Shown in pieces: positions 1 to 52,784 of a DNA stretch of 52,784 nt. The notes under the pieces were generated by a model that did no database searches, was not told where the DNA came from, and worked only from the letters and a program-made list of their open reading frames with translations. The first letter of the stretch is position 1. Each line of letters begins with the position of its first letter. The position numbers and the translations under genes are program-made. This DNA comes from an uncultured Flavobacteriales bacterium (GTDB lineage Bacteria; Bacteroidota; Bacteroidia; Flavobacteriales; UBA7312), in NCBI GenBank assembly GCA_913048435.1, contig CAJWWC010000008.1, forward strand, positions 1 to 52,784, written 5' to 3'.

Positions 1-191
1 CAGATAAAATTGGTCGGTTGGGATTGTCTATGGCGGGTTGTAAAGCTAGAGATCGTTTTGTTTTAACCCTTTGTAAGGATCAAAATATTCCCGTCCAAGT
101 AAGCATGGGAGGAGGTTATTCTGTTCACATAAAAAATATCATTGATGCCCATTCCAATACTTTTGAGGTAGCCCAAGAGTTATTTTTTTAG
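1..191 (+). CDS. Histone deacetylase family protein, C-terminal end (partial)
   Basis: An open frame enters from the left edge; the first full codon is at 3 and the TAG stop ends at 191. The 62 visible residues read DKIGRLGLSMAGCKARDRF and then a VSMGGGYS motif followed by an IIDAHSNTF tail. This matches the C-terminal end of bacterial class I/II histone deacetylase-like hydrolases, where the conserved GGGY glycines and tyrosine close the active site of this zinc-dependent amidohydrolase family. The substrate in bacteria is usually unknown (acetylpolyamines or acetyl-lysine are typical of the family). The N-terminal metal ligands lie outside the window, so activity cannot be judged. The gene ends 43 bases before the left repeat of the putative island, so without the island it would converge on tRNA-Pro. 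Confidence 0.8.
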   Translation, partial: DKIGRLGLSMAGCKARDRFVLTLCKDQNIPVQVSMGGGYSVHIKNIIDAHSNTFEVAQELFF

Positions 192-233
192 TAATAATAT
201 TTTAATTTATAATGTGTCTAGAAGTATTTACTT

Positions 234-258
234 GAAAATGGAGTAAAAATATGGCCGA
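234..258. repeat. Putative distal attachment-site repeat of the tRNA-Pro island
   Basis: The 17 bases from 234 (GAAAATGGAGTAAAAAT) are identical to 13015-13031. The next 8 bases, ATGGCCGA, match GTGGTCGG at 13032-13039 with a few transitions. The copy at the other end runs into the CCA end of tRNA-Pro. An imperfect copy of the tRNA 3' end plus its downstream bases, at the far side of a region that carries an integrase, is what tyrosine-recombinase integration leaves behind. The repeats are seen directly; their role as att sites is inferred. Confidence 0.6.
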
Positions 259-318
259 TTGCTAGTCGAAAAAATAAAATTCAGCTGATTGTGGTTATGA
301 AAGCTATTAAACAAAGTT

Positions 319-326
319 TATTTTTG
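319..326 (+). promoter_or_regulatory. Candidate -7 element for the OpB-like gene
   Basis: TATTTTTG matches the Bacteroidota -7 consensus TAnnTTTG exactly. It lies 33 bases before the ATG at 360, inside the island and downstream of the left repeat. No clear TTG-type -33 element is certain. Confidence 0.4.
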
Positions 327-359
327 CTTCTTACAACTAATCTTCCACAATAAATAAAA

Positions 360-2516
360 ATGAAAAAAATATTTTTAATCATCGTTTTATTTTCATCTTG
401 TAATCTTGAAAAAATGACTAAACAATTTAAAAACAGTCCAAATATAATCGCTAAAAAAATACCTCATGTGAATATATATCACAACGATACAGTTATTGAT
501 AACTATCATTGGATGAGATTATCTGACGAGCAAAAAAAGTCAGAAAATAAAGATACTCAGACAAAAAATGTTGTTGATTATTTGAAATCTGAAAATGATT
601 ATTTAAAGAACATAATGACAGATACTGAATCATTCCAAAATAATTTATTTGATGAATTTGTTTCAAGAATAGAACAAAATGATGAATCTGTCCCTTACAA
701 TTTAAATGGTTATACATACTATACAAGATTTAATGAAGGAGATGATTATTCTATGCATTACAGAAAGAAAAATAAAAGTAATGCAAAAGAAGAATTAATA
801 TTGAACTTACCAGAAATGGCAAAAGGATTAAGTTATTTTTCGTTAGGAAGCAAATCGATAAGTGAAAATAATCAATACCTGGCTTACAGCACGGATATAG
901 TATCAAGAAGAGAATACACTATACATTTTAAAGATTTAATTACTGGCGAAATATTAGAAGATAAAATTGAAAATACTACTGGAAGAATTACATGGGCTAA
1001 TGACAACAAAACTATTTTCTACACAAAAAAAGATAAATCTACTTTGCGATCTAATCAAATTTATAGACATACTCTTGGAACAGATTCGTCAGAAGATGTT
1101 TTAGTTTTTGAAGAAAAAGATGAAACTTTCAGTTGTTTTATATATAAAACAAAATCAAGAAAATTTTTAATGATTGGTTCGTATCAAACCCTTTCTACAG
1201 AATATCAATTTTTAGATGCTAATAACCCATTTGGAGTGTGGAAAATTATACAACCAAGAGAAAAAAATTTAGAGTACTCTGTAAGTCATTTTAAGGATAA
1301 ATTTTACATAAAAACTAATTGGAATGCTAAGAATTTTAGACTCATGCAAACACCAATTCACTCCACATCAAAAATAAATTGGACTGAAGTTATTCCTCAC
1401 AGAGAAGATGTATTATTGAGAAGTATAGATATTTTTAAGAATTACCTAGTTGTTAATGAAAGAAGTGATGGGTTAAAAAAGACAAGAGTAATTAATTGGA
1501 TTGATAATTCTGAATACTATATATCTTTTAATGACCCATCGTATTCTCTATATTCCAGCACTAATTTAGAATTTGATACTGATTTATTTCGTTTTGTCTA
1601 CAGCTCATTTACTACTCCTCGCTCTGTATACGATTTTAATATGCTAACAAAAGAACGCGTTCTATTAAAACAAAAGAAGGTATTAGGAGGAAAATTTAGT
1701 GCTGATAATTATGTGTCAGAACGTATATTTGCAATTAGTAGAGATGGAAAAACTGAAATTCCAATTTCATTAGTTTATAAAAAGGGAATTCAGAAAAGTG
1801 GAAAAAATCCATTGTTATTAAATGGGTATGGTTCTTATGGGAGCACATCTGACCCATATTTTAGTTCTGTTAGATTAAGCTTATTAGATCGTGGTTTTAT
1901 TTTCGCAATTGCACACGTCAGAGGAGGTCAGGAAATGGGTAGAGATTGGTATGAAGATGGAAAATTGCTGAAAAAGAAAAATACGTTCTTTGATTTTATT
2001 GATTGTGCTAAACATCTTATTGATTCAAAATTTACATCTAACAAACACATATATGCTTCAGGTGGAAGCGCCGGTGGATTGTTAATGGGTGCTGTAATGA
2101 ACATGGAACCTGAGCTATTTAATGGTGTTATTGCTGGAGTACCCTTTGTTGATGTTATAAATACTATGTGGGATGAATCAATTCCTTTAACCACTGGAGA
2201 GTTTGATGAATGGGGTAATCCTAAAACAAAAGAATACTACAATTATATGAAATCATATTCTCCTTATGATAATATTAGTAATATTAATTATCCTAACTTA
2301 CTTATTACAACCGGTTATTGGGATAGTCAAGTTCAGTATTGGGAACCAGCTAAATGGATTGCAAAAATTAGAGATTTAAGAGCTAATAATAACTTATTGC
2401 TATTAAATTGTAACATGGATGTTGGTCATGGAGGTTCCTCAGGAAGATTTGAAAGTTTAAAAGAAATTGCTTTGGAGTATGCATTTTTATTTAAACTAGA
2501 AAATATTAAGAAATAG
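360..2516 (+). CDS. Oligopeptidase B-like S9A serine peptidase, predicted lipoprotein
   Basis: 718 aa, a normal length for prolyl oligopeptidase family S9A: an N-terminal beta-propeller that limits access and a C-terminal alpha/beta hydrolase. The catalytic serine is Ser570 in GGSAGG, the aspartate Asp655 in GYWDSQVQYWEPAKW, and the histidine His690 in VGHGGSSGRF. The QYWEPAKW and GHGG-SGRF surroundings are those of oligopeptidase B (trypsin-like, cuts after Arg/Lys in short peptides) rather than prolyl endopeptidase. The N-terminus MKKIFLIIVLFSSC is a lipoprotein signal with a lipobox at Cys14, so it is probably anchored in an envelope membrane facing the periplasm or surface. It is the first gene inside the island and appears richer in AT than core genes. 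A second S9A enzyme of prolyl endopeptidase type lies at 26197-28326, so the two are not recent duplicates. Confidence 0.88.
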   Translation: MKKIFLIIVLFSSCNLEKMTKQFKNSPNIIAKKIPHVNIYHNDTVIDNYHWMRLSDEQKKSENKDTQTKNVVDYLKSENDYLKNIMTDTESFQNNLFDEFVSRIEQNDESVPYNLNGYTYYTRFNEGDDYSMHYRKKNKSNAKEELILNLPEMAKGLSYFSLGSKSISENNQYLAYSTDIVSRREYTIHFKDLITGEILEDKIENTTGRITWANDNKTIFYTKKDKSTLRSNQIYRHTLGTDSSEDVLVFEEKDETFSCFIYKTKSRKFLMIGSYQTLSTEYQFLDANNPFGVWKIIQPREKNLEYSVSHFKDKFYIKTNWNAKNFRLMQTPIHSTSKINWTEVIPHREDVLLRSIDIFKNYLVVNERSDGLKKTRVINWIDNSEYYISFNDPSYSLYSSTNLEFDTDLFRFVYSSFTTPRSVYDFNMLTKERVLLKQKKVLGGKFSADNYVSERIFAISRDGKTEIPISLVYKKGIQKSGKNPLLLNGYGSYGSTSDPYFSSVRLSLLDRGFIFAIAHVRGGQEMGRDWYEDGKLLKKKNTFFDFIDCAKHLIDSKFTSNKHIYASGGSAGGLLMGAVMNMEPELFNGVIAGVPFVDVINTMWDESIPLTTGEFDEWGNPKTKEYYNYMKSYSPYDNISNINYPNLLITTGYWDSQVQYWEPAKWIAKIRDLRANNNLLLLNCNMDVGHGGSSGRFESLKEIALEYAFLFKLENIKK

Positions 2517-2521
2517 TTAAA

Positions 2522-2623
2522 ATTCAATCTATTAGAAAATATAATAATCAAATAGTTTTATCTAACTGTTCTAAAGGAATTTACAATCTAACTTTAAAGA
2601 CAATTGATGAAATAAAATCATAA
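2522..2623 (+). pseudogene. Possible remnant of a T9SS type A C-terminal tail
   Basis: Directly after the peptidase stop, 33 codons from 2522 to the TAA at 2621-2623 read IQSIRKYNNQIVLSNCSKG followed by IYNLTLKTIDEIKS. The pattern NNQI-x-LSNCSKGIYNLTL resembles the last strands of a Por-secretion (T9SS type A) tail, where LSxGxYxLxL is typical. There is no start codon of its own and no frame link to the peptidase. It could be the scar of a secreted-protein gene lost when the island was assembled, or a chance similarity. The rest of 2517-2725 holds nothing recognisable. Confidence 0.35.
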
Positions 2624-2725
2624 ACTGATACTTCAGTAAATTTTAAACCATCTGTTTGAGATAGTATTTATTAGTTATTTGAAATTTTTCAATTAGTTTT
2701 TAGAAAATTTAAAAATGGTATCACC

Positions 2726-3457
2726 ATGAAAAAAATCAACCTATCAATGATTATGTTTTTGATAATATTCCTTTCATGCAACGAAGAAGGAGATACACCA
2801 CCAAAACCTCAAAGTAACTCAATAAATAAAATTCTAAACCTTGGAGCATCAAGAGTTGAAGGCGGCAAACCTGAATATGAAAGCTACAGGTATGAACTTT
2901 GGAAAAAGTTAAAAGAAAATAATTTGATTTTTGATTTTGTAGGCACTCAAACTGACGAATCTACTTATCCTCAGTTTAATAATATGATTTTTGATTGTGA
3001 TCATGAAGGTCGAGGTGGGTGGACATCAGGTGATATATTAGAAGAACTTTATAGTTGGTTAAGTTTAACTGGGCCGCCAGATTTTGTTTTGTTTAGTTCA
3101 CCTGCAGGAAATGACGCATTAGAAGGGTTATCCTATACTCAAGCCATCACTAATGTAAATGGTATAATTGATATTATTCAAGAGTTTAATCCAAATGCAA
3201 CAATTATTATTGAGCAAATGGCACCGGCACGAAGTGATATAATGACTTCTGAATTGACAAACTTTCTTGAGCAAATAAAAAAAGATGTCGTAACTATTGC
3301 TGAAAGTAAAACAACTTCAAAATCAGAAGTGATAGCTGTTGATATGTATTCAGGATTTAATGATAGCCTATTAGCAGATGATGTGCACTATAATCAAGAT
3401 GGGGCTAAATTTATAGCAGAACGATATTTTGATTTATTAGTGAGTCTTTTAGAATAG
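2726..3457 (+). CDS. SGNH/GDSL-type hydrolase, predicted lipoprotein
   Basis: 243 aa. The signal MKKINLSMIMFLIIFLSC ends in a lipobox with Cys18. After a short Pro/Gln/Ser linker, an SGNH hydrolase fold can be followed by its blocks. Block I is LGASRVEG with nucleophile Ser42 (GxSRVEG in place of the usual GDS). The block II glycine is in HEGRGGWTS and the block III asparagine in SPAGNDAL. Block V is DDVHYNQDG with Asp218 and His221. All four signature residues are present, so an active esterase or carbohydrate deacetylase is likely; the substrate cannot be told. It is the second gene of the island, 209 bases after the peptidase and convergent with the gene at 3495-4199. Confidence 0.8.
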   Translation: MKKINLSMIMFLIIFLSCNEEGDTPPKPQSNSINKILNLGASRVEGGKPEYESYRYELWKKLKENNLIFDFVGTQTDESTYPQFNNMIFDCDHEGRGGWTSGDILEELYSWLSLTGPPDFVLFSSPAGNDALEGLSYTQAITNVNGIIDIIQEFNPNATIIIEQMAPARSDIMTSELTNFLEQIKKDVVTIAESKTTSKSEVIAVDMYSGFNDSLLADDVHYNQDGAKFIAERYFDLLVSLLE

Positions 3458-3494
3458 ATTTAGGATATTAAATTTGGAGAGAGAAAAGTTATCA

Positions 3495-4199
3495 CTAACT
3501 TCTTTCTTTATTTATCTGTTCATATGCTTCTTTTACCGCTTGAAATTTTTCAGTGGCAAGTTTTTTAATATCTTCACTAACTCCAGTCAATTTATCAGGG
3601 TGATATTTTAGAGCCATCTTTCTGTAGGCTTTCTTTACTTGAGAATCTGTTGCATTTTTATTGACTCCTAAAATTTTATACCATTTTTCAGAATCGGCAG
3701 ATTTCTTTGCTAATAACATTGACTTTATTGATTCAAAATCATAAGAATTAATATTCATATAGTTTGAAATTCTTTTGATTGTTTCAATTTCTTTTAAATG
3801 AATTTCATTATCAGAAGCAGCAACTCCAAATAAAAAATGAATTATTTCTAATCGTGAAGAGTGATTGACATGAGCGTTAATCTGTAAACAAACTTGTCTT
3901 AACCTAGAATTTAAATCCTGTTTATTTAAGTTATTGAAAATTTTAAAGTATTCATTAGATTTTTGTGAACCAAATGTCTTGTTAAAGAATTGTCTTACGT
4001 AATTTAGTTCTGGCTTTAATACTTTACCATCTGATTTTATAACCATTGATGAGAGTATAAGTAAAGATATTTCGAATCCTTTTTGATTATCAACTTTTTT
4101 ATTTGACAAATTTTTTCCTAAATAATATCCTATTATTCCTCCTATTGGGCCAGCAAAAAACCATCCTGCTGCTGCTGCTATCCATTTAGCTTTTGACAT
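3495..4199 (-). CDS. TerB-like/DnaJ domain membrane co-chaperone (DjlA-like)
   Basis: 234 aa. Residues 8-30 form a Gly/Ala-rich hydrophobic segment (AAAAGWFFAGPIGGIIGYYLG) that can span or dip into the membrane. Residues ~40-155 resemble the helical TerB/DjlA middle domain, with acidic patches in MVIKSDGKVLKPE and GVAASDNEIHLKE. Residues ~170-234 are a J-domain with the Hsp70-stimulating HPD motif at 200-202. This order (membrane segment, TerB-like, J-domain) is that of DjlA-type co-chaperones, which recruit DnaK to the membrane. It is encoded opposite to its island neighbours, 37 bases from the SGNH gene end. No other tellurite (ter) gene is nearby, so a tellurium role is not supported. A core dnaK is at 42962-44863. 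Confidence 0.82.
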   Translation of the reverse strand: MSKAKWIAAAAGWFFAGPIGGIIGYYLGKNLSNKKVDNQKGFEISLLILSSMVIKSDGKVLKPELNYVRQFFNKTFGSQKSNEYFKIFNNLNKQDLNSRLRQVCLQINAHVNHSSRLEIIHFLFGVAASDNEIHLKEIETIKRISNYMNINSYDFESIKSMLLAKKSADSEKWYKILGVNKNATDSQVKKAYRKMALKYHPDKLTGVSEDIKKLATEKFQAVKEAYEQINKERS

Positions 4200-4248
4200 T
4201 TTTATTTTTTTACAAATTTATTTTAAAAAATTAAAATAATCTAAAAAG

Positions 4249-4275
4249 GTGTTCGACTACTAGTAAGGTCCACCA
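4249..4275 (+). pseudogene. Possible degenerate tRNA 3' end
   Basis: The bases read like the T-arm and acceptor end of a tRNA: GTTCGACT, then AAGGTCC, then ACCA ending at 4275. Eight bases later comes a terminator hairpin, as is usual after tRNA genes. The T-stem does not pair and there is one base too many, and no 5' half is present. It may be the leftover 3' fragment of a tRNA used as an earlier integration site. This is inference from a short degenerate match. Confidence 0.3.
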
Positions 4276-4283
4276 AAATAAAC

Positions 4284-4307
4284 CCACTTAATTAAGTGGC
4301 TTTTTTT
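4284..4307 (+). terminator. Intrinsic terminator-like hairpin
   Basis: A perfect 16-base palindrome CCACTTAATTAAGTGG (4284-4299) is followed by C and seven T. There is no complete plus-strand gene immediately upstream; it fits the end of a lost transcript, possibly the tRNA remnant at 4249-4275. The T-run flows into TATATTTA (4307-4314), a -7-like box before the gene at 4344. Confidence 0.6.
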
Positions 4308-4343
4308 ATATTTACATTCATTTAATTTTTAACACTTAAAATT

Positions 4344-5039
4344 GTGAAGATATTAGAAAAAGATCAAATTGATGAAATGCTAGGAAAATATGGATTCTGG
4401 AATGTAAAAAAGGATTATTCAGAAAACATGCAATATTTAGGTGGTATTCCTTCAATAGATAAATTAATTGAAGATAAAAAAATTGACACAAAGAGCGCGT
4501 TTGTTACACTTGAATTAAGACCGAAAGGTCTTAGTCTTTCACTATTCTATGGGCTAGGAAAAGCTGAAATTGGATTTCATAATGATAATTTAAATTTCTG
4601 GACAATTGAACAGCAAAAAGAAGTTGTGTCAAAAAAATCTAAATCTGTAATTGGAAGAGCATTGTTAGGAGGCATTCTTCTAGGACCTGTCGGAGCAGTG
4701 GTTGGGGGTATGACTGGAATTGGTGACAAAGAAACCAAAATATCAGCCTCTGGTATCGATAACATCATCTCAATTTCTCACACTGAAAATGATAAAGAAA
4801 CTATAACCTTATTAAATTGTTCAAATAAAAAAGTTAAAAATGTATTTGAATATTTAAAAAGGAATTTTGGAGAAAAATATAAAAAACCGGAAGAAATTAA
4901 ATTTGGAGATAAAGAAGATTTATCAGAAACTAAAATTTCAGTAGCTGATGAACTAAGAAAATTAAAAGATCTAGTCAATGAAGGAATCTTAACTAATAAA
5001 GAATTTGAAGATCAGAAGAACAAACTACTCGATAAATAA
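4344..5039 (+). CDS. SHOCT domain protein with glycine-zipper segment
   Basis: 231 aa, starting at GTG (4344); the next in-frame ATG at 4377 would drop the conserved-looking first helix, so GTG is preferred. Residues ~105-130 hold a Gly-rich hydrophobic stretch (GRALLGGILLGPVGAVVGG), like the membrane-inserting glycine zipper often seen in this kind of protein. The last ~33 residues (ADELRKLKDLVNEGILTNKE, then FEDQKNKLL) form a SHOCT domain, a short C-terminal helix pair common in bacterial and phage proteins and thought to mediate oligomerisation. The N-terminal 100 residues resemble PH-like or DUF regions but cannot be assigned. There is no catalytic motif and the function is unknown. It lies inside the island, 24 bases before the giant secreted protein gene. 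Confidence 0.7.
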   Translation: MKILEKDQIDEMLGKYGFWNVKKDYSENMQYLGGIPSIDKLIEDKKIDTKSAFVTLELRPKGLSLSLFYGLGKAEIGFHNDNLNFWTIEQQKEVVSKKSKSVIGRALLGGILLGPVGAVVGGMTGIGDKETKISASGIDNIISISHTENDKETITLLNCSNKKVKNVFEYLKRNFGEKYKKPEEIKFGDKEDLSETKISVADELRKLKDLVNEGILTNKEFEDQKNKLLDK

Positions 5040-5047
5040 TATATTTG
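5040..5047 (+). promoter_or_regulatory. Candidate -7 element for the surface-protein operon
   Basis: TATATTTG matches TAnnTTTG exactly. It begins at the base after the SHOCT gene stop and ends 16 bases before the ATG at 5064. This suggests the two-gene surface operon 5064-11626 has its own promoter. Confidence 0.45.
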
Positions 5048-5063
5048 AAATTAATGAAATAAA

Positions 5064-8000
5064 ATGAAAAAATATCTATATATATTTTGCTGTATAATTA
5101 GCTCAATTTCATTTTCTCAAAATATAATTTTTGATAATTTAAACTCTAGTGGGGGTAATTATAATATCGAAAATACCAACATAACATTTACTTTTGGACA
5201 GCCAATAGTTGGAACGATTTCAAATACAGAAAATTTTATTACTCAAGGATTTCAACAAAACTTTGATGAAATCAGTGGATGTACAGATGAAAACGCATAC
5301 AATTATGACCCTCAAGCTGTCACCGATGATGGTTCATGCTACCCAGTTATTTATGGCTGTATGGATTCAACTGCATTTAACTATATTATACCAACAGGTG
5401 ATGTAATGGTTGATGTCAATACAGATGATAATTCATGCTATCCGGTTATTGAGGGTTGTACCCATCAAGATGCATTCAATTACAACCCTATAGCTAATGT
5501 AGATGATGGATCTTGTATTGGTGGTAATATTGTGGCTCCATACTGTGAAAATTTTGATTCTGGACCTCCTGATGATTTTTTGGGTGTAGATGTATATTAC
5601 TCTAATTCTGATCCTTATGATTATTGGTTTTTAAATTCGTTTGAAACAACTAATCCAGAAACAGGACCTTCTGACGATATTACTGGAGGTGGAAACTACA
5701 TAGTAACATACCCTTACACTTATACAGATATTACTACCGCTTCTTCTATGCAAACTCACTGGGATATATCTGCATTATCTAACCCGGCTCTATCTTTTTA
5801 TGTGCATATGTTTGGCCCTACAACTGGTGAAGTTATAGTTTGGGTTAATGGTAATATTGAATGGTATTTATCGGGTAATCAAGGAGATCAATGGAATTTT
5901 GTTCAATTAGATTTAGCAAATTATGCTGGTTCAATAAATATTTTTGTTGAATTTATGGTTGCTCCTGGTGAAAGTGATATAGCATTTGATGAAGTATGTG
6001 TTAATGAATTATTAACAATTTATGGTTGTACAGATCCAGAAGCTTTTAATTATAACTTTAATGCCAACATAGATGATGGTTCTTGTATGTCAATCATTGA
6101 AGGTTGCACAGATGAGACTGCTTTCAATTATGATATAACAGCTAATACAGATGATGGTTCATGTGTAGCAGTTTTATTAGGCTGTACTGATCCGCAGGCT
6201 TTTAATTATAACTCGTCAGCGAACACCGACGACGGTTCATGTGTTGCCGTCATATATGGTTGTACAAATCCAGAAGCTTTTAATTATAATTCTTTAGCAA
6301 ATACTGATAATGGTACATGCATTGCAGTAGTTTATGGCTGTATGGATCCAGATGCATTTAATTATAATTCAAATGCCAATATTGATGATGGTTCTTGTAT
6401 GTCAATCATTGAGGGATGTACAGATGAGACTGCTTTTAATTATGACATAACAGCTAATACAGATGATGGTTCATGTACACCTTTTGTTTATGGATGCACA
6501 GATACGGATGCAATTAATTATTACCCTGGCTCTAATTCAGATGATGGTTCTTGTATTTATTTAGGTTGTACAGATCCAAATGCATTTAATTATGATATAA
6601 CAGCTAATACAGATGATGGTTCATGTGTGCCGGTTGTCTATGGTTGTACTGATGAAAATGCAATCAATTATGATGATCAGGCTAATGTTGATGATGGAAG
6701 TTGTAACTCATGCGAAACTTCAGCAATATTATACGCTACATCCCAAGATGAAAATTCAGTTAGCGTAGAGGTAATAAGCGGATTTCCATTTGAAGATGGA
6801 TCTTATAATATTCAATGGTATGACAATGAAAATAACCTTATTGAAGATAATATAAATAATCAGGTTTTGGATAATTTCACATCAACTTTATCTAATGCTT
6901 GTAATGGTATTTATTCAATCCATCTCTCTGATGCTGTGTGTACAAATCCAATTATTTTTGATATCGCTGTAACTGAAAGTGAATGTCTTATATATGGCTG
7001 TACCGATAATTATGCCGATAACTTTGACCCAAGTGCTAATATTGAAGACGGAAGTTGCGTGTATGATGAAATATGTAATTCATTTAATATTTTACTTATT
7101 AGCGTATCTCATGTTAGTGTAAATGGTGGAAATGATGGTTCAATTATTGCAACTGCAACTGGAGGATCAGGAAATTATAGTTATTTTGTGTATAGTGATG
7201 GAATGTTACAAAACCCATATGTTTTAAGTGCAGGAAATCATTTAATTCAAATGTATGATTATGAGACAGAATGTATATCATATTTAGAGGTTGTTATAAA
7301 TGAACCAGCCAGTAGTTATTTCCAGTGTACTTCTGAAGGTTGTGTTGAAACTTTATTGAGTGAAGGTAATTACTCCAGTCTTGAACAATGTGGATTAAAT
7401 TGTGCAGAAATAAGTCCTTGTGATAATATACCAACAGGCTTATATGTTGATAATATCATTCATAATAGAGTTGTATTTAATTGGGATCCTCCAACTAATG
7501 CACCCTCACACTACATGATTCGTTATCGCCCAGTGGGGACATCTTCCTGGACAGTCATGACAGCTGGAACTGTAAATTCTAATGAGTTCTATGGAACTAG
7601 TAGAACACGTTTTTTTATGGAACCATCAACCACCTATGAGTGGAATATTAGAGCAAGAGTATTGAATGAGGATGGTACAACCAATTGTCAGTCACAGTGG
7701 TCGAACATTAGTGAATATACAACACTAGATGCATGTGCAAACCTAGAAAACCTATCAGCTTCAACTGAAGCAATATGGGTGAATTTAAGTGCTGATGTAC
7801 CAAGTGGAGATTGGGGTATTTGGCAATCCAAAGGAAAATTAAGAGTGGTAGGGACGAATTCGTTTCGTTATGTTAACGGAGATACAAATGGAAATATTAA
7901 CGTTCTAAAAGGAAATTTTGATCCAGTAACGGATTATGAATGGCATACAAAAGCATGGTGTACTGGTAATGTAGATTCTGATGGTATATCTGATCCTTTG

Positions 8001-8615
8001 TATCATTCAGGATGGGGTGAGTTCTCAACTTTTTCTACTCAAGAGCCATGTGATAAAATGCCAATCAACCTTTCTACTAGTGCAAATTTTAGTCAAACAG
8101 CAATTACAATGTCATGGGATACTCCTCTTAGTGGTGAACCTGATCATTACTTTTTGGAACTGACTAAATTGTCCACAGGACAAATATGGGCATGGAACAA
8201 TATTGCTGGTTCTGATAACTCTAAAACTAAATTTGGTTTATCAGCTGGAGAATATTCATGGAGAATAAGAGGTGCTTGTGGAAGTAATGGTACCACATGG
8301 GCAACAATTTTTTCTGAGCCCGTTAATTATACACTTGATGGTGTAAGACTAAATAATAATGATATTTCAAGTTTAAATGTTTATCCTAATCCATCAAGAA
8401 AAATATTTAATATCGAATTTAATGTCATAGAAAGTCAAGATGTTAAAATTGAAATTGTAAATGTTTTAGGTAAAGTTATTTTTAATGAAAAAATTAGAAA
8501 TTTTGAAGGCAATTATATGAATTCGTTTAACATGAAAAATGAATCAAAGGGAGTATACATACTTAAAGTATACTCAAATGATGGAATTTTAAGTAGAAAA
8601 TTAACACTTCAATAA
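5064..8615 (+). CDS. Giant T9SS-secreted Cys/Asp-rich repeat protein
   Basis: 1183 aa with a signal peptide (MKKYLYIFCCIISSISFSQ) and an N-terminal segment common to flavobacterial secreted proteins (FTFGQPIVGT...ITQGFQQ). Thirteen copies of a ~25-residue repeat follow, consensus GCTDPxAFNYxxxANxDDGSC, at ~72-150, ~320-548 and ~644-667. The paired Cys and DDGS loops suggest disulphide-bonded, possibly calcium-binding units. Between the first two blocks (~157-316) lies a MAM/concanavalin-like beta domain (YCENFDSG...DEVCVNE). After the repeats come a SprB-like GG repeat (~671-747), a short Cys motif, three fibronectin III-like domains (~786-1090) and a T9SS type A tail (VYPNPSRKIF..., ~1096-1183). 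It is probably an outer-surface adhesin or biofilm protein; the ligand is unknown. It lies 2 bases before the next gene, so the two are co-transcribed. Repeat DNA shows recent duplication (6060-6164 and 6372-6476). Confidence 0.85.
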   Translation: MKKYLYIFCCIISSISFSQNIIFDNLNSSGGNYNIENTNITFTFGQPIVGTISNTENFITQGFQQNFDEISGCTDENAYNYDPQAVTDDGSCYPVIYGCMDSTAFNYIIPTGDVMVDVNTDDNSCYPVIEGCTHQDAFNYNPIANVDDGSCIGGNIVAPYCENFDSGPPDDFLGVDVYYSNSDPYDYWFLNSFETTNPETGPSDDITGGGNYIVTYPYTYTDITTASSMQTHWDISALSNPALSFYVHMFGPTTGEVIVWVNGNIEWYLSGNQGDQWNFVQLDLANYAGSINIFVEFMVAPGESDIAFDEVCVNELLTIYGCTDPEAFNYNFNANIDDGSCMSIIEGCTDETAFNYDITANTDDGSCVAVLLGCTDPQAFNYNSSANTDDGSCVAVIYGCTNPEAFNYNSLANTDNGTCIAVVYGCMDPDAFNYNSNANIDDGSCMSIIEGCTDETAFNYDITANTDDGSCTPFVYGCTDTDAINYYPGSNSDDGSCIYLGCTDPNAFNYDITANTDDGSCVPVVYGCTDENAINYDDQANVDDGSCNSCETSAILYATSQDENSVSVEVISGFPFEDGSYNIQWYDNENNLIEDNINNQVLDNFTSTLSNACNGIYSIHLSDAVCTNPIIFDIAVTESECLIYGCTDNYADNFDPSANIEDGSCVYDEICNSFNILLISVSHVSVNGGNDGSIIATATGGSGNYSYFVYSDGMLQNPYVLSAGNHLIQMYDYETECISYLEVVINEPASSYFQCTSEGCVETLLSEGNYSSLEQCGLNCAEISPCDNIPTGLYVDNIIHNRVVFNWDPPTNAPSHYMIRYRPVGTSSWTVMTAGTVNSNEFYGTSRTRFFMEPSTTYEWNIRARVLNEDGTTNCQSQWSNISEYTTLDACANLENLSASTEAIWVNLSADVPSGDWGIWQSKGKLRVVGTNSFRYVNGDTNGNINVLKGNFDPVTDYEWHTKAWCTGNVDSDGISDPLYHSGWGEFSTFSTQEPCDKMPINLSTSANFSQTAITMSWDTPLSGEPDHYFLELTKLSTGQIWAWNNIAGSDNSKTKFGLSAGEYSWRIRGACGSNGTTWATIFSEPVNYTLDGVRLNNNDISSLNVYPNPSRKIFNIEFNVIESQDVKIEIVNVLGKVIFNEKIRNFEGNYMNSFNMKNESKGVYILKVYSNDGILSRKLTLQ
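6060..6164 (+). repeat. 105-bp coding duplication, copy 1
   Basis: This segment encodes two adjacent repeat junctions and matches 6372-6476 at 98 of 105 bases. All seven differences fall in third codon positions and change no amino acid. The copies sit 312 bases apart in the same frame. Confidence 0.9.
6372..6476 (+). repeat. 105-bp coding duplication, copy 2
   Basis: Second copy of the 6060-6164 segment, same frame and identical protein. It is part of the Cys/Asp-rich repeat array of the 1183-aa secreted protein. Confidence 0.9.
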
Positions 8616-8617
8616 TA

Positions 8618-11600
8618 ATGAAATATCTATTTTTTCTTTTTGTATTTACAAGCTCAATATCCTTAGCTCAAAATGGTATTAATTACCAAGGTGCGGCTAC
8701 AGATTCTGATGGTGCTAGACTGGCTAATCAAAACATATCGCTTAAAACTTCAGTACTTCAAGGTGGTATTGATGGTACAAACTCCTACTCAGAAACACAT
8801 AACACCACAACTGATCAATTCGGTCTGTTTAATGTAGTTGTAGGTCAAGGAGAAGTTGTTTCTGGAGATTTTGAGGGTATTTCTTGGGGAACAGACGCTC
8901 ACTTTCTAAAAGTTGAATTAGACGCAACGGGTGGAACAAATTATAGCTTGATATCAACAACTCAAATGATGAGTGTTCCTTATGCATTATATGCTAAAAA
9001 TGCAGGCTTAGATTCATTAGCAATTACTAGCATGTTAGAGTCAATGAATTTCTCAGTGAACAATAATAGAAGTTGTGATTATATTTTTCCTGATGGATTA
9101 GATGGGCAGGGTATTGCATGGGACTTCAATGAAAATGGTGATTATACTGTTCCTGCTGGAAAAAATTTGTATATCACAAACGTTTTCACTTATGATGGAT
9201 ATGCTTTTCGTATTAACGGAATGAGAATAATGCAAGAAATGTGGGGTTTTGAAGAAGAATTTGCACCAAAAGGAATGTTAAAATTGCCTCTATATGCTGA
9301 AGCAGGGGACATTGTATCTAATTCAAATAATGGAGATGTTAATACTTTTTATGGAATATTAGTAAATAAAATAGTAGAGCCAATTACATATGAGTTTTAT
9401 GATCTTGGAACAGGATTTGAAAATCATTACACTGTTCCAAGTGGAAAAAAACTTGTTATAATGAATATTTGGGCTTACGGAGGACAAACTAATTCTTCCA
9501 AGCTCAAAATTGATGGAGTAGAAATAGCTGAAGAATCATTTAACGTAGCAGGTCCCTATGAGGGTAAACAACTATACATTCCTTTAATTGTTAATAGTGG
9601 ATCTACAGTGTATATTGAAACATCTTATTCATCGTTTAATGGTTACTTGGTTGACGAAGATTACTTCGCAGATTGTGGGGGCGGAAGCACAAATTCTTCA
9701 TCTTCTGAAGTTGATTCGGCAATGGTAGCCGAAATGATAGCTAATTCAGGAAATGGTTGTGATATGAATTTTCCTGAAGGTCTTAACGGCGAAGTAGTAA
9801 TTACTGAAACACCTTACATTGTTCCTGATGGGAAAAGATTGTATATGTTAAGCTGGGGTGGACAAGATGCTTTAATTAACGACATTGAAATAGAAATTGA
9901 TGATGAGATTGAATTTATGCCTGTAATTAGGGCACCTTTAATTTTAAATTCTGGAGATAGCTTGATGCAACAAGGTAATAATACAACAGGTTTTTCAGGT
10001 CTATTAGTAAATGAAACCACTAACTTAAATGCTATAACTACCCAAATAACCAATCTTAATCCATATGAGGTGCCATATGGAAAAAAACTCATTATTCTAA
10101 ACTATAATGACGGTGGTTTAGCTCTAGAAAATTCATTAGAATTTTCTGCATTCGGAGAGACAAAATTAGGATTACCAATTGTAATACCATCTGGAACTAG
10201 TATATATGGCAGTAATAATACAACTATTAATGGCTACTTGGTAAATCAGGACTTCTTTAATAATTGTTTAGGAAGTAGTAATCCTACTCCATCAAGTATT
10301 GATTCAGCAATGGTCGCTGAAATGATAGCTAATTCTGGAAATGGTTGTGATTTCAAATTTCCTGAGGGAATTGGTACACCTGTTTCTAAAAACCTACAAG
10401 CTGGTTTGACATATACTGTTGCAGAAAACAAAAGGCTTTACATTACCAATGTATATTCTTCACAAAACGGAATTAGGCTAAATGGTGAATTTCTATACTT
10501 TAATGATAATAATAATCCCATTACAGTAAATGCTGGTGATGTTATAGGAACATATGGAAATAATAGTAGCCATTTAGTTCAGTTTAACGGTTTTTTAGTT
10601 GATACTACAGAAAATTTATCAGTTATTAATAAAAATTTACAAGCAGGAATGACATATACTGTTCCTGAAAACAAAAGGCTTTACATTACCAATCATTATT
10701 CTTCACAAAACGGAATTAGGCTAAATGGTGAATTTCTCTACTTCAATGATATTAATAATCCAATTATGCTAAGTGGAGGTGATGTTATCAGCACATATGG
10801 AAATAATATTAGCCATGTAGTTCAATTTAACGGTTTTTTGGTTGATACTAATTACTTCGATAATTGTAATATGTTATTAAGCAACTCTAATAGTGGAGGT
10901 AACAGTAATGTACAAATGACAGTTTCAACATTTGGAGACACTTTAACAATTGGAGATCAATCTGTAATAATTCCTGGAATTAGTTATGAAAATTTCCCAG
11001 ACAGCTTAATTGGAAGTATTACCGATATAAATTTGAACACATATCAAACTGTTAAATTAGGTAATCAAGAATGGATGACACAAAACTTAAGAGTGACTAA
11101 TTTTTCAAATGGTAATGCTCTAAATAACAATAGTGGAAGTAATAATTCATGTGCATTTGAACCTGGCTACAAAGAAAATTTATATGGTGATGATTTCTTG
11201 TTTTATAATGCATTAGCAGTTCACGATGAAAGAAATATATGTCCTCAGGGTTGGCGCATTCCAACAGTTTCCGACTACCAAATTTTACTTAATTTTCTAG
11301 GATTTAACGATAATATTGAGAGTAATCATTTTCATAATGCTGGAATAGCTCTAAAATCAAATGAGTATAATGTTTGGCAATACAGTAGTGCTACAAATCA
11401 AAGTTTATTAAACTTTAAACCTGATGGGATAATTTATTGTGGTACAAATGTTATGTATCATGAAAATGAACACAGATCTTGGACATCAACAAGTAATGGA
11501 TCAAACTCCACATGGTATATGAATCTTCGAGAAGATGAAGACGGATCAATACAATCCAATAATCAGTTAAAATTTGGAAGTTCTACTAATGATTATAATT

Positions 11601-11626
11601 ATCCTTGTAGGTGTATAAAAGACTAA
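8618..11626 (+). CDS. Large secreted modular protein with C-terminal FISUMP domain
   Basis: 1002 aa. It begins two bases after the preceding stop, so it is surely co-transcribed and perhaps translationally coupled. The signal peptide is MKYLFFLFVFTSSISLAQ. Residues ~20-135 are the N-terminal domain found in many Bacteroidota FISUMP and tail-fibre-like proteins (NGINYQGAATDSDG...MMSVPYALYAKNA). Residues ~140-750 form three long modules, each made of two ~80-95-residue beta-type units (YTVPxGKxLYITN...GxLV). Two modules open with an almost identical DSAMVAEMIANSGNGCD stretch. Residues ~808-1002 are a FISUMP (Fibrobacter succinogenes major paralogous) domain: VKLGNQEWMTQNLRV and CPQGWRIPTVSDY are its hallmark motifs. 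There is no T9SS tail. It is probably a surface protein assembled with its repeat-protein partner; the function is unknown. It overlaps the integrase stop by a few bases, convergently. Confidence 0.82.
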   Translation: MKYLFFLFVFTSSISLAQNGINYQGAATDSDGARLANQNISLKTSVLQGGIDGTNSYSETHNTTTDQFGLFNVVVGQGEVVSGDFEGISWGTDAHFLKVELDATGGTNYSLISTTQMMSVPYALYAKNAGLDSLAITSMLESMNFSVNNNRSCDYIFPDGLDGQGIAWDFNENGDYTVPAGKNLYITNVFTYDGYAFRINGMRIMQEMWGFEEEFAPKGMLKLPLYAEAGDIVSNSNNGDVNTFYGILVNKIVEPITYEFYDLGTGFENHYTVPSGKKLVIMNIWAYGGQTNSSKLKIDGVEIAEESFNVAGPYEGKQLYIPLIVNSGSTVYIETSYSSFNGYLVDEDYFADCGGGSTNSSSSEVDSAMVAEMIANSGNGCDMNFPEGLNGEVVITETPYIVPDGKRLYMLSWGGQDALINDIEIEIDDEIEFMPVIRAPLILNSGDSLMQQGNNTTGFSGLLVNETTNLNAITTQITNLNPYEVPYGKKLIILNYNDGGLALENSLEFSAFGETKLGLPIVIPSGTSIYGSNNTTINGYLVNQDFFNNCLGSSNPTPSSIDSAMVAEMIANSGNGCDFKFPEGIGTPVSKNLQAGLTYTVAENKRLYITNVYSSQNGIRLNGEFLYFNDNNNPITVNAGDVIGTYGNNSSHLVQFNGFLVDTTENLSVINKNLQAGMTYTVPENKRLYITNHYSSQNGIRLNGEFLYFNDINNPIMLSGGDVISTYGNNISHVVQFNGFLVDTNYFDNCNMLLSNSNSGGNSNVQMTVSTFGDTLTIGDQSVIIPGISYENFPDSLIGSITDINLNTYQTVKLGNQEWMTQNLRVTNFSNGNALNNNSGSNNSCAFEPGYKENLYGDDFLFYNALAVHDERNICPQGWRIPTVSDYQILLNFLGFNDNIESNHFHNAGIALKSNEYNVWQYSSATNQSLLNFKPDGIIYCGTNVMYHENEHRSWTSTSNGSNSTWYMNLREDEDGSIQSNNQLKFGSSTNDYNYPCRCIKD
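10388..10854 (+). repeat. Tandem ~243-bp coding duplication
   Basis: Two head-to-tail units, 10388-10630 and 10631 to about 10854, encode near-identical ~80-residue beta units (NLQAG-TYTV-ENKRLYITN ... QFNGFLVDT). Long stretches such as the AAAGGCTTTACATTACCAAT run are identical in DNA, which indicates a recent tandem duplication inside the FISUMP-family gene. Confidence 0.85.
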
Positions 11627-12792
11627 AAATTCAATCTCCTTAAATCCTTACCCACCTTGGACTGTAATATCTTAGCATAAATCTGTGTGGTTGAAATTTT
11701 AGAATGTCCCATAACCTTTGATACTGTTTCAATAGGAACATTATTATTTAAAGTTACTGTTGTGGCAAATGTATGTCTTGCTAAATGAAAAGATATACGT
11801 TTATCAATTTTACAAACAGCGGCTATTTCTTTTAAGTATTCATTGATCTTTTGATTTGATATTCTTTTAAATACAAAATCACCATTGTCTTCTTTATATT
11901 TTTCTTTTATTTCAAGAGGCTTTTTTAAAAGTGGAATGTCACACTTTTGATTTGTTTTTTGTCTTTTAGTCTGTATCCACTGACCTCCATCCTGCCCTAT
12001 TTGTATATCTTTTTTTAATAGATTTTTAGCATCAATAAAAGCCAGTCCACTGTAACATGAAAAGACAAACATATCTCTGGCTCTATCCAGTCTTGGATTA
12101 AGTTCTATTTCTTCTATTTTTTTAAGTTCAGTGTTTGTTAAATACCCCCTTTCATAGGGTGTTTTCTTAAACTTTATTAGTGCAAATGGATCTTTTGATA
12201 TGTATCCAAGCGCTCTTGCTTCAAGAGTTATTTTTTTAAGACTTTGAAGAATTTTAATAACCCCATTATTAGATCTTTTAGTGTTAGTAAGTAAATAAGT
12301 TTCAAAGTCTTTGATAAAACGGTGATTGACTTTTTTGATTTCAAGGTCTTTTAAAGACATAGTGCTTAAAAATGATACAATATGACGTCTTAAAGTGTAA
12401 TAGTTCTTTAAAGTGCCCATAGAGTACTTTACGCCTATTAGTTTATTCATATTATCATTATGGTTATCAACAAGACTTAAAATAGATGGCAGAGCAGTTT
12501 TTCCAAGTACTCTGTTTTTCAATTCTATTGCCCTAAAATTTCCCTTTTCATCCATTAGCTCTGAGTGTTTTTCATATATTTTAGTCTTAAGTCGCTCAAT
12601 GGATAGATTGACAGAATGGTCAGAAAAGGTTCTTTGATACTGACTATCCCAATTTTCTAAATAAGCATACCTTTTAGTGGACAGTTCAAATCTTCCACCA
12701 TTAAAAGTAACGCGCAGATAAATAGCTAGCTTGCCACTATTATCGCTTTTACTTTTTTTTAAAAAGACCCATATGTTAAACTTTTCACTCAT
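11623..12792 (-). CDS. Tyrosine recombinase/integrase of the island
   Basis: 389 aa, the usual size for Bacteroidota site-specific integrases: an N-terminal arm-binding domain (~1-95), a SAM-like core-binding domain (~100-205) and a catalytic domain (~215-389). In the catalytic part, the HxxR motif is His336-Arg339 (HLARHTF), the second histidine is His363 (MGHS) and the nucleophile is Tyr372 (TQIYAKI). The position of the first catalytic arginine, normally GLR, holds Ala251 (YSGLAFID), a known feature of a large Bacteroidota subgroup and reminiscent of IntDOT, which also lacks this arginine. It lies 220 bases inside the right repeat and points away from tRNA-Pro, a standard position for an island integrase. 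The stop overlaps the FISUMP gene end by 3 bases. Confidence 0.93.
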   Translation of the reverse strand: MSEKFNIWVFLKKSKSDNSGKLAIYLRVTFNGGRFELSTKRYAYLENWDSQYQRTFSDHSVNLSIERLKTKIYEKHSELMDEKGNFRAIELKNRVLGKTALPSILSLVDNHNDNMNKLIGVKYSMGTLKNYYTLRRHIVSFLSTMSLKDLEIKKVNHRFIKDFETYLLTNTKRSNNGVIKILQSLKKITLEARALGYISKDPFALIKFKKTPYERGYLTNTELKKIEEIELNPRLDRARDMFVFSCYSGLAFIDAKNLLKKDIQIGQDGGQWIQTKRQKTNQKCDIPLLKKPLEIKEKYKEDNGDFVFKRISNQKINEYLKEIAAVCKIDKRISFHLARHTFATTVTLNNNVPIETVSKVMGHSKISTTQIYAKILQSKVGKDLRRLNF

Positions 12793-12898
12793 TTTGGGTG
12801 ACCTATTAGGTGACCTAATTTTTTAGTTTTTATCGCTAGATAAACATACGTTTAAGTTATAACTCGCTGAAATTAAATCATATACAGTTTTTATATAA

Positions 12899-12923
12899 TT
12901 TGTATATATAGCATATATACAAA
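12899..12923. promoter_or_regulatory. Perfect 11-bp inverted repeat upstream of the integrase
   Basis: TTTGTATATAT and its exact reverse complement ATATATACAAA are separated by AGC. The site lies between the integrase start (12792) and the attachment repeat (13015). It is too AT-rich to be a terminator. It may be an arm-type recombinase site or an operator for the integrase gene; either is inference. The rest of 12793-13014 holds nothing else recognisable. Confidence 0.5.
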
Positions 12924-13014
12924 CTATTAGTGTTTTGATTAAAATTTTACTACTTAAAAAACGTAAACCCTTAAAAATCAATAAATTAAAAAGGTATTTG
13001 TGATCAAATCCCTA

Positions 13015-13039
13015 GAAAATGGAGTAAAAATGTGGTCGG
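13015..13039. repeat. Putative proximal attachment-site repeat at the tRNA-Pro 3' end
   Basis: This is the partner of 234-258: 17 identical bases (13015-13031), then GTGGTCGG. The last bases are the CCA end and discriminator of tRNA-Pro read on the other strand, so the crossover region would lie at or just past the tRNA 3' end and leave the tRNA intact. Confidence 0.6.
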
Positions 13040-13110
13040 GATGAGAGGATTCGAACCTCCGATCTCGCGCCCCCCAGACGCGCACTTTAACCGGACTAAG
13101 CTACATCCCG
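13033..13110 (-). tRNA. tRNA-Pro (anticodon GGG)
   Basis: On the minus strand a full cloverleaf can be drawn. The acceptor is CGGGATG paired with CATCCCG, followed by discriminator A and an encoded CCA. The D-arm is GCTT/AAGT. The anticodon stem is CGCGT/GCGCG with loop CTGGGGG, giving GGG at positions 34-36. The T-arm is GGAGG-TTCGAAT-CCTCT. It is probably the integration site of the neighbouring island. Confidence 0.95.
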
Positions 13111-13200
13111 AAATTAAGATTTTATTGTTTAAAATATCTCATTAAACAAAAACCAAAATATTTTAACTTTACAAAATTAAAATTCCATTCATTATATACA

Positions 13201-15543
13201 ATGAAAAACTATCTTTTATCAATTACCTTATCTTTATTTGTATTGACCAATTTTGCTCAGAGCAAATACACACTCAGCGGTTACGTAAAAGACAACGAGA
13301 CAGGAGAATACTTAATTGGTGCAACGATTTTTATCAAAGAAAATTTAAAAGGTGTCTCAACCAATCAATATGGTTTTTATTCACTAACTGTTGATGAAGG
13401 AAGCTACACCATAGATTATTCCTTTTTGGGATTAACGAGCCAACAAAAACAAATCAAGCTTGATAAAGACATTAGAATTAATATTGCACTTGAACCCAAC
13501 GCGATAATCACCTCAGAAGTAGTGATAGAATCCGAAGGAGCAGATAAAAACGTACAATCAACTAATATGAGTCAGGTAAAAATAGACGTTAAAAACATCA
13601 AAAAATTACCTGCATTTATGGGAGAAGTAGATGTCCTCAAAACCATTCAACTGTTACCCGGAGTACAATCCTCAGGCGAAGGTAGTTCTGGCTTTTATGT
13701 ACGTGGTGGTGGCCCTGACCAAAATCTTATTTTGTTGGATGAAGCTACTGTATATAACGCCTCTCACCTATTTGGTTTTTTCTCGGTATTTAATGCAGAT
13801 GCTATTAAAGATATTAATCTTATTAAAGGAGGCATGCCTGCCCAATATGGTGGCCGTTTAGCATCAGTACTAGACATTTCTATGAAAGAAGGAAACAGCA
13901 AAAAGTTTGAAATCGATGGTGGTTTAGGTCTTATTTCATCAAAACTTACACTGCAAGGACCTATCAAAAAAGATACCAGTTCGTTTATCCTTTCTGGAAG
14001 AAGAACTTATATAGATGTATTGGTCAACCCTCTCATTAACGATACCTCTGCATTCAAAGGAACAGGCTATTACTTTTTTGACTTAACCTCTAAAGTAAAT
14101 TACAGGATTTCTGATAAAGACAGACTCTTTTTGAGTGGTTACTTTGGAAGAGATGTATTTACCTTCAGAAATGCTGACCGAGGCTTTAAATTCGATATCC
14201 CTTGGGGAAATGCTACAGCATCTATGCGTTGGAATCACTTATTTAACGATAGATTATTCGTCAATACATCAGTTATATTTAGTGATTATCAGTTCTCTTT
14301 CGGAGCTGAACAAAATGACTTTGAATTTAAACTTAACTCCAGTATTACCGATTGGAATACAAAAATTGATTTTTCCTATTTACCCAACTACAAGCACAAC
14401 ATAAAATTCGGTTCTCACTTTACATATCATACTTTTATACCTGGAAGTGTGACAGGACGTTCTGGCGATGTAGTTTTCGAACCTGAATCCATTTTCAAGC
14501 AGTATTCAAACGAAGGAGCACTTTATGTATCTGATGATATTGAAATTAATGAAGATTTAAAAATTCACGCTGGACTTCGCTACAGCAGTTTTCAATTTGG
14601 TGGGCCAATAACTGTACGAAACTACTTCAAGAATGAATTGACTGCTGATACTGCCAATCATCACAGACATTTGGAACCTCGCCTTTCAATGAGGTATAAA
14701 TTGAATAAAAGCAGTTCAGTTAAAGCCTCATACACTCAAAATTACCAATACATTCATCTAGCATCATTGTCTAGTGTTTCATTACCTACTGATTTATGGG
14801 TACCTAGCACCAAAATTGTAAAACCACAATATGGCCGACAATTTGCAGTCGGTTTATTTAAAAATTGGAAGAATAACAAATGGGAAACTTCCATTGAAGC
14901 CTATCATAAAAAAATGGATAACCTCATAGAGTACAAAGAGGGAGCATTACCCGAAGACAATACTAACACAGCCTCTGACGAATCTTTTACATTTGGTGAT
15001 GGTAAGTCTTACGGCTTAGAGTTTTTTATCAAAAGAAGACTAGGTAAAACTACTGGTTGGTTAGGATATACCATTTCAAAAACAACACGTTACTTTGAAG
15101 AATTAAATAATGGTATTGGCTTCCCTGCCAAATACGACCGAACGCACGATTTATCCTTAACAGCAACTCACGAAATGAATGAAAATTGGGTGCTATCGGC
15201 TGTCTTCGTTTATGCCACAGGAAATACATTAACTCCGGCAATTGACAGATTCATCATTGATGGGGATATTTACACGGAATTTGCCGATAGAAACAGCTAC
15301 AGAATGCCAGCCTATCACCGAATGGATTTGTCAGCAACATACACTAGAAATAAAGCTAAAAAACGCTTTAACTCCTCATGGAATTTTTCTATTTACAATC
15401 TTTATAACAGAGCCAATCCCTACTTCATTTATTTCGATGTTGAGGGTGATGGAAATTTAACAGATGGCGGTTTAGAGCCTAAGGCATTTCAAATATCCAT
15501 ATTTCCAATTATACCATCTGTAGCTTGGAATTTTAATTTTTAA
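13201..15543 (+). CDS. TonB-dependent outer-membrane receptor (DUF4249-linked type)
   Basis: 780 aa. After a signal peptide ending at LTNFAQ come a CarboxypepD_reg-like beta domain (~22-100, LSGYVKDNETGEYLIGATIF), a plug domain (~125-235) with VRGGGPDQNLILLDEATVYN, and a C-terminal beta-barrel ending in ...SVAWNFNF with the terminal aromatic residue typical of outer-membrane proteins. Such receptors import ligands with energy from TonB-ExbBD. The ligand is unknown. The DUF4249 lipoprotein gene starts 6 bases downstream, a very common pairing in Bacteroidota that suggests a receptor plus surface lipoprotein complex. It is the first core gene beyond tRNA-Pro. A -7-like TAACTTTA sits at 13164-13171. 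Confidence 0.92.
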   Translation: MKNYLLSITLSLFVLTNFAQSKYTLSGYVKDNETGEYLIGATIFIKENLKGVSTNQYGFYSLTVDEGSYTIDYSFLGLTSQQKQIKLDKDIRINIALEPNAIITSEVVIESEGADKNVQSTNMSQVKIDVKNIKKLPAFMGEVDVLKTIQLLPGVQSSGEGSSGFYVRGGGPDQNLILLDEATVYNASHLFGFFSVFNADAIKDINLIKGGMPAQYGGRLASVLDISMKEGNSKKFEIDGGLGLISSKLTLQGPIKKDTSSFILSGRRTYIDVLVNPLINDTSAFKGTGYYFFDLTSKVNYRISDKDRLFLSGYFGRDVFTFRNADRGFKFDIPWGNATASMRWNHLFNDRLFVNTSVIFSDYQFSFGAEQNDFEFKLNSSITDWNTKIDFSYLPNYKHNIKFGSHFTYHTFIPGSVTGRSGDVVFEPESIFKQYSNEGALYVSDDIEINEDLKIHAGLRYSSFQFGGPITVRNYFKNELTADTANHHRHLEPRLSMRYKLNKSSSVKASYTQNYQYIHLASLSSVSLPTDLWVPSTKIVKPQYGRQFAVGLFKNWKNNKWETSIEAYHKKMDNLIEYKEGALPEDNTNTASDESFTFGDGKSYGLEFFIKRRLGKTTGWLGYTISKTTRYFEELNNGIGFPAKYDRTHDLSLTATHEMNENWVLSAVFVYATGNTLTPAIDRFIIDGDIYTEFADRNSYRMPAYHRMDLSATYTRNKAKKRFNSSWNFSIYNLYNRANPYFIYFDVEGDGNLTDGGLEPKAFQISIFPIIPSVAWNFNF

Positions 15544-15549
15544 TTAAAT

Positions 15550-16695
15550 ATGAAAAAGTTAATCTACTACATATTACCTATTTTACTACTTAGCAGTTGC
15601 GAAAAGTTTTTTGAATTTGAACAAGAAGTTGGCTTTTCTCAAGAAACTACAGAAACTAAAATTGTTGTTCAGTCCGTCATTCAAACGGGCTATCCAACCT
15701 ATGCTATTGTAACAAAAACTCAACCTTATTTCTCGGGAGTAACTGACGAAACTATAAACGAACTATTCGTTACTAATGCAAACATACAAGTATCAAACGC
15801 TAAAGGACAAAGTGTAGAACTTATTAACATAAGCGATATTCCTGCATTTGGTATACAACAAGTTGATGCAACCTTAGACTCTATAGCAGCTTTATTTCCC
15901 GGTTTTTATATTGAATGGCCCTTCGATATCATTTTACCACCACCCTACAATACTATAGCTAAGTCAGGAGAGCGTTTTAACATGACAGTTGTCGTTGATG
16001 ATGACTCTATTTTTGCTACAACTACTGTTCCTAGTGAACATCTCATTGATAGCCTGTGGTTTGAAATTGACGAGTTAGCACCTCGACCCAATCTAGGTAA
16101 TTTTTGGTTCCACTATTCAGACCCCGATACTTTGGGCAATACCATAATGATAGAACATAAACGCTTAGCTCACACTAAAGAAGTTTTTTGGGGAGATAAT
16201 CCACCAGAGGGAACAATGTCTAATTCTTTTACTGTAAAGAAAACCAGAGACCCTCTTTTTGCCAAGGCACTTTGGGGTTTTGTACGAAATGATTTTGAAG
16301 GTCTTAATGGCACTTCTTTCGATACTTATTTTCAAAGAGGTAATTTAAGTTCAACACTAACAGCTACTTTTGATGAGGTAATTTTTGAACAAGAAGAAGA
16401 AGGCTTTTTTAAAGCTGGTCAAACTCTAACAGAACACGATAAAATAGTTTATCCTGACACCGTATTGGTGAGAATGAGTCAAATAGATAATAACTCATAT
16501 TTGTTTTGGAGATCCGTGGAATATCAAGCAAGTAGTAATGGTAACCCTTTTGCAGAACCCATAAACTTGCAATCGAATCTTTCTAATGGCTATGGAGTAT
16601 TCTATGGACAGGCTGCCGTTTACTACAAACTAATTGCCAAGGAAGACACTACATATACTGAAAGATATTATCCACTTATCACAGAAATATTGTAA
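15550..16695 (+). CDS. DUF4249 family lipoprotein
   Basis: 381 aa. The signal MKKLIYYILPILLLSSC gives a lipobox cysteine at 17. The body follows the DUF4249 pattern: a beta-rich N-terminal part (KIVVQSVIQTGYPTYAIVTKTQPY), a middle segment with PSEHLIDSLWFE and a C-terminal part with NPFAEPINLQSNLSNGYGVF, the NxxNGxGxF motif often seen near the end of this family. The function is unknown; the genes nearly always sit behind a TonB-dependent receptor, as here (6-base gap), so a role as accessory surface lipoprotein is inferred. A distant relative is at 44984-46039 without an adjacent receptor. Confidence 0.82.
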   Translation: MKKLIYYILPILLLSSCEKFFEFEQEVGFSQETTETKIVVQSVIQTGYPTYAIVTKTQPYFSGVTDETINELFVTNANIQVSNAKGQSVELINISDIPAFGIQQVDATLDSIAALFPGFYIEWPFDIILPPPYNTIAKSGERFNMTVVVDDDSIFATTTVPSEHLIDSLWFEIDELAPRPNLGNFWFHYSDPDTLGNTIMIEHKRLAHTKEVFWGDNPPEGTMSNSFTVKKTRDPLFAKALWGFVRNDFEGLNGTSFDTYFQRGNLSSTLTATFDEVIFEQEEEGFFKAGQTLTEHDKIVYPDTVLVRMSQIDNNSYLFWRSVEYQASSNGNPFAEPINLQSNLSNGYGVFYGQAAVYYKLIAKEDTTYTERYYPLITEIL

Positions 16696-16734
16696 ATTTA
16701 CAAGCTTAACATTTACCAACAAATATCCTCTTTT

Positions 16735-17673
16735 ATGTCTAATGAAATAGAAAATATCGAAGTCTTAATTATCGGATCAGGACCTGCGGGATATACTGCT
16801 GCTATATATGCTGCACGTGCTGATTTGAAACCTGTTTTGATACAAGGGTTACAACCAGGTGGACAATTAACAACAACCACTGAGGTAGATAACTATCCTG
16901 GGTATCCAAACGGAGTAGATGGTACTAAAATGATGGAAGAATTCAAAGCTCAGGCCGAGCGTTTTGACACCGATACTCGTTGGGGAATGGTCACTCAAGT
17001 GGATTTTTCCGAAAGACCATTTAAAGTGGAAATTGATGGCAACAAAAATGTGTTAGCACAAACTGTAATTATTGCAACAGGAGCTTCTGCAAAGTGGCTT
17101 GGCATTCCTGATGAAGAAAGACTTAATGGTTTTGGTGTTTCTGCCTGTGCTGTTTGTGATGGTTTTTTCTACAAAGGTCAAGATGTTGTAGTAGTTGGTG
17201 CTGGCGATACAGCAGCTGAAGAAGCTACATATTTAGCAAAATTGTGTACTAAGGTAACTATGCTAGTTCGAAGAGACAAAATGAGAGCCTCTAAAGCTAT
17301 GCAGAAAAGAGTATTCAATATGGATAACATTACTGTACTTTTCAACCATGAAACAAAAAGTATCAATGGTAAAAAGGGTGTTGAAAGTGTAACTGCTTAC
17401 AACAACCAAACTAATGAAGAAATAGTAATTCCGGCAACTGGCTTTTTTGTGGCAATAGGACATAAACCAAACACCGACCTATTCAAAGGTCAATTGGATA
17501 TGGATGATAACGGTTATTTGATAGTTGAAGCTGGAACATCTAAAACAAAGATAGATGGTGTTTTTGCAGCTGGTGATGTAGCAGACCATGTATACCGTCA
17601 AGCTGTAACTTCTGCTGGAACTGGCTGTATGGCAGCACTAGACGCAGAACGTTTCTTAGCTGCTCAAGAATAA
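16735..17673 (+). CDS. trxB: Thioredoxin-disulfide reductase
   Basis: 312 aa, the normal length. The N-terminal FAD-binding motif is GSGPAGYTAAIYAARA, the redox-active pair is CAVC (Cys138, Cys141), the NADPH-binding motif is VVGAGDTAAEEATYL, and the C-terminal FAD-ligand stretch is GVFAAGDVADHVYRQAVT. The enzyme moves electrons from NADPH through FAD to thioredoxin in the cytoplasm. It lies 39 bases after the DUF4249 gene; whether it shares that transcript is unclear. The stop is 4 bases from the end of the convergent gene at 17678. Confidence 0.97.
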   Translation: MSNEIENIEVLIIGSGPAGYTAAIYAARADLKPVLIQGLQPGGQLTTTTEVDNYPGYPNGVDGTKMMEEFKAQAERFDTDTRWGMVTQVDFSERPFKVEIDGNKNVLAQTVIIATGASAKWLGIPDEERLNGFGVSACAVCDGFFYKGQDVVVVGAGDTAAEEATYLAKLCTKVTMLVRRDKMRASKAMQKRVFNMDNITVLFNHETKSINGKKGVESVTAYNNQTNEEIVIPATGFFVAIGHKPNTDLFKGQLDMDDNGYLIVEAGTSKTKIDGVFAAGDVADHVYRQAVTSAGTGCMAALDAERFLAAQE

Positions 17674-17677
17674 TTTT

Positions 17678-18610
17678 TTATTTTGTAATTATAAAATCTG
17701 AATTCCATAGTTTAAATTCAGCAATTTCAGGCTTACTAAAAGGTATGTCCCAATATCCTTTGTAATTGATAAAACTAGGCACAAGAATGTCCTGGACATA
17801 ACTCATTTCAACATCTACTGTCACATTCAAATCAATAAGCCAATAATTGTGTTGCATAGTATATTTTCTGTATACTACATTGAAGGTGTTTCTATCAAAA
17901 TATGAAACTAGCTCTCGAACAAGAACTTCTTCTTGCTCGTCTTCGCTAATGTCACTTTTCATACGGCACACAAACTCATAACACTTCAAAGTATCTTTAT
18001 AAGTCTTTTCAGAAATGATGTAATCGTAGTATTTTTGCATTGACTCGTCAAAAACAGCAAGTTTTGCTTTCTTACTGCCTGATTTCTCTACTTCTGCAGA
18101 CCCTGGATTAAATATAATGACTTTAGCATCTCTTTCATTTTTTTCATTTTGGCTATCAGCGTCATTTGACTTCTCTTTTGATCTGTATTTACTTACCTCC
18201 AAAGTATCCTTTGGGAAAAAAATGTAGTCAAAAAATTCTGGCGTATAGTATCGGTATTTACCTCGTCTATTGTAAATTCTTCCATCATTGAATGAGGAAT
18301 CTACCTTAACCACGAGCTTATTATCTACCACCTCATAATAACCTTGTCTGTATAAAAAACCTACGGCTTTCTTCTTAACGTTAAAAATCTCCAATTTGCT
18401 TGTGAATCGATGAGGGTAATAGCGTAAGTTTTTAAATCCTTGATAAAAAGTGGTATCGGACTTAACGTAGTCTACAAAATCTTCAACACTAAAACCAGCA
18501 CTAACCGCCGAAACCATTACTGAATCTAACATTACAGATTTGACAATGCCATCTTGTGCAGAGAGTGCTGAGCTAAACAACGAAAAAAGAATACAAAACC
18601 ACTTTTGCAT
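17678..18610 (-). CDS. Exported protein of unknown function
   Basis: 310 aa. A signal peptide is visible (MQKWFCILFSLFSSALSAQ, cleavage near residue 18-19). No known domain is recognised. The protein is rich in Tyr, Lys and Asp, has a charged stretch (~150-185, RSKEKSNDADSQNEKNERDA) that looks unstructured, and ends in a beta-like segment (YVQDILVPSFINYKGYWDIPF). This composition is like other Flavobacteriales periplasmic orphans. The start is supported by an exact TAGTTTTG box four bases before the ATG. It lies directly downstream of rnpB on the same strand. Confidence 0.75.
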   Translation of the reverse strand: MQKWFCILFSLFSSALSAQDGIVKSVMLDSVMVSAVSAGFSVEDFVDYVKSDTTFYQGFKNLRYYPHRFTSKLEIFNVKKKAVGFLYRQGYYEVVDNKLVVKVDSSFNDGRIYNRRGKYRYYTPEFFDYIFFPKDTLEVSKYRSKEKSNDADSQNEKNERDAKVIIFNPGSAEVEKSGSKKAKLAVFDESMQKYYDYIISEKTYKDTLKCYEFVCRMKSDISEDEQEEVLVRELVSYFDRNTFNVVYRKYTMQHNYWLIDLNVTVDVEMSYVQDILVPSFINYKGYWDIPFSKPEIAEFKLWNSDFIITK

Positions 18611-18614
18611 AAAA

Positions 18615-18622
18615 CAAAACTA
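18615..18622 (-). promoter_or_regulatory. -7 element four bases before a start codon
   Basis: On the minus strand TAGTTTTG matches TAnnTTTG exactly and is followed by TTTT and the ATG at 18610. The T-run of the rnpB terminator directly precedes it. Transcription would start at or near the ATG. Confidence 0.6.
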
Positions 18623-18623
18623 T

Positions 18624-18650
18624 AAAAAAAAGCTGCCCACAAGGGGCAGC
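18624..18650 (-). terminator. Intrinsic terminator of rnpB
   Basis: On the minus strand a 7-bp stem GCTGCCC/GGGCAGC with a short loop is followed by about eight T. It lies right after the RNase P RNA 3' end. Confidence 0.85.
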
Positions 18651-18652
18651 AT

Positions 18653-18944
18653 GTAGTAATTCATAAGCCGGATTCTGTTCTCTTTCGAGCTTCATCATTT
18701 ATCTACACTAGCTATTACTAACTAGCTTGAGCTGCCTACCCCCCAAGATTGAACGAGCAGTCCCTGTTCTTGGTATACGTGGCATTGCACCGCATAGAGT
18801 TTACCTGGTTTCACTACAGCCGAACTGTACTTGCTTTCTGTTGCACTGGTCCTCACCTTGCGGTGGACGGATGTTATCCGCTATGCTGCTCTATGGTGTC
18901 CGGACTTTCCTCTTAAAGTCATAAGCGATGAAGTCCATTACTAC
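18653..18944 (-). ncRNA. rnpB: RNase P RNA (bacterial type A)
   Basis: Read on the minus strand, the conserved elements appear in order: GAGGAAAGTCCGGACACC near the 5' end, GTGCAACAGAAAGC, GGTAAACTC, AGATAAATGATGAAGC, and GAACAGAATCCGGCTTAT near the 3' end. The terminal helix P1 can be formed by GTAGTAAT at the 5' end with ATTACTAC at the 3' end, which sets the limits. The RNA is the catalytic subunit that trims tRNA 5' ends. The length, about 292 nt, is slightly short but plausible. The ends are estimates from P1 pairing. Confidence 0.93.
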
Positions 18945-18965
18945 TTTGGCAAAAGTAAAAAATAC

Positions 18966-18973
18966 TATCTTAG
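18966..18973 (+). promoter_or_regulatory. -7-like element four bases before ridA
   Basis: TATCTTAG fits TAnnTT(T/A)G and is followed by TACA and the ATG at 18978. It supports this start and rules out a longer protein reaching back into rnpB. Confidence 0.5.
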
Positions 18974-18977
18974 TACA

Positions 18978-19358
18978 ATGAAAAAAGTGATTTATACAAA
19001 AAATGCACCTGAGGCTATCGGTCCATACAGTCAAGCAATACTATCCAACAACACTTTATATACATCAGGTCAAATTGCTATAAATCCTAATAGTGGTGAC
19101 TTAGTAATGGATTCTATTACAAATGAAACCCACCAAGTCATGAAAAATCTACAAGCAGTTTTAAAAGCCGCTGAAATGAATTTTTCACATGTTTTGAAGT
19201 GCACTATTTTTTTAAAAGATATGAATCAATATGCAGATATCAATTCAGTATATGCAGAGTACTTCGATGAAAAACCACCTGCACGAGAGGCTGTTCAAGT
19301 TAGTGTGTTACCCAAAAATGTAAATGTGGAAATATCTCTAATAGCTCATAGATTATGA
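18978..19358 (+). CDS. ridA: RidA family enamine/imine deaminase
   Basis: 126 aa, the family's usual length when started at the ATG at 18978. The open frame extends further upstream, but that part is antisense to rnpB and unlike RidA. Conserved features are APEAIGPYSQA near the N-terminus, the SGQIAINP strand, the KCTIFLKDM segment and the PPAREAVQV motif whose arginine holds the substrate carboxylate. RidA hydrolyses reactive enamines/imines such as 2-aminoacrylate made by PLP enzymes, protecting those enzymes in the cytoplasm. The stop overlaps the next gene's start by 4 bases (ATGA), so the two are translationally coupled. Confidence 0.93.
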   Translation: MKKVIYTKNAPEAIGPYSQAILSNNTLYTSGQIAINPNSGDLVMDSITNETHQVMKNLQAVLKAAEMNFSHVLKCTIFLKDMNQYADINSVYAEYFDEKPPAREAVQVSVLPKNVNVEISLIAHRL

Positions 19359-20230
19359 AAAGAAGACAAGCCTTAAAATCGTTCATTAGTGCCTCTATCC
19401 TACCCTTTTTGCCATTCAAACAATTATTTGCACAAGACGAATGCATTACTACAGATGATATACTGGGTCCATACTTTATAGAAGGGGCACCAAACATCAG
19501 TAATATAGCTCCTGCTGTTAGTGAAGTACCACGATTATACATTACTGGTACAGTTTACGCTAAAGATTGTGTAACGCCAGTCCCAAATGCTTTAATTGAT
19601 GTATGGCAAGCCAATAATGATGGCGCATATGAAGATATAGACTTTAGAGGTAAAATCTATACTGACGATGCCGGTAATTACGCTTTTGAAAGCATTCAAC
19701 CCGGTAAATACTTAAACGGAAGTTATTACCGACCAAGTCACATACATTATAAGGTAGTTTATAAAAACAATCCTGAGTTTGTCACCCAATTGTACTTTGA
19801 AAGTGATACCTCCATAGATATTGACCCTTGGGCTTCAGACCCTTTAGCGGCAGATAGAATAATACCTTTGACTGTTGATGACAATTCAAATTTAAATGGT
19901 GTTTTTGACATCTATCTTGACGTTGATATAGAAACAGTAAACACGATAGACTACAATAGAAACGATATTGCTAGTAAGATACTGTCCATTGCTCCTAACC
20001 CCATTGTAAAAAATTTTAAACTTAGTTTTTACTGCAACACTAAGTCGCAAGTTAGTATTGACATATGCGATGTTATGGGGCGTAAAGCAAGACTTTTGTA
20101 TCAAAGTAACTGCAACAAAAAATTGTATCAAATACAATTAAATAAGCCAAATCTAAAGTCAGGTCTCTATGTCATACGTTTATCCATTGACGGTAGAAAA
20201 GTAGATGCTAAGCGAGTGCTTATTACTTAA
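19355..20230 (+). CDS. Secreted intradiol ring-cleavage dioxygenase-like protein with T9SS tail
   Basis: 291 aa. The N-terminus MKRRQALKSFISASILPFLP resembles a twin-arginine signal (RRxxLK followed by a hydrophobic stretch), ending near LFAQ. Residues ~28-190 follow the protocatechuate 3,4-dioxygenase beta-sandwich: ILGPYF, PVPNALIDVWQANNDGAY, FRGKIYTDDAGNYAFES and YYRPSHIHYKV, where the two histidines of HIH are the conserved non-haem iron ligands. Residues ~215-291 are a T9SS type A tail (IAPNPIVKNF...KSGLYVIRL). The fold family cleaves catechols with O2; whether this secreted version does so on aromatic substrates or has another role is unknown. It is coupled to ridA by a 4-base overlap and ends 1 base from the convergent PgpH-type gene. 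Confidence 0.85.
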   Translation: MKRRQALKSFISASILPFLPFKQLFAQDECITTDDILGPYFIEGAPNISNIAPAVSEVPRLYITGTVYAKDCVTPVPNALIDVWQANNDGAYEDIDFRGKIYTDDAGNYAFESIQPGKYLNGSYYRPSHIHYKVVYKNNPEFVTQLYFESDTSIDIDPWASDPLAADRIIPLTVDDNSNLNGVFDIYLDVDIETVNTIDYNRNDIASKILSIAPNPIVKNFKLSFYCNTKSQVSIDICDVMGRKARLLYQSNCNKKLYQIQLNKPNLKSGLYVIRLSIDGRKVDAKRVLIT

Positions 20231-20231
20231 A

Positions 20232-22394
20232 TCAGTACTCCACCCTCACGTGGTGTATGCTCTGTAATTTCTTTTTAAACAATTTCTTTATCTGTGTAAT
20301 GGATTTCATAGTAATATTGGCATTCACAAATTGTTCGTTGTCTATTTGATTGTTGATAATACTTTCCACTAACTTATCGATATTTTCTAAAGTCGGTGAC
20401 TTTAAACTCCTGGCAGCAGCTTCCACTGAGTCAGCCATCATTAGAACAGCAGTTTCTTTAGAGAAAGGTTTAGGGCCGAGATAAGTAAACTTTTCTGCAG
20501 CCTCAATCTCATCAGGAAAACTCGCTACATACTGCTTATAAAAATAGCCCACCATGGTTGTTCCGTGATGTGTTCTTATAAAGTCTATCAGTTCGTCGGG
20601 TAAGTTATTTTCTTTTGCTAAACTAATGCCATTTTTTACGTGCTTGATAATGACGTCAGCACTTTCCTCAAAACTCAAATCATCGTGGGGGTTTATTCCA
20701 GAAATTTGATTTTCTATAAAAAATTGAGGATTCTTCATTTTACCAATATCATGATATAAAGCACCAGCTCGTACCAACAAAGCATTGCCCCCAATTTCAA
20801 GAATTCCTTCTTCAGCTAGATTAGCTACTTGTATAGAGTGTTGAAACGTTCCGGGTGCTTTTTGAGCCAACTCTCTCAATAAAGGGCTATTCGTGTCTGA
20901 CAATTCTAGAAGTGACATATCAGATACCAAAGAGAACGTTTTTTCAAAGGCAAATATCAAAGGATATGCAAATAAGGTTAGAGCACCATTTCCAGCAAAC
21001 CAAACAAAATTCATCCAATTGATATTATCAACACTACCTTCTTGAGTGAGTGCCATTGCAAAATAAGCAACAAAGTATATAGCAATGATTTTAGCAGCTG
21101 AAACGAAGAGCTGAGCTCGTTTATACATCTGTAAAACAGATAGAATAGATACAATACCAGCCATTAACTGGAGATAGATAAATTCAAAGCTATTTGGAAC
21201 AATAAAACCAATAATTATGATAGCTATTAAATGAGTAAATAAAGCCAAACGTGTATCAAAAAAAGCTTTCATAATGATGGGCAACAAGCAGAAAGGCATT
21301 AAAAAGATGAGTTTGTTACTTGCCATTAAAGAAAGAGAACCCATCAAAACCATTAATACGATAAGAGTAAGAATAAAAGTAATTTTCTTATTATCGATAA
21401 ATACCTCAATCCTAAATTGCTTGAGAAATAAATATAAAATCAAAAAAGCAACTAATACTAATAAAGATTGTCCTAAACTAAGCCAGTTTTCTGAACTTTC
21501 TTGCCAATTTTCAGACTCATAACGCTGACGATAAGATTCTAATTCTTGAAAATTGCTTTCAGTAACTAATTCACCTTGTGATATAATTACCTCACCACGC
21601 TGAACCATACCTAATCCCTTTGAAATAGCTTTCAGTTCACTATCTAACATCTTAGTTGTAGCATCTTCGTCATAAAAGACATTTTGTTTGAGCATTTCTA
21701 ATATTAAAGGTGCTAAGAAGTTGGACTCTTCCTCAGAAATATTTTTTAGCTCATAAGCCTTTTTGGAAGCTGATTCTATGGTGTACAAGTCGCCTAAAGG
21801 AAGGATTTCACCAATATTTTCTTTCATTACAATAAGTTCATAATCAGCTTCTTTAAATTCAATATCATCAACCATTTGAATGATACCAGTTGTATACAAT
21901 TCTTTAAGAACCTTCAAACCGTAATCGGCTAATTTTTCCTTCTTTGTTTTATTCTTCTTCTTTTTATTGAGGTTAAAAAAAGTAAAACGAGCATCTTTGG
22001 ACACCTTTTTATCAGTAGACCATTTTTGCTCAAAATTGGATATAAATTCTTCGGCTTTAATTTCATAGACCGATTCGTCCAATACAAAAGTTAGCTTGAT
22101 ATTGTTACGCAATTGCTCTTGCTCATCAACCAACTGTTCGTTGGATTTGTAAACAGGGAAATCGTAAGGAGCTATTAAAGTTTCGTGCATCCAAGGTTTA
22201 CCCTTTTGAAATTCAAACTTAAAAGATGCTTTGTTAGGAAACATCCAAACAATAAGAATGGTTGCCAAAAGGAAAAGAATAACCTTTTGAATTTTATAGT
22301 AATTATTTCTTATTTCGGAGGGAAAATTGAATTGCATAACGACAACTAAAATACCAATAAATAACAAGTTTACAAACCCGCATATCTTATCCAT
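20232..22394 (-). CDS. PgpH-type 7TM-HD phosphodiesterase (probable c-di-AMP hydrolase)
   Basis: 720 aa. Residues ~35-55 are the first membrane helix, ~65-310 form the extracytoplasmic 7TMR-HDED region, ~315-490 contain about seven membrane helices, and ~510-680 form a cytoplasmic HD domain. The HD metal ligands include His548-Asp549 in ALYHDIGKM, preceded by APGTFQHSIQVANLAE and followed by IRTHHGTTMVGYF. This is the layout of PgpH, which in Firmicutes hydrolyses cyclic di-AMP. A c-di-AMP role here is inferred from the family. The gene is divergent from the thiolase, with only 62 bases between starts, 36 of them a poly-A tract. A start further in (MQFNFPSEIRN, residue 21) is possible. Confidence 0.9.
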   Translation of the reverse strand: MDKICGFVNLLFIGILVVVMQFNFPSEIRNNYYKIQKVILFLLATILIVWMFPNKASFKFEFQKGKPWMHETLIAPYDFPVYKSNEQLVDEQEQLRNNIKLTFVLDESVYEIKAEEFISNFEQKWSTDKKVSKDARFTFFNLNKKKKNKTKKEKLADYGLKVLKELYTTGIIQMVDDIEFKEADYELIVMKENIGEILPLGDLYTIESASKKAYELKNISEEESNFLAPLILEMLKQNVFYDEDATTKMLDSELKAISKGLGMVQRGEVIISQGELVTESNFQELESYRQRYESENWQESSENWLSLGQSLLVLVAFLILYLFLKQFRIEVFIDNKKITFILTLIVLMVLMGSLSLMASNKLIFLMPFCLLPIIMKAFFDTRLALFTHLIAIIIIGFIVPNSFEFIYLQLMAGIVSILSVLQMYKRAQLFVSAAKIIAIYFVAYFAMALTQEGSVDNINWMNFVWFAGNGALTLFAYPLIFAFEKTFSLVSDMSLLELSDTNSPLLRELAQKAPGTFQHSIQVANLAEEGILEIGGNALLVRAGALYHDIGKMKNPQFFIENQISGINPHDDLSFEESADVIIKHVKNGISLAKENNLPDELIDFIRTHHGTTMVGYFYKQYVASFPDEIEAAEKFTYLGPKPFSKETAVLMMADSVEAAARSLKSPTLENIDKLVESIINNQIDNEQFVNANITMKSITQIKKLFKKKLQSIHHVRVEY

Positions 22395-22400
22395 TTTATT

Positions 22401-22408
22401 TAACTTCG
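22401..22408 (+). promoter_or_regulatory. Candidate -7 element for the thiolase gene
   Basis: TAACTTCG differs from TAnnTTTG at one position. If used, the transcript would start near 22413 and its leader would be almost entirely poly-A up to the ATG at 22457. Confidence 0.3.
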
Positions 22409-22420
22409 CATCAAATTATA

Positions 22421-23635
<1,215 letters not shown>

Positions 23636-23654
23636 ACGTCAAATACTTAATAAT

Positions 23655-23687
23655 AAAAGCTCACTTTAATAAGTGAGCTTTTTTTTT
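23655..23687 (+). terminator. Intrinsic terminator of the thiolase gene
   Basis: A perfect 9-bp stem AGCTCACTT/AAGTGAGCT with loop TAAT is followed by nine T. The end of the T-run is also the first base of the next gene's -7 box. Confidence 0.92.
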
Positions 23688-23694
23688 ACTTTTG
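23687..23694 (+). promoter_or_regulatory. -7 element fused to the upstream terminator
   Basis: TACTTTTG matches TAnnTTTG exactly and lies six bases before the ATG at 23701. It shares a T with the thiolase terminator. Confidence 0.55.
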
Positions 23695-23700
23695 TCTTAG

Positions 23701-24465
23701 ATGAAATACGGAATTTCAGAATTAGCAATAGTACCTGTACGTGCTGAAGCATCAGACAAAGCAGAGATGGTTAATCAAGTTCTCTTTGGCGAACATTTCA
23801 AAGTAATAGAATATCGGGTAAAATGGAGTAAAATACGTTTAGCACACGATGAATATGAAGGTTGGATTTGCAACAAACAGTGGTCAGAAATAGACAAAAA
23901 AACCTACGACAAACTTGGACGTCATGACCCTACTCTAACAACCGAATTGTTAGATATTGTTCTAAAAGAAACCCATCAAACTGTACCTTTAGGAAGTACA
24001 CTCCCGTTTTATCAAAATCATCAGTTTCAAATAAACGATAATGTCTACAGTCATCAGGGTGAATTTACATCAGGTATTAAGGACAAAGTTACTATTGTAA
24101 ATAATGCTATGTTGTACTTAAATACCCCCTATTTGTGGGGTGGGAGAAGTCCTTTTGGAATTGATTGCTCGGGCTTCACTCAGATGATTTACCGTTTAAA
24201 TGGTAAAGAAATACCCAGGGATGCTTACCAACAAGCGGAGATAGGAACAACACTCAGCTTTATAGATGAATCAGAAGCAGGTGATTTAGCCTTTTTTGAT
24301 AATCATGAGGGTAAAATTATTCACGTAGGAATTATACTGGAAAATAACTTCATCATTCACTCATCTGGTAAAGTTAGAATAGACAGACTAGATCAACAGG
24401 GAATTTTTAATGTAGAAGAACGCAAACACACCCACAAATTAAGACTTATTAAAAGTATAATATAA
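23701..24465 (+). CDS. C40 peptidase, NlpC/P60 with N-terminal SH3 domain
   Basis: 254 aa. Residues ~8-65 form a bacterial SH3 domain (VPVRAEASDKAEMVNQVLFGE...WSKIRLAHDEYEGWI), then a linker, then an NlpC/P60 catalytic domain (~130-254). The triad is Cys156 in GIDCSGF, His208 in IHVGII and His220 in FIIHSSG; YLWGGRSPFG precedes the cysteine as usual. The family hydrolyses D-Glu-diaminopimelate bonds in peptidoglycan peptides. No signal peptide is visible, so it may work on recycled wall peptides in the cytoplasm or be exported by another path. It has its own close promoter and is followed by the HtrA gene 51 bases later. Confidence 0.92.
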   Translation: MKYGISELAIVPVRAEASDKAEMVNQVLFGEHFKVIEYRVKWSKIRLAHDEYEGWICNKQWSEIDKKTYDKLGRHDPTLTTELLDIVLKETHQTVPLGSTLPFYQNHQFQINDNVYSHQGEFTSGIKDKVTIVNNAMLYLNTPYLWGGRSPFGIDCSGFTQMIYRLNGKEIPRDAYQQAEIGTTLSFIDESEAGDLAFFDNHEGKIIHVGIILENNFIIHSSGKVRIDRLDQQGIFNVEERKHTHKLRLIKSII

Positions 24466-24473
24466 TTTCTTAG

Positions 24474-24481
24474 TATTTTTG
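24474..24481 (+). promoter_or_regulatory. Candidate -7 element for the HtrA gene
   Basis: TATTTTTG matches TAnnTTTG exactly, 35 bases before the ATG at 24517, in the gap after the NlpC/P60 gene. Confidence 0.45.
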
Positions 24482-24516
24482 TACAATAAAAATTCATACA
24501 ATTTGTTTTAAAAAAA

Positions 24517-25608
24517 ATGAAAAAATTCGTTATCCTAGGCTATCTTATATTTGGAGCTGTAATCTTTCAAATTTCACAAACATTTTTTGATAAAAGAGTA
24601 TTAGCAAACACATCTTTTTTTGAGACTTCTAAAAACAAACCTAATTCATCACTAGATTTTACATATGCTGCTGAGAAATCTGTTGAAGCAGTAGTGCATA
24701 TCAAATCTAAAATCATGGAAGATGAATACTATCGATACTATCATCCATTTTTTGGCCAAGGCTATTATAATCAACCAACCGAAAAAGTAGCTAGCGGTTC
24801 CGGGGTAGTAATTTCACATGATGGCTACGTAGTTACAAATAAACATGTAATAAATGAAGCAGAAGAAATAGAAGTTGTACTTAATAACAAACTCAGTTAC
24901 ACTGCTAAATTACTCGGTACAGATCCTAATACTGACCTAGCATTATTAAAAATTGATGCGTCATCATTAGAACATTTAAGGTTTAGTAATTCTGACTCAA
25001 TAAAAGTTGGGGAATGGGTATTGGCAGTAGGCAATCCATTTAATTTAAACTCTACAGTAACTGCTGGTATCGTTAGTGCTAAAGCTCGTAGTATTAATAT
25101 TCTTAACAAAAGAAATGGAATTGAGTCATTCATACAAACTGATGCTGCCATAAATCCAGGAAATTCTGGAGGAGCATTAGTAAATACAGATGGTGATTTA
25201 GTTGGAATTAATACTGCAATACAGTCAAATACCGGATCTTATACTGGATATGGCTTTGCCATACCATCCAACATGGTTCAAAAAGTAGTATCAGACCTAA
25301 AAAATTATGGAGAAGTTAGACGAGCATATATTGGTATTCATATTACTGATATTAATCAAGAATTAGCTAAAAGGTTAGAAATAAATGGTGTAGAAGGTGT
25401 ACTCATAACAGACGTACTCAATGATGGTGCAGCTAAAAAAGCTGGAATTGAAAGATATGATGTTTTGATTAGCATTAATGATATTAAAGTAAACAGTGTA
25501 AGCCAATTACATGAGCAAATTATCAAATTCAGTCCTGGTGATGAAATCATTTGTAAAATTAAACGTCGCGATAATTTAAGAACAATTAACATCAAACTAG
25601 AAAGTTAA
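24517..25608 (+). CDS. HtrA/Deg family serine protease with one PDZ domain
   Basis: 363 aa. There is a single N-terminal hydrophobic segment (~5-20) that looks like an anchor or signal. Residues ~50-240 are a trypsin-like domain with His110 (TNKHV), Asp140 (NTDLALLKI) and Ser217 (NPGNSGGAL). Residues ~270-360 are one PDZ domain (YIGIHITDINQELAKRLEI...GAAKKAGIERYDVLISIND). One PDZ and an uncleaved-looking anchor resemble DegS-type sensors, but many Bacteroidota HtrA proteins have this layout, so a general envelope quality-control protease is the safer call. The segment between anchor and protease (EYYRYYHPFFGQGYY) is rich in aromatic residues. Confidence 0.93.
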   Translation: MKKFVILGYLIFGAVIFQISQTFFDKRVLANTSFFETSKNKPNSSLDFTYAAEKSVEAVVHIKSKIMEDEYYRYYHPFFGQGYYNQPTEKVASGSGVVISHDGYVVTNKHVINEAEEIEVVLNNKLSYTAKLLGTDPNTDLALLKIDASSLEHLRFSNSDSIKVGEWVLAVGNPFNLNSTVTAGIVSAKARSINILNKRNGIESFIQTDAAINPGNSGGALVNTDGDLVGINTAIQSNTGSYTGYGFAIPSNMVQKVVSDLKNYGEVRRAYIGIHITDINQELAKRLEINGVEGVLITDVLNDGAAKKAGIERYDVLISINDIKVNSVSQLHEQIIKFSPGDEIICKIKRRDNLRTINIKLES

Positions 25609-25627
25609 TTTTTATATTTAAAAAAAA

Positions 25628-26182
25628 ATGAAAAACAAATTCAATCTTTTTTTAACTATTTTTCCTCTATTGTCTTTTTGCCAAAATTCTCATACAATTG
25701 ATGATTATTTCATTGAATTGACCGACATTTCCACTGTTACTGACTTTTACCAAAATACTTATTATAACGCTTTAGAAGAATGCAGCATAAGTTGGACAAT
25801 CGTTGAAGCTCATTTACCTGATGAATGGGAATTTTCTGTATGCTTTCCAAATTGTTATAGTCCTGGAATTATAAATGGAATATCTAACTTTAATGCAGGT
25901 ACTAATAACTATTTAAATTGTCATTTTTATCCTAACAATACATCAGGACAAGGAATAATTAAAATGGAGATTACTACTAATTTAGTTAATAAAGATACAG
26001 TAACTTGGATAGGAACTGCATCTGAACCAACTAATCTTTTAATAAATAATCATTCACATACTAATGTAATTGAAGGTATTTTCAACCTTGATGGAAAAAA
26101 AATAGATAGAATTTTGATAAATTCTCCAGTGATTATAAAATATAAATCTGGTTTAATTAAGAAATATCAAAAAATTGACTAG
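25628..26182 (+). CDS. Secreted protein of unknown function
   Basis: 184 aa with a signal peptide (MKNKFNLFLTIFPLLSFCQ; the Cys could also suggest a lipoprotein but the context is weak). A beta-rich body follows: WTIVEAHLPDEWEFSVCFPNCYSPGI, then GQGIIKMEITTNLVNKDTV. This pattern occurs in small secreted Flavobacteriales proteins of the same length, often with a C-terminal sorting tail; here the end (NVIEGIFNLDGKKIDRILIN...) keeps some features of a T9SS type A tail but lacks the usual YPNP start. It has three cysteines besides the signal one. The function is not known. It lies 19 bases after the HtrA gene with TATATTTA seven bases before the ATG. Confidence 0.65.
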   Translation: MKNKFNLFLTIFPLLSFCQNSHTIDDYFIELTDISTVTDFYQNTYYNALEECSISWTIVEAHLPDEWEFSVCFPNCYSPGIINGISNFNAGTNNYLNCHFYPNNTSGQGIIKMEITTNLVNKDTVTWIGTASEPTNLLINNHSHTNVIEGIFNLDGKKIDRILINSPVIIKYKSGLIKKYQKID

Positions 26183-26196
26183 TTCATAATCTTAAA

Positions 26197-28326
26197 TTAC
26201 TTTTTATTAATTTCATCTACTCCCATATTATAAAGGCAAAAAGCTAAAATATCCGCTGACTGCTCAATTTGCTTATAAACGGGTGTGCCTGCACCGTGTC
26301 CAGAATTAGTTTCTATTCGTATCAAAACAGGATTATCTCCTTGATGTTTATCTTGCAATTCTGCAATAAACTTAAACGAATGTGCTGGTACTACCCTATC
26401 GTCGTGGTCAGCTGTAATAACTAATGTAGCTGGATAATTTACCCCTTGCTTAACGTTATGTATTGGTGAATAGGATTTTAAATATTCAAACATTTCTCTT
26501 GAATCTTCAGAAGTACCATAATCGTATGACCAACCTGCACCTGCTGTAAATTTATGGTAACGTAACATATCCAAAACTCCTACTGTTGGTAAGGCTACCT
26601 TCATAAGGTCTGGGCGTTGTGTCATAGTGGCCCCCACCAATAAACCTCCATTAGAACGACCATCGATAGCTAAATAATTATTGGATGTAATATTTTTTGA
26701 AATTAAATATTCAGCTGCCGCTATAAAGTCGTCAAAAACGTTCTGCTTATTCATTTGAGTCCCAGCGTTATGCCATGCTTTACCATATTCACCCCCCCCT
26801 CTTAGATTAGCAACAGCATAAACTCCTCCTTGCTCAAACCATACGGCTCTACTGATAGTGAATGAAGGTGTTAAACTCACATTAAAACCTCCGTATCCGT
26901 GTAAGATAGTCGGATTAGTACCATCATAGTTGATTCCTTTTTTATGGGTTATAATCATTGGTACTTTTGTACAATCTTTAGAAGTAAAAAAGATTTGTTT
27001 AGATATATAATCGGAAGTAATAAAATCTATACTAGGCTCCCAATAAAATTCTGACTGACGTCTTTCCACATCATATTTATAAATAACACTTGGAGTATGA
27101 TAGTTTGTAAATCGATAATACAGTTCTTTTTCTTCTTTTCTTGAGGAGAAGCCACCAATACTTCCTAAACCTGGTAATTTAATCTCACCCAAATTATGAC
27201 CTTCAGTATCAAACTGATAAACTTTAGAAATGGCATCAATCATATAATGTGCAAAGAAATAACCTCCACCAAAGCTAGGGATAAGAACATATTTTGTCTC
27301 AGGAATAAAGTCTTGCCAATACTCTACTTGGGGGTTTTGAAAAGATACAGTTACAACTTTCTTATTGGGTGCATTTCTGTTGGTAACAATATAGAGTAAA
27401 TCGCCTTCATTGTGCAAAACATAGCTATCGCTATCGTAATCATTGACAATGTTTATGATTGGCGCATTTTCTTGATCCAAATCTTTTATGAATAACTTAT
27501 TTCCACTAGTGGAATTTGAAGCAGAGATAGTTAAAAAACGACCGTCCTCACTAACTCCTCCCCAGACATAACGGTATTTTTCTGTAGCACCAAAGACAAT
27601 TTTATCATCACTTTGAAGAGTGCCTAGCTGATGGAAATACAGTTTGTGTTGGTCCGTCAAAGCGGATAACTCACTCCCCTCTGGCTTATCGTAACTGGCA
27701 TAATAAAACCCTTCATTGCCTTTCCAACTGATACCACTAAATTTGATATCAACTAAAGTATCTTCGATGATTTCTTTAGTTAGCGCATCAATAACGATTA
27801 CACTTCGCCAATCGCTACCACCTTCAGAAATAGAATATGCTGCCAAGCTACCATCAGGAGAAAAACTTAATGAGCTTAAAGATACTGTACCATCATCAGA
27901 AAAAGAATTTGGATCTAAAAAGACTTCTTCCTCATTATCCTTTTCTCTATAAACAACGTATTGATTCATTAAACCGTCATTTTTATAAAAATAAGTGTAA
28001 TCACCTTTTTTGAATGGGGCAGATAATTTTTCATAATTCCATATTTCTGTCAGTCTTTCCGTCAAAGATTTTTTGATAGATATCTGATTGAGAAAATCGA
28101 ATGTCAATTCATTTTGCTGCTTTACCCATTGGGCTGTTTCTTCACTTAAATCGTCTTCTAACCAACGGTAATTATCTACTACCTCAACGCCAAAGTAGGT
28201 ATCAATAACTTCTTTTTTTTCAGTCTTAGGATATTCTTTCATTGAGATTTTAAATTGACAAGAGTTAAAAACTAGTATTAATGCTAAAAAGAAAGTTATT
28301 TTCATGTGTATAAATTTTGTTTTCAC
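26197..28326 (-). CDS. Prolyl oligopeptidase (S9A), predicted lipoprotein
   Basis: 709 aa. The N-terminus carries a lipoprotein signal (MKITFFLALILVFNSC; lipobox Cys near 23 if the first Met is used). The Met at residue 8 (28305) puts the signal peptide at the very N-terminus and may be the real start. The beta-propeller spans ~90-420 and the hydrolase domain ~430-709. Ser558 is in GRSNGGLLVG, the catalytic Asp is in TADHDDRVVPAHS and the His is in SGHGAGTP. NLRGGGEYG and HDDRV are hallmarks of prolyl endopeptidase, which cuts small peptides after proline. It is probably periplasmic and takes part in peptide use. It is a clearly different branch from the island's oligopeptidase B-like enzyme. 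Confidence 0.93.
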   Translation of the reverse strand: MKTKFIHMKITFFLALILVFNSCQFKISMKEYPKTEKKEVIDTYFGVEVVDNYRWLEDDLSEETAQWVKQQNELTFDFLNQISIKKSLTERLTEIWNYEKLSAPFKKGDYTYFYKNDGLMNQYVVYREKDNEEEVFLDPNSFSDDGTVSLSSLSFSPDGSLAAYSISEGGSDWRSVIVIDALTKEIIEDTLVDIKFSGISWKGNEGFYYASYDKPEGSELSALTDQHKLYFHQLGTLQSDDKIVFGATEKYRYVWGGVSEDGRFLTISASNSTSGNKLFIKDLDQENAPIINIVNDYDSDSYVLHNEGDLLYIVTNRNAPNKKVVTVSFQNPQVEYWQDFIPETKYVLIPSFGGGYFFAHYMIDAISKVYQFDTEGHNLGEIKLPGLGSIGGFSSRKEEKELYYRFTNYHTPSVIYKYDVERRQSEFYWEPSIDFITSDYISKQIFFTSKDCTKVPMIITHKKGINYDGTNPTILHGYGGFNVSLTPSFTISRAVWFEQGGVYAVANLRGGGEYGKAWHNAGTQMNKQNVFDDFIAAAEYLISKNITSNNYLAIDGRSNGGLLVGATMTQRPDLMKVALPTVGVLDMLRYHKFTAGAGWSYDYGTSEDSREMFEYLKSYSPIHNVKQGVNYPATLVITADHDDRVVPAHSFKFIAELQDKHQGDNPVLIRIETNSGHGAGTPVYKQIEQSADILAFCLYNMGVDEINKK

Positions 28327-28348
28327 AAAAATATAAATTCCGATTTTT

Positions 28349-28927
28349 TTAAACGTTCTTTTTTAAGAAAGTAATAAGCTCTTTGACAGCTAACCCCCTG
28401 TGGCTAATTTCATTTTTTTGTTGGATTGACATTTGGGCAAAACTTTCATCAAAACCATCTGCTAAAAATATAGGGTCATATCCGAAGCCTTTATCTCCCC
28501 ACTTTTCAGGAATAATCTGACCTTCTACCATTCCCTCAAATTGAAACTCTTTACCATCAATTACTAGAGAAATTACAGTACGGAAACAGGCATCTCTGTT
28601 CTCTTGCCCTTTCATTTCGGCCAATACCTTTTGCATATTATCTTCAGCAATACATTGTTCTCCAGCATAACGTGCCGAATACACCCCTGGACGACCATCT
28701 AATACATCTATTTCTAAACCAGTATCATCAGCAAAACAATTGTAGCCATAATTGTCAAAAACATAAAAGGCTTTTTGAGCGGCATTGTCTTCCAAAGTAT
28801 CCGAAGTTTCAGGTAATTCTTCATTACAATTGATATCTTTCAAACTAAGAATTTCAATGGAAGAAGGTATTAGCATACGTATTTCAGCAAGCTTGTTGGG
28901 GTTGTTGGTTGCAAATACTAATTTCAT
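28349..28927 (-). CDS. rdgB: XTP/dITP diphosphatase (non-canonical purine NTPase)
   Basis: 192 aa, the family length. The N-terminal MKLVFATNNPNKLAEI is the nucleotide-binding SxNxxK motif, FADDTGLEIDVLDGRPGVYSARYAG is the catalytic and metal-binding loop, and WGDKGFGYDPIF and EISHRGLAVKEL are the C-terminal family motifs. The enzyme hydrolyses ITP, dITP and XTP to monophosphates, keeping deaminated purines out of nucleic acids. The start follows the rlmH stop with no gap, so the two form an operon. Confidence 0.96.
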   Translation of the reverse strand: MKLVFATNNPNKLAEIRMLIPSSIEILSLKDINCNEELPETSDTLEDNAAQKAFYVFDNYGYNCFADDTGLEIDVLDGRPGVYSARYAGEQCIAEDNMQKVLAEMKGQENRDACFRTVISLVIDGKEFQFEGMVEGQIIPEKWGDKGFGYDPIFLADGFDESFAQMSIQQKNEISHRGLAVKELITFLKKNV

Positions 28928-29401
28928 TTATTGATGATGATAGGGTTCGTTATTCAGAATACTAAATGCTCGGTAAACTTGTTCGGCAAAAAATGGACGT
29001 ATCATCTGATGTGAAAAAGTCATCCTTGATAAAGCAATTTTAGAATTAGTTTTGTTATAAACCTCATTACTAAAACCATAAGGGCCACCAATTACAAATA
29101 CCAATCGTTTTATACCTTCATTCATTTTCTGTTGTAAGAAATTAGAAAAAGAATTTGAACTAAACTCTTTGCCTTTTTCATCTAGCAAAATAAGAGTATC
29201 GGTATTGTGTAATTGCTTTAGTATTAACTTGCCTTCCTGTTCTTTTTGCTGACTTTCAGATAAATTTTTACGGTTTTTTAAGTCAGGAATAATCATGAAT
29301 TCAAAAGGTATATAGTGCTTCAAACGTTTAGAATATTTGAATATTCCCTCTTGCACCCAACTTTCATCGGTCTTTCCTATTGCTAATACTACTATTTTCA
29401 C
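28928..29401 (-). CDS. rlmH: 23S rRNA pseudouridine1915 N3-methyltransferase
   Basis: 157 aa from a GTG start at 29401, which gives VKIVVLAIGKTDESW, the expected N-terminus. The frame is open to 29437, but the extra 12 residues are not seen in this highly length-conserved family. The SPOUT-fold SAM site is visible as LVFVIGGPYGFSNEV, followed by LSRMTFSHQMIRPFFAEQVYRAFSI and the C-terminal NNEPYHHQ, the family signature. RlmH methylates pseudouridine 1915 in helix 69 of 70S ribosomes. It is divergent from nadC across 60 bases. Confidence 0.95.
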   Translation of the reverse strand: MKIVVLAIGKTDESWVQEGIFKYSKRLKHYIPFEFMIIPDLKNRKNLSESQQKEQEGKLILKQLHNTDTLILLDEKGKEFSSNSFSNFLQQKMNEGIKRLVFVIGGPYGFSNEVYNKTNSKIALSRMTFSHQMIRPFFAEQVYRAFSILNNEPYHHQ

Positions 29402-29461
29402 CAAAAAAGTTTTGTAATTTGCCACAATATTAGTCAATTTGTTGGATAGAAAAACACACTA

Positions 29462-30301
29462 ATGAAAGAAGAATTAAATACCTTCATAGAATTCGCCTTT
29501 GAAGAAGATGTCCGTGAGGGCGATCATACTTCTTTGGCTTGTATACCTCCTACAGCTAGTGGCAAAGCACAACTCCTTGTGAAAGAAAATGGAATACTTG
29601 CTGGAATGGAAGTTGCTCAAGCAATATTTGAGAAGGTCAATCCTAAAATTCAATTTTTCCCCTTAATGCAAGATGGTGAAAGTATGACTTTTGGCGATGT
29701 GGCTTTTGTTGTGGAAGGTCCTTCTTCTTCAATTCTAACTGCCGAAAGACTCGTTCTCAACTGTATGCAACGCATGAGTGGTATTGCCACCAAAACACAG
29801 TATATTGTAAAATTGTTAAAAGGGACTAAAGCACAAGTACTTGATACTAGAAAGACGACACCGGGTATTCGTTTGCTCGAAAAATGGGCGGTTAAAATTG
29901 GTGGCGGTGTCAATCACCGTTTTGGGTTATACGATATGATGATGATAAAAGACAATCATATAGAATTTGCAGGAGGTATTGAATTAGCCATAGAAAAAGC
30001 CATAAACTACCAAAAACACAAAGGAATAAATATACCTATCGAAGTAGAAGCTAGAAACTTAGAAGAAGTCAATAAAATTTTAAGAGTTGGAAATATACAA
30101 CGCATCATGTTAGATAACTTCAGTTATTATGATACACGTATTGCTGTAAAACAAATTGGAGGACGTTTTGAAACTGAAGCCTCTGGAGGAATAACTGAAG
30201 ATACAATCAGGGAACATGCCCTCTGTGGAGTAGATTTTATTTCTGTTGGTGCATTAACACATTCTGTTAATAGCTTAGATCTAAGTCTAAAAGCCTTTTA
30301 A
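29462..30301 (+). CDS. nadC: Nicotinate-nucleotide diphosphorylase (carboxylating)
   Basis: 279 aa, the normal length. The motifs are EDVREGDHTSLA at the N-terminus, RMSGIATKTQYIV, LDTRKTTPGIRLLEKWAVKIGGG with the phosphoribosyl-binding residues, HRFGLYDMMMIKDNHI, and the C-terminal barrel segment EASGGITEDTIREHA...DFISVGALTHS. It converts quinolinate and PRPP to nicotinate mononucleotide, CO2 and PPi in de novo NAD synthesis. The stop codon is immediately followed by the ATG of the BrkB gene, so the two are co-transcribed. Confidence 0.96.
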   Translation: MKEELNTFIEFAFEEDVREGDHTSLACIPPTASGKAQLLVKENGILAGMEVAQAIFEKVNPKIQFFPLMQDGESMTFGDVAFVVEGPSSSILTAERLVLNCMQRMSGIATKTQYIVKLLKGTKAQVLDTRKTTPGIRLLEKWAVKIGGGVNHRFGLYDMMMIKDNHIEFAGGIELAIEKAINYQKHKGINIPIEVEARNLEEVNKILRVGNIQRIMLDNFSYYDTRIAVKQIGGRFETEASGGITEDTIREHALCGVDFISVGALTHSVNSLDLSLKAF

Positions 30302-31237
30302 ATGAAATTTAAAGTACGTTTATCATTTCTAATAGATTGGAGTAAACGTGTTGTTTTACCTGGCTTTAGTGGTATGAATCTCTACGATGTGACTAATTTT
30401 TTTATTGAAGGACTTGAAAAAGGTGCTATCACTACTCGCGCATCTTCAATAGCTTTTAACTTTTTTTTAGCTTTATTTCCAGCTTTAATATTCTTCTTTA
30501 CACTAATTCCATACATTCCTGTAGACAACTTTCAAGAAATACTATTAGGACTTTTAGGAGAAGTATTGCCACCAAGCACTAACGAATCGGCTTTTATCAC
30601 AATAACTGATATTATAAATCATCCAAGAGGTGGTTTACTGTCCTTTGGTTTTTTAATGGCTCTATATTTTTCCACAAATAGTATCAACTCACTTATGGAA
30701 GCCTTTAATAGTTCCTATCATATTTCTGAAATTAGAGGGTTATGGAAGCAACGCCTCATAGCGCTAGGTCTAACACTGATGTTATCATTCATGCTTATAG
30801 TAGCTGTTGCTCTCATTATTTTTACACAATTTGCTAGCAATTACTTTGTTGACTTAGGCATTCTTAAACAAAGTGCTGTTACTCTTATGGTAATTGGAAA
30901 ATGGATTATACTATTGGCTTTTTTGTTCGGTGGATTATCGGTATTGTTTCAGTACGGTCCTTCTAAAAAAACACATTGGAGTTTAATCTCACCTGGCTCT
31001 ATTATAGCTACACTTTTTATTGTTTTAACATCAACTGGCTTTGGCTTTTACATCGATCATTTTGGTCAATATAACAAACTCTATGGCTCAATTGGTACTC
31101 TAATTGTCATTCTGTTATGGATGTATTTTAATGCTATTGTAATGCTCATTGGCTTTGAACTCAACGCTAGTATTTACAGTGCTAAAGAACATATTAAATC
31201 ATCTTCTTTTATCGATTTTTTCCAAAAAAAGCAATAA
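30302..31237 (+). CDS. YihY/BrkB family membrane protein
   Basis: 311 aa with about six membrane helices (near 50-75, 105-130, 150-180, 195-220, 230-255, 260-285). Family motifs are ITTRASSIAFNFFLALFPALIFFFTLIPYIP near the first helix, LYGSIGTLIVILLWMYFNAIVMLIGFELNA at the end, and QYGPSKKTHWSLISPGSIIAT in the middle. The family is widespread and of uncertain function (once wrongly called ribonuclease BN; transport roles are proposed). It is joined to nadC with no gap; pairing with a cytosolic NAD enzyme probably reflects compact genome layout rather than shared function. Confidence 0.92.
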   Translation: MKFKVRLSFLIDWSKRVVLPGFSGMNLYDVTNFFIEGLEKGAITTRASSIAFNFFLALFPALIFFFTLIPYIPVDNFQEILLGLLGEVLPPSTNESAFITITDIINHPRGGLLSFGFLMALYFSTNSINSLMEAFNSSYHISEIRGLWKQRLIALGLTLMLSFMLIVAVALIIFTQFASNYFVDLGILKQSAVTLMVIGKWIILLAFLFGGLSVLFQYGPSKKTHWSLISPGSIIATLFIVLTSTGFGFYIDHFGQYNKLYGSIGTLIVILLWMYFNAIVMLIGFELNASIYSAKEHIKSSSFIDFFQKKQ

Positions 31238-31291
31238 GGCTATCAATAGCATAATAGCTACTACACCCATCATTATTTTTGCAAATAATTT

Positions 31292-31612
31292 CTAGAAAGT
31301 AACGGTTTTATCGCAATTTCTAATTAATTCATATAAATCTTTCATAGTAGATAATGGGCATAATTCCGAACTATCTTGTTGTCTGAGATTAAGGCAAGTA
31401 CCACAAGCCAAAATCTGACCACCATTATTAACAAAAGATTGGGCTAAATCATTAATCGGAAATTTTTTAGAATGAAGAGATTCATACTCTACCCCACTCG
31501 CTAAAAGAAAAAGACGAACCTCGTCTTTTTCTTTTAAGGAAAAGTTAGCCAAACGAAAAGCGTTAAAAACAAGCTCTGCATCTAAGCTATATATTATTAT
31601 TCCTAATTTCAT
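31292..31612 (-). CDS. DsrE family protein, coupled to the upstream TonB receptor
   Basis: 106 aa when started at the ATG at 31612-31610; the open frame goes further but only inside the receptor gene. The sequence begins MKLGIIIYSLDAELVFNAFRLAN, the DsrE Rossmann-like start, and has a Cys-containing loop ILACGTCLNLRQQDSSELCP with three cysteines where sulfur-relay DsrE proteins carry their reactive cysteine. DsrE-fold proteins carry persulfide sulfur or form small multimers; the exact role here is unknown. Stop and start overlap as TGATG with the receptor gene, a strong sign of translational coupling, so it probably serves the same metal- or thiol-related function. Confidence 0.82.
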   Translation of the reverse strand: MKLGIIIYSLDAELVFNAFRLANFSLKEKDEVRLFLLASGVEYESLHSKKFPINDLAQSFVNNGGQILACGTCLNLRQQDSSELCPLSTMKDLYELIRNCDKTVTF

Positions 31613-33771
31613 CAATTGATTTTTAAACGAATACCTGTATAAATTAAACGACCCACAGCAGGTGCCCATATGATTGAGGCATCAAAGTTACTGCCAAATG
31701 GATCATCGCCTCCAAGTATAGGGTTTTCTTGTTTGTAATTTAGTAAATTTTCACCACCTAAGTACACATCATAGGTTTTAAACTTCTTAGTGACTTGACT
31801 ATTTATGACATAGAATGGATCTGAAACCGTTTTATTGTCTTCAATGAGTGGGTGGTATGGAATTCTACTTTCTCCAATGTAATTCCAAGTAGCATCAAAC
31901 ATCCATTTATTGATATGATTTGTAGCATATGCAAAATTAACTAAAGCTCTATTTTCTGGCACTAAAGGAGCTAGCATCTTCTCACCATCATAAGTAGAAT
32001 AGACTTGGTTGATTTTATAAGCAAGTTTCACATCAAAACGATCAAATAATTCATAATTAAAATCAAATTGAATACTGTTTGAATAAGATTCACCATCTAA
32101 ATTGTAAAATCTTAGTTTAGTAGGGTCTTCAATATCTACTATCACTTGATTTTCAAAATCTGTTCGGTATGCATCTGCATTGAATGATCCTTCTCTTTCA
32201 AAAAGTTTAAAACAATGCGTGAAATTAACACCGTAGTTCCAAGCCACTTCAACACCTAAACTATCTTGTATTTCAAATTCTCTGGAAGAGGCAAAATAAG
32301 AGGTGTTTTCAGCAATAGGATTAGCTACTCGCATAGCCTTTCCTACAGATAACCTTACTACTGTTTGATCTGAAGGATTATATTTTAAATTTAAGCGTGG
32401 TAAATATTCAAAACCTTGCGTATTATGATAATCTCCACGAATACCTGCAACTATAGTCAACTCAGAGGGTGAAGTATAACTATACTCTGTAAAAATACCA
32501 GTTGTTAGGTCAACTCTATCAAAATTGGTAGTTTCATAATTCTCGGTATATCTATCGGCATAATAACTTATCCCATATTTTAGTAGATGATCTATTTTAG
32601 AAATAAAAGTTTGACCTATTAGATTTAAATATGCACTTTCTTGCAAGGAGTTGTAATCGGTAAATCCAAACTTTATAGCTTGGTTGTGTCTTCTAAAAGC
32701 CGATTGCAATCCGATACTTTTTCCTGTTTTATAAGGCATTTTCAAACCTGATTTACTATTAAACTCTAAAAGAGTGTTGTCTATAAGTACTTTATAAGGA
32801 TTACTAATTGAACGAATTTGTCCACCTTCTCGTTCATCAACTAATACACGACCAACTAGATTAATTCTATAACTTTCCGTTTCTGTAAGCCATCGATTCA
32901 GAACATTGACAGATTTAATATGGGGCATGTCCAAAAATCCATTCTCGTTTTCGTCAACTTCTTTAGTATGATAATTAACACTAGTAAAGAGATTAGAAGT
33001 CCATTTACCTGTTTTTTTAGCAAACTGCAGATTATTTTCAAATTTACTCTCTGAATTGGTGTAAAAGTTCCAATAAATTTTATCGGTATTTTCAGGTTTA
33101 AAATATTCTAAGTTGATTTGACCAGCAAAAGACTCAAAGCCATTTATTACCGAACCAGCTCCTTTAATGATCTGTATTGACTCTATCCATGTACCAGGCA
33201 CATAGGTTAATCCATAAGCAGAAGAAAGCCCTCTTATTAAAGGCACATTTTCTTGTGTTATTTGAGTGTAAATACCATCTAATCCCAACATTTTAATTTG
33301 CTTGGCACCAGAAACAGCATCTGTAAAAGAAACATCAACAGTTGCGTTGGTTTCGAAACTTTCTGAAAGATTACAACAAGCCGCTTTTTGCAATTCCTTA
33401 CTAGAAATTTCTTGTACCTGTAATGAATTAACCATTGACAATTCAGTAGTATTAACTTTTGACTCAACTATCACTTCCTTTATATCTACGGACTCGCTAA
33501 GAAATATAGTAAGAAAAGATTGGTTCTCTACCTCAATAGTTTTTGGTTGAAAACCAATATAAGTTACCTTAATATTAGCTGGTAACTTATCAACTTCAAG
33601 TTTAAACTTACCGTTTACATCTGAAGTTGTGCCTATTGTTTTGTTTTCTACAACTATGTTAGCTCCTACAAGAGGTAATCCATTTTGATCGTTTATTTTT
33701 CCGTTGATATTACCCTGTGCATAAATAAACAAAGCACTAATTTGAAATGCTATTAAAACTATATATTTCAT
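31612..33771 (-). CDS. TonB-dependent receptor with CC motif before the plug (putative metal receptor)
   Basis: 719 aa. A signal peptide ends at FIYAQ, a CarboxypepD_reg-like domain spans ~20-95 (NGKINDQNGLPLVGANIVV), a plug domain ~115-230, and a 22-strand-type barrel runs to ~719. At the start of the plug is KAACCNLSESFETNATVDV with vicinal Cys132-Cys133, then KMLGLDGIYTQITQENVPLI. This cysteine-bearing plug is typical of a Bacteroidota receptor subgroup found next to heavy-metal proteins. A copper-like substrate is inferred from that context and from the Cys/His-rich gene upstream (33832-34320). The downstream DsrE gene overlaps the stop by one base. Confidence 0.9.
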   Translation of the reverse strand: MKYIVLIAFQISALFIYAQGNINGKINDQNGLPLVGANIVVENKTIGTTSDVNGKFKLEVDKLPANIKVTYIGFQPKTIEVENQSFLTIFLSESVDIKEVIVESKVNTTELSMVNSLQVQEISSKELQKAACCNLSESFETNATVDVSFTDAVSGAKQIKMLGLDGIYTQITQENVPLIRGLSSAYGLTYVPGTWIESIQIIKGAGSVINGFESFAGQINLEYFKPENTDKIYWNFYTNSESKFENNLQFAKKTGKWTSNLFTSVNYHTKEVDENENGFLDMPHIKSVNVLNRWLTETESYRINLVGRVLVDEREGGQIRSISNPYKVLIDNTLLEFNSKSGLKMPYKTGKSIGLQSAFRRHNQAIKFGFTDYNSLQESAYLNLIGQTFISKIDHLLKYGISYYADRYTENYETTNFDRVDLTTGIFTEYSYTSPSELTIVAGIRGDYHNTQGFEYLPRLNLKYNPSDQTVVRLSVGKAMRVANPIAENTSYFASSREFEIQDSLGVEVAWNYGVNFTHCFKLFEREGSFNADAYRTDFENQVIVDIEDPTKLRFYNLDGESYSNSIQFDFNYELFDRFDVKLAYKINQVYSTYDGEKMLAPLVPENRALVNFAYATNHINKWMFDATWNYIGESRIPYHPLIEDNKTVSDPFYVINSQVTKKFKTYDVYLGGENLLNYKQENPILGGDDPFGSNFDASIIWAPAVGRLIYTGIRLKIN

Positions 33772-33831
33772 AATTTAATTATTGATATTAATACTAAACC
33801 ATTTCTTGTTAAAGTTTTGGTTATTTAATAA

Positions 33832-34320
33832 TCAAATTCGAAATACTTGAAAAAGTGCTAATTGTTGAGAATAGGTTTTGGGAGGTGGTAAATCAAAATT
33901 ATTCCAAGATATATGTGAGCAATAACTTAGAAGTTTTTTAATGCCTATATCTCTAACAAATGCTTGCACAAATGATGGAATAGATACAGGTTTATGGACA
34001 GGAGTATCAAATACAAATGATACTAGACGAACATCTATAAAACAACAGCAACAGAAGGAAATAAAATTACATTCGCAAGTTGAAATAGGCGCTACTTCCT
34101 CTGCAGACTCAGAAGCGCAACAAACGAATATTTCTTGTTCAAACTGCTCTGTCTCGCAACAAGCCGATGCTTCTTGACAAATAGATGTATCTAACTTTTT
34201 TTGTTCTGACGTTAAATCTGATTTATGAGAATGGTTTAAGATTACTGGAACACCAATAGATCCAACCAACATAAAAAGGCATAAAAGGTGACTGATAAAT
34301 TGTTTTGCAAAAATATTCAC
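33832..34320 (-). CDS. Small Cys-rich envelope protein (HYC_CC_PP-like)
   Basis: 162 aa from a GTG start. A membrane or signal segment (~8-30, SHLLCLFMLVGSIGVPVIL) is followed by the His pair NHSH, a series of cysteine pairs (ACC, VCC, CEC) and a CCCC run (FCCCCFIDV), then a C-terminal part with the double-proline motif DLPPPKTYSQQ. About 13 cysteines occur in 162 residues. The His, CC and PP order resembles the small Bacteroidota family named after those letters, usually encoded next to TonB receptors for metals. A periplasmic metal-binding or metal-sensing role (copper is most plausible) is inferred. TAATTTTA lies four bases before the GTG. The receptor gene follows after 60 bases. Confidence 0.7.
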   Translation of the reverse strand: MNIFAKQFISHLLCLFMLVGSIGVPVILNHSHKSDLTSEQKKLDTSICQEASACCETEQFEQEIFVCCASESAEEVAPISTCECNFISFCCCCFIDVRLVSFVFDTPVHKPVSIPSFVQAFVRDIGIKKLLSYCSHISWNNFDLPPPKTYSQQLALFQVFRI

Positions 34321-34324
34321 TATG

Positions 34325-34332
34325 TAAAATTA
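34325..34332 (-). promoter_or_regulatory. -7-like element four bases before the Cys-rich gene
   Basis: On the minus strand TAATTTTA (one mismatch to TAnnTTTG) is followed by CATA and the GTG at 34320. It sits in the 18-base gap after rocD, so the metal operon may start here. Confidence 0.4.
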
Positions 34333-34338
34333 CAAAAT

Positions 34339-35565
34339 TTATTTTTCAAAAAATTTTATGGTATTTTCTATGATGCTGATGCATTCATGAAGCTGTTCTT
34401 TTGTTATAACCAATGGAGGAGCAAAACGAATTATATTTCCATGTGTTGGCTTAGCCAAAAGTCCATTATCTCTCAATGATATACACATATCCCAAGCCGT
34501 TGAACTATCTTCTGTATCATTGATAACTATGGCATTTAAAAGCCCTTTTCCTCTAATTTTTGAAACAATATTCAGATGACCTAAACGTTGCTGTAATTCA
34601 TCTCTGAAGATTTTGCCTAAATGCTCTGCTTTTTCAGCTAATTTTTCATCAGTTACAACTTCAAGAGCTGCTTGAGCTACTTTACATGCCAATGGATTTC
34701 CACCAAATGTGGAACCGTGTTCGCCAGGCTTAATGCACAACATAACATCATCGTCAGCTAAAACAGCAGAAACAGGTAATACACCTCCCGACAAGGCTTT
34801 TCCAAGAATTAAGATATCAGGTCTTGCATCTTCAAAATCACAAGCTAACATTTTACCAGTCCTTGCAATACCTGTTTGAACTTCGTCAGCTATAAACAAA
34901 ACATTATACTTTTTACATAAAGCACGAACACCTGCTAGATAGCCTTCGTCAGGTACAACAACACCTGCTTCACCTTGAATAGGCTCTACCATAAAAGCAC
35001 AAACGTTAGGGTCTTTTAGCTCGGTTTCTAAAGCATCAAGATTATTGTATGGGATTAAATCATAACCCGGCATATATGGCCCAAATCCTTTGTAAGATGT
35101 AGGGTCATCAGAACTAGAAATAGCGGCTAATGTTCTCCCCCAAAAATTACCTTTTGCAAAAATAATACGTGCTTTATTTTCAGCAATTCCTTTTTTCACA
35201 TAACCCCACTTACGAGCCAATTTATTAGCTGTTTCTCCACCTTCAACTCCGGTATTCATAGGAAGAACCTTATCATAGCCGAACAAATCGGTAATGAATT
35301 TTTCATATTGACCAAGAATATCATTATGAAAGGCTCTAGAAGTAAGTGTCAAGGTAGAGGCTTGATTCGTAAGTGCTTTTATAATTTTAGGGTGGCAATG
35401 ACCTTGATTGACAGCTGAATAGGCAGACAGAAAATCAAAATATTGCTTTCCTTCAACGTCCCAAACATTAACACCTTCTCCTTTTGATAAAACAACAGGT
35501 AGTGGGTGGTAGTTGTGAGCACCATATTTTTCTTCTATTTCAATGAGTTCTTTTGATGAGTACAT
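34339..35565 (-). CDS. rocD: Ornithine--oxo-acid transaminase
   Basis: 408 aa, a class III PLP aminotransferase of normal length. The motifs are [21 protein letters not shown] at the N-terminus, which is specific to ornithine aminotransferase, [37 protein letters not shown] with the PLP-ring Asp, and [16 protein letters not shown] with the Schiff-base Lys256. It converts ornithine and 2-oxoglutarate to glutamate semialdehyde and glutamate, linking arginine and proline metabolism. It is divergent from rlmD. A TAACTTTG box (35585-35592, minus) lies 19 bases before its ATG. Confidence 0.96.
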
Positions 35566-35584
35566 ATCTTATAATTATGAAAGG

Positions 35585-35592
35585 CAAAGTTA
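35585..35592 (-). promoter_or_regulatory. Candidate -7 element for rocD
   Basis: On the minus strand TAACTTTG matches TAnnTTTG exactly, 19 bases before the rocD ATG at 35565. Confidence 0.45.
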
Positions 35593-35636
35593 GAAAAATC
35601 AATGATTTATAAATCAAAATGCACTCCTTAAAATTC

Positions 35637-35644
35637 TATATTTG
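35637..35644 (+). promoter_or_regulatory. -7 element that fixes the rlmD start
   Basis: TATATTTG matches TAnnTTTG exactly and is followed by CGCA and ATG at 35649. An upstream in-frame ATG at 35619 would put the promoter inside the coding region, so it is rejected. Confidence 0.6.
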
Positions 35645-35648
35645 CGCA

Positions 35649-37058
35649 ATGGGAAGAAAGCGTAAAAAGATACTGTTAGAAAATGTTCATGTTTCTGATG
35701 CAGGAGCCAAAGGAAAAGCGATAACTCGTCTAGAAAATGGATTGGTTCTTTTTGTTGAAGGAGCAGTTCCTGGTGACGTATGTGATGTATTAGTTCACAA
35801 AAAAAGGCGCTCTTTTTTGGAAGGTAAACCCGTTAAATTTCATTCTTATTCTGAAAGAAGACTTGAGGCTAAATGTGAGCATTTTGGTCTATGCGGTGGA
35901 TGCAAATGGCAATTTATGGGCTATGAGCATCAACTCGAATTCAAACAAAAAGAGGTGGTGGATTCCCTAAGTCGAATTGGTGGAATAGACTTACCTGAAG
36001 TAAATCCTATTATAGGCTGTGAAAACGAGTTCCGATACCGAAATAAAATGGACTTTGCTTTTACCAATAGACGTTGGATAACAGAACAAGAGAGTGCAGA
36101 AGGCAAAGAAATAACAAACCGAAATGGTGCTGGTTTTAGAGTATCTGGATTTTGGGATAAAGTCATTAACCTAAATGAATGTCATCTTCAAGAAGAACCT
36201 TCCAACGCCATACGCAAAGCAGCTCGAGACTATGCTATTGAAAATGAACTAGACTTTTTTGATATCGCTGACAAAGAGGGTTTTTTAAGAGCTCTTACTA
36301 TTAGAATAAGTAGCACGGGTGAAATTATGGTTCTTTTCCAATTCTTTTACGAAGATGAATTGAAAAGGTTAGGTTTACTCAGCTACATTAAAGAACAATT
36401 CCCTGAAATCAGCTCTTTATTATATACTATTAACGAAAAAGGCAATGAAACGATATTTGATTTAGATATTATCACTTTTAGCGGTGCTGACTGTATCTAC
36501 GAAGAAATGGAAAATTTAAAATTCAAAATTGGACCCAAGTCATTTTATCAAACCAATTCAAAACAAGCCTATGAACTGTATAAAATAACTAGAGAACTTG
36601 CGCAAATTGAGAAAAATGATATTGTCTATGATTTATACACCGGAACAGGTACTATTGCTCAATTTGTTGGTAAAAATGCTCTTATGGTAATTGGTGTTGA
36701 TTCCGTACCTGAAGCTATTGAAGCAGCAAAAGAAAATGCTAAAAATAATGGTATAGATAATTGTAAATTCTATGTGGGCGATATGAAAGAAATATTCACC
36801 GAAGATTTTATTTGTAAGAACGGTAAGCCAAATGTGATAATTACTGATCCTCCTAGAGATGGTATGCATAAAAAAGTAGTAGGTCAGCTATTAGATGTAA
36901 ACCCTAAACGTATTGTTTATGTAAGTTGCAATCCAGCTACACAAGCTAGAGATTTAGCATTAATGAACGAACACTACAAAGTGACTAAAGTTCAGCCAGT
37001 TGATATGTTCCCTCAAACTTTCCACGTTGAAAATGTAGTGCTGCTTGAAAAAAGATAA
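35649..37058 (+). CDS. rlmD: 23S rRNA (uracil-5-)-methyltransferase, RlmD/TrmA family
   Basis: 469 aa from the ATG at 35649. An N-terminal TRAM-like OB domain (~1-60, ENVHVSDAGAKGKAITR) is followed by iron-sulfur cysteines in CEHFGLCGGC (Cys76, Cys82, Cys85). The SAM-binding domain contains YDLYTGTGTIAQF, VGVDSVPEAIEAAKENA, DPPRDGMH and the catalytic cysteine in YVSCNPATQARDL. The family makes 5-methyluridine in 23S rRNA (position 1939 in E. coli) or in tRNA; the Fe-S motif favours RlmD-type enzymes, but Bacteroidota members are not always rRNA-specific. The TPMT-like gene starts two bases after its stop. Confidence 0.9.
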   Translation: MGRKRKKILLENVHVSDAGAKGKAITRLENGLVLFVEGAVPGDVCDVLVHKKRRSFLEGKPVKFHSYSERRLEAKCEHFGLCGGCKWQFMGYEHQLEFKQKEVVDSLSRIGGIDLPEVNPIIGCENEFRYRNKMDFAFTNRRWITEQESAEGKEITNRNGAGFRVSGFWDKVINLNECHLQEEPSNAIRKAARDYAIENELDFFDIADKEGFLRALTIRISSTGEIMVLFQFFYEDELKRLGLLSYIKEQFPEISSLLYTINEKGNETIFDLDIITFSGADCIYEEMENLKFKIGPKSFYQTNSKQAYELYKITRELAQIEKNDIVYDLYTGTGTIAQFVGKNALMVIGVDSVPEAIEAAKENAKNNGIDNCKFYVGDMKEIFTEDFICKNGKPNVIITDPPRDGMHKKVVGQLLDVNPKRIVYVSCNPATQARDLALMNEHYKVTKVQPVDMFPQTFHVENVVLLEKR

Positions 37059-37059
37059 T

Positions 37060-37650
37060 ATGCTAGATAAAGAATTTTGGAATAACCGCTATAAAACAGC
37101 ACAAACTGGTTGGGATATTGGCTATCCTTCTACCCCTATAAAGACATTCATTGATACTTTAAAAGATAAAAACATAAAAATCCTCATACCTGGCTGTGGA
37201 AGAGCTTATGAGGCTGAATACTTACATCAAAAAGGGTTTAGAAAGGTAACTATCGTTGACTTATCCGATTTAGCTTTACATGAGTTTTCAAAGCGAGTAC
37301 CTAGCTTTCCAAAAAGTCGATTAAAAGAAGGTGACTTCTTTGAACATCAAGGACAATATGACCTCATTTTGGAACAAACCTTTTTCTGCGCTATAAATAC
37401 TAATTTAAGAAAGGATTATGTGAAGCATACTTCAGATTTACTAAAAAAAAATGGAAAAATTATTGGCTTGTTGTTTGCTGAAGAATTTAAAAGCGACCAC
37501 CCACCATTTGGCGGAACTAAAAAAGAATATCAAAAACTCTTTTCTTCACATTATGATATAGAATACATGCAAATCGCTGACAATTCCATAGAAGCTAGAA
37601 AAGGAAGAGAGTTATTTATTTCTTTAAAAAAACAAGATTGCTTAACTTAG
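37060..37650 (+). CDS. TPMT-like class I SAM-dependent methyltransferase
   Basis: 196 aa from the ATG at 37060, just after the rlmD stop; a TTG at 37045 is in frame but less likely. The sequence begins MLDKEFWNNRYKTAQTGWDIGYPSTPI, the TPMT-family opening in which the Trp/Gly-Trp-Asp segment contacts SAM. The SAM motif is KILIPGCGRAYEAEYL, followed by VTIVDLSDLAL and a LILEQTFFCAI motif IV. Members methylate thiols, halides or selenium compounds; the true substrate is unknown. It is co-transcribed with rlmD. Confidence 0.85.
   Translation: MLDKEFWNNRYKTAQTGWDIGYPSTPIKTFIDTLKDKNIKILIPGCGRAYEAEYLHQKGFRKVTIVDLSDLALHEFSKRVPSFPKSRLKEGDFFEHQGQYDLILEQTFFCAINTNLRKDYVKHTSDLLKKNGKIIGLLFAEEFKSDHPPFGGTKKEYQKLFSSHYDIEYMQIADNSIEARKGRELFISLKKQDCLT
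37643..37650 (+). promoter_or_regulatory. -7-like element four bases before the phosphoribosyltransferase gene
   Basis: TAACTTAG fits TAnnTT(T/A)G, overlaps the stop of the preceding methyltransferase gene and is followed by CCCT and ATG at 37655. Confidence 0.45.
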
Positions 37651-37654
37651 CCCT

Positions 37655-38161
37655 ATGAAAATGAATTCATTAACAACTTTAGTACTAAACGCTCAACAGA
37701 TTGAACAAAAGATATCTCGCATGGCATGGGAAGTATTTGAAAAAAATCATCAAGAGTCCCATATTATTATTGCAGGTATAAGTCCTAAAGGTAGTATTTT
37801 GGCTCAGCGTTTGAGCAAACATTTAAGCTATATTTCATCCATTGTGGTTGAAGTCATAGAGATCAAACTTGATAAAGTCAATCCCCTATCATCACCTTTA
37901 CAAGTCAGCTCTCATAGCGAATTGAATGATAAAGTGGTTGTATTGGTCGATGATGTAATTAAGTCTGGTAAAACATTAATGTATGGTGCTCAATACTTTT
38001 TGAATCAACCTATTAAAAAATTAATGACTGCCATACTTATAGATAGAAATTATAAAATCTTCCCTATAAAAGCCGATGTAGTTGGCTTATCACTAGCCAC
38101 AACATTACAAGAACACGTTACTGTAGATTTAGGCAAAAAAGAAGCGGTATATTTAAACTAA
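37655..38161 (+). CDS. PyrR-like phosphoribosyltransferase
   Basis: 168 aa. The PRPP-binding loop is clear as VVVLVDDVIKSGKTLMYG (~107-124), and a second nucleotide-binding loop is IAGISPKGSILAQRL. Overall length and layout are like PyrR/hypoxanthine-type PRTases, but specific PyrR features are not certain. It could salvage a nucleobase or act as a regulator. A start at the second Met (MNSL) is also possible. The end overlaps by 4 bases with the convergent acetyltransferase gene. Confidence 0.8.
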   Translation: MKMNSLTTLVLNAQQIEQKISRMAWEVFEKNHQESHIIIAGISPKGSILAQRLSKHLSYISSIVVEVIEIKLDKVNPLSSPLQVSSHSELNDKVVVLVDDVIKSGKTLMYGAQYFLNQPIKKLMTAILIDRNYKIFPIKADVVGLSLATTLQEHVTVDLGKKEAVYLN

Positions 38162-38607
38162 ATCATCTTTATCATCTCAGTGTGAGGAATATCATCTTCT
38201 AGGTACTCTTTTCCAGTAGATTCAAAGCCAAATTTTTGATAAAATGGCAATAAATGCGATTGAGCAGAAATACGATTTTTAGATGTTCCATAAAGTATAA
38301 TAGATTGCTTTATACCTTCTTTCATTAGTGCTACTCCCAAGCCTATTCCTCTGTAACTTTGAGCAGTAACTATACGTCCAAAAGACATTTCCTCAAAACT
38401 TATCCCTGGTTTTACTAAACGTAAATAAGCTACCAAAATACCCTTGATATAGCCCAATAAATGGTGTGAATCATTATCCTTTTCATCGGCATCTTGATAG
38501 GGGCAATCTTGTTCGACTACGAACACTTGCTGACGTAAAATCATCAATTCGTGTAATTCAGATTTTGTCAAATCTTGAAAAGACTTAAATCTCCACTCAA
38601 TATCCAT
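38158..38607 (-). CDS. GNAT family N-acetyltransferase (ElaA-like)
   Basis: 149 aa. The motifs are WRFKSFQDLTKSELHELMILRQQVFVVEQDCPYQDADEKD at the N-terminus, which is typical of ElaA, then LVAYLRLVKPG and the acetyl-CoA loop GRIVTAQSYRGIGLGVALM (R-G-x-G-x-G/A-like), with FYQKFGFESTGKEYLEDDIPH at the end. The family transfers acetyl groups from acetyl-CoA to amines; the substrate of ElaA proteins is not known. The start is supported by TAAATTTA four bases upstream (minus, 38612-38619). Confidence 0.9.
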   Translation of the reverse strand: MDIEWRFKSFQDLTKSELHELMILRQQVFVVEQDCPYQDADEKDNDSHHLLGYIKGILVAYLRLVKPGISFEEMSFGRIVTAQSYRGIGLGVALMKEGIKQSIILYGTSKNRISAQSHLLPFYQKFGFESTGKEYLEDDIPHTEMIKMI

Positions 38608-38611
38608 AGTG

Positions 38612-38619
38612 TAAATTTA
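38612..38619 (-). promoter_or_regulatory. -7-like element four bases before the ElaA-like gene
   Basis: On the minus strand TAAATTTA (one mismatch to TAnnTTTG) is followed by CACT and the ATG at 38607. Confidence 0.4.
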
Positions 38620-38626
38620 GAAAAAA

Positions 38627-40798
38627 TTAAAGCTTCACTTTAAACCCAATTAAAAAACGCCTGCTTTGTAAAGGACCATAAGCATATGAGGTATCAAAAT
38701 CATCACCAAATGGATTTTGCCAATCTATCAGAGGTGAAACTTGTGTATAATTAAATATATTTTTTACGCCCATAAAAGCAGTTAAGCTTTCGCTAAATAA
38801 TTTTTTGATTTGCAAATGGTGTTGAGAAAACCAAGGAGATTCCTCTGCTCTTTCAAACGGATGAGGGAAAGTAGGTAATGACATAGGCCCAGTAACTTTA
38901 GTTGTCCAATCAATAGAAGTATTTATTTTATCCCAATTGTAAGACAAAGAGAAAACTCCTGTAAAAGAAGGTGCAAACAATTCGTCCTTTCTAAAATTAT
39001 TATAATCTACAGAATAGACATCTAAATAAGTTCCTCCTGAATTGATACTTAAAGGGAATTCAAAGTTCTGCTGAATATTAAAAGCTAATCCTCTAGAAAT
39101 CGAAAAACCATCCAAATTGGCATATATAATTTGATTGGGATTTGCCTCATAGTCAGGTGCTATCTTATTCGTAAAATAGGTGTAAAAAGCATCTACATCA
39201 ATGCTTCCTGTACTTCTTCCTAAAGAAAAAATATGGTTAACGTTTAGATTTATATTGTAAGACTCTTCAGGTTTTAAATCTTCCACTAACAACACTTCCC
39301 TACTACCTGTTAGAGAAGCGTGATCTTCAGTAAAAAGATTGACTATTCTAAATCCAGTTCCGGCATTCAAACGAAAGGTCGTATATGTCTTGGGTTTAAA
39401 TTTAAGATTCAATCTAGGGGAAAAAATAAATCCGTGCTCTTCATGGTAATCTGTTCTAATCCCTAAAAGTGAAGTCCATTTTTTATTTAAAATTATTTCA
39501 TCTTGAACAAATAATGCTGGTATAAATTTACGTTCATTGATATTAGCCAAGGTACTATCAACAAAGGTTTGAAAACGGTAGCTTAGTCCAGAAATGAAAT
39601 CATGATTGTAACCAATACTTTTATTCCATATTAGGTTAGCAAAATAGATATTTTGAAAAGCCTCATACTTTGTATTTCCATAATAACTGTCTTGGTGATG
39701 GTAATTAAAAGATGCATCAATTCGAACATCCTCATCCATTGGTAACTCATAAGAAGCTGCTAACTCTATTCTATCAGTATAAATAGATTCACCATAAATA
39801 CTGTCATTTCCTCTAAGGTTATCACTCCATTCTTTTACACCTCCACTTCTATCTTCATGATAATATTTAGCTGAAAGTAATAAGTTTTTTCGAGTCTTTC
39901 TTTTAAAATTCCATTGTTTAAATAAAGATAATCGTTCTGACAATGGAATATCTGTAAAGTTATCTTTATTGTAGTCTAAAAAATTATCCATTTTAAAGTA
40001 GTTACCACTAAGTAATAGATTTACTTTTTTCATTTTAGGAGCATAAGCAAAATCAATATTTTTTTCTAAATGAGAAGTGATGAAACTTTCTAGTTCTAAG
40101 TTAGAAACGTCCATTGGGTCTTTAGTTAAAATATTAATTACACCAGCAACTGCTTCAGTTCCATAGAGTGTTGACGAAGGGCCTTTTATAATTTCTATTT
40201 GCTTAATTAAAGAGGTAGCAATACCATTAAGTCCATATACCGTAGATAGAGAACTCATTATAGGCATTCCATTAATTAAGACTAAAGTATAAGGTCCTTC
40301 CATACCATTAATGTGTATATCATTTGTACCACATACACCACAATTAATTTGTTTTTGAACACCATTTATATGTTCAATAACCTCCATAACATTGTTGGTA
40401 GCTATCTTTTTAAGGAACTTTTGAGTGATAATATCCATCTTTACAGGAGTAGAATTCAGAAATGTTTCTTTCATAGTACCTGTAACCACAACTTGTTCAA
40501 TATCATATAATAAAGGCTCTAAAATAATATCTAATGTATTTTTTCCAGTTTGAATTGAAATATTTTTCTTTAACTTCTTAAAACCAATAGCAGAAAAAAT
40601 AAATTCATAGCTTCCTTCTTTTATGTCGTTAATTTTAAAAAAACCATCTGCATTGGAAGCTGTTCCAATAGATTGACCTTTTACAGAAATTGAAGCAAAA
40701 GGAATGGGTAAATCAGATTTAATAGTACCAGATAAACTTTGGGAATAAAGTTGGAATTGCAGTATTAAAAAGCAAATGATATAAATTATTTTTTTCAT
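38627..40798 (-). CDS. TonB-dependent receptor with CxxC motif in the plug (putative metal uptake)
   Basis: 723 aa. A signal peptide ends at QLYSQ, a CarboxypepD_reg-like domain spans ~20-95 (SGTIKSDLPIPFASISVKGQ), a plug ~105-235, and a barrel runs to the C-terminus (...RFLIGFKVKL). The plug holds NGVQKQINCGVCGTNDIHING with Cys153 and Cys156 plus a nearby His, a metal-binding-like site in the region that gates the pore, then GMEGPYTLVLINGMPIMSSL. The divergent neighbours are a DtxR/MntR-type metal regulator and a ZIP transporter, so uptake of a divalent metal (Zn, Fe or Mn) or a metal chelate is the best inference. The shared 141-base region has a candidate operator. Confidence 0.9.
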   Translation of the reverse strand: MKKIIYIICFLILQFQLYSQSLSGTIKSDLPIPFASISVKGQSIGTASNADGFFKINDIKEGSYEFIFSAIGFKKLKKNISIQTGKNTLDIILEPLLYDIEQVVVTGTMKETFLNSTPVKMDIITQKFLKKIATNNVMEVIEHINGVQKQINCGVCGTNDIHINGMEGPYTLVLINGMPIMSSLSTVYGLNGIATSLIKQIEIIKGPSSTLYGTEAVAGVINILTKDPMDVSNLELESFITSHLEKNIDFAYAPKMKKVNLLLSGNYFKMDNFLDYNKDNFTDIPLSERLSLFKQWNFKRKTRKNLLLSAKYYHEDRSGGVKEWSDNLRGNDSIYGESIYTDRIELAASYELPMDEDVRIDASFNYHHQDSYYGNTKYEAFQNIYFANLIWNKSIGYNHDFISGLSYRFQTFVDSTLANINERKFIPALFVQDEIILNKKWTSLLGIRTDYHEEHGFIFSPRLNLKFKPKTYTTFRLNAGTGFRIVNLFTEDHASLTGSREVLLVEDLKPEESYNINLNVNHIFSLGRSTGSIDVDAFYTYFTNKIAPDYEANPNQIIYANLDGFSISRGLAFNIQQNFEFPLSINSGGTYLDVYSVDYNNFRKDELFAPSFTGVFSLSYNWDKINTSIDWTTKVTGPMSLPTFPHPFERAEESPWFSQHHLQIKKLFSESLTAFMGVKNIFNYTQVSPLIDWQNPFGDDFDTSYAYGPLQSRRFLIGFKVKL

Positions 40799-40886
40799 TT
40801 AATTAGATTTAATTGACTTAAGAATTATTAAAAATACATTGTTACTGAGAAATTGATGAAAATATAAGTAAACTTTGAATTTAAAA

Positions 40887-40902
40887 TTTAGGTAAATCTA
40901 AA
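40887..40902. promoter_or_regulatory. Candidate operator for the DtxR/MntR-type regulator
   Basis: TTTAGGTAAATCTAAA is an imperfect palindrome: its outer TTTAG/CTAAA half-sites match exactly and resemble DtxR/IdeR boxes (TTAGG...CCTAA). It lies in the divergent region between the TonB receptor and the regulator gene. Binding is inferred. Confidence 0.4.
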
Positions 40903-40927
40903 AATTAAATTAGATATATAAAATTAT

Positions 40928-40935
40928 TATATTTG
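40928..40935 (+). promoter_or_regulatory. -7 element four bases before the metal regulator gene
   Basis: TATATTTG matches TAnnTTTG exactly and is followed by AATT and the ATG at 40940. The candidate operator lies 25 bases upstream, where it would cover the -33 region. Confidence 0.6.
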
Positions 40936-40939
40936 AATT

Positions 40940-41596
40940 ATGATTACATTAGCTGAGGAAAATTACTTGAAAGCAATACTCAAGCTTTCCAAAAATTCAG
41001 AAAATTCAATATCTACAAACGCTATTGCTGATGAACTTGAGACCAAAGCATCATCTGTTACAGATATGATTAAAAAGTTAACTGATAAACAATTGGTTGA
41101 TTATGTTCCCTATCGTGGAGTAAATCTTAGTAAATCTGGTCTTAATAAAGCCATAGAAATTGTTAGAAAACATCGTCTTTGGGAAGTGTTTTTAGTCACT
41201 AAACTTCAGTTTAAATGGGATGAAGTTCACTATATTGCTGAGCAATTAGAGCACATAAAATCACAAAAATTAGTAGATGCATTAGATACTTACTTAGGCT
41301 ATCCACAACACGACCCACACGGAGAACCTATCCCCAACAAAGATGGACAATTTCCGAAATCATTCTCAAAGCGTCTTAGTGAATTAGAAAAAGGAAGTAG
41401 TGGACAAGTTGTAGGTGTTTCTCAAGACAATCAATCCTTTTTACAATACCTCAATTCATTAAAAATTACACTAGGAACATCTATTAGAGTTATTCAAAAA
41501 ATAGACTTTGACAATTCATTAGAAATAACTATTAACAATGAATCTGCACACATTAGTAATGATGTGGCAAGAAACTTATTAATCAAACAAAAATGA
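40940..41596 (+). CDS. DtxR/MntR family metal-dependent transcriptional regulator
   Basis: 218 aa. Residues ~1-60 are a winged helix-turn-helix (EENYLKAILKLSKN...SISTNAIADELETKASSVTDMIKKL). Residues ~61-135 are the dimerisation and metal-binding domain, with ligands in KHRLWEVFLVTKLQFKWDEVHYIAEQLEH and the HDPHGEPIP motif. Residues ~150-218 are a FeoA/SH3-like C-terminal domain. The protein would sense Mn, Fe or Zn and repress uptake genes when the metal is plentiful. Its stop overlaps the ZIP transporter start by 4 bases (ATGA), so it probably controls its own operon and the divergent TonB receptor. Confidence 0.94.
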   Translation: MITLAEENYLKAILKLSKNSENSISTNAIADELETKASSVTDMIKKLTDKQLVDYVPYRGVNLSKSGLNKAIEIVRKHRLWEVFLVTKLQFKWDEVHYIAEQLEHIKSQKLVDALDTYLGYPQHDPHGEPIPNKDGQFPKSFSKRLSELEKGSSGQVVGVSQDNQSFLQYLNSLKITLGTSIRVIQKIDFDNSLEITINNESAHISNDVARNLLIKQK

Positions 41597-42432
41597 CAGA
41601 TCTTTATACTTGGTTTATTGAACAACACCCTGTTTTACAAGCATTATTAGCTGGATTATTTACATGGGGCTTGACTGCATCTGGAGCTGCATTGGTAGTG
41701 TTCTTTAATAAAACTAATCGTAAAATTTTAGATACTTCTTTAGGATTTACTGGTGGTGTTATGATAGCAGCTAGTTTTTGGTCTCTGTTATCACCGGCAA
41801 TTAGATATGTAGAAATGCAAAATGAAATTGGAACTTCTTATTTACCATCTTGGTTTCCTCCAGCAATTGGATTTTTCTTAGGCGCTTTATTTCTATTTGG
41901 TTTAGATAAAATTATACCTCACTTACATTTATTCAAAAAAATTGAAGAAGCCGAAGGCTATCCTACGAAATGGAAAAAAACAATTTTACTAGTATTAGCT
42001 ATTGCCCTTCACAATATTCCTGAAGGTTTAGCTTTAGGAGTAGCTTTTGGAGCTATATCAAATGGTATTCCAGGATTTGAAATAGGTGCCGCTATTGCCT
42101 TGGCTATTGGTATTGGCATACAGAATTTTCCAGAAGGTTTTGCTGTTTCTATGCCACTTAGAAGACAAGGCGTTAGTAAATGGAAAAGTTGGAAATGGGG
42201 GCAATTATCAGCTATTGTAGAACCTATTTTTGCTATGATTGGTGCTGCTACTGTAATATACGCATTACCAATACTTCCTTATGCCCTTGCCTTTGCTGCA
42301 GGAGCTATGATATTCATTGTAGTAGAAGAAGTGATTCCTGAAAGTCAAAGTGGTGGACATACCGATTTAGCTACTATGGGGCTTATTTCAGGATTTATTG
42401 TAATGATGATACTTGATGTAGCACTAGGATAA
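41593..42432 (+). CDS. ZIP family metal transporter (GufA-like)
   Basis: 279 aa with about eight membrane helices. The two signature helices are intact: ALHNIPEGLALGVAFG (~150-165) and IGIQNFPEGFAVSMPLRRQG (~183-202), whose His, Asn, Pro-Glu and Glu residues form the binuclear metal site. A third conserved acidic helix is FIVVEEVIPESQ. A variable His-containing loop (DKIIPHLHLF) sits between helices 3 and 4. ZIP proteins import Zn, Fe or Mn across the inner membrane. It is translationally coupled to the metal regulator; together with the divergent TonB receptor it gives a two-membrane uptake route. Confidence 0.95.
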   Translation: MTDLYTWFIEQHPVLQALLAGLFTWGLTASGAALVVFFNKTNRKILDTSLGFTGGVMIAASFWSLLSPAIRYVEMQNEIGTSYLPSWFPPAIGFFLGALFLFGLDKIIPHLHLFKKIEEAEGYPTKWKKTILLVLAIALHNIPEGLALGVAFGAISNGIPGFEIGAAIALAIGIGIQNFPEGFAVSMPLRRQGVSKWKSWKWGQLSAIVEPIFAMIGAATVIYALPILPYALAFAAGAMIFIVVEEVIPESQSGGHTDLATMGLISGFIVMMILDVALG

Positions 42433-42438
42433 AATACT

Positions 42439-42446
42439 TAAATTAG
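42439..42446 (+). promoter_or_regulatory. -7-like element before smpB
   Basis: TAAATTAG fits TAnnTT(T/A)G and lies seven bases before the ATG at 42454, in the 21-base gap after the ZIP gene. Confidence 0.4.
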
Positions 42447-42453
42447 CAGCATT

Positions 42454-42897
42454 ATGAAAGCGGTCAATATCCAAAATAAACGGGCGAGATTTGAGTACAA
42501 TTTACTCGATAAGTATGTGGCTGGCTTACAACTTAGTGGTACAGAAATTAAATCTATACGTAATAACAAAGCAAACTTGATCGATTCGTTTTGTTCGTTT
42601 AAAGGAAATGAGCTTTTTATAGTAGGTATGCATATTGATGAATACGAATTTGGCAATTATGCTAATCATCAACCTAAACGTGATCGAAAACTGCTTTTAA
42701 ATAAACAAGAATTAGAAAAGATTAGTAAAAAATTAAAAGACGTTGGTCTAACTATTGTTCCTCTACGACTATTCATAAATGATAAAGGTTGGGCTAAAAT
42801 AGAAATTGCTATCGCCAAGGGTAAGAAACTTCACGACAAAAGAAACACCATCAAAGACAGAGATATCCAAAGAGATATAGACAGAGCTACTAAGTAA
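42454..42897 (+). CDS. smpB: SsrA-binding protein
   Basis: 147 aa, the family length. The motifs are NKRARFEYNLLDKYVAGLQLSGTEIKSIR, FIVGMHIDEYEFGNYANHQPKRDRKLLL and the basic C-terminal tail GKKLHDKRNTIKDRDIQRDIDRA, which reaches the decoding centre during trans-translation. SmpB delivers tmRNA to stalled ribosomes. It is convergent with dnaK, with 64 bases between stops. tmRNA itself is not in the window. Confidence 0.97.
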   Translation: MKAVNIQNKRARFEYNLLDKYVAGLQLSGTEIKSIRNNKANLIDSFCSFKGNELFIVGMHIDEYEFGNYANHQPKRDRKLLLNKQELEKISKKLKDVGLTIVPLRLFINDKGWAKIEIAIAKGKKLHDKRNTIKDRDIQRDIDRATK

Positions 42898-42961
42898 TAA
42901 AAAGAAAAGCCCCACCTTTTAGAAGAGCCTTTCAATAATAAAAGAATTTAATAAGTAGTGA

Positions 42962-44863
42962 TTACTTATCATCTTTAACTTCTTCAAAATCTACATCAGT
43001 AACATCATCGGATTCACCACTTTCAGAATTAGGTTGAGTGGCACCATCGCCTTGTTGGTCTTGAGTAGCTTTGTACATTTCTTCAGAAGCAGCAGTCCAA
43101 GCTGTATTAATAGTTTCCATTGCAGAATCTATAGCAGCAAGATCTTTACTGTCGTGCGCTTTCTTCAAAGCTTGTAGAGCTTCTTCAATTGGCTTTTTCT
43201 TGTCATCAGACAATTTATCACCATAATCTTTCAGCTGCTTTTCGGTTTGAAAAATCATAGCATCAGCAGCATTAACTTTCTCTACTTGTTCTTTGACTTT
43301 TTTATCAGAGTCAGCATTAGCTTCAGCTTCTTTTTTCATTCTTTCTATTTCTTCATCAGAAAGACCCGAAGAAGCTTCAATTTTAATGTTTTGCTCTTTA
43401 CCTGTTGCCTTATCTTTTGCAGAAACATTTAATATACCATTAGCATCAATATCAAATGTAACTTCAATTTGAGGAACTCCTCTTGGTGCTGGTGGAATAT
43501 CTGACAATTGAAATCTTCCAATAGTCTTATTATCTGTCGACATTGGTCTTTCTCCCTGTAAAACATGAATATCAACAGCAGGTTGGTTATCGGCAGCTGT
43601 AGAAAAGACTTCTGACTTCTTAGTAGGAATAGTTGTATTCGATTCAATAAGTTTTGTCATAACTCCTCCCATTGTTTCAATGCCAAGGGATAAAGGTGTA
43701 ACATCTAATAAAAGAACGTCTTTTACATCACCTGTAAGAACACCACCTTGAATGGCTGCTCCAACAGCAACTACTTCATCGGGATTTACTCCTTTCGAAG
43801 GTTCCTTACCAAAAAATTCTTTTACAATGTTTTGAATGGCAGGTATACGTGTTGAACCACCAACTAAAATTACTTCATCAATATCACTGGCTGAAATACC
43901 AGCATCTTTGATGGCTTGTTTGCAAGGTGATATAGTCGCTTGAATTAAATTATCAGCTAATTTCTCAAATTGTGCTTTAGTCAATGTTCTTACAAGGTGC
44001 TTTGGGCCAGAGGACGTCGCAGTAATATAAGGTAAATTAATTTCTGTTTGTGCACTAGATGAAAGTTCAACTTTTGCTTTTTCAGCTGCCTCTTTTAAAC
44101 GTTGTAAGGCCATTGGATCTTGCCTTAAATCAATATTTTCTTCAGAATTAAATTCTTCGGCCATCCAATCTATTAATACTTGGTCAAAATCGTCTCCACC
44201 TAAATGAGTATCTCCGTTGGTTGATTTAACTTCAAACACTCCATCGCCTAACTCAAGAATAGAAATATCAAAAGTACCACCTCCTAAATCAAAGACTGCA
44301 ATAGTTTTATCAGTATCTGCTTTATCTAAACCATATGCTAAAGCAGCTGCAGTAGGTTCGTTAATTATTCTACTCACTTTTAATCCTGCAATTTCACCAG
44401 CCTCTTTAGTGGCTTGTCGTTGTGAATCATTAAAATAAGCTGGTACGGTTACTACAGCTTCCTTAACCTCTTGTCCAAGGTAGTCTTCTGCTGTTTTCTT
44501 CATTTTCTGAAGAATCATAGCTGATATTTCCTGTGGTGTATATTTTCTATCATCTATTTGAACTCTAGGTGTATCATTATCACCTTTCACAATTTTATAG
44601 GGAACACGTTTTGCCTCTTTTTGAAGTTTTGATAAAGACTCTCCCATAAAACGTTTGATTGAGGCAATAGTTTTTTCAGGATTTGTTATTGCTTGTCTTT
44701 TAGCAGGATCACCGACTTTTCGTTCCCCACCTTCAACAAAAGCTACTATAGAAGGTGTAGTTCTTTTACCTTCGCTGTTAGGAATTACTACTGGCTCATT
44801 ACCTTCCATAACAGAAACGCATGAATTAGTAGTACCTAAATCAATTCCAATAATTTTACTCAT
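42962..44863 (-). CDS. dnaK: Molecular chaperone DnaK (Hsp70)
   Basis: 633 aa. The ATPase domain (~1-380) starts [19 protein letters not shown] and holds the phosphate-2 motif [14 protein letters not shown] and the adenosine motif [15 protein letters not shown] linker [15 protein letters not shown] follows, then a beta-sandwich substrate domain (~390-500), a helical lid (~505-600) and a Gln/Gly-rich end with an acidic [13 protein letters not shown] tail typical of bacterial DnaK. The heat-shock chaperone works with DnaJ and GrpE, neither of which is adjacent. It is transcribed alone on the minus strand. The 120 bases upstream have no recognised heat-shock operator. Confidence 0.98.
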
Positions 44864-44983
44864 ATTATTAATAATTTAAATTGTTGCATGTTTGATATAA
44901 TCAAATAGCAAATTCCATGCCAAATAAAATCAATTGTAAATTATGACATAAGTTCTTAAAAAAAAGACAATATGGCAGATTTT

Positions 44984-46039
44984 TTAAGGTTCAATAAAGT
45001 TGAGTTCACTTGTTATTGGACCATTGGATAGTTCAGTTAATGTTTGTATATCTAAATATTTACCAATTGATTGAGCATTGAGTCTAGATGAAAATATACC
45101 TATTCCATTCTCAATATTAGTATAAGAAGGTGGATCTTGAAAAATTACGGATGGTAAATTATTAATCTCTATATATTTGGATATAGCCTCACCACCAACT
45201 AAAAAATAAAAGTCTATTCCTCCTACCCAGTAGTCATAATCCACTAAACCATCTTCTAAACCTTTAGCATTTATTCTTATAACATCTAAATTTTCATCGA
45301 TGCTGTTTTTAATGAAATAATAAAAATTTTCACCAGTAATGGCTAACTCCATATTCTGATTACCGCTTATTGACTGAGAAAACATTTGAGGAAAACTTAA
45401 ATCATTGTGTTTTCGAACTACTTCATTGGTCAAAATATTTTTTTCATAATAATAGAATCGCATAAATGGCTTATAAATCTTACCAAAAGTTGAAGAAGTC
45501 CATCTCAACTTGTGTGTTCTGTATTCTCCATTTTTGAAGAATGTAATTTCATCAGTAAAACCTGGATTTATTTCCAAAGGCTGAATTAGATTAGTTGTAG
45601 AGCGAGCTACGTAATTTGATGTTAAATTGTGTACATACAAATGATAAGTCAAGGACTGATTAAGTGATTCTGTTGTAATATATTCAACCGAATATTCGGT
45701 TGAAAATATAGTGTCAAAACCACTATTAAATCTACTATTTGTAATTTGATATTCAAGTTCTATTTGCTGAAGAGTATCTCCATTATTATCCAAACCATAA
45801 AGAAAAACATCTAAATCATTTTCATTGTAATAAAAAGAATCTGCCTGCTGTGACATTGTATAAGCACTTTCCTGTCCTAAGAAAGATTTATATATTATAA
45901 TACGTTGAGTATCCAATGTTTGATCAAGTAATCCGTAAACAACTGGAGTTTCTTTCCAACTTGCATTCACGTCAAAATCTGTTTCACAAGCCAATAAAGA
46001 AAACAATGCCAACAAAAATAAAAAGTAAGTTTTATACAT
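44984..46039 (-). CDS. DUF4249-like lipoprotein
   Basis: 351 aa. The signal MYKTYFLFLLALFSLLAC gives a lipobox cysteine at 18, followed by ETDFDVNASWKETPVVYGLLD. The rest is beta-rich, with DSFYYNENDLDVFLYGLD and, near the end, SYTNIENGIGIFSSRLNAQ, the NxxNGxGxF motif also found at the end of DUF4249 proteins such as 15550-16695. The assignment is tentative because the N-terminal half is divergent. Unlike usual family members it has no TonB receptor next to it. The start is supported by an exact TAAATTTG box five bases before the ATG (minus, 46045-46052). It is divergent from panB. Confidence 0.6.
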   Translation of the reverse strand: MYKTYFLFLLALFSLLACETDFDVNASWKETPVVYGLLDQTLDTQRIIIYKSFLGQESAYTMSQQADSFYYNENDLDVFLYGLDNNGDTLQQIELEYQITNSRFNSGFDTIFSTEYSVEYITTESLNQSLTYHLYVHNLTSNYVARSTTNLIQPLEINPGFTDEITFFKNGEYRTHKLRWTSSTFGKIYKPFMRFYYYEKNILTNEVVRKHNDLSFPQMFSQSISGNQNMELAITGENFYYFIKNSIDENLDVIRINAKGLEDGLVDYDYWVGGIDFYFLVGGEAISKYIEINNLPSVIFQDPPSYTNIENGIGIFSSRLNAQSIGKYLDIQTLTELSNGPITSELNFIEP

Positions 46040-46044
46040 AGATA

Positions 46045-46052
46045 CAAATTTA
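46045..46052 (-). promoter_or_regulatory. -7 element five bases before the DUF4249-like gene
   Basis: On the minus strand TAAATTTG matches TAnnTTTG exactly and is followed by TATCT and the ATG at 46039. Confidence 0.55.
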
Positions 46053-46116
46053 TACTTTTAATTGTGAATAACACTTAGTACATTTGTTATAAAATTATAT
46101 TAAAAAAAAGCACTTA

Positions 46117-46124
46117 TATTTTTG
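46117..46124 (+). promoter_or_regulatory. -7 element four bases before panB
   Basis: TATTTTTG matches TAnnTTTG exactly and is followed by AAAA and the ATG at 46129. Confidence 0.6.
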
Positions 46125-46128
46125 AAAA

Positions 46129-46947
46129 ATGTCAATAAATAAAAAAGTATACAAGAAAATAACAACTCACTCGCTTCAAGAGATGAAGCAAAATAAAGAG
46201 AAAATATCGATGCTTACTGCATACGATTATACTTTAGCAAAGATTGTTGATTCTGGTGGTGTTGACATTATATTAGTTGGAGACTCCGCCTCCAACGTAA
46301 TGGCTGGTAATGAGACTACGCTTCCTATTACTCTTGAACAAATGATATATCATACTGCGTCAGTAGTTAGAGCTGTTGATAGAGCACTAATCGTTGCTGA
46401 TATGCCTTTCGGTACCTACCAAGGTAATTCTAAAGAAGCTTTAAATTCAGCAATTAAAATTATGAAAGAATCTGGAGCACACTCCGTAAAAATGGAGGGT
46501 GGTAGTGAAATCTTAGAATCTGTGGAAAGAATTCTATCAGCAGGTATTCCAGTGATGGGTCATCTTGGACTTACGCCACAGTCCATATATAAATTTGGCA
46601 CATATACAGTAAGAGCTAAAGAAGAAGCTGAATCAAAAAAAATAATTGAAGATGCTTTAATTCTTGAAAAAGCAGGCTGTTTTGCTATCGTTTTAGAAAA
46701 AATACCAGCTAAATTAGCAACTAATGTTGCTAAAAAATTGAGCATTCCTGTCATTGGTATCGGTGCTGGAAGTGGTGTTGATGGACAAGTATTAGTTCTT
46801 CACGATATGATAGGTATGACGCACGAATTTAGTCCTCGTTTTTTAAGAAGATATCTCAATTTATACGAAGATATAAAAGGTGCTGTGGGTCAATATGTAT
46901 CTGATGTTAAAAACATCGATTTTCCAAATGAAAAAGAACAATACTAA
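46129..46947 (+). CDS. panB: 3-methyl-2-oxobutanoate hydroxymethyltransferase
   Basis: 272 aa. Conserved parts are [35 protein letters not shown] with the Mg-binding Asp, [31 protein letters not shown] and [16 protein letters not shown], then [25 protein letters not shown]. The enzyme adds a hydroxymethyl group from methylene-tetrahydrofolate to 3-methyl-2-oxobutanoate, the first committed step to pantothenate and CoA. The RluA-family gene starts at the base after its stop, so the two are co-transcribed. Confidence 0.97.
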
Positions 46948-47640
46948 ATGTTAGAAGTCCTTTACGAGGATAATCACATTATTGCAGTCAATAAAAGAGC
47001 CTCTGAAATCGTACAAGGTGACAAGACTGGAGATAGACCCCTACCCGAGTACGTAAAAGATCATATCAGGAAAAAATATAACAAACCAGGGAAAGTATTT
47101 TTAGGTGTGGTACACAGATTAGATAGGCCAGTAAGCGGTGTAATACTTTTTGCAAGAACTAGCAAAGCACTGACAAGGCTAAATGAAATGTTTAGAGAAA
47201 AGAAAGTCAGAAAAATCTATTGGGCTATTATTAAAAACAAACCTCAAAAATCTAAAAATACTTTAATTCACTATTTATTAAAAAATCAGTCTAAAAATAA
47301 GTCACAAGCATTTATTAAAAAGTATAAAAATGCTTTACGTTCAGAATTAAGTTATAAACTTATTCATTCCTTAGAAAACTATCATTTATTGGAAGTCTGT
47401 CCAAAAACTGGAAGACATCATCAAATAAGAGTTCAACTTGCCAAAATTGGCTGCCCTATCAAGGGTGATATAAAATACGGTTTTAACAGAACAAATAAGG
47501 ATAAAAGTATACACTTACACGCTAGGAAAATAGATTTTATGCACCCTGTAAATAAAGAGCTTATAAGCATAACTGCACCAACTCCTAATGATACATTATG
47601 GCAAACTGTAAAAATTATTGAGGATCAACATCTAATGTAA
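46948..47640 (+). CDS. RluA family pseudouridine synthase
   Basis: 230 aa, a catalytic domain without an S4 domain. The motifs are VLYEDNHIIAVNKRASEIVQGD, the active site GVVHRLDRPVSGVILFART with the catalytic Asp in HRLDRP, and the C-terminal LEVCPKTGRHHQIRVQLA and HLHARKIDFMHPV. It isomerises uridines to pseudouridine in rRNA or tRNA; the short form without S4 resembles RluA or TruC types, and the target is unknown. It is joined directly to panB. The last 26 bases overlap the convergent priA gene end. Confidence 0.93.
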   Translation: MLEVLYEDNHIIAVNKRASEIVQGDKTGDRPLPEYVKDHIRKKYNKPGKVFLGVVHRLDRPVSGVILFARTSKALTRLNEMFREKKVRKIYWAIIKNKPQKSKNTLIHYLLKNQSKNKSQAFIKKYKNALRSELSYKLIHSLENYHLLEVCPKTGRHHQIRVQLAKIGCPIKGDIKYGFNRTNKDKSIHLHARKIDFMHPVNKELISITAPTPNDTLWQTVKIIEDQHLM

Positions 47641-50038
47641 AGCGTACAGATCTGTATGGTGATAATTTTTGTACAGAATTTACCATTTTTAAAATATGTT
47701 TTTTTGACTGATTTAAAGACAAGTCAGATCCTATTTTGACTAATATATTTTTAAGATAACGATTTTTTATTCTTGATACATATGGGTATTCTGGACCAAG
47801 AACATTTTGACTAAAATATTGACGTAAAACTATTGCTAATTCTCTAGCGGCTTGATTAGTTAGATTATAATCTCTGTGCGAAACTATAATTAAAACCAAT
47901 TTACAATAAGGAGGATAATTAAAGATTTTTCTATCTTGTAGTTCTGAATGATACATACTAATATAATCGTTTCCTTGTACAGCATGAATAATGTTGTGAT
48001 CAGCAGAATAGGTTTGTATAATAACATTTCCTTGTTTACTTTTTCTACCAGCTCTGCCTGAAACTTGAGCCATTAATTGAAACGATCGTTCATGTGATCG
48101 AAAATCTGGAAAATTCAATAAGGCATCTGCGTTTATTATACCAACAAGTGAAACATTATCAAAATCAAGCCCTTTAGTTAACATTTGAGTTCCTATGAGT
48201 ACATCAATATTGTTATTTTCAAAATCATTAATTATGGTCTGATAGGCATTTTTTGATTTAGTAGTGTCTAAATCTAAACGCTTTATAATAGCATCAGGCA
48301 AAAAAGGCTGTAATTCTTCTTCGATTTTTTCTGTTCCATAGCCTTTAATTTGAACCTCCATACTTGAACACGTTTTACATTTCTTGACTATATTTTCAAA
48401 GAATCCACAATAATGGCATTTTAACAACTGTTGTTGCTTGTGATAAGTTAAACTTACATCACAGCTTTGACATTTAGCAGTCCAACCACATGATTTGCAA
48501 CTACATACGGGTGCAAAACCTCTTCTATTTTGAAATAAAATAACTTGTTGTTTATAGAGCAAAGATTTTTTAATCTCTTCAAGTAAACGAGGTGAAAAAG
48601 CACCTTTCATTTGTTTTCTATGTGTAACATATTTAATATCTTCAATATCTATCTTAGGCATATTTACGCCTCCATATCTTTTTGATAAAGTTACCAATCC
48701 ATATTTTTGAGACAAGGCATTATGATAGGTTTCTAATGAGGGTGTTGCTGATGCTAACAACACTTTTGCTCCAATTATATTGGCATACATAATAGCCGTA
48801 TCTCTAGCATTATATCTTGGCGAAATAAGTTTTTGTTTAAAAGAATTTTCATGCTCCTCATCAACAACTATTAATCCTAAATTTGAAAAAGGTAAAAATA
48901 TAGATGAACGAGTACCTAAAATAATCGGAAAACGATTGGCATTTAATACTTCAGACCATATCTCACCCCTTTCGTTGTTATTAAATTTAGAATGGTATAC
49001 ACCAACTTTATCTCCAAAACATTTTCGTAGACGATTAATCATTTGTGTAGTCAAAGCTATTTCTGGTAATAAATAGAGTACCTGCTCACCTCTAGAGATA
49101 ACATCCTCTATAAGTTTGATGAAAATTTCTGTTTTACCACTAGAAGTTACACCATGAAGTAATACTACATCTTTACTTTTATAGAAATTTTGAATTTTAT
49201 TTAGTGCAATTTGTTGCTCATCACTTAAGTCAAAAGAAATTAAATCTTCATTTTCGTAAACGTCTATTCTTGAAATTTCTTTTTCTTCTATAGAGAATAC
49301 ACCTTTTGTTACTAAAGCATTTAGTGATTTATGAGAAGATGATGATACCTCCAACAATTCTTTAACAGTAACTGAATTTGATTTATTTTCTTTAGTTAAA
49401 TCAATGAATGAACGAAATACTTGCTCTTGCCTTTTTGCATTCTTAAAAATTTTAAAATCAACATCTTTATTTAAACAATAAACAAATCGAATAGATTTAG
49501 GCTTAAACTGCTCATTTAACTCTTCTAATAAGAATATAACTTTTCTTGAGATTAATGAATTTATAGTCGAAAAGATGGTTTTTTGATTCAATATTTTAGA
49601 CACCTCATTTAAAGTCAATTCTTTTTGTATTTCCAAAGCTTCTAGGACTAAAAATTCCTTGTCATTCAAGCTACTTTTATCAACAAGATTTTCAGAGATT
49701 TTTAATTTTGTTTCACTAGAAAGCTTCAATACTGAGGGTAACGCAGAATTCATTACATCACCTAAACTACAACAATAATAATTAGCTATCCACTCCCACA
49801 ACTTAAATTGTTGATTTGAAATTATTGGCTGACAATCTAAAATATTTATTATAGGCTTAGCTGTGTAGTTTTTAGGTGACTTTTGATGTGTTTTATAAAC
49901 AACTGCTGTGTAAAATTTTTTTTGACCAAACTGCACGATTACACGAATACCTTTTTTAATAGCTGAAAATTCAGGAGGCACTTCATAAGTAAAGGTGTTT
50001 TGAAGTGGTAAAGGTAATATGACATCAACAAAAATCAC
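47615..50038 (-). CDS. priA: Primosomal protein N' (replication restart helicase)
   Basis: 807 aa from a GTG start at 50038, giving MIFVDVILPLPLQNTFTYEVP, the usual PriA beginning. After the DNA-binding domains (~1-230) comes the helicase: Walker A HGVTSSGKTEIF, the DEEH box in VVDEEHENSFKQ, a motif III region with LLASATPSLE, and GTQMLTKGLDFDNV and GRAGRKSKQGNV in the second lobe. The zinc-binding insert has the cysteine pairs CSCKSCGWTAKCQSC and CHYCGF...CKTCSS. PriA rebuilds replication forks by loading DnaB. CATCTTTG, one mismatch to the -7 consensus, lies six bases before the GTG. Confidence 0.97.
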   Translation of the reverse strand: MIFVDVILPLPLQNTFTYEVPPEFSAIKKGIRVIVQFGQKKFYTAVVYKTHQKSPKNYTAKPIINILDCQPIISNQQFKLWEWIANYYCCSLGDVMNSALPSVLKLSSETKLKISENLVDKSSLNDKEFLVLEALEIQKELTLNEVSKILNQKTIFSTINSLISRKVIFLLEELNEQFKPKSIRFVYCLNKDVDFKIFKNAKRQEQVFRSFIDLTKENKSNSVTVKELLEVSSSSHKSLNALVTKGVFSIEEKEISRIDVYENEDLISFDLSDEQQIALNKIQNFYKSKDVVLLHGVTSSGKTEIFIKLIEDVISRGEQVLYLLPEIALTTQMINRLRKCFGDKVGVYHSKFNNNERGEIWSEVLNANRFPIILGTRSSIFLPFSNLGLIVVDEEHENSFKQKLISPRYNARDTAIMYANIIGAKVLLASATPSLETYHNALSQKYGLVTLSKRYGGVNMPKIDIEDIKYVTHRKQMKGAFSPRLLEEIKKSLLYKQQVILFQNRRGFAPVCSCKSCGWTAKCQSCDVSLTYHKQQQLLKCHYCGFFENIVKKCKTCSSMEVQIKGYGTEKIEEELQPFLPDAIIKRLDLDTTKSKNAYQTIINDFENNNIDVLIGTQMLTKGLDFDNVSLVGIINADALLNFPDFRSHERSFQLMAQVSGRAGRKSKQGNVIIQTYSADHNIIHAVQGNDYISMYHSELQDRKIFNYPPYCKLVLIIVSHRDYNLTNQAARELAIVLRQYFSQNVLGPEYPYVSRIKNRYLKNILVKIGSDLSLNQSKKHILKMVNSVQKLSPYRSVRFTLDVDPQ

Positions 50039-50044
50039 TATCTA

Positions 50045-50052
50045 CAAAGATG
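50045..50052 (-). promoter_or_regulatory. -7-like element before priA
   Basis: On the minus strand CATCTTTG (one mismatch to TAnnTTTG) is followed by six bases and the GTG at 50038. The remaining bases to 50194 hold nothing else recognisable. Confidence 0.35.
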
Positions 50053-50194
50053 TGAAATTGATTAGAATAATCAATAATAAAAACAATAATATAAAAAAAC
50101 GTAATGTACTAAAACGATACATCTAATTTTTTACAGTTGGTAATAATTTAAGAATACCAATGTGAGTTTAAAACATCATAATTTTATTGTATTA

Positions 50195-52504
50195 TTAGTG
50201 AAGAACATTTACTACACCCATTTTTGAAATGAATTGAGCATCTTTTCCATATGCTTTGTATGAGTACGAGTAAGCACCTTCAGGAACAATTTTATTTTTA
50301 TACTTACCATTCCAAAACATACTAATATCGTTTGTGAAATACATTAATTCACCCCATCGATTATAAATTGACATTTCAAATGAAAGTACATTATTTCCTT
50401 TAACAACTAGTAACTCATTTTCATTATCACCATTAGGAGTAAATGAATTTGGTATAAAAATGTGCAGATTACAACCTAACTCAATTAAAATTGAATCAGT
50501 TTCATTACAATTTTCTGGAAAACTATAGTAGATCCAGTTTTCACCCATGTTTGCGTCAATTGGATGAAAATAATTATTTAAATCCATCCCCTTTCCTGTC
50601 CAAAGACCATATGGAACCATAGTTGATAGTTTAAAAGAACTATCGACTGCACATATAATTGTATCAATATGTGATAGTATTTCTGGATTTTTATATTCCT
50701 TGAAAGAAACTATGGCAATTCCATCATTATCTATAGATTGACAACCATTGGCATCAATAACTTTACTAACAAAATATGAAGCGGGTTCTTTGACATACGT
50801 TGTTAAATAATTGTCGGTAAGTGAACTAAAGTTAATTGAATAGTTACCATTGCTTAACAAAACATTGTATGGGTATGCATCAGTTTCTACATCAATCCTG
50901 ATTAATGTACTGTCACCGCTACAAATTATTTCGCCTCCAGTAATTAAAGATTTTGGTAATTTATTGGAAGTAATTGATGCGTTACCAGTTGCTGACCCAG
51001 AGCAATTATTATCAGTCAATGAGGTAATAGTATAATTACCGGTTTCTGAAGCATTTATAAGATGATTTGAAAACATCGCTGTATCAAAAAAAAGCTGCTC
51101 ACCATTGGTATAAGTTATATAATATGGAGCCTGACCTGTCAAATTTACGTTCAGAGGTAATTCAAAAGCTTGTCCTTCACATATAGTCCCCCCCCCACTT
51201 AAAATACCTGTTGGTCTATCAATTGAATATACTGTAATTTCATCTTGTCCTATACAACCATTTGCATCGGTTATAGTCAAATCATAAACTCCAGGATAAA
51301 CTGTTATTTGATCAGTATTTTGCCCATTGCTCCAAGTATAAATAATTGGAGAAATAGCATTCAATGTTTCAATTTCAATAGTTGCATTTTCACCCTCACA
51401 AACCGCAATATCTTCTCCCAAATTAATTTCAACAGTATTTAATTCGTTTACGTAAAATGTATCAGACAGAGTAACACAATTAATATTGCTGGTAACCTGT
51501 ACGGTATATGAGCCCTCTCCAACAGTAATGTTTTGCTGAGTGGAACCATTACTCCAAAGATATTGATAGACCCCTGGTACAGACATTTGTGCAGATAAAG
51601 TTACATCAGTTCCACATGCAATTTCTATGTGACTAGAATCTTGGCCAATGTTATTTGTGACTTCCAAGAATGGAGATGAAAAACTGTTTTCTTCTAAAAA
51701 CACATAAGAAGATAAACCACCATCAGAACCATCGGCTATAGCCAAACGAATGTGATATGTCTCACCACATTCAACAGCTGCTACAGCTGTTAAAGGAATA
51801 GTAAAACCATCTGCATCATCAACAGTTTCTAAACTTTGATTATTAACAAAATATTCAGCATTTACTGTTTCATTAACAGAAGAAATAGTAACAGGCATGA
51901 TTACACCATTATTATCTTCAATAGTTGCAATGTTTATACTTCCGTTTGGAAAGCCAGGAGGGCTTGCGTATGGTCCAACTATCCCAGGACCAGAAATAAA
52001 GAAACCAAAAACATCATTGTATTGAGAGTTTTCAAAAGCAAAATATTCTTGAGAACCAAATACATATCGAAAAGTTACAGTATCACTACTTGGAATAAAA
52101 TCAAATTCCAAAACTGCAACATCATTTATATCTTGAACAATAAAGTTTTGACCAATTAATGTAGGCACACTATTAGCTACATCAAGTAAGTCCGGATCAG
52201 TTACAGCAGGATTAACATCTATAAAATCACCAAATCCAATAAAGTTAGGATCTAAAATAGAAATATCACCAGTACTCATTACAATTCCACTATTTAACCC
52301 CAAATTAGATGATGCACCATTAAAAAAACCTATTTGAATAGAATCACCCTGATAAACATGATTATTAGCTTCAATACCATCACCCAGTAAAATATTGTTT
52401 ACCAAATAAACAGGACTATCATTTGGAAAATTATTGTCAACTGTTAATTGTGCGTTAACAGTTAAAAATGATAAATAAAAAATGAACAAAAAATTATTTC
52501 TCAT
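50195..52504 (-). CDS. Choice-of-anchor L surface protein with T9SS type B (gliding-type) tail
   Basis: 769 aa. After a signal peptide (MRNNFLFIFYLSFLTVNAQ), residues ~20-290 form a choice-of-anchor L domain (GIVMSTGDISI...VLEFDFIPSSDTVTFRYVFGSQEY...FGFFISGPGI). Residues ~290-420 contain two or more PKD/SprB-like repeats (QYLWSNGSTQQNITVGEGSYTVQVT and YTWSNGQNTDQITVYPGVYDLTITDANGC). More beta repeats follow to ~680. The C-terminus (FIPNSFTPNGDNENELLVVKG...MSIYNRWGELMYFTNDISMFWNGKYK) is the gliding-motility-associated CTD that sends proteins through T9SS to the cell surface. It is probably an adhesin or gliding-related protein. The gene has a run of nine G in its coding strand (51188-51196). 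The partial T9SS gene at 52517 lies upstream on the same strand. Confidence 0.88.
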   Translation of the reverse strand: MRNNFLFIFYLSFLTVNAQLTVDNNFPNDSPVYLVNNILLGDGIEANNHVYQGDSIQIGFFNGASSNLGLNSGIVMSTGDISILDPNFIGFGDFIDVNPAVTDPDLLDVANSVPTLIGQNFIVQDINDVAVLEFDFIPSSDTVTFRYVFGSQEYFAFENSQYNDVFGFFISGPGIVGPYASPPGFPNGSINIATIEDNNGVIMPVTISSVNETVNAEYFVNNQSLETVDDADGFTIPLTAVAAVECGETYHIRLAIADGSDGGLSSYVFLEENSFSSPFLEVTNNIGQDSSHIEIACGTDVTLSAQMSVPGVYQYLWSNGSTQQNITVGEGSYTVQVTSNINCVTLSDTFYVNELNTVEINLGEDIAVCEGENATIEIETLNAISPIIYTWSNGQNTDQITVYPGVYDLTITDANGCIGQDEITVYSIDRPTGILSGGGTICEGQAFELPLNVNLTGQAPYYITYTNGEQLFFDTAMFSNHLINASETGNYTITSLTDNNCSGSATGNASITSNKLPKSLITGGEIICSGDSTLIRIDVETDAYPYNVLLSNGNYSINFSSLTDNYLTTYVKEPASYFVSKVIDANGCQSIDNDGIAIVSFKEYKNPEILSHIDTIICAVDSSFKLSTMVPYGLWTGKGMDLNNYFHPIDANMGENWIYYSFPENCNETDSILIELGCNLHIFIPNSFTPNGDNENELLVVKGNNVLSFEMSIYNRWGELMYFTNDISMFWNGKYKNKIVPEGAYSYSYKAYGKDAQFISKMGVVNVLH
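51188..51196 (-). repeat. Nine-G homopolymer inside a surface-protein gene
   Basis: Nine C on the plus strand (GGGGGGGGG in the coding strand) encode three glycines in LSGGGTICEGQ. A change in length would shift the frame in the middle of the surface protein. Confidence 0.8.
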
Positions 52505-52516
52505 AATTTAAATCGA

Positions 52517-52783
52517 TTATTCAAATAAAATCTTTGTATTGTAACTTTTATTTTTTGACGAAATAAACAAAAAATATACTCCTGGAACTAAAGAATTTCT
52601 ATTTATATTTATTTGTTTTCTAAATAATTCTTTTTTAACAACCTTTGCATTGTAATCAAAAATTTTGATCATAAATTCATCATCAATATACTTATTTTGA
52701 ATTACTTCAATATTCAATTCATCTTTTACTGGATTTGGATAAATCAAAATATCTGAATCATCAAACTCCCAAATTGAAACATT
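52517..52783 (-). CDS. C-terminal end of a T9SS type A secreted protein (partial)
   Basis: The frame is open from the right edge (first full codon at 52783) to the stop at 52517, so the gene extends beyond the window; an internal TTG near 52747 is not the real start. The visible 88 residues begin NVSIWEFDDSDILIYPNPVKDE, followed by an IEVIQNKYIDDEFMIKIFDYNAKVV strand pair and SLVPGVYFLFISSKNKSYNTKILFE. This is a complete T9SS type A sorting tail, which is removed during export and attached via A-LPS in known systems. The cargo domain is outside the window. It ends 13 bases before the choice-of-anchor L gene start on the same strand, so they probably form an operon. Confidence 0.82.
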   Translation of the reverse strand, partial: NVSIWEFDDSDILIYPNPVKDELNIEVIQNKYIDDEFMIKIFDYNAKVVKKELFRKQININRNSLVPGVYFLFISSKNKSYNTKILFE

Positions 52784-52784
52784 A

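Follow-up and report, generated by a model that had tools for sequence, protein, structure and literature searches.

Genes for a cysteine-rich leader-like protein, a TonB-dependent receptor and a DsrE-fold protein grouped together in one family of small marine bacteria

A gene for a small DsrE-fold protein that begins within the stop codon of a TonB-dependent receptor raises the question of what such a protein has to do with import across the outer membrane, and of what is imported. In the window, by which we mean the whole 52,784-nucleotide stretch of DNA that was analysed, three minus-strand genes lie where the initial annotation had put them, in the order Cys-rich ORF, TonB receptor and DsrE gene. 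That annotation saw in them a metal/thiol module, marked by the cysteines of all three proteins and capturing metal, perhaps copper, at the cell surface. The features are, in 5´ to 3´ order on the minus strand:

34324..34332, minus strand: promoter-like box TAATTTTAC, 3 nt 5´ of the start codon of the Cys-rich ORF
33832..34320, minus strand: Cys-rich ORF, 162 aa, with hydrophobic N-terminus, a candidate copper-sensing leader; no Pfam or NCBIfam match; in the slot of HYC_CC_PP genes in relatives
34042..34053, minus strand: CCCC codons (residues 90-93) of the Cys-rich ORF, the final Cys motif ahead of PP, 51 residues from PPP
33880..33888, minus strand: PPP codons (residues 145-147) of the Cys-rich ORF, 18 residues from the C-terminus
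31612..33771, minus strand: TonB-dependent receptor of the AACCNLSESFETN-plug family, 719 aa; Pfam plug and barrel
33373..33378, minus strand: Cys132-Cys133 codons at the start of the receptor plug, invariant in 38/38 receptors >600 aa
31610..31614, minus strand: TGATG, overlap of receptor stop and DsrE start; one-base overlap in 5/5 directly adjacent copies
31292..31612, minus strand: DsrE-fold protein, 106 aa (PF02635; predicted model; Foldseek)
31394..31405, minus strand: CGTC loop codons (residues 70-73) of DsrE; C70, C73 and C85 invariant in 42/42 aligned

The three genes are one gene group in a GTDB family of small marine bacteria; the Cys content and the gene order that family members share far exceed what chance would give. 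The first two genes (leader and receptor) are a common arrangement and the DsrE gene is a lineage-specific addition. In the reading we prefer, which stands about an even chance of being right, they constitute a copper-responsive importer operon for controlled copper uptake that has gained DsrE as a cytosolic sulfur/thiol carrier; the identity of the metal, the regulation and the role of DsrE are all what we infer. Of the module originally proposed, this keeps the shared group, the likely role of copper and the unusual presence of DsrE, and gives up the general module, the joint cysteine device and the surface capture.

The start codon at 31612 sets the extent of the DsrE gene at 31292-31612; the 125-aa ORF from 31669 has the same frame and only reaches back into the receptor gene. 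The protein belongs to PF02635 (E 6e-8, 33.2 bits against a cut-off of 22.7), and the best PDB structure match of its predicted model (pLDDT 93.9) is 3mc3, a DsrE/DsrF-like protein (Foldseek E 3.3e-6). Compared with the PDB by sequence, it gave a single, chance-level match and none to a solved DsrE structure. The fold, the CGTC loop and the overlapping start are thus as first described. Like the DsrE/TusD sulfur carriers, the protein has a DsrE fold with, in the predicted model, a Cys where the fourth strand ends; unlike these and YedF, it is a stand-alone protein with a CGTC...C motif, and its match to the YedF DsrE domain is weak (19.6 bits, DsrE half only, short of the 110-bit cut-off of TIGR03527). 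The three cysteines of this motif are invariant among the aligned relatives, archaeal ones included. No signal peptide was seen by eye, and the protein should be cytosolic.

Among the eight genomes of the GTDB family with the region assembled, seven have DsrE beside the receptor, as the initial annotation would expect: in five (the window and four others) directly, in the place of an HMA gene, and in two (G005 and G008) after that gene. The junction in the five directly adjacent copies is TGATG in three and TAATG in two, and DsrE is 74-94% identical across the three genera of the family. The exception is a 99%-complete congener, G004, which keeps leader and receptor and lacks DsrE, and the expectation does not extend beyond the family (0/33 receptor loci of other families). 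The coupling as a general Bacteroidota module was accordingly rejected; in the genomes searched it is limited to one GTDB family. DsrE may, as a somewhat doubtful alternative, be functionally unlinked to the receptor, a small mobile gene that settled downstream of a gene already expressed in a compact genome, where it is kept for expression only. The patchy spread of its subfamily over distant phyla, with a match in 18/395 class-level genomes, is what this would produce, as is the loss from G004; the linkage, however, has been kept across three genera and through the change at the HMA position, and the one-base overlap has outlived a change of stop codon. Around 80 loci of the subfamily, raw neighbour counts, taken without base-rate control, include 17 ArsR-type repressors, seven sulfide-quinone-reductase-like proteins and five copper-type ATPases; SHOCT proteins also occur near such genes. 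A literature search found no paper combining a TonB-dependent receptor, DsrE and Bacteroidetes.

The Cys-rich ORF is as annotated, with 13 Cys in 162 residues, where Cys makes up 1.15% of 41 window ORFs (Poisson P ~1e-7), in five overlapping CC pairs that include CCCC, and with an NHSH motif; its N-terminus is hydrophobic as judged by eye. It matched no NCBIfam model at E<=0.1 and no Pfam family, DUF2946 included, at E<=10. The promoter-like box before it, TAnnTTT[A/G], is kept in 8/9 family sequences and may have a promoter role; no -33 element was seen by eye at the standard distance. In 27/40 loci the receptor, or HMA and receptor, is preceded by a small gene of this kind, Cys-rich and with PP near its C-terminal end. 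In all seven leader proteins of the GTDB family (127-162 aa) the spacing from CC to PP is 50-51 residues and PP lies at -18, two members being 127 and 137 aa long and the window copy 162. CruR, a DUF2946 protein, belongs to the Bordetella pertussis operon cruR-bfrG/crtA-bp2921 (PMC9426467). Like CruR, the window leader would be the first gene of an operon and a small exported protein with a Cys copper motif, a near-constant spacer, a PP near the C-terminus and a TonB transporter behind it. Unlike CruR, which is defined by the Pfam match and a C-terminal RAPP, it reads LPPPK, with PPP at -18 and neither RAPP nor DUF2946; moreover the gap to the receptor, on the same strand, is 60 nt and not 162, the receptor is of a different family, and DsrE takes the place of the PepSY protein. 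PP at -5, as in CruR, does occur in 8/28 Bacteroidota genes of the leader slot. PMC12992588 reports no copper-related RAPP/RGPP leaders from Bacteroidota, but TonB-related ones throughout Gram-negatives.

CutF-like proteins with TonB proteins as frequent neighbours have already been reported from Bacteroidota (PMC9973294), so that the general idea is in print. Like CutF, the leader appears to be an exported Cys-rich protein whose poly-proline lies near the C-terminus, and the genes that follow it would be copper genes. The filters that define CutF-like proteins are length (<150 aa), PP position, signal peptide and a downstream gene on the same strand within 1000 nt (PMC9973294); the receptor is well within this distance, and the window leader, at 162 aa and with PPP starting at -18, falls outside the filters on length and PP position. 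Nor was a stable stem-loop like that of CutF apparent in the window gap, which folds no better than shuffles (z 0.02). Over 24 of 28 leader gaps (four of <25 nt were left out) the mean z was -2.1, against -1.4 for 54 further gaps between co-directional genes in these loci (one-sided P = 0.049); given this marginal excess and the unremarkable window gap, a CutF-type stem-loop was dropped as support. A further relation is with HYC_CC_PP (NF047658), which likewise has CC and PP motifs and the slot before the same receptor family. Four of eight relatives scanned from the leader slot pass its cut-off, and at E<=0.001 it is found in 157/247 class genomes. The window protein differs in having NHSH where the family name implies HYC; it does not match this profile (cut-off 28 bits) even at E<=0.1, and no match came from its genome. 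We found no paper mentioning HYC_CC_PP in a literature search. From these comparisons, the small gene resembles the CutF and CruR leaders in position and anatomy and falls outside their sequence definitions.

By analogy, we favour for the Cys-rich protein a role as copper-sensing leader, or else as a metal-binding protein that is exported and short-lived. Less probably, and in our view unlikely, it is an ordinary metal-binding protein or metallochaperone, exported to partner a receptor still importing copper. Its Cys content, NHSH and hydrophobic N-terminus would suit a finished, used protein, as would the conservation of the residues after PP to the very end (LFQVFRI in g1 and g3 genomes), which is more than a simple stall at PP needs and counts against a leader. 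A leader is favoured by the slot upstream of the receptor and by the CC-to-PP and PP-to-end distances, which remain near-constant while the rest changes, as in CutF and CruR. A more specific and quite speculative possibility is that the Cys-rich PP genes are nascent-chain copper sensors of Bacteroidota beyond the CutF and CruR definitions. They would combine a CC cluster with a spacer fixed within a lineage (51 residues here) and a poly-proline some 18 codons ahead of the stop, which would place PPP inside the exit tunnel by the time translation arrives at the stop codon. In the GTDB family, the output under their control would have been switched, with a cytosolic CGTC sulfur carrier in place of a periplasmic HMA chaperone.

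In the receptor, Pfam finds CarbopepD_reg, plug (PF07715) and barrel (PF00593), the last two above cut-off. It is a member of a family that is widespread in Bacteroidota; relatives at E<=1e-60 numbered 41/60, and the vicinal Cys pair is invariant in all 38 copies longer than 600 aa, with or without a DsrE neighbour. Of its three Cys (132, 133 and 520), the pair had been placed before the plug; the pair stands, its position does not, since the plug match (residues 118-217) has already begun at that point. It aligns to the plug start of RagA. The plug start of TonB receptors generally lies near the periplasmic face, and it is this anatomy together with the RagA alignment that would place the pair; a receptor model from a 6-row alignment had a pLDDT of 49.9, with the plug mostly <40. 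Surface capture by cysteines is thus disfavoured, the more so with a cytosolic DsrE. That the cysteines mark one joint device is not supported either, as the CC and the CGTC...C of DsrE appear as family-wide features not special to the window. Like CrtA and OprC, the receptor is a TonB transporter; theirs are for copper, and CrtA stands behind a copper-sensing leader (PMC12914433, PMC11213822). CrtA, compared here by its description, is reported to have two conserved His and no conserved Cys (PMC12914433), unlike the invariant CC here. The OprC copper site, given as CxxxM-HxM (PMC11213822), is absent around receptor Cys 132, 133 and 520, with no Met at +4.

A secreted HMA protein (CopZ/MerP-like) adjoins the receptor in at least 20/40 loci; candidate neighbours were picked by eye and then scanned, and 21/23 matched PF00403. 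For two HMA proteins scanned against NCBIfam, the nearest models include CopZ and MerP, with Zn/Cd ATPases at weaker scores. In G002, an HMA gene lies within a run of MbnP, CCP_MauG, HMA and a thioredoxin-like protein, the last 38% identical to one behind receptor-HMA-HMA in G042; MbnPH-like genes are among the listed members of CruR-headed copper operons (PMC9426467). G002 and G004 retain an HMA gene of the receptor-neighbour type elsewhere in the genome, and HMA may therefore be relocated and not functionally replaced. The receptor is probably an outer-membrane importer with copper as its substrate. Zn/Mn/Fe genes lie ~5 kb from the operon and count against copper; at this distance stand a DtxR-type repressor, a ZIP transporter and a second TonB receptor of 28% identity to the first, and the two receptors are on one contig in G004, G005, G006 and G008. 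That the receptor imports zinc, another thiophilic metal or a metal-thiol/sulfur compound, the sulfur part of which DsrE processes in the cytosol, would suit this second receptor and the MerP and Zn/Cd matches, but is improbable in view of the CopZ-type HMA and the MbnP/CCP_MauG neighbourhood, and of the 33 outside receptor loci without DsrE, by which the substrate does not require DsrE.

In a copper importer operon, transcription would start at or just before the Cys-rich ORF, as the conserved box suggests. By analogy with CutF and CruR, this ORF would act as an exported copper-sensing leader, in which copper on the CC/CCCC cluster alters the passage of the ribosome over PPP and so sets downstream expression. 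The receptor would bring copper in through the outer membrane, perhaps in chelated form, and, in many relatives, hand it over in the periplasm to the secreted HMA protein. In the GTDB family, the CGTC-type DsrE was added behind the receptor gene, and the one-base overlap should tie its translation to that of the receptor. DsrE would most likely serve as a sulfane-sulfur or thiol carrier for copper-thiol or persulfide stress on copper entry, without contact with the receptor itself.

In conclusion, outer-membrane copper import in Bacteroidota is poorly characterised and, if our reading is true, the invariant-CC receptor family, which is frequent among relatives, becomes a candidate for copper import under a leader-peptide switch of its own, and culturable relatives would allow a test. 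The DsrE subfamily of the CGTC type, which occurs in bacteria and archaea alike, would gain a functional lead. A cytosolic sulfur protein would join a periplasmic metal chaperone, or take its slot, and, should the leader be a nascent-chain sensor, copper import and intracellular sulfur/thiol buffering would be switched together.

Three adjacent minus-strand genes had been read in the initial annotation as one metal/thiol module, perhaps for copper, with the coupling of DsrE to a TonB receptor as its unusual part. The genes are real and lie as follows:

33832-34320, minus strand: Cys-rich ORF and candidate copper-sensing leader, 162 aa with 13 cysteines
31612-33771, minus strand: TonB receptor, 719 aa, with plug and barrel domains
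31292-31612, minus strand: DsrE gene, 106 aa, its ATG sharing one base with the receptor stop codon

The 13 cysteines of the first compare with a background of 1.15% across 41 ORFs of the window, in which a 1183-aa ORF (5064-8615; 46 cysteines) ranks second for cysteine richness. An ornithine aminotransferase gene ends 18 nt upstream of the Cys-rich ORF. The genome holding the window comprises 1.24 Mb in 36 contigs and is 66% complete; its named relatives in a scan of named genomes are Flavobacteriales MAGs and one uncultured Bacteroidetes genome.

The receptor is present in 41 of 60 related genomes (E<=1e-60). DsrE is present in seven, all of which belong to the window's own GTDB family (ten genomes), and in none of the 50 from other families. 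Counting the window, assembly covers the receptor and the sequence following it in eight family genomes, seven of which have DsrE. It directly follows the receptor in G000, G001, G002, G006 and G009, and in G005 and G008 a gene for a secreted CopZ/MerP-like protein (HMA, PF00403) stands between the two; G004, at 99% completeness, keeps the leader and the receptor but has no DsrE. Two genomes were left out of the count as their contigs end before the region: G003 (95% complete), in which neither receptor nor DsrE was found and the contig stops about 53 bases past the aminotransferase gene, and G007 (54% complete), which stops soon after a short Cys-rich ORF. The stop/start overlap is retained in G006 and G009 despite a different stop codon. 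The proposed linkage is kept in most of these family genomes but was not seen elsewhere: among the 40 receptor loci fetched (7 from the family, 33 from others), DsrE lies within three genes of the receptor at none of the 33.

Cys132 and Cys133 of the receptor are invariant in all 38 sequences longer than 600 aa (the window and 37 others; three partial sequences excluded), and their surroundings are its most conserved stretch. The pair is therefore a trait of the receptor family and not of the DsrE partnership, and does not support the reading of one joint device. When a search of PDB sequences aligned residues 26-143 to RagA, the pair fell at the start of the RagA plug; in TonB receptors generally this segment lies near the periplasmic face. 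Structure prediction of the receptor (pLDDT 49.9) did not confirm this placement.

The AlphaFold model of DsrE is confident (pLDDT 93.9, pTM 0.86) and matches the DsrE-fold structures 3mc3 (E 3.3e-6), 2qs7 and TusBCD 2d1p (2.3e-3). Opening with its first strand and carrying no signal peptide by eye, the protein should be cytosolic. C70, C73 and C85 are invariant in the 42 sequences aligned out of 81 at hand (the window and 41 of 80 loci). The scan of named genomes yielded 260 relatives, and 80 of them were retained; those outside the family share 48–65% identity and belong to archaea, Patescibacteria, Verrucomicrobia and other groups. The tree places the seven family sequences in a single group (100/97), with no resolved sister group. 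A receptor match was seen at only the four family loci of the 80, many of which are cut by contig ends. DsrE matched 18 of 395 class-level genomes at 19 loci, and the 1.5-kb flanks contained no receptor, HMA or leader except at the window's own, so that the coupling does not hold as a general module. Within five genes of DsrE we counted an ArsR-type repressor and a SHOCT protein (17/80 loci each), a methyltransferase (9/80), a sulfide-quinone-reductase-like enzyme (7/80), and a copper-type P-ATPase and a cysteine desulfurase (5/80 each); these are raw counts from simple ORF calling without base-rate control, with one representative per class identified by Pfam and the ATPase and desulfurase named by eye. 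Because these neighbours include metal and sulfide stress genes, a sulfur or thiol role fits, although this is not proof.

In its usual form the operon has a leader candidate upstream of the receptor: a small gene for a Cys-rich protein with PP near its C-terminus occupies this position at 27 of 40 loci, in some with HMA intervening. Among 23 HMA-like neighbours picked by eye from 22 of the 40 loci, 21 matched PF00403, and an HMA protein therefore adjoins the receptor at 20 loci or more; for two scanned against NCBIfam the nearest models were CopZ and MerP, with scores under the cut-offs. Of eight leader-slot genes scanned against HYC_CC_PP (NF047658), four passed the cut-off (L052, L059, L064, L066), L040 and L061 scored below it, and L036 and L045 had no match. 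The model occurs in 157 of 247 class genomes (E<=0.001), over the cut-off in 146.

Family leader-slot proteins range from 127 to 162 aa, yet in each of the seven PP begins at -18 from the C-terminus, and the last CC lies 51 residues from PP in six and 50 in one. Over 28 such sequences (the window and 27 others) PP starts at -18 in 12, -17 in 4, -14 in 3, -5 in 8 and -24 in 1; the -5 group (endings like WQPPKIG) has spacers of 39–53. According to PMC9426467, CruR of Bordetella, a copper-sensing leader of 145 residues with CXXC at 90-93 and RAPP at 139-142, heads cruR-bfrG-bp2921; PMC9973294 describes CutF-like proteins from Bacteroidota, with TonB proteins frequent among their neighbours. By position and anatomy the window protein appears to work like a CutF/CruR leader, but it is not classed as a member, failing the length and PP-position filters of PMC9973294 and lacking both RAPP and a DUF2946 match. 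Eight of nine family sequences have a TAnnTTT[A/G] box ahead of the ORF start (in the window, 3 nt from the start codon), which suggests that a transcript starts with the Cys-rich ORF. In L045 the called ORF contains the box; its start has probably been placed too early. Folding of the leader-receptor gap as RNA gave no usable support, and leader gaps as a group exceed control gaps only marginally. The gap from leader to next gene at L041:6447-6492 folds far better than shuffles (z -6.7), as do, less strongly, those of L052 (z -3.8), L054 (z -5.1), L067 (z -3.6) and L074 (z -5.2). On L204, the contig with the G009 leader, an opposite-strand ORF (2482-3336) resembling eukaryotic eIF4E by eye overlaps the leader end, and the contig may therefore be chimeric.

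Copper is a reasonable choice of metal from gene neighbourhoods, but remains a best guess. It is based on a same-strand run in G002 of MbnP (PF20243), CCP_MauG (PF03150), HMA (PF00403) and a thioredoxin-like protein (by eye), the last 38% identical to a protein behind receptor-HMA-HMA in G042; the HMA shares a CCKY-type tail with receptor-associated HMA proteins, and genes listed for CruR-headed operons in PMC9426467 include MbnPH-like ones. An HMA gene of this kind is retained away from the receptor in G002 and G004, so the chaperone may have moved and not been lost. One same-strand run at L199:2331-6542 encodes MbnP, CCP_MauG, HMA, a thioredoxin-like protein that carries a type IX secretion tail, and a protein of 334 aa in which GCCSGG lies close to the N-terminus. 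About 3 kb from an HMA gene in G004 is a 67-aa, lipoprotein-like ORF (by eye) with 11 cysteines (L200:1253-1456).

A second TonB receptor in the 38627-42432 region, 28% identical to the first and with plug motif NCGVCGTNDI, lies beside a divergent DtxR-type repressor with a FeoA domain (40940-41596) and a ZIP transporter (41593-42432), and is a separate metal locus. Both receptors share one contig in G004, G005, G006 and G008.

The leader-receptor pair is a common arrangement, partly described already. What is new is limited to one family, which has added to its HMA neighbour, or swapped it for, a CGTC-type and probably cytosolic DsrE whose start overlaps the receptor stop.
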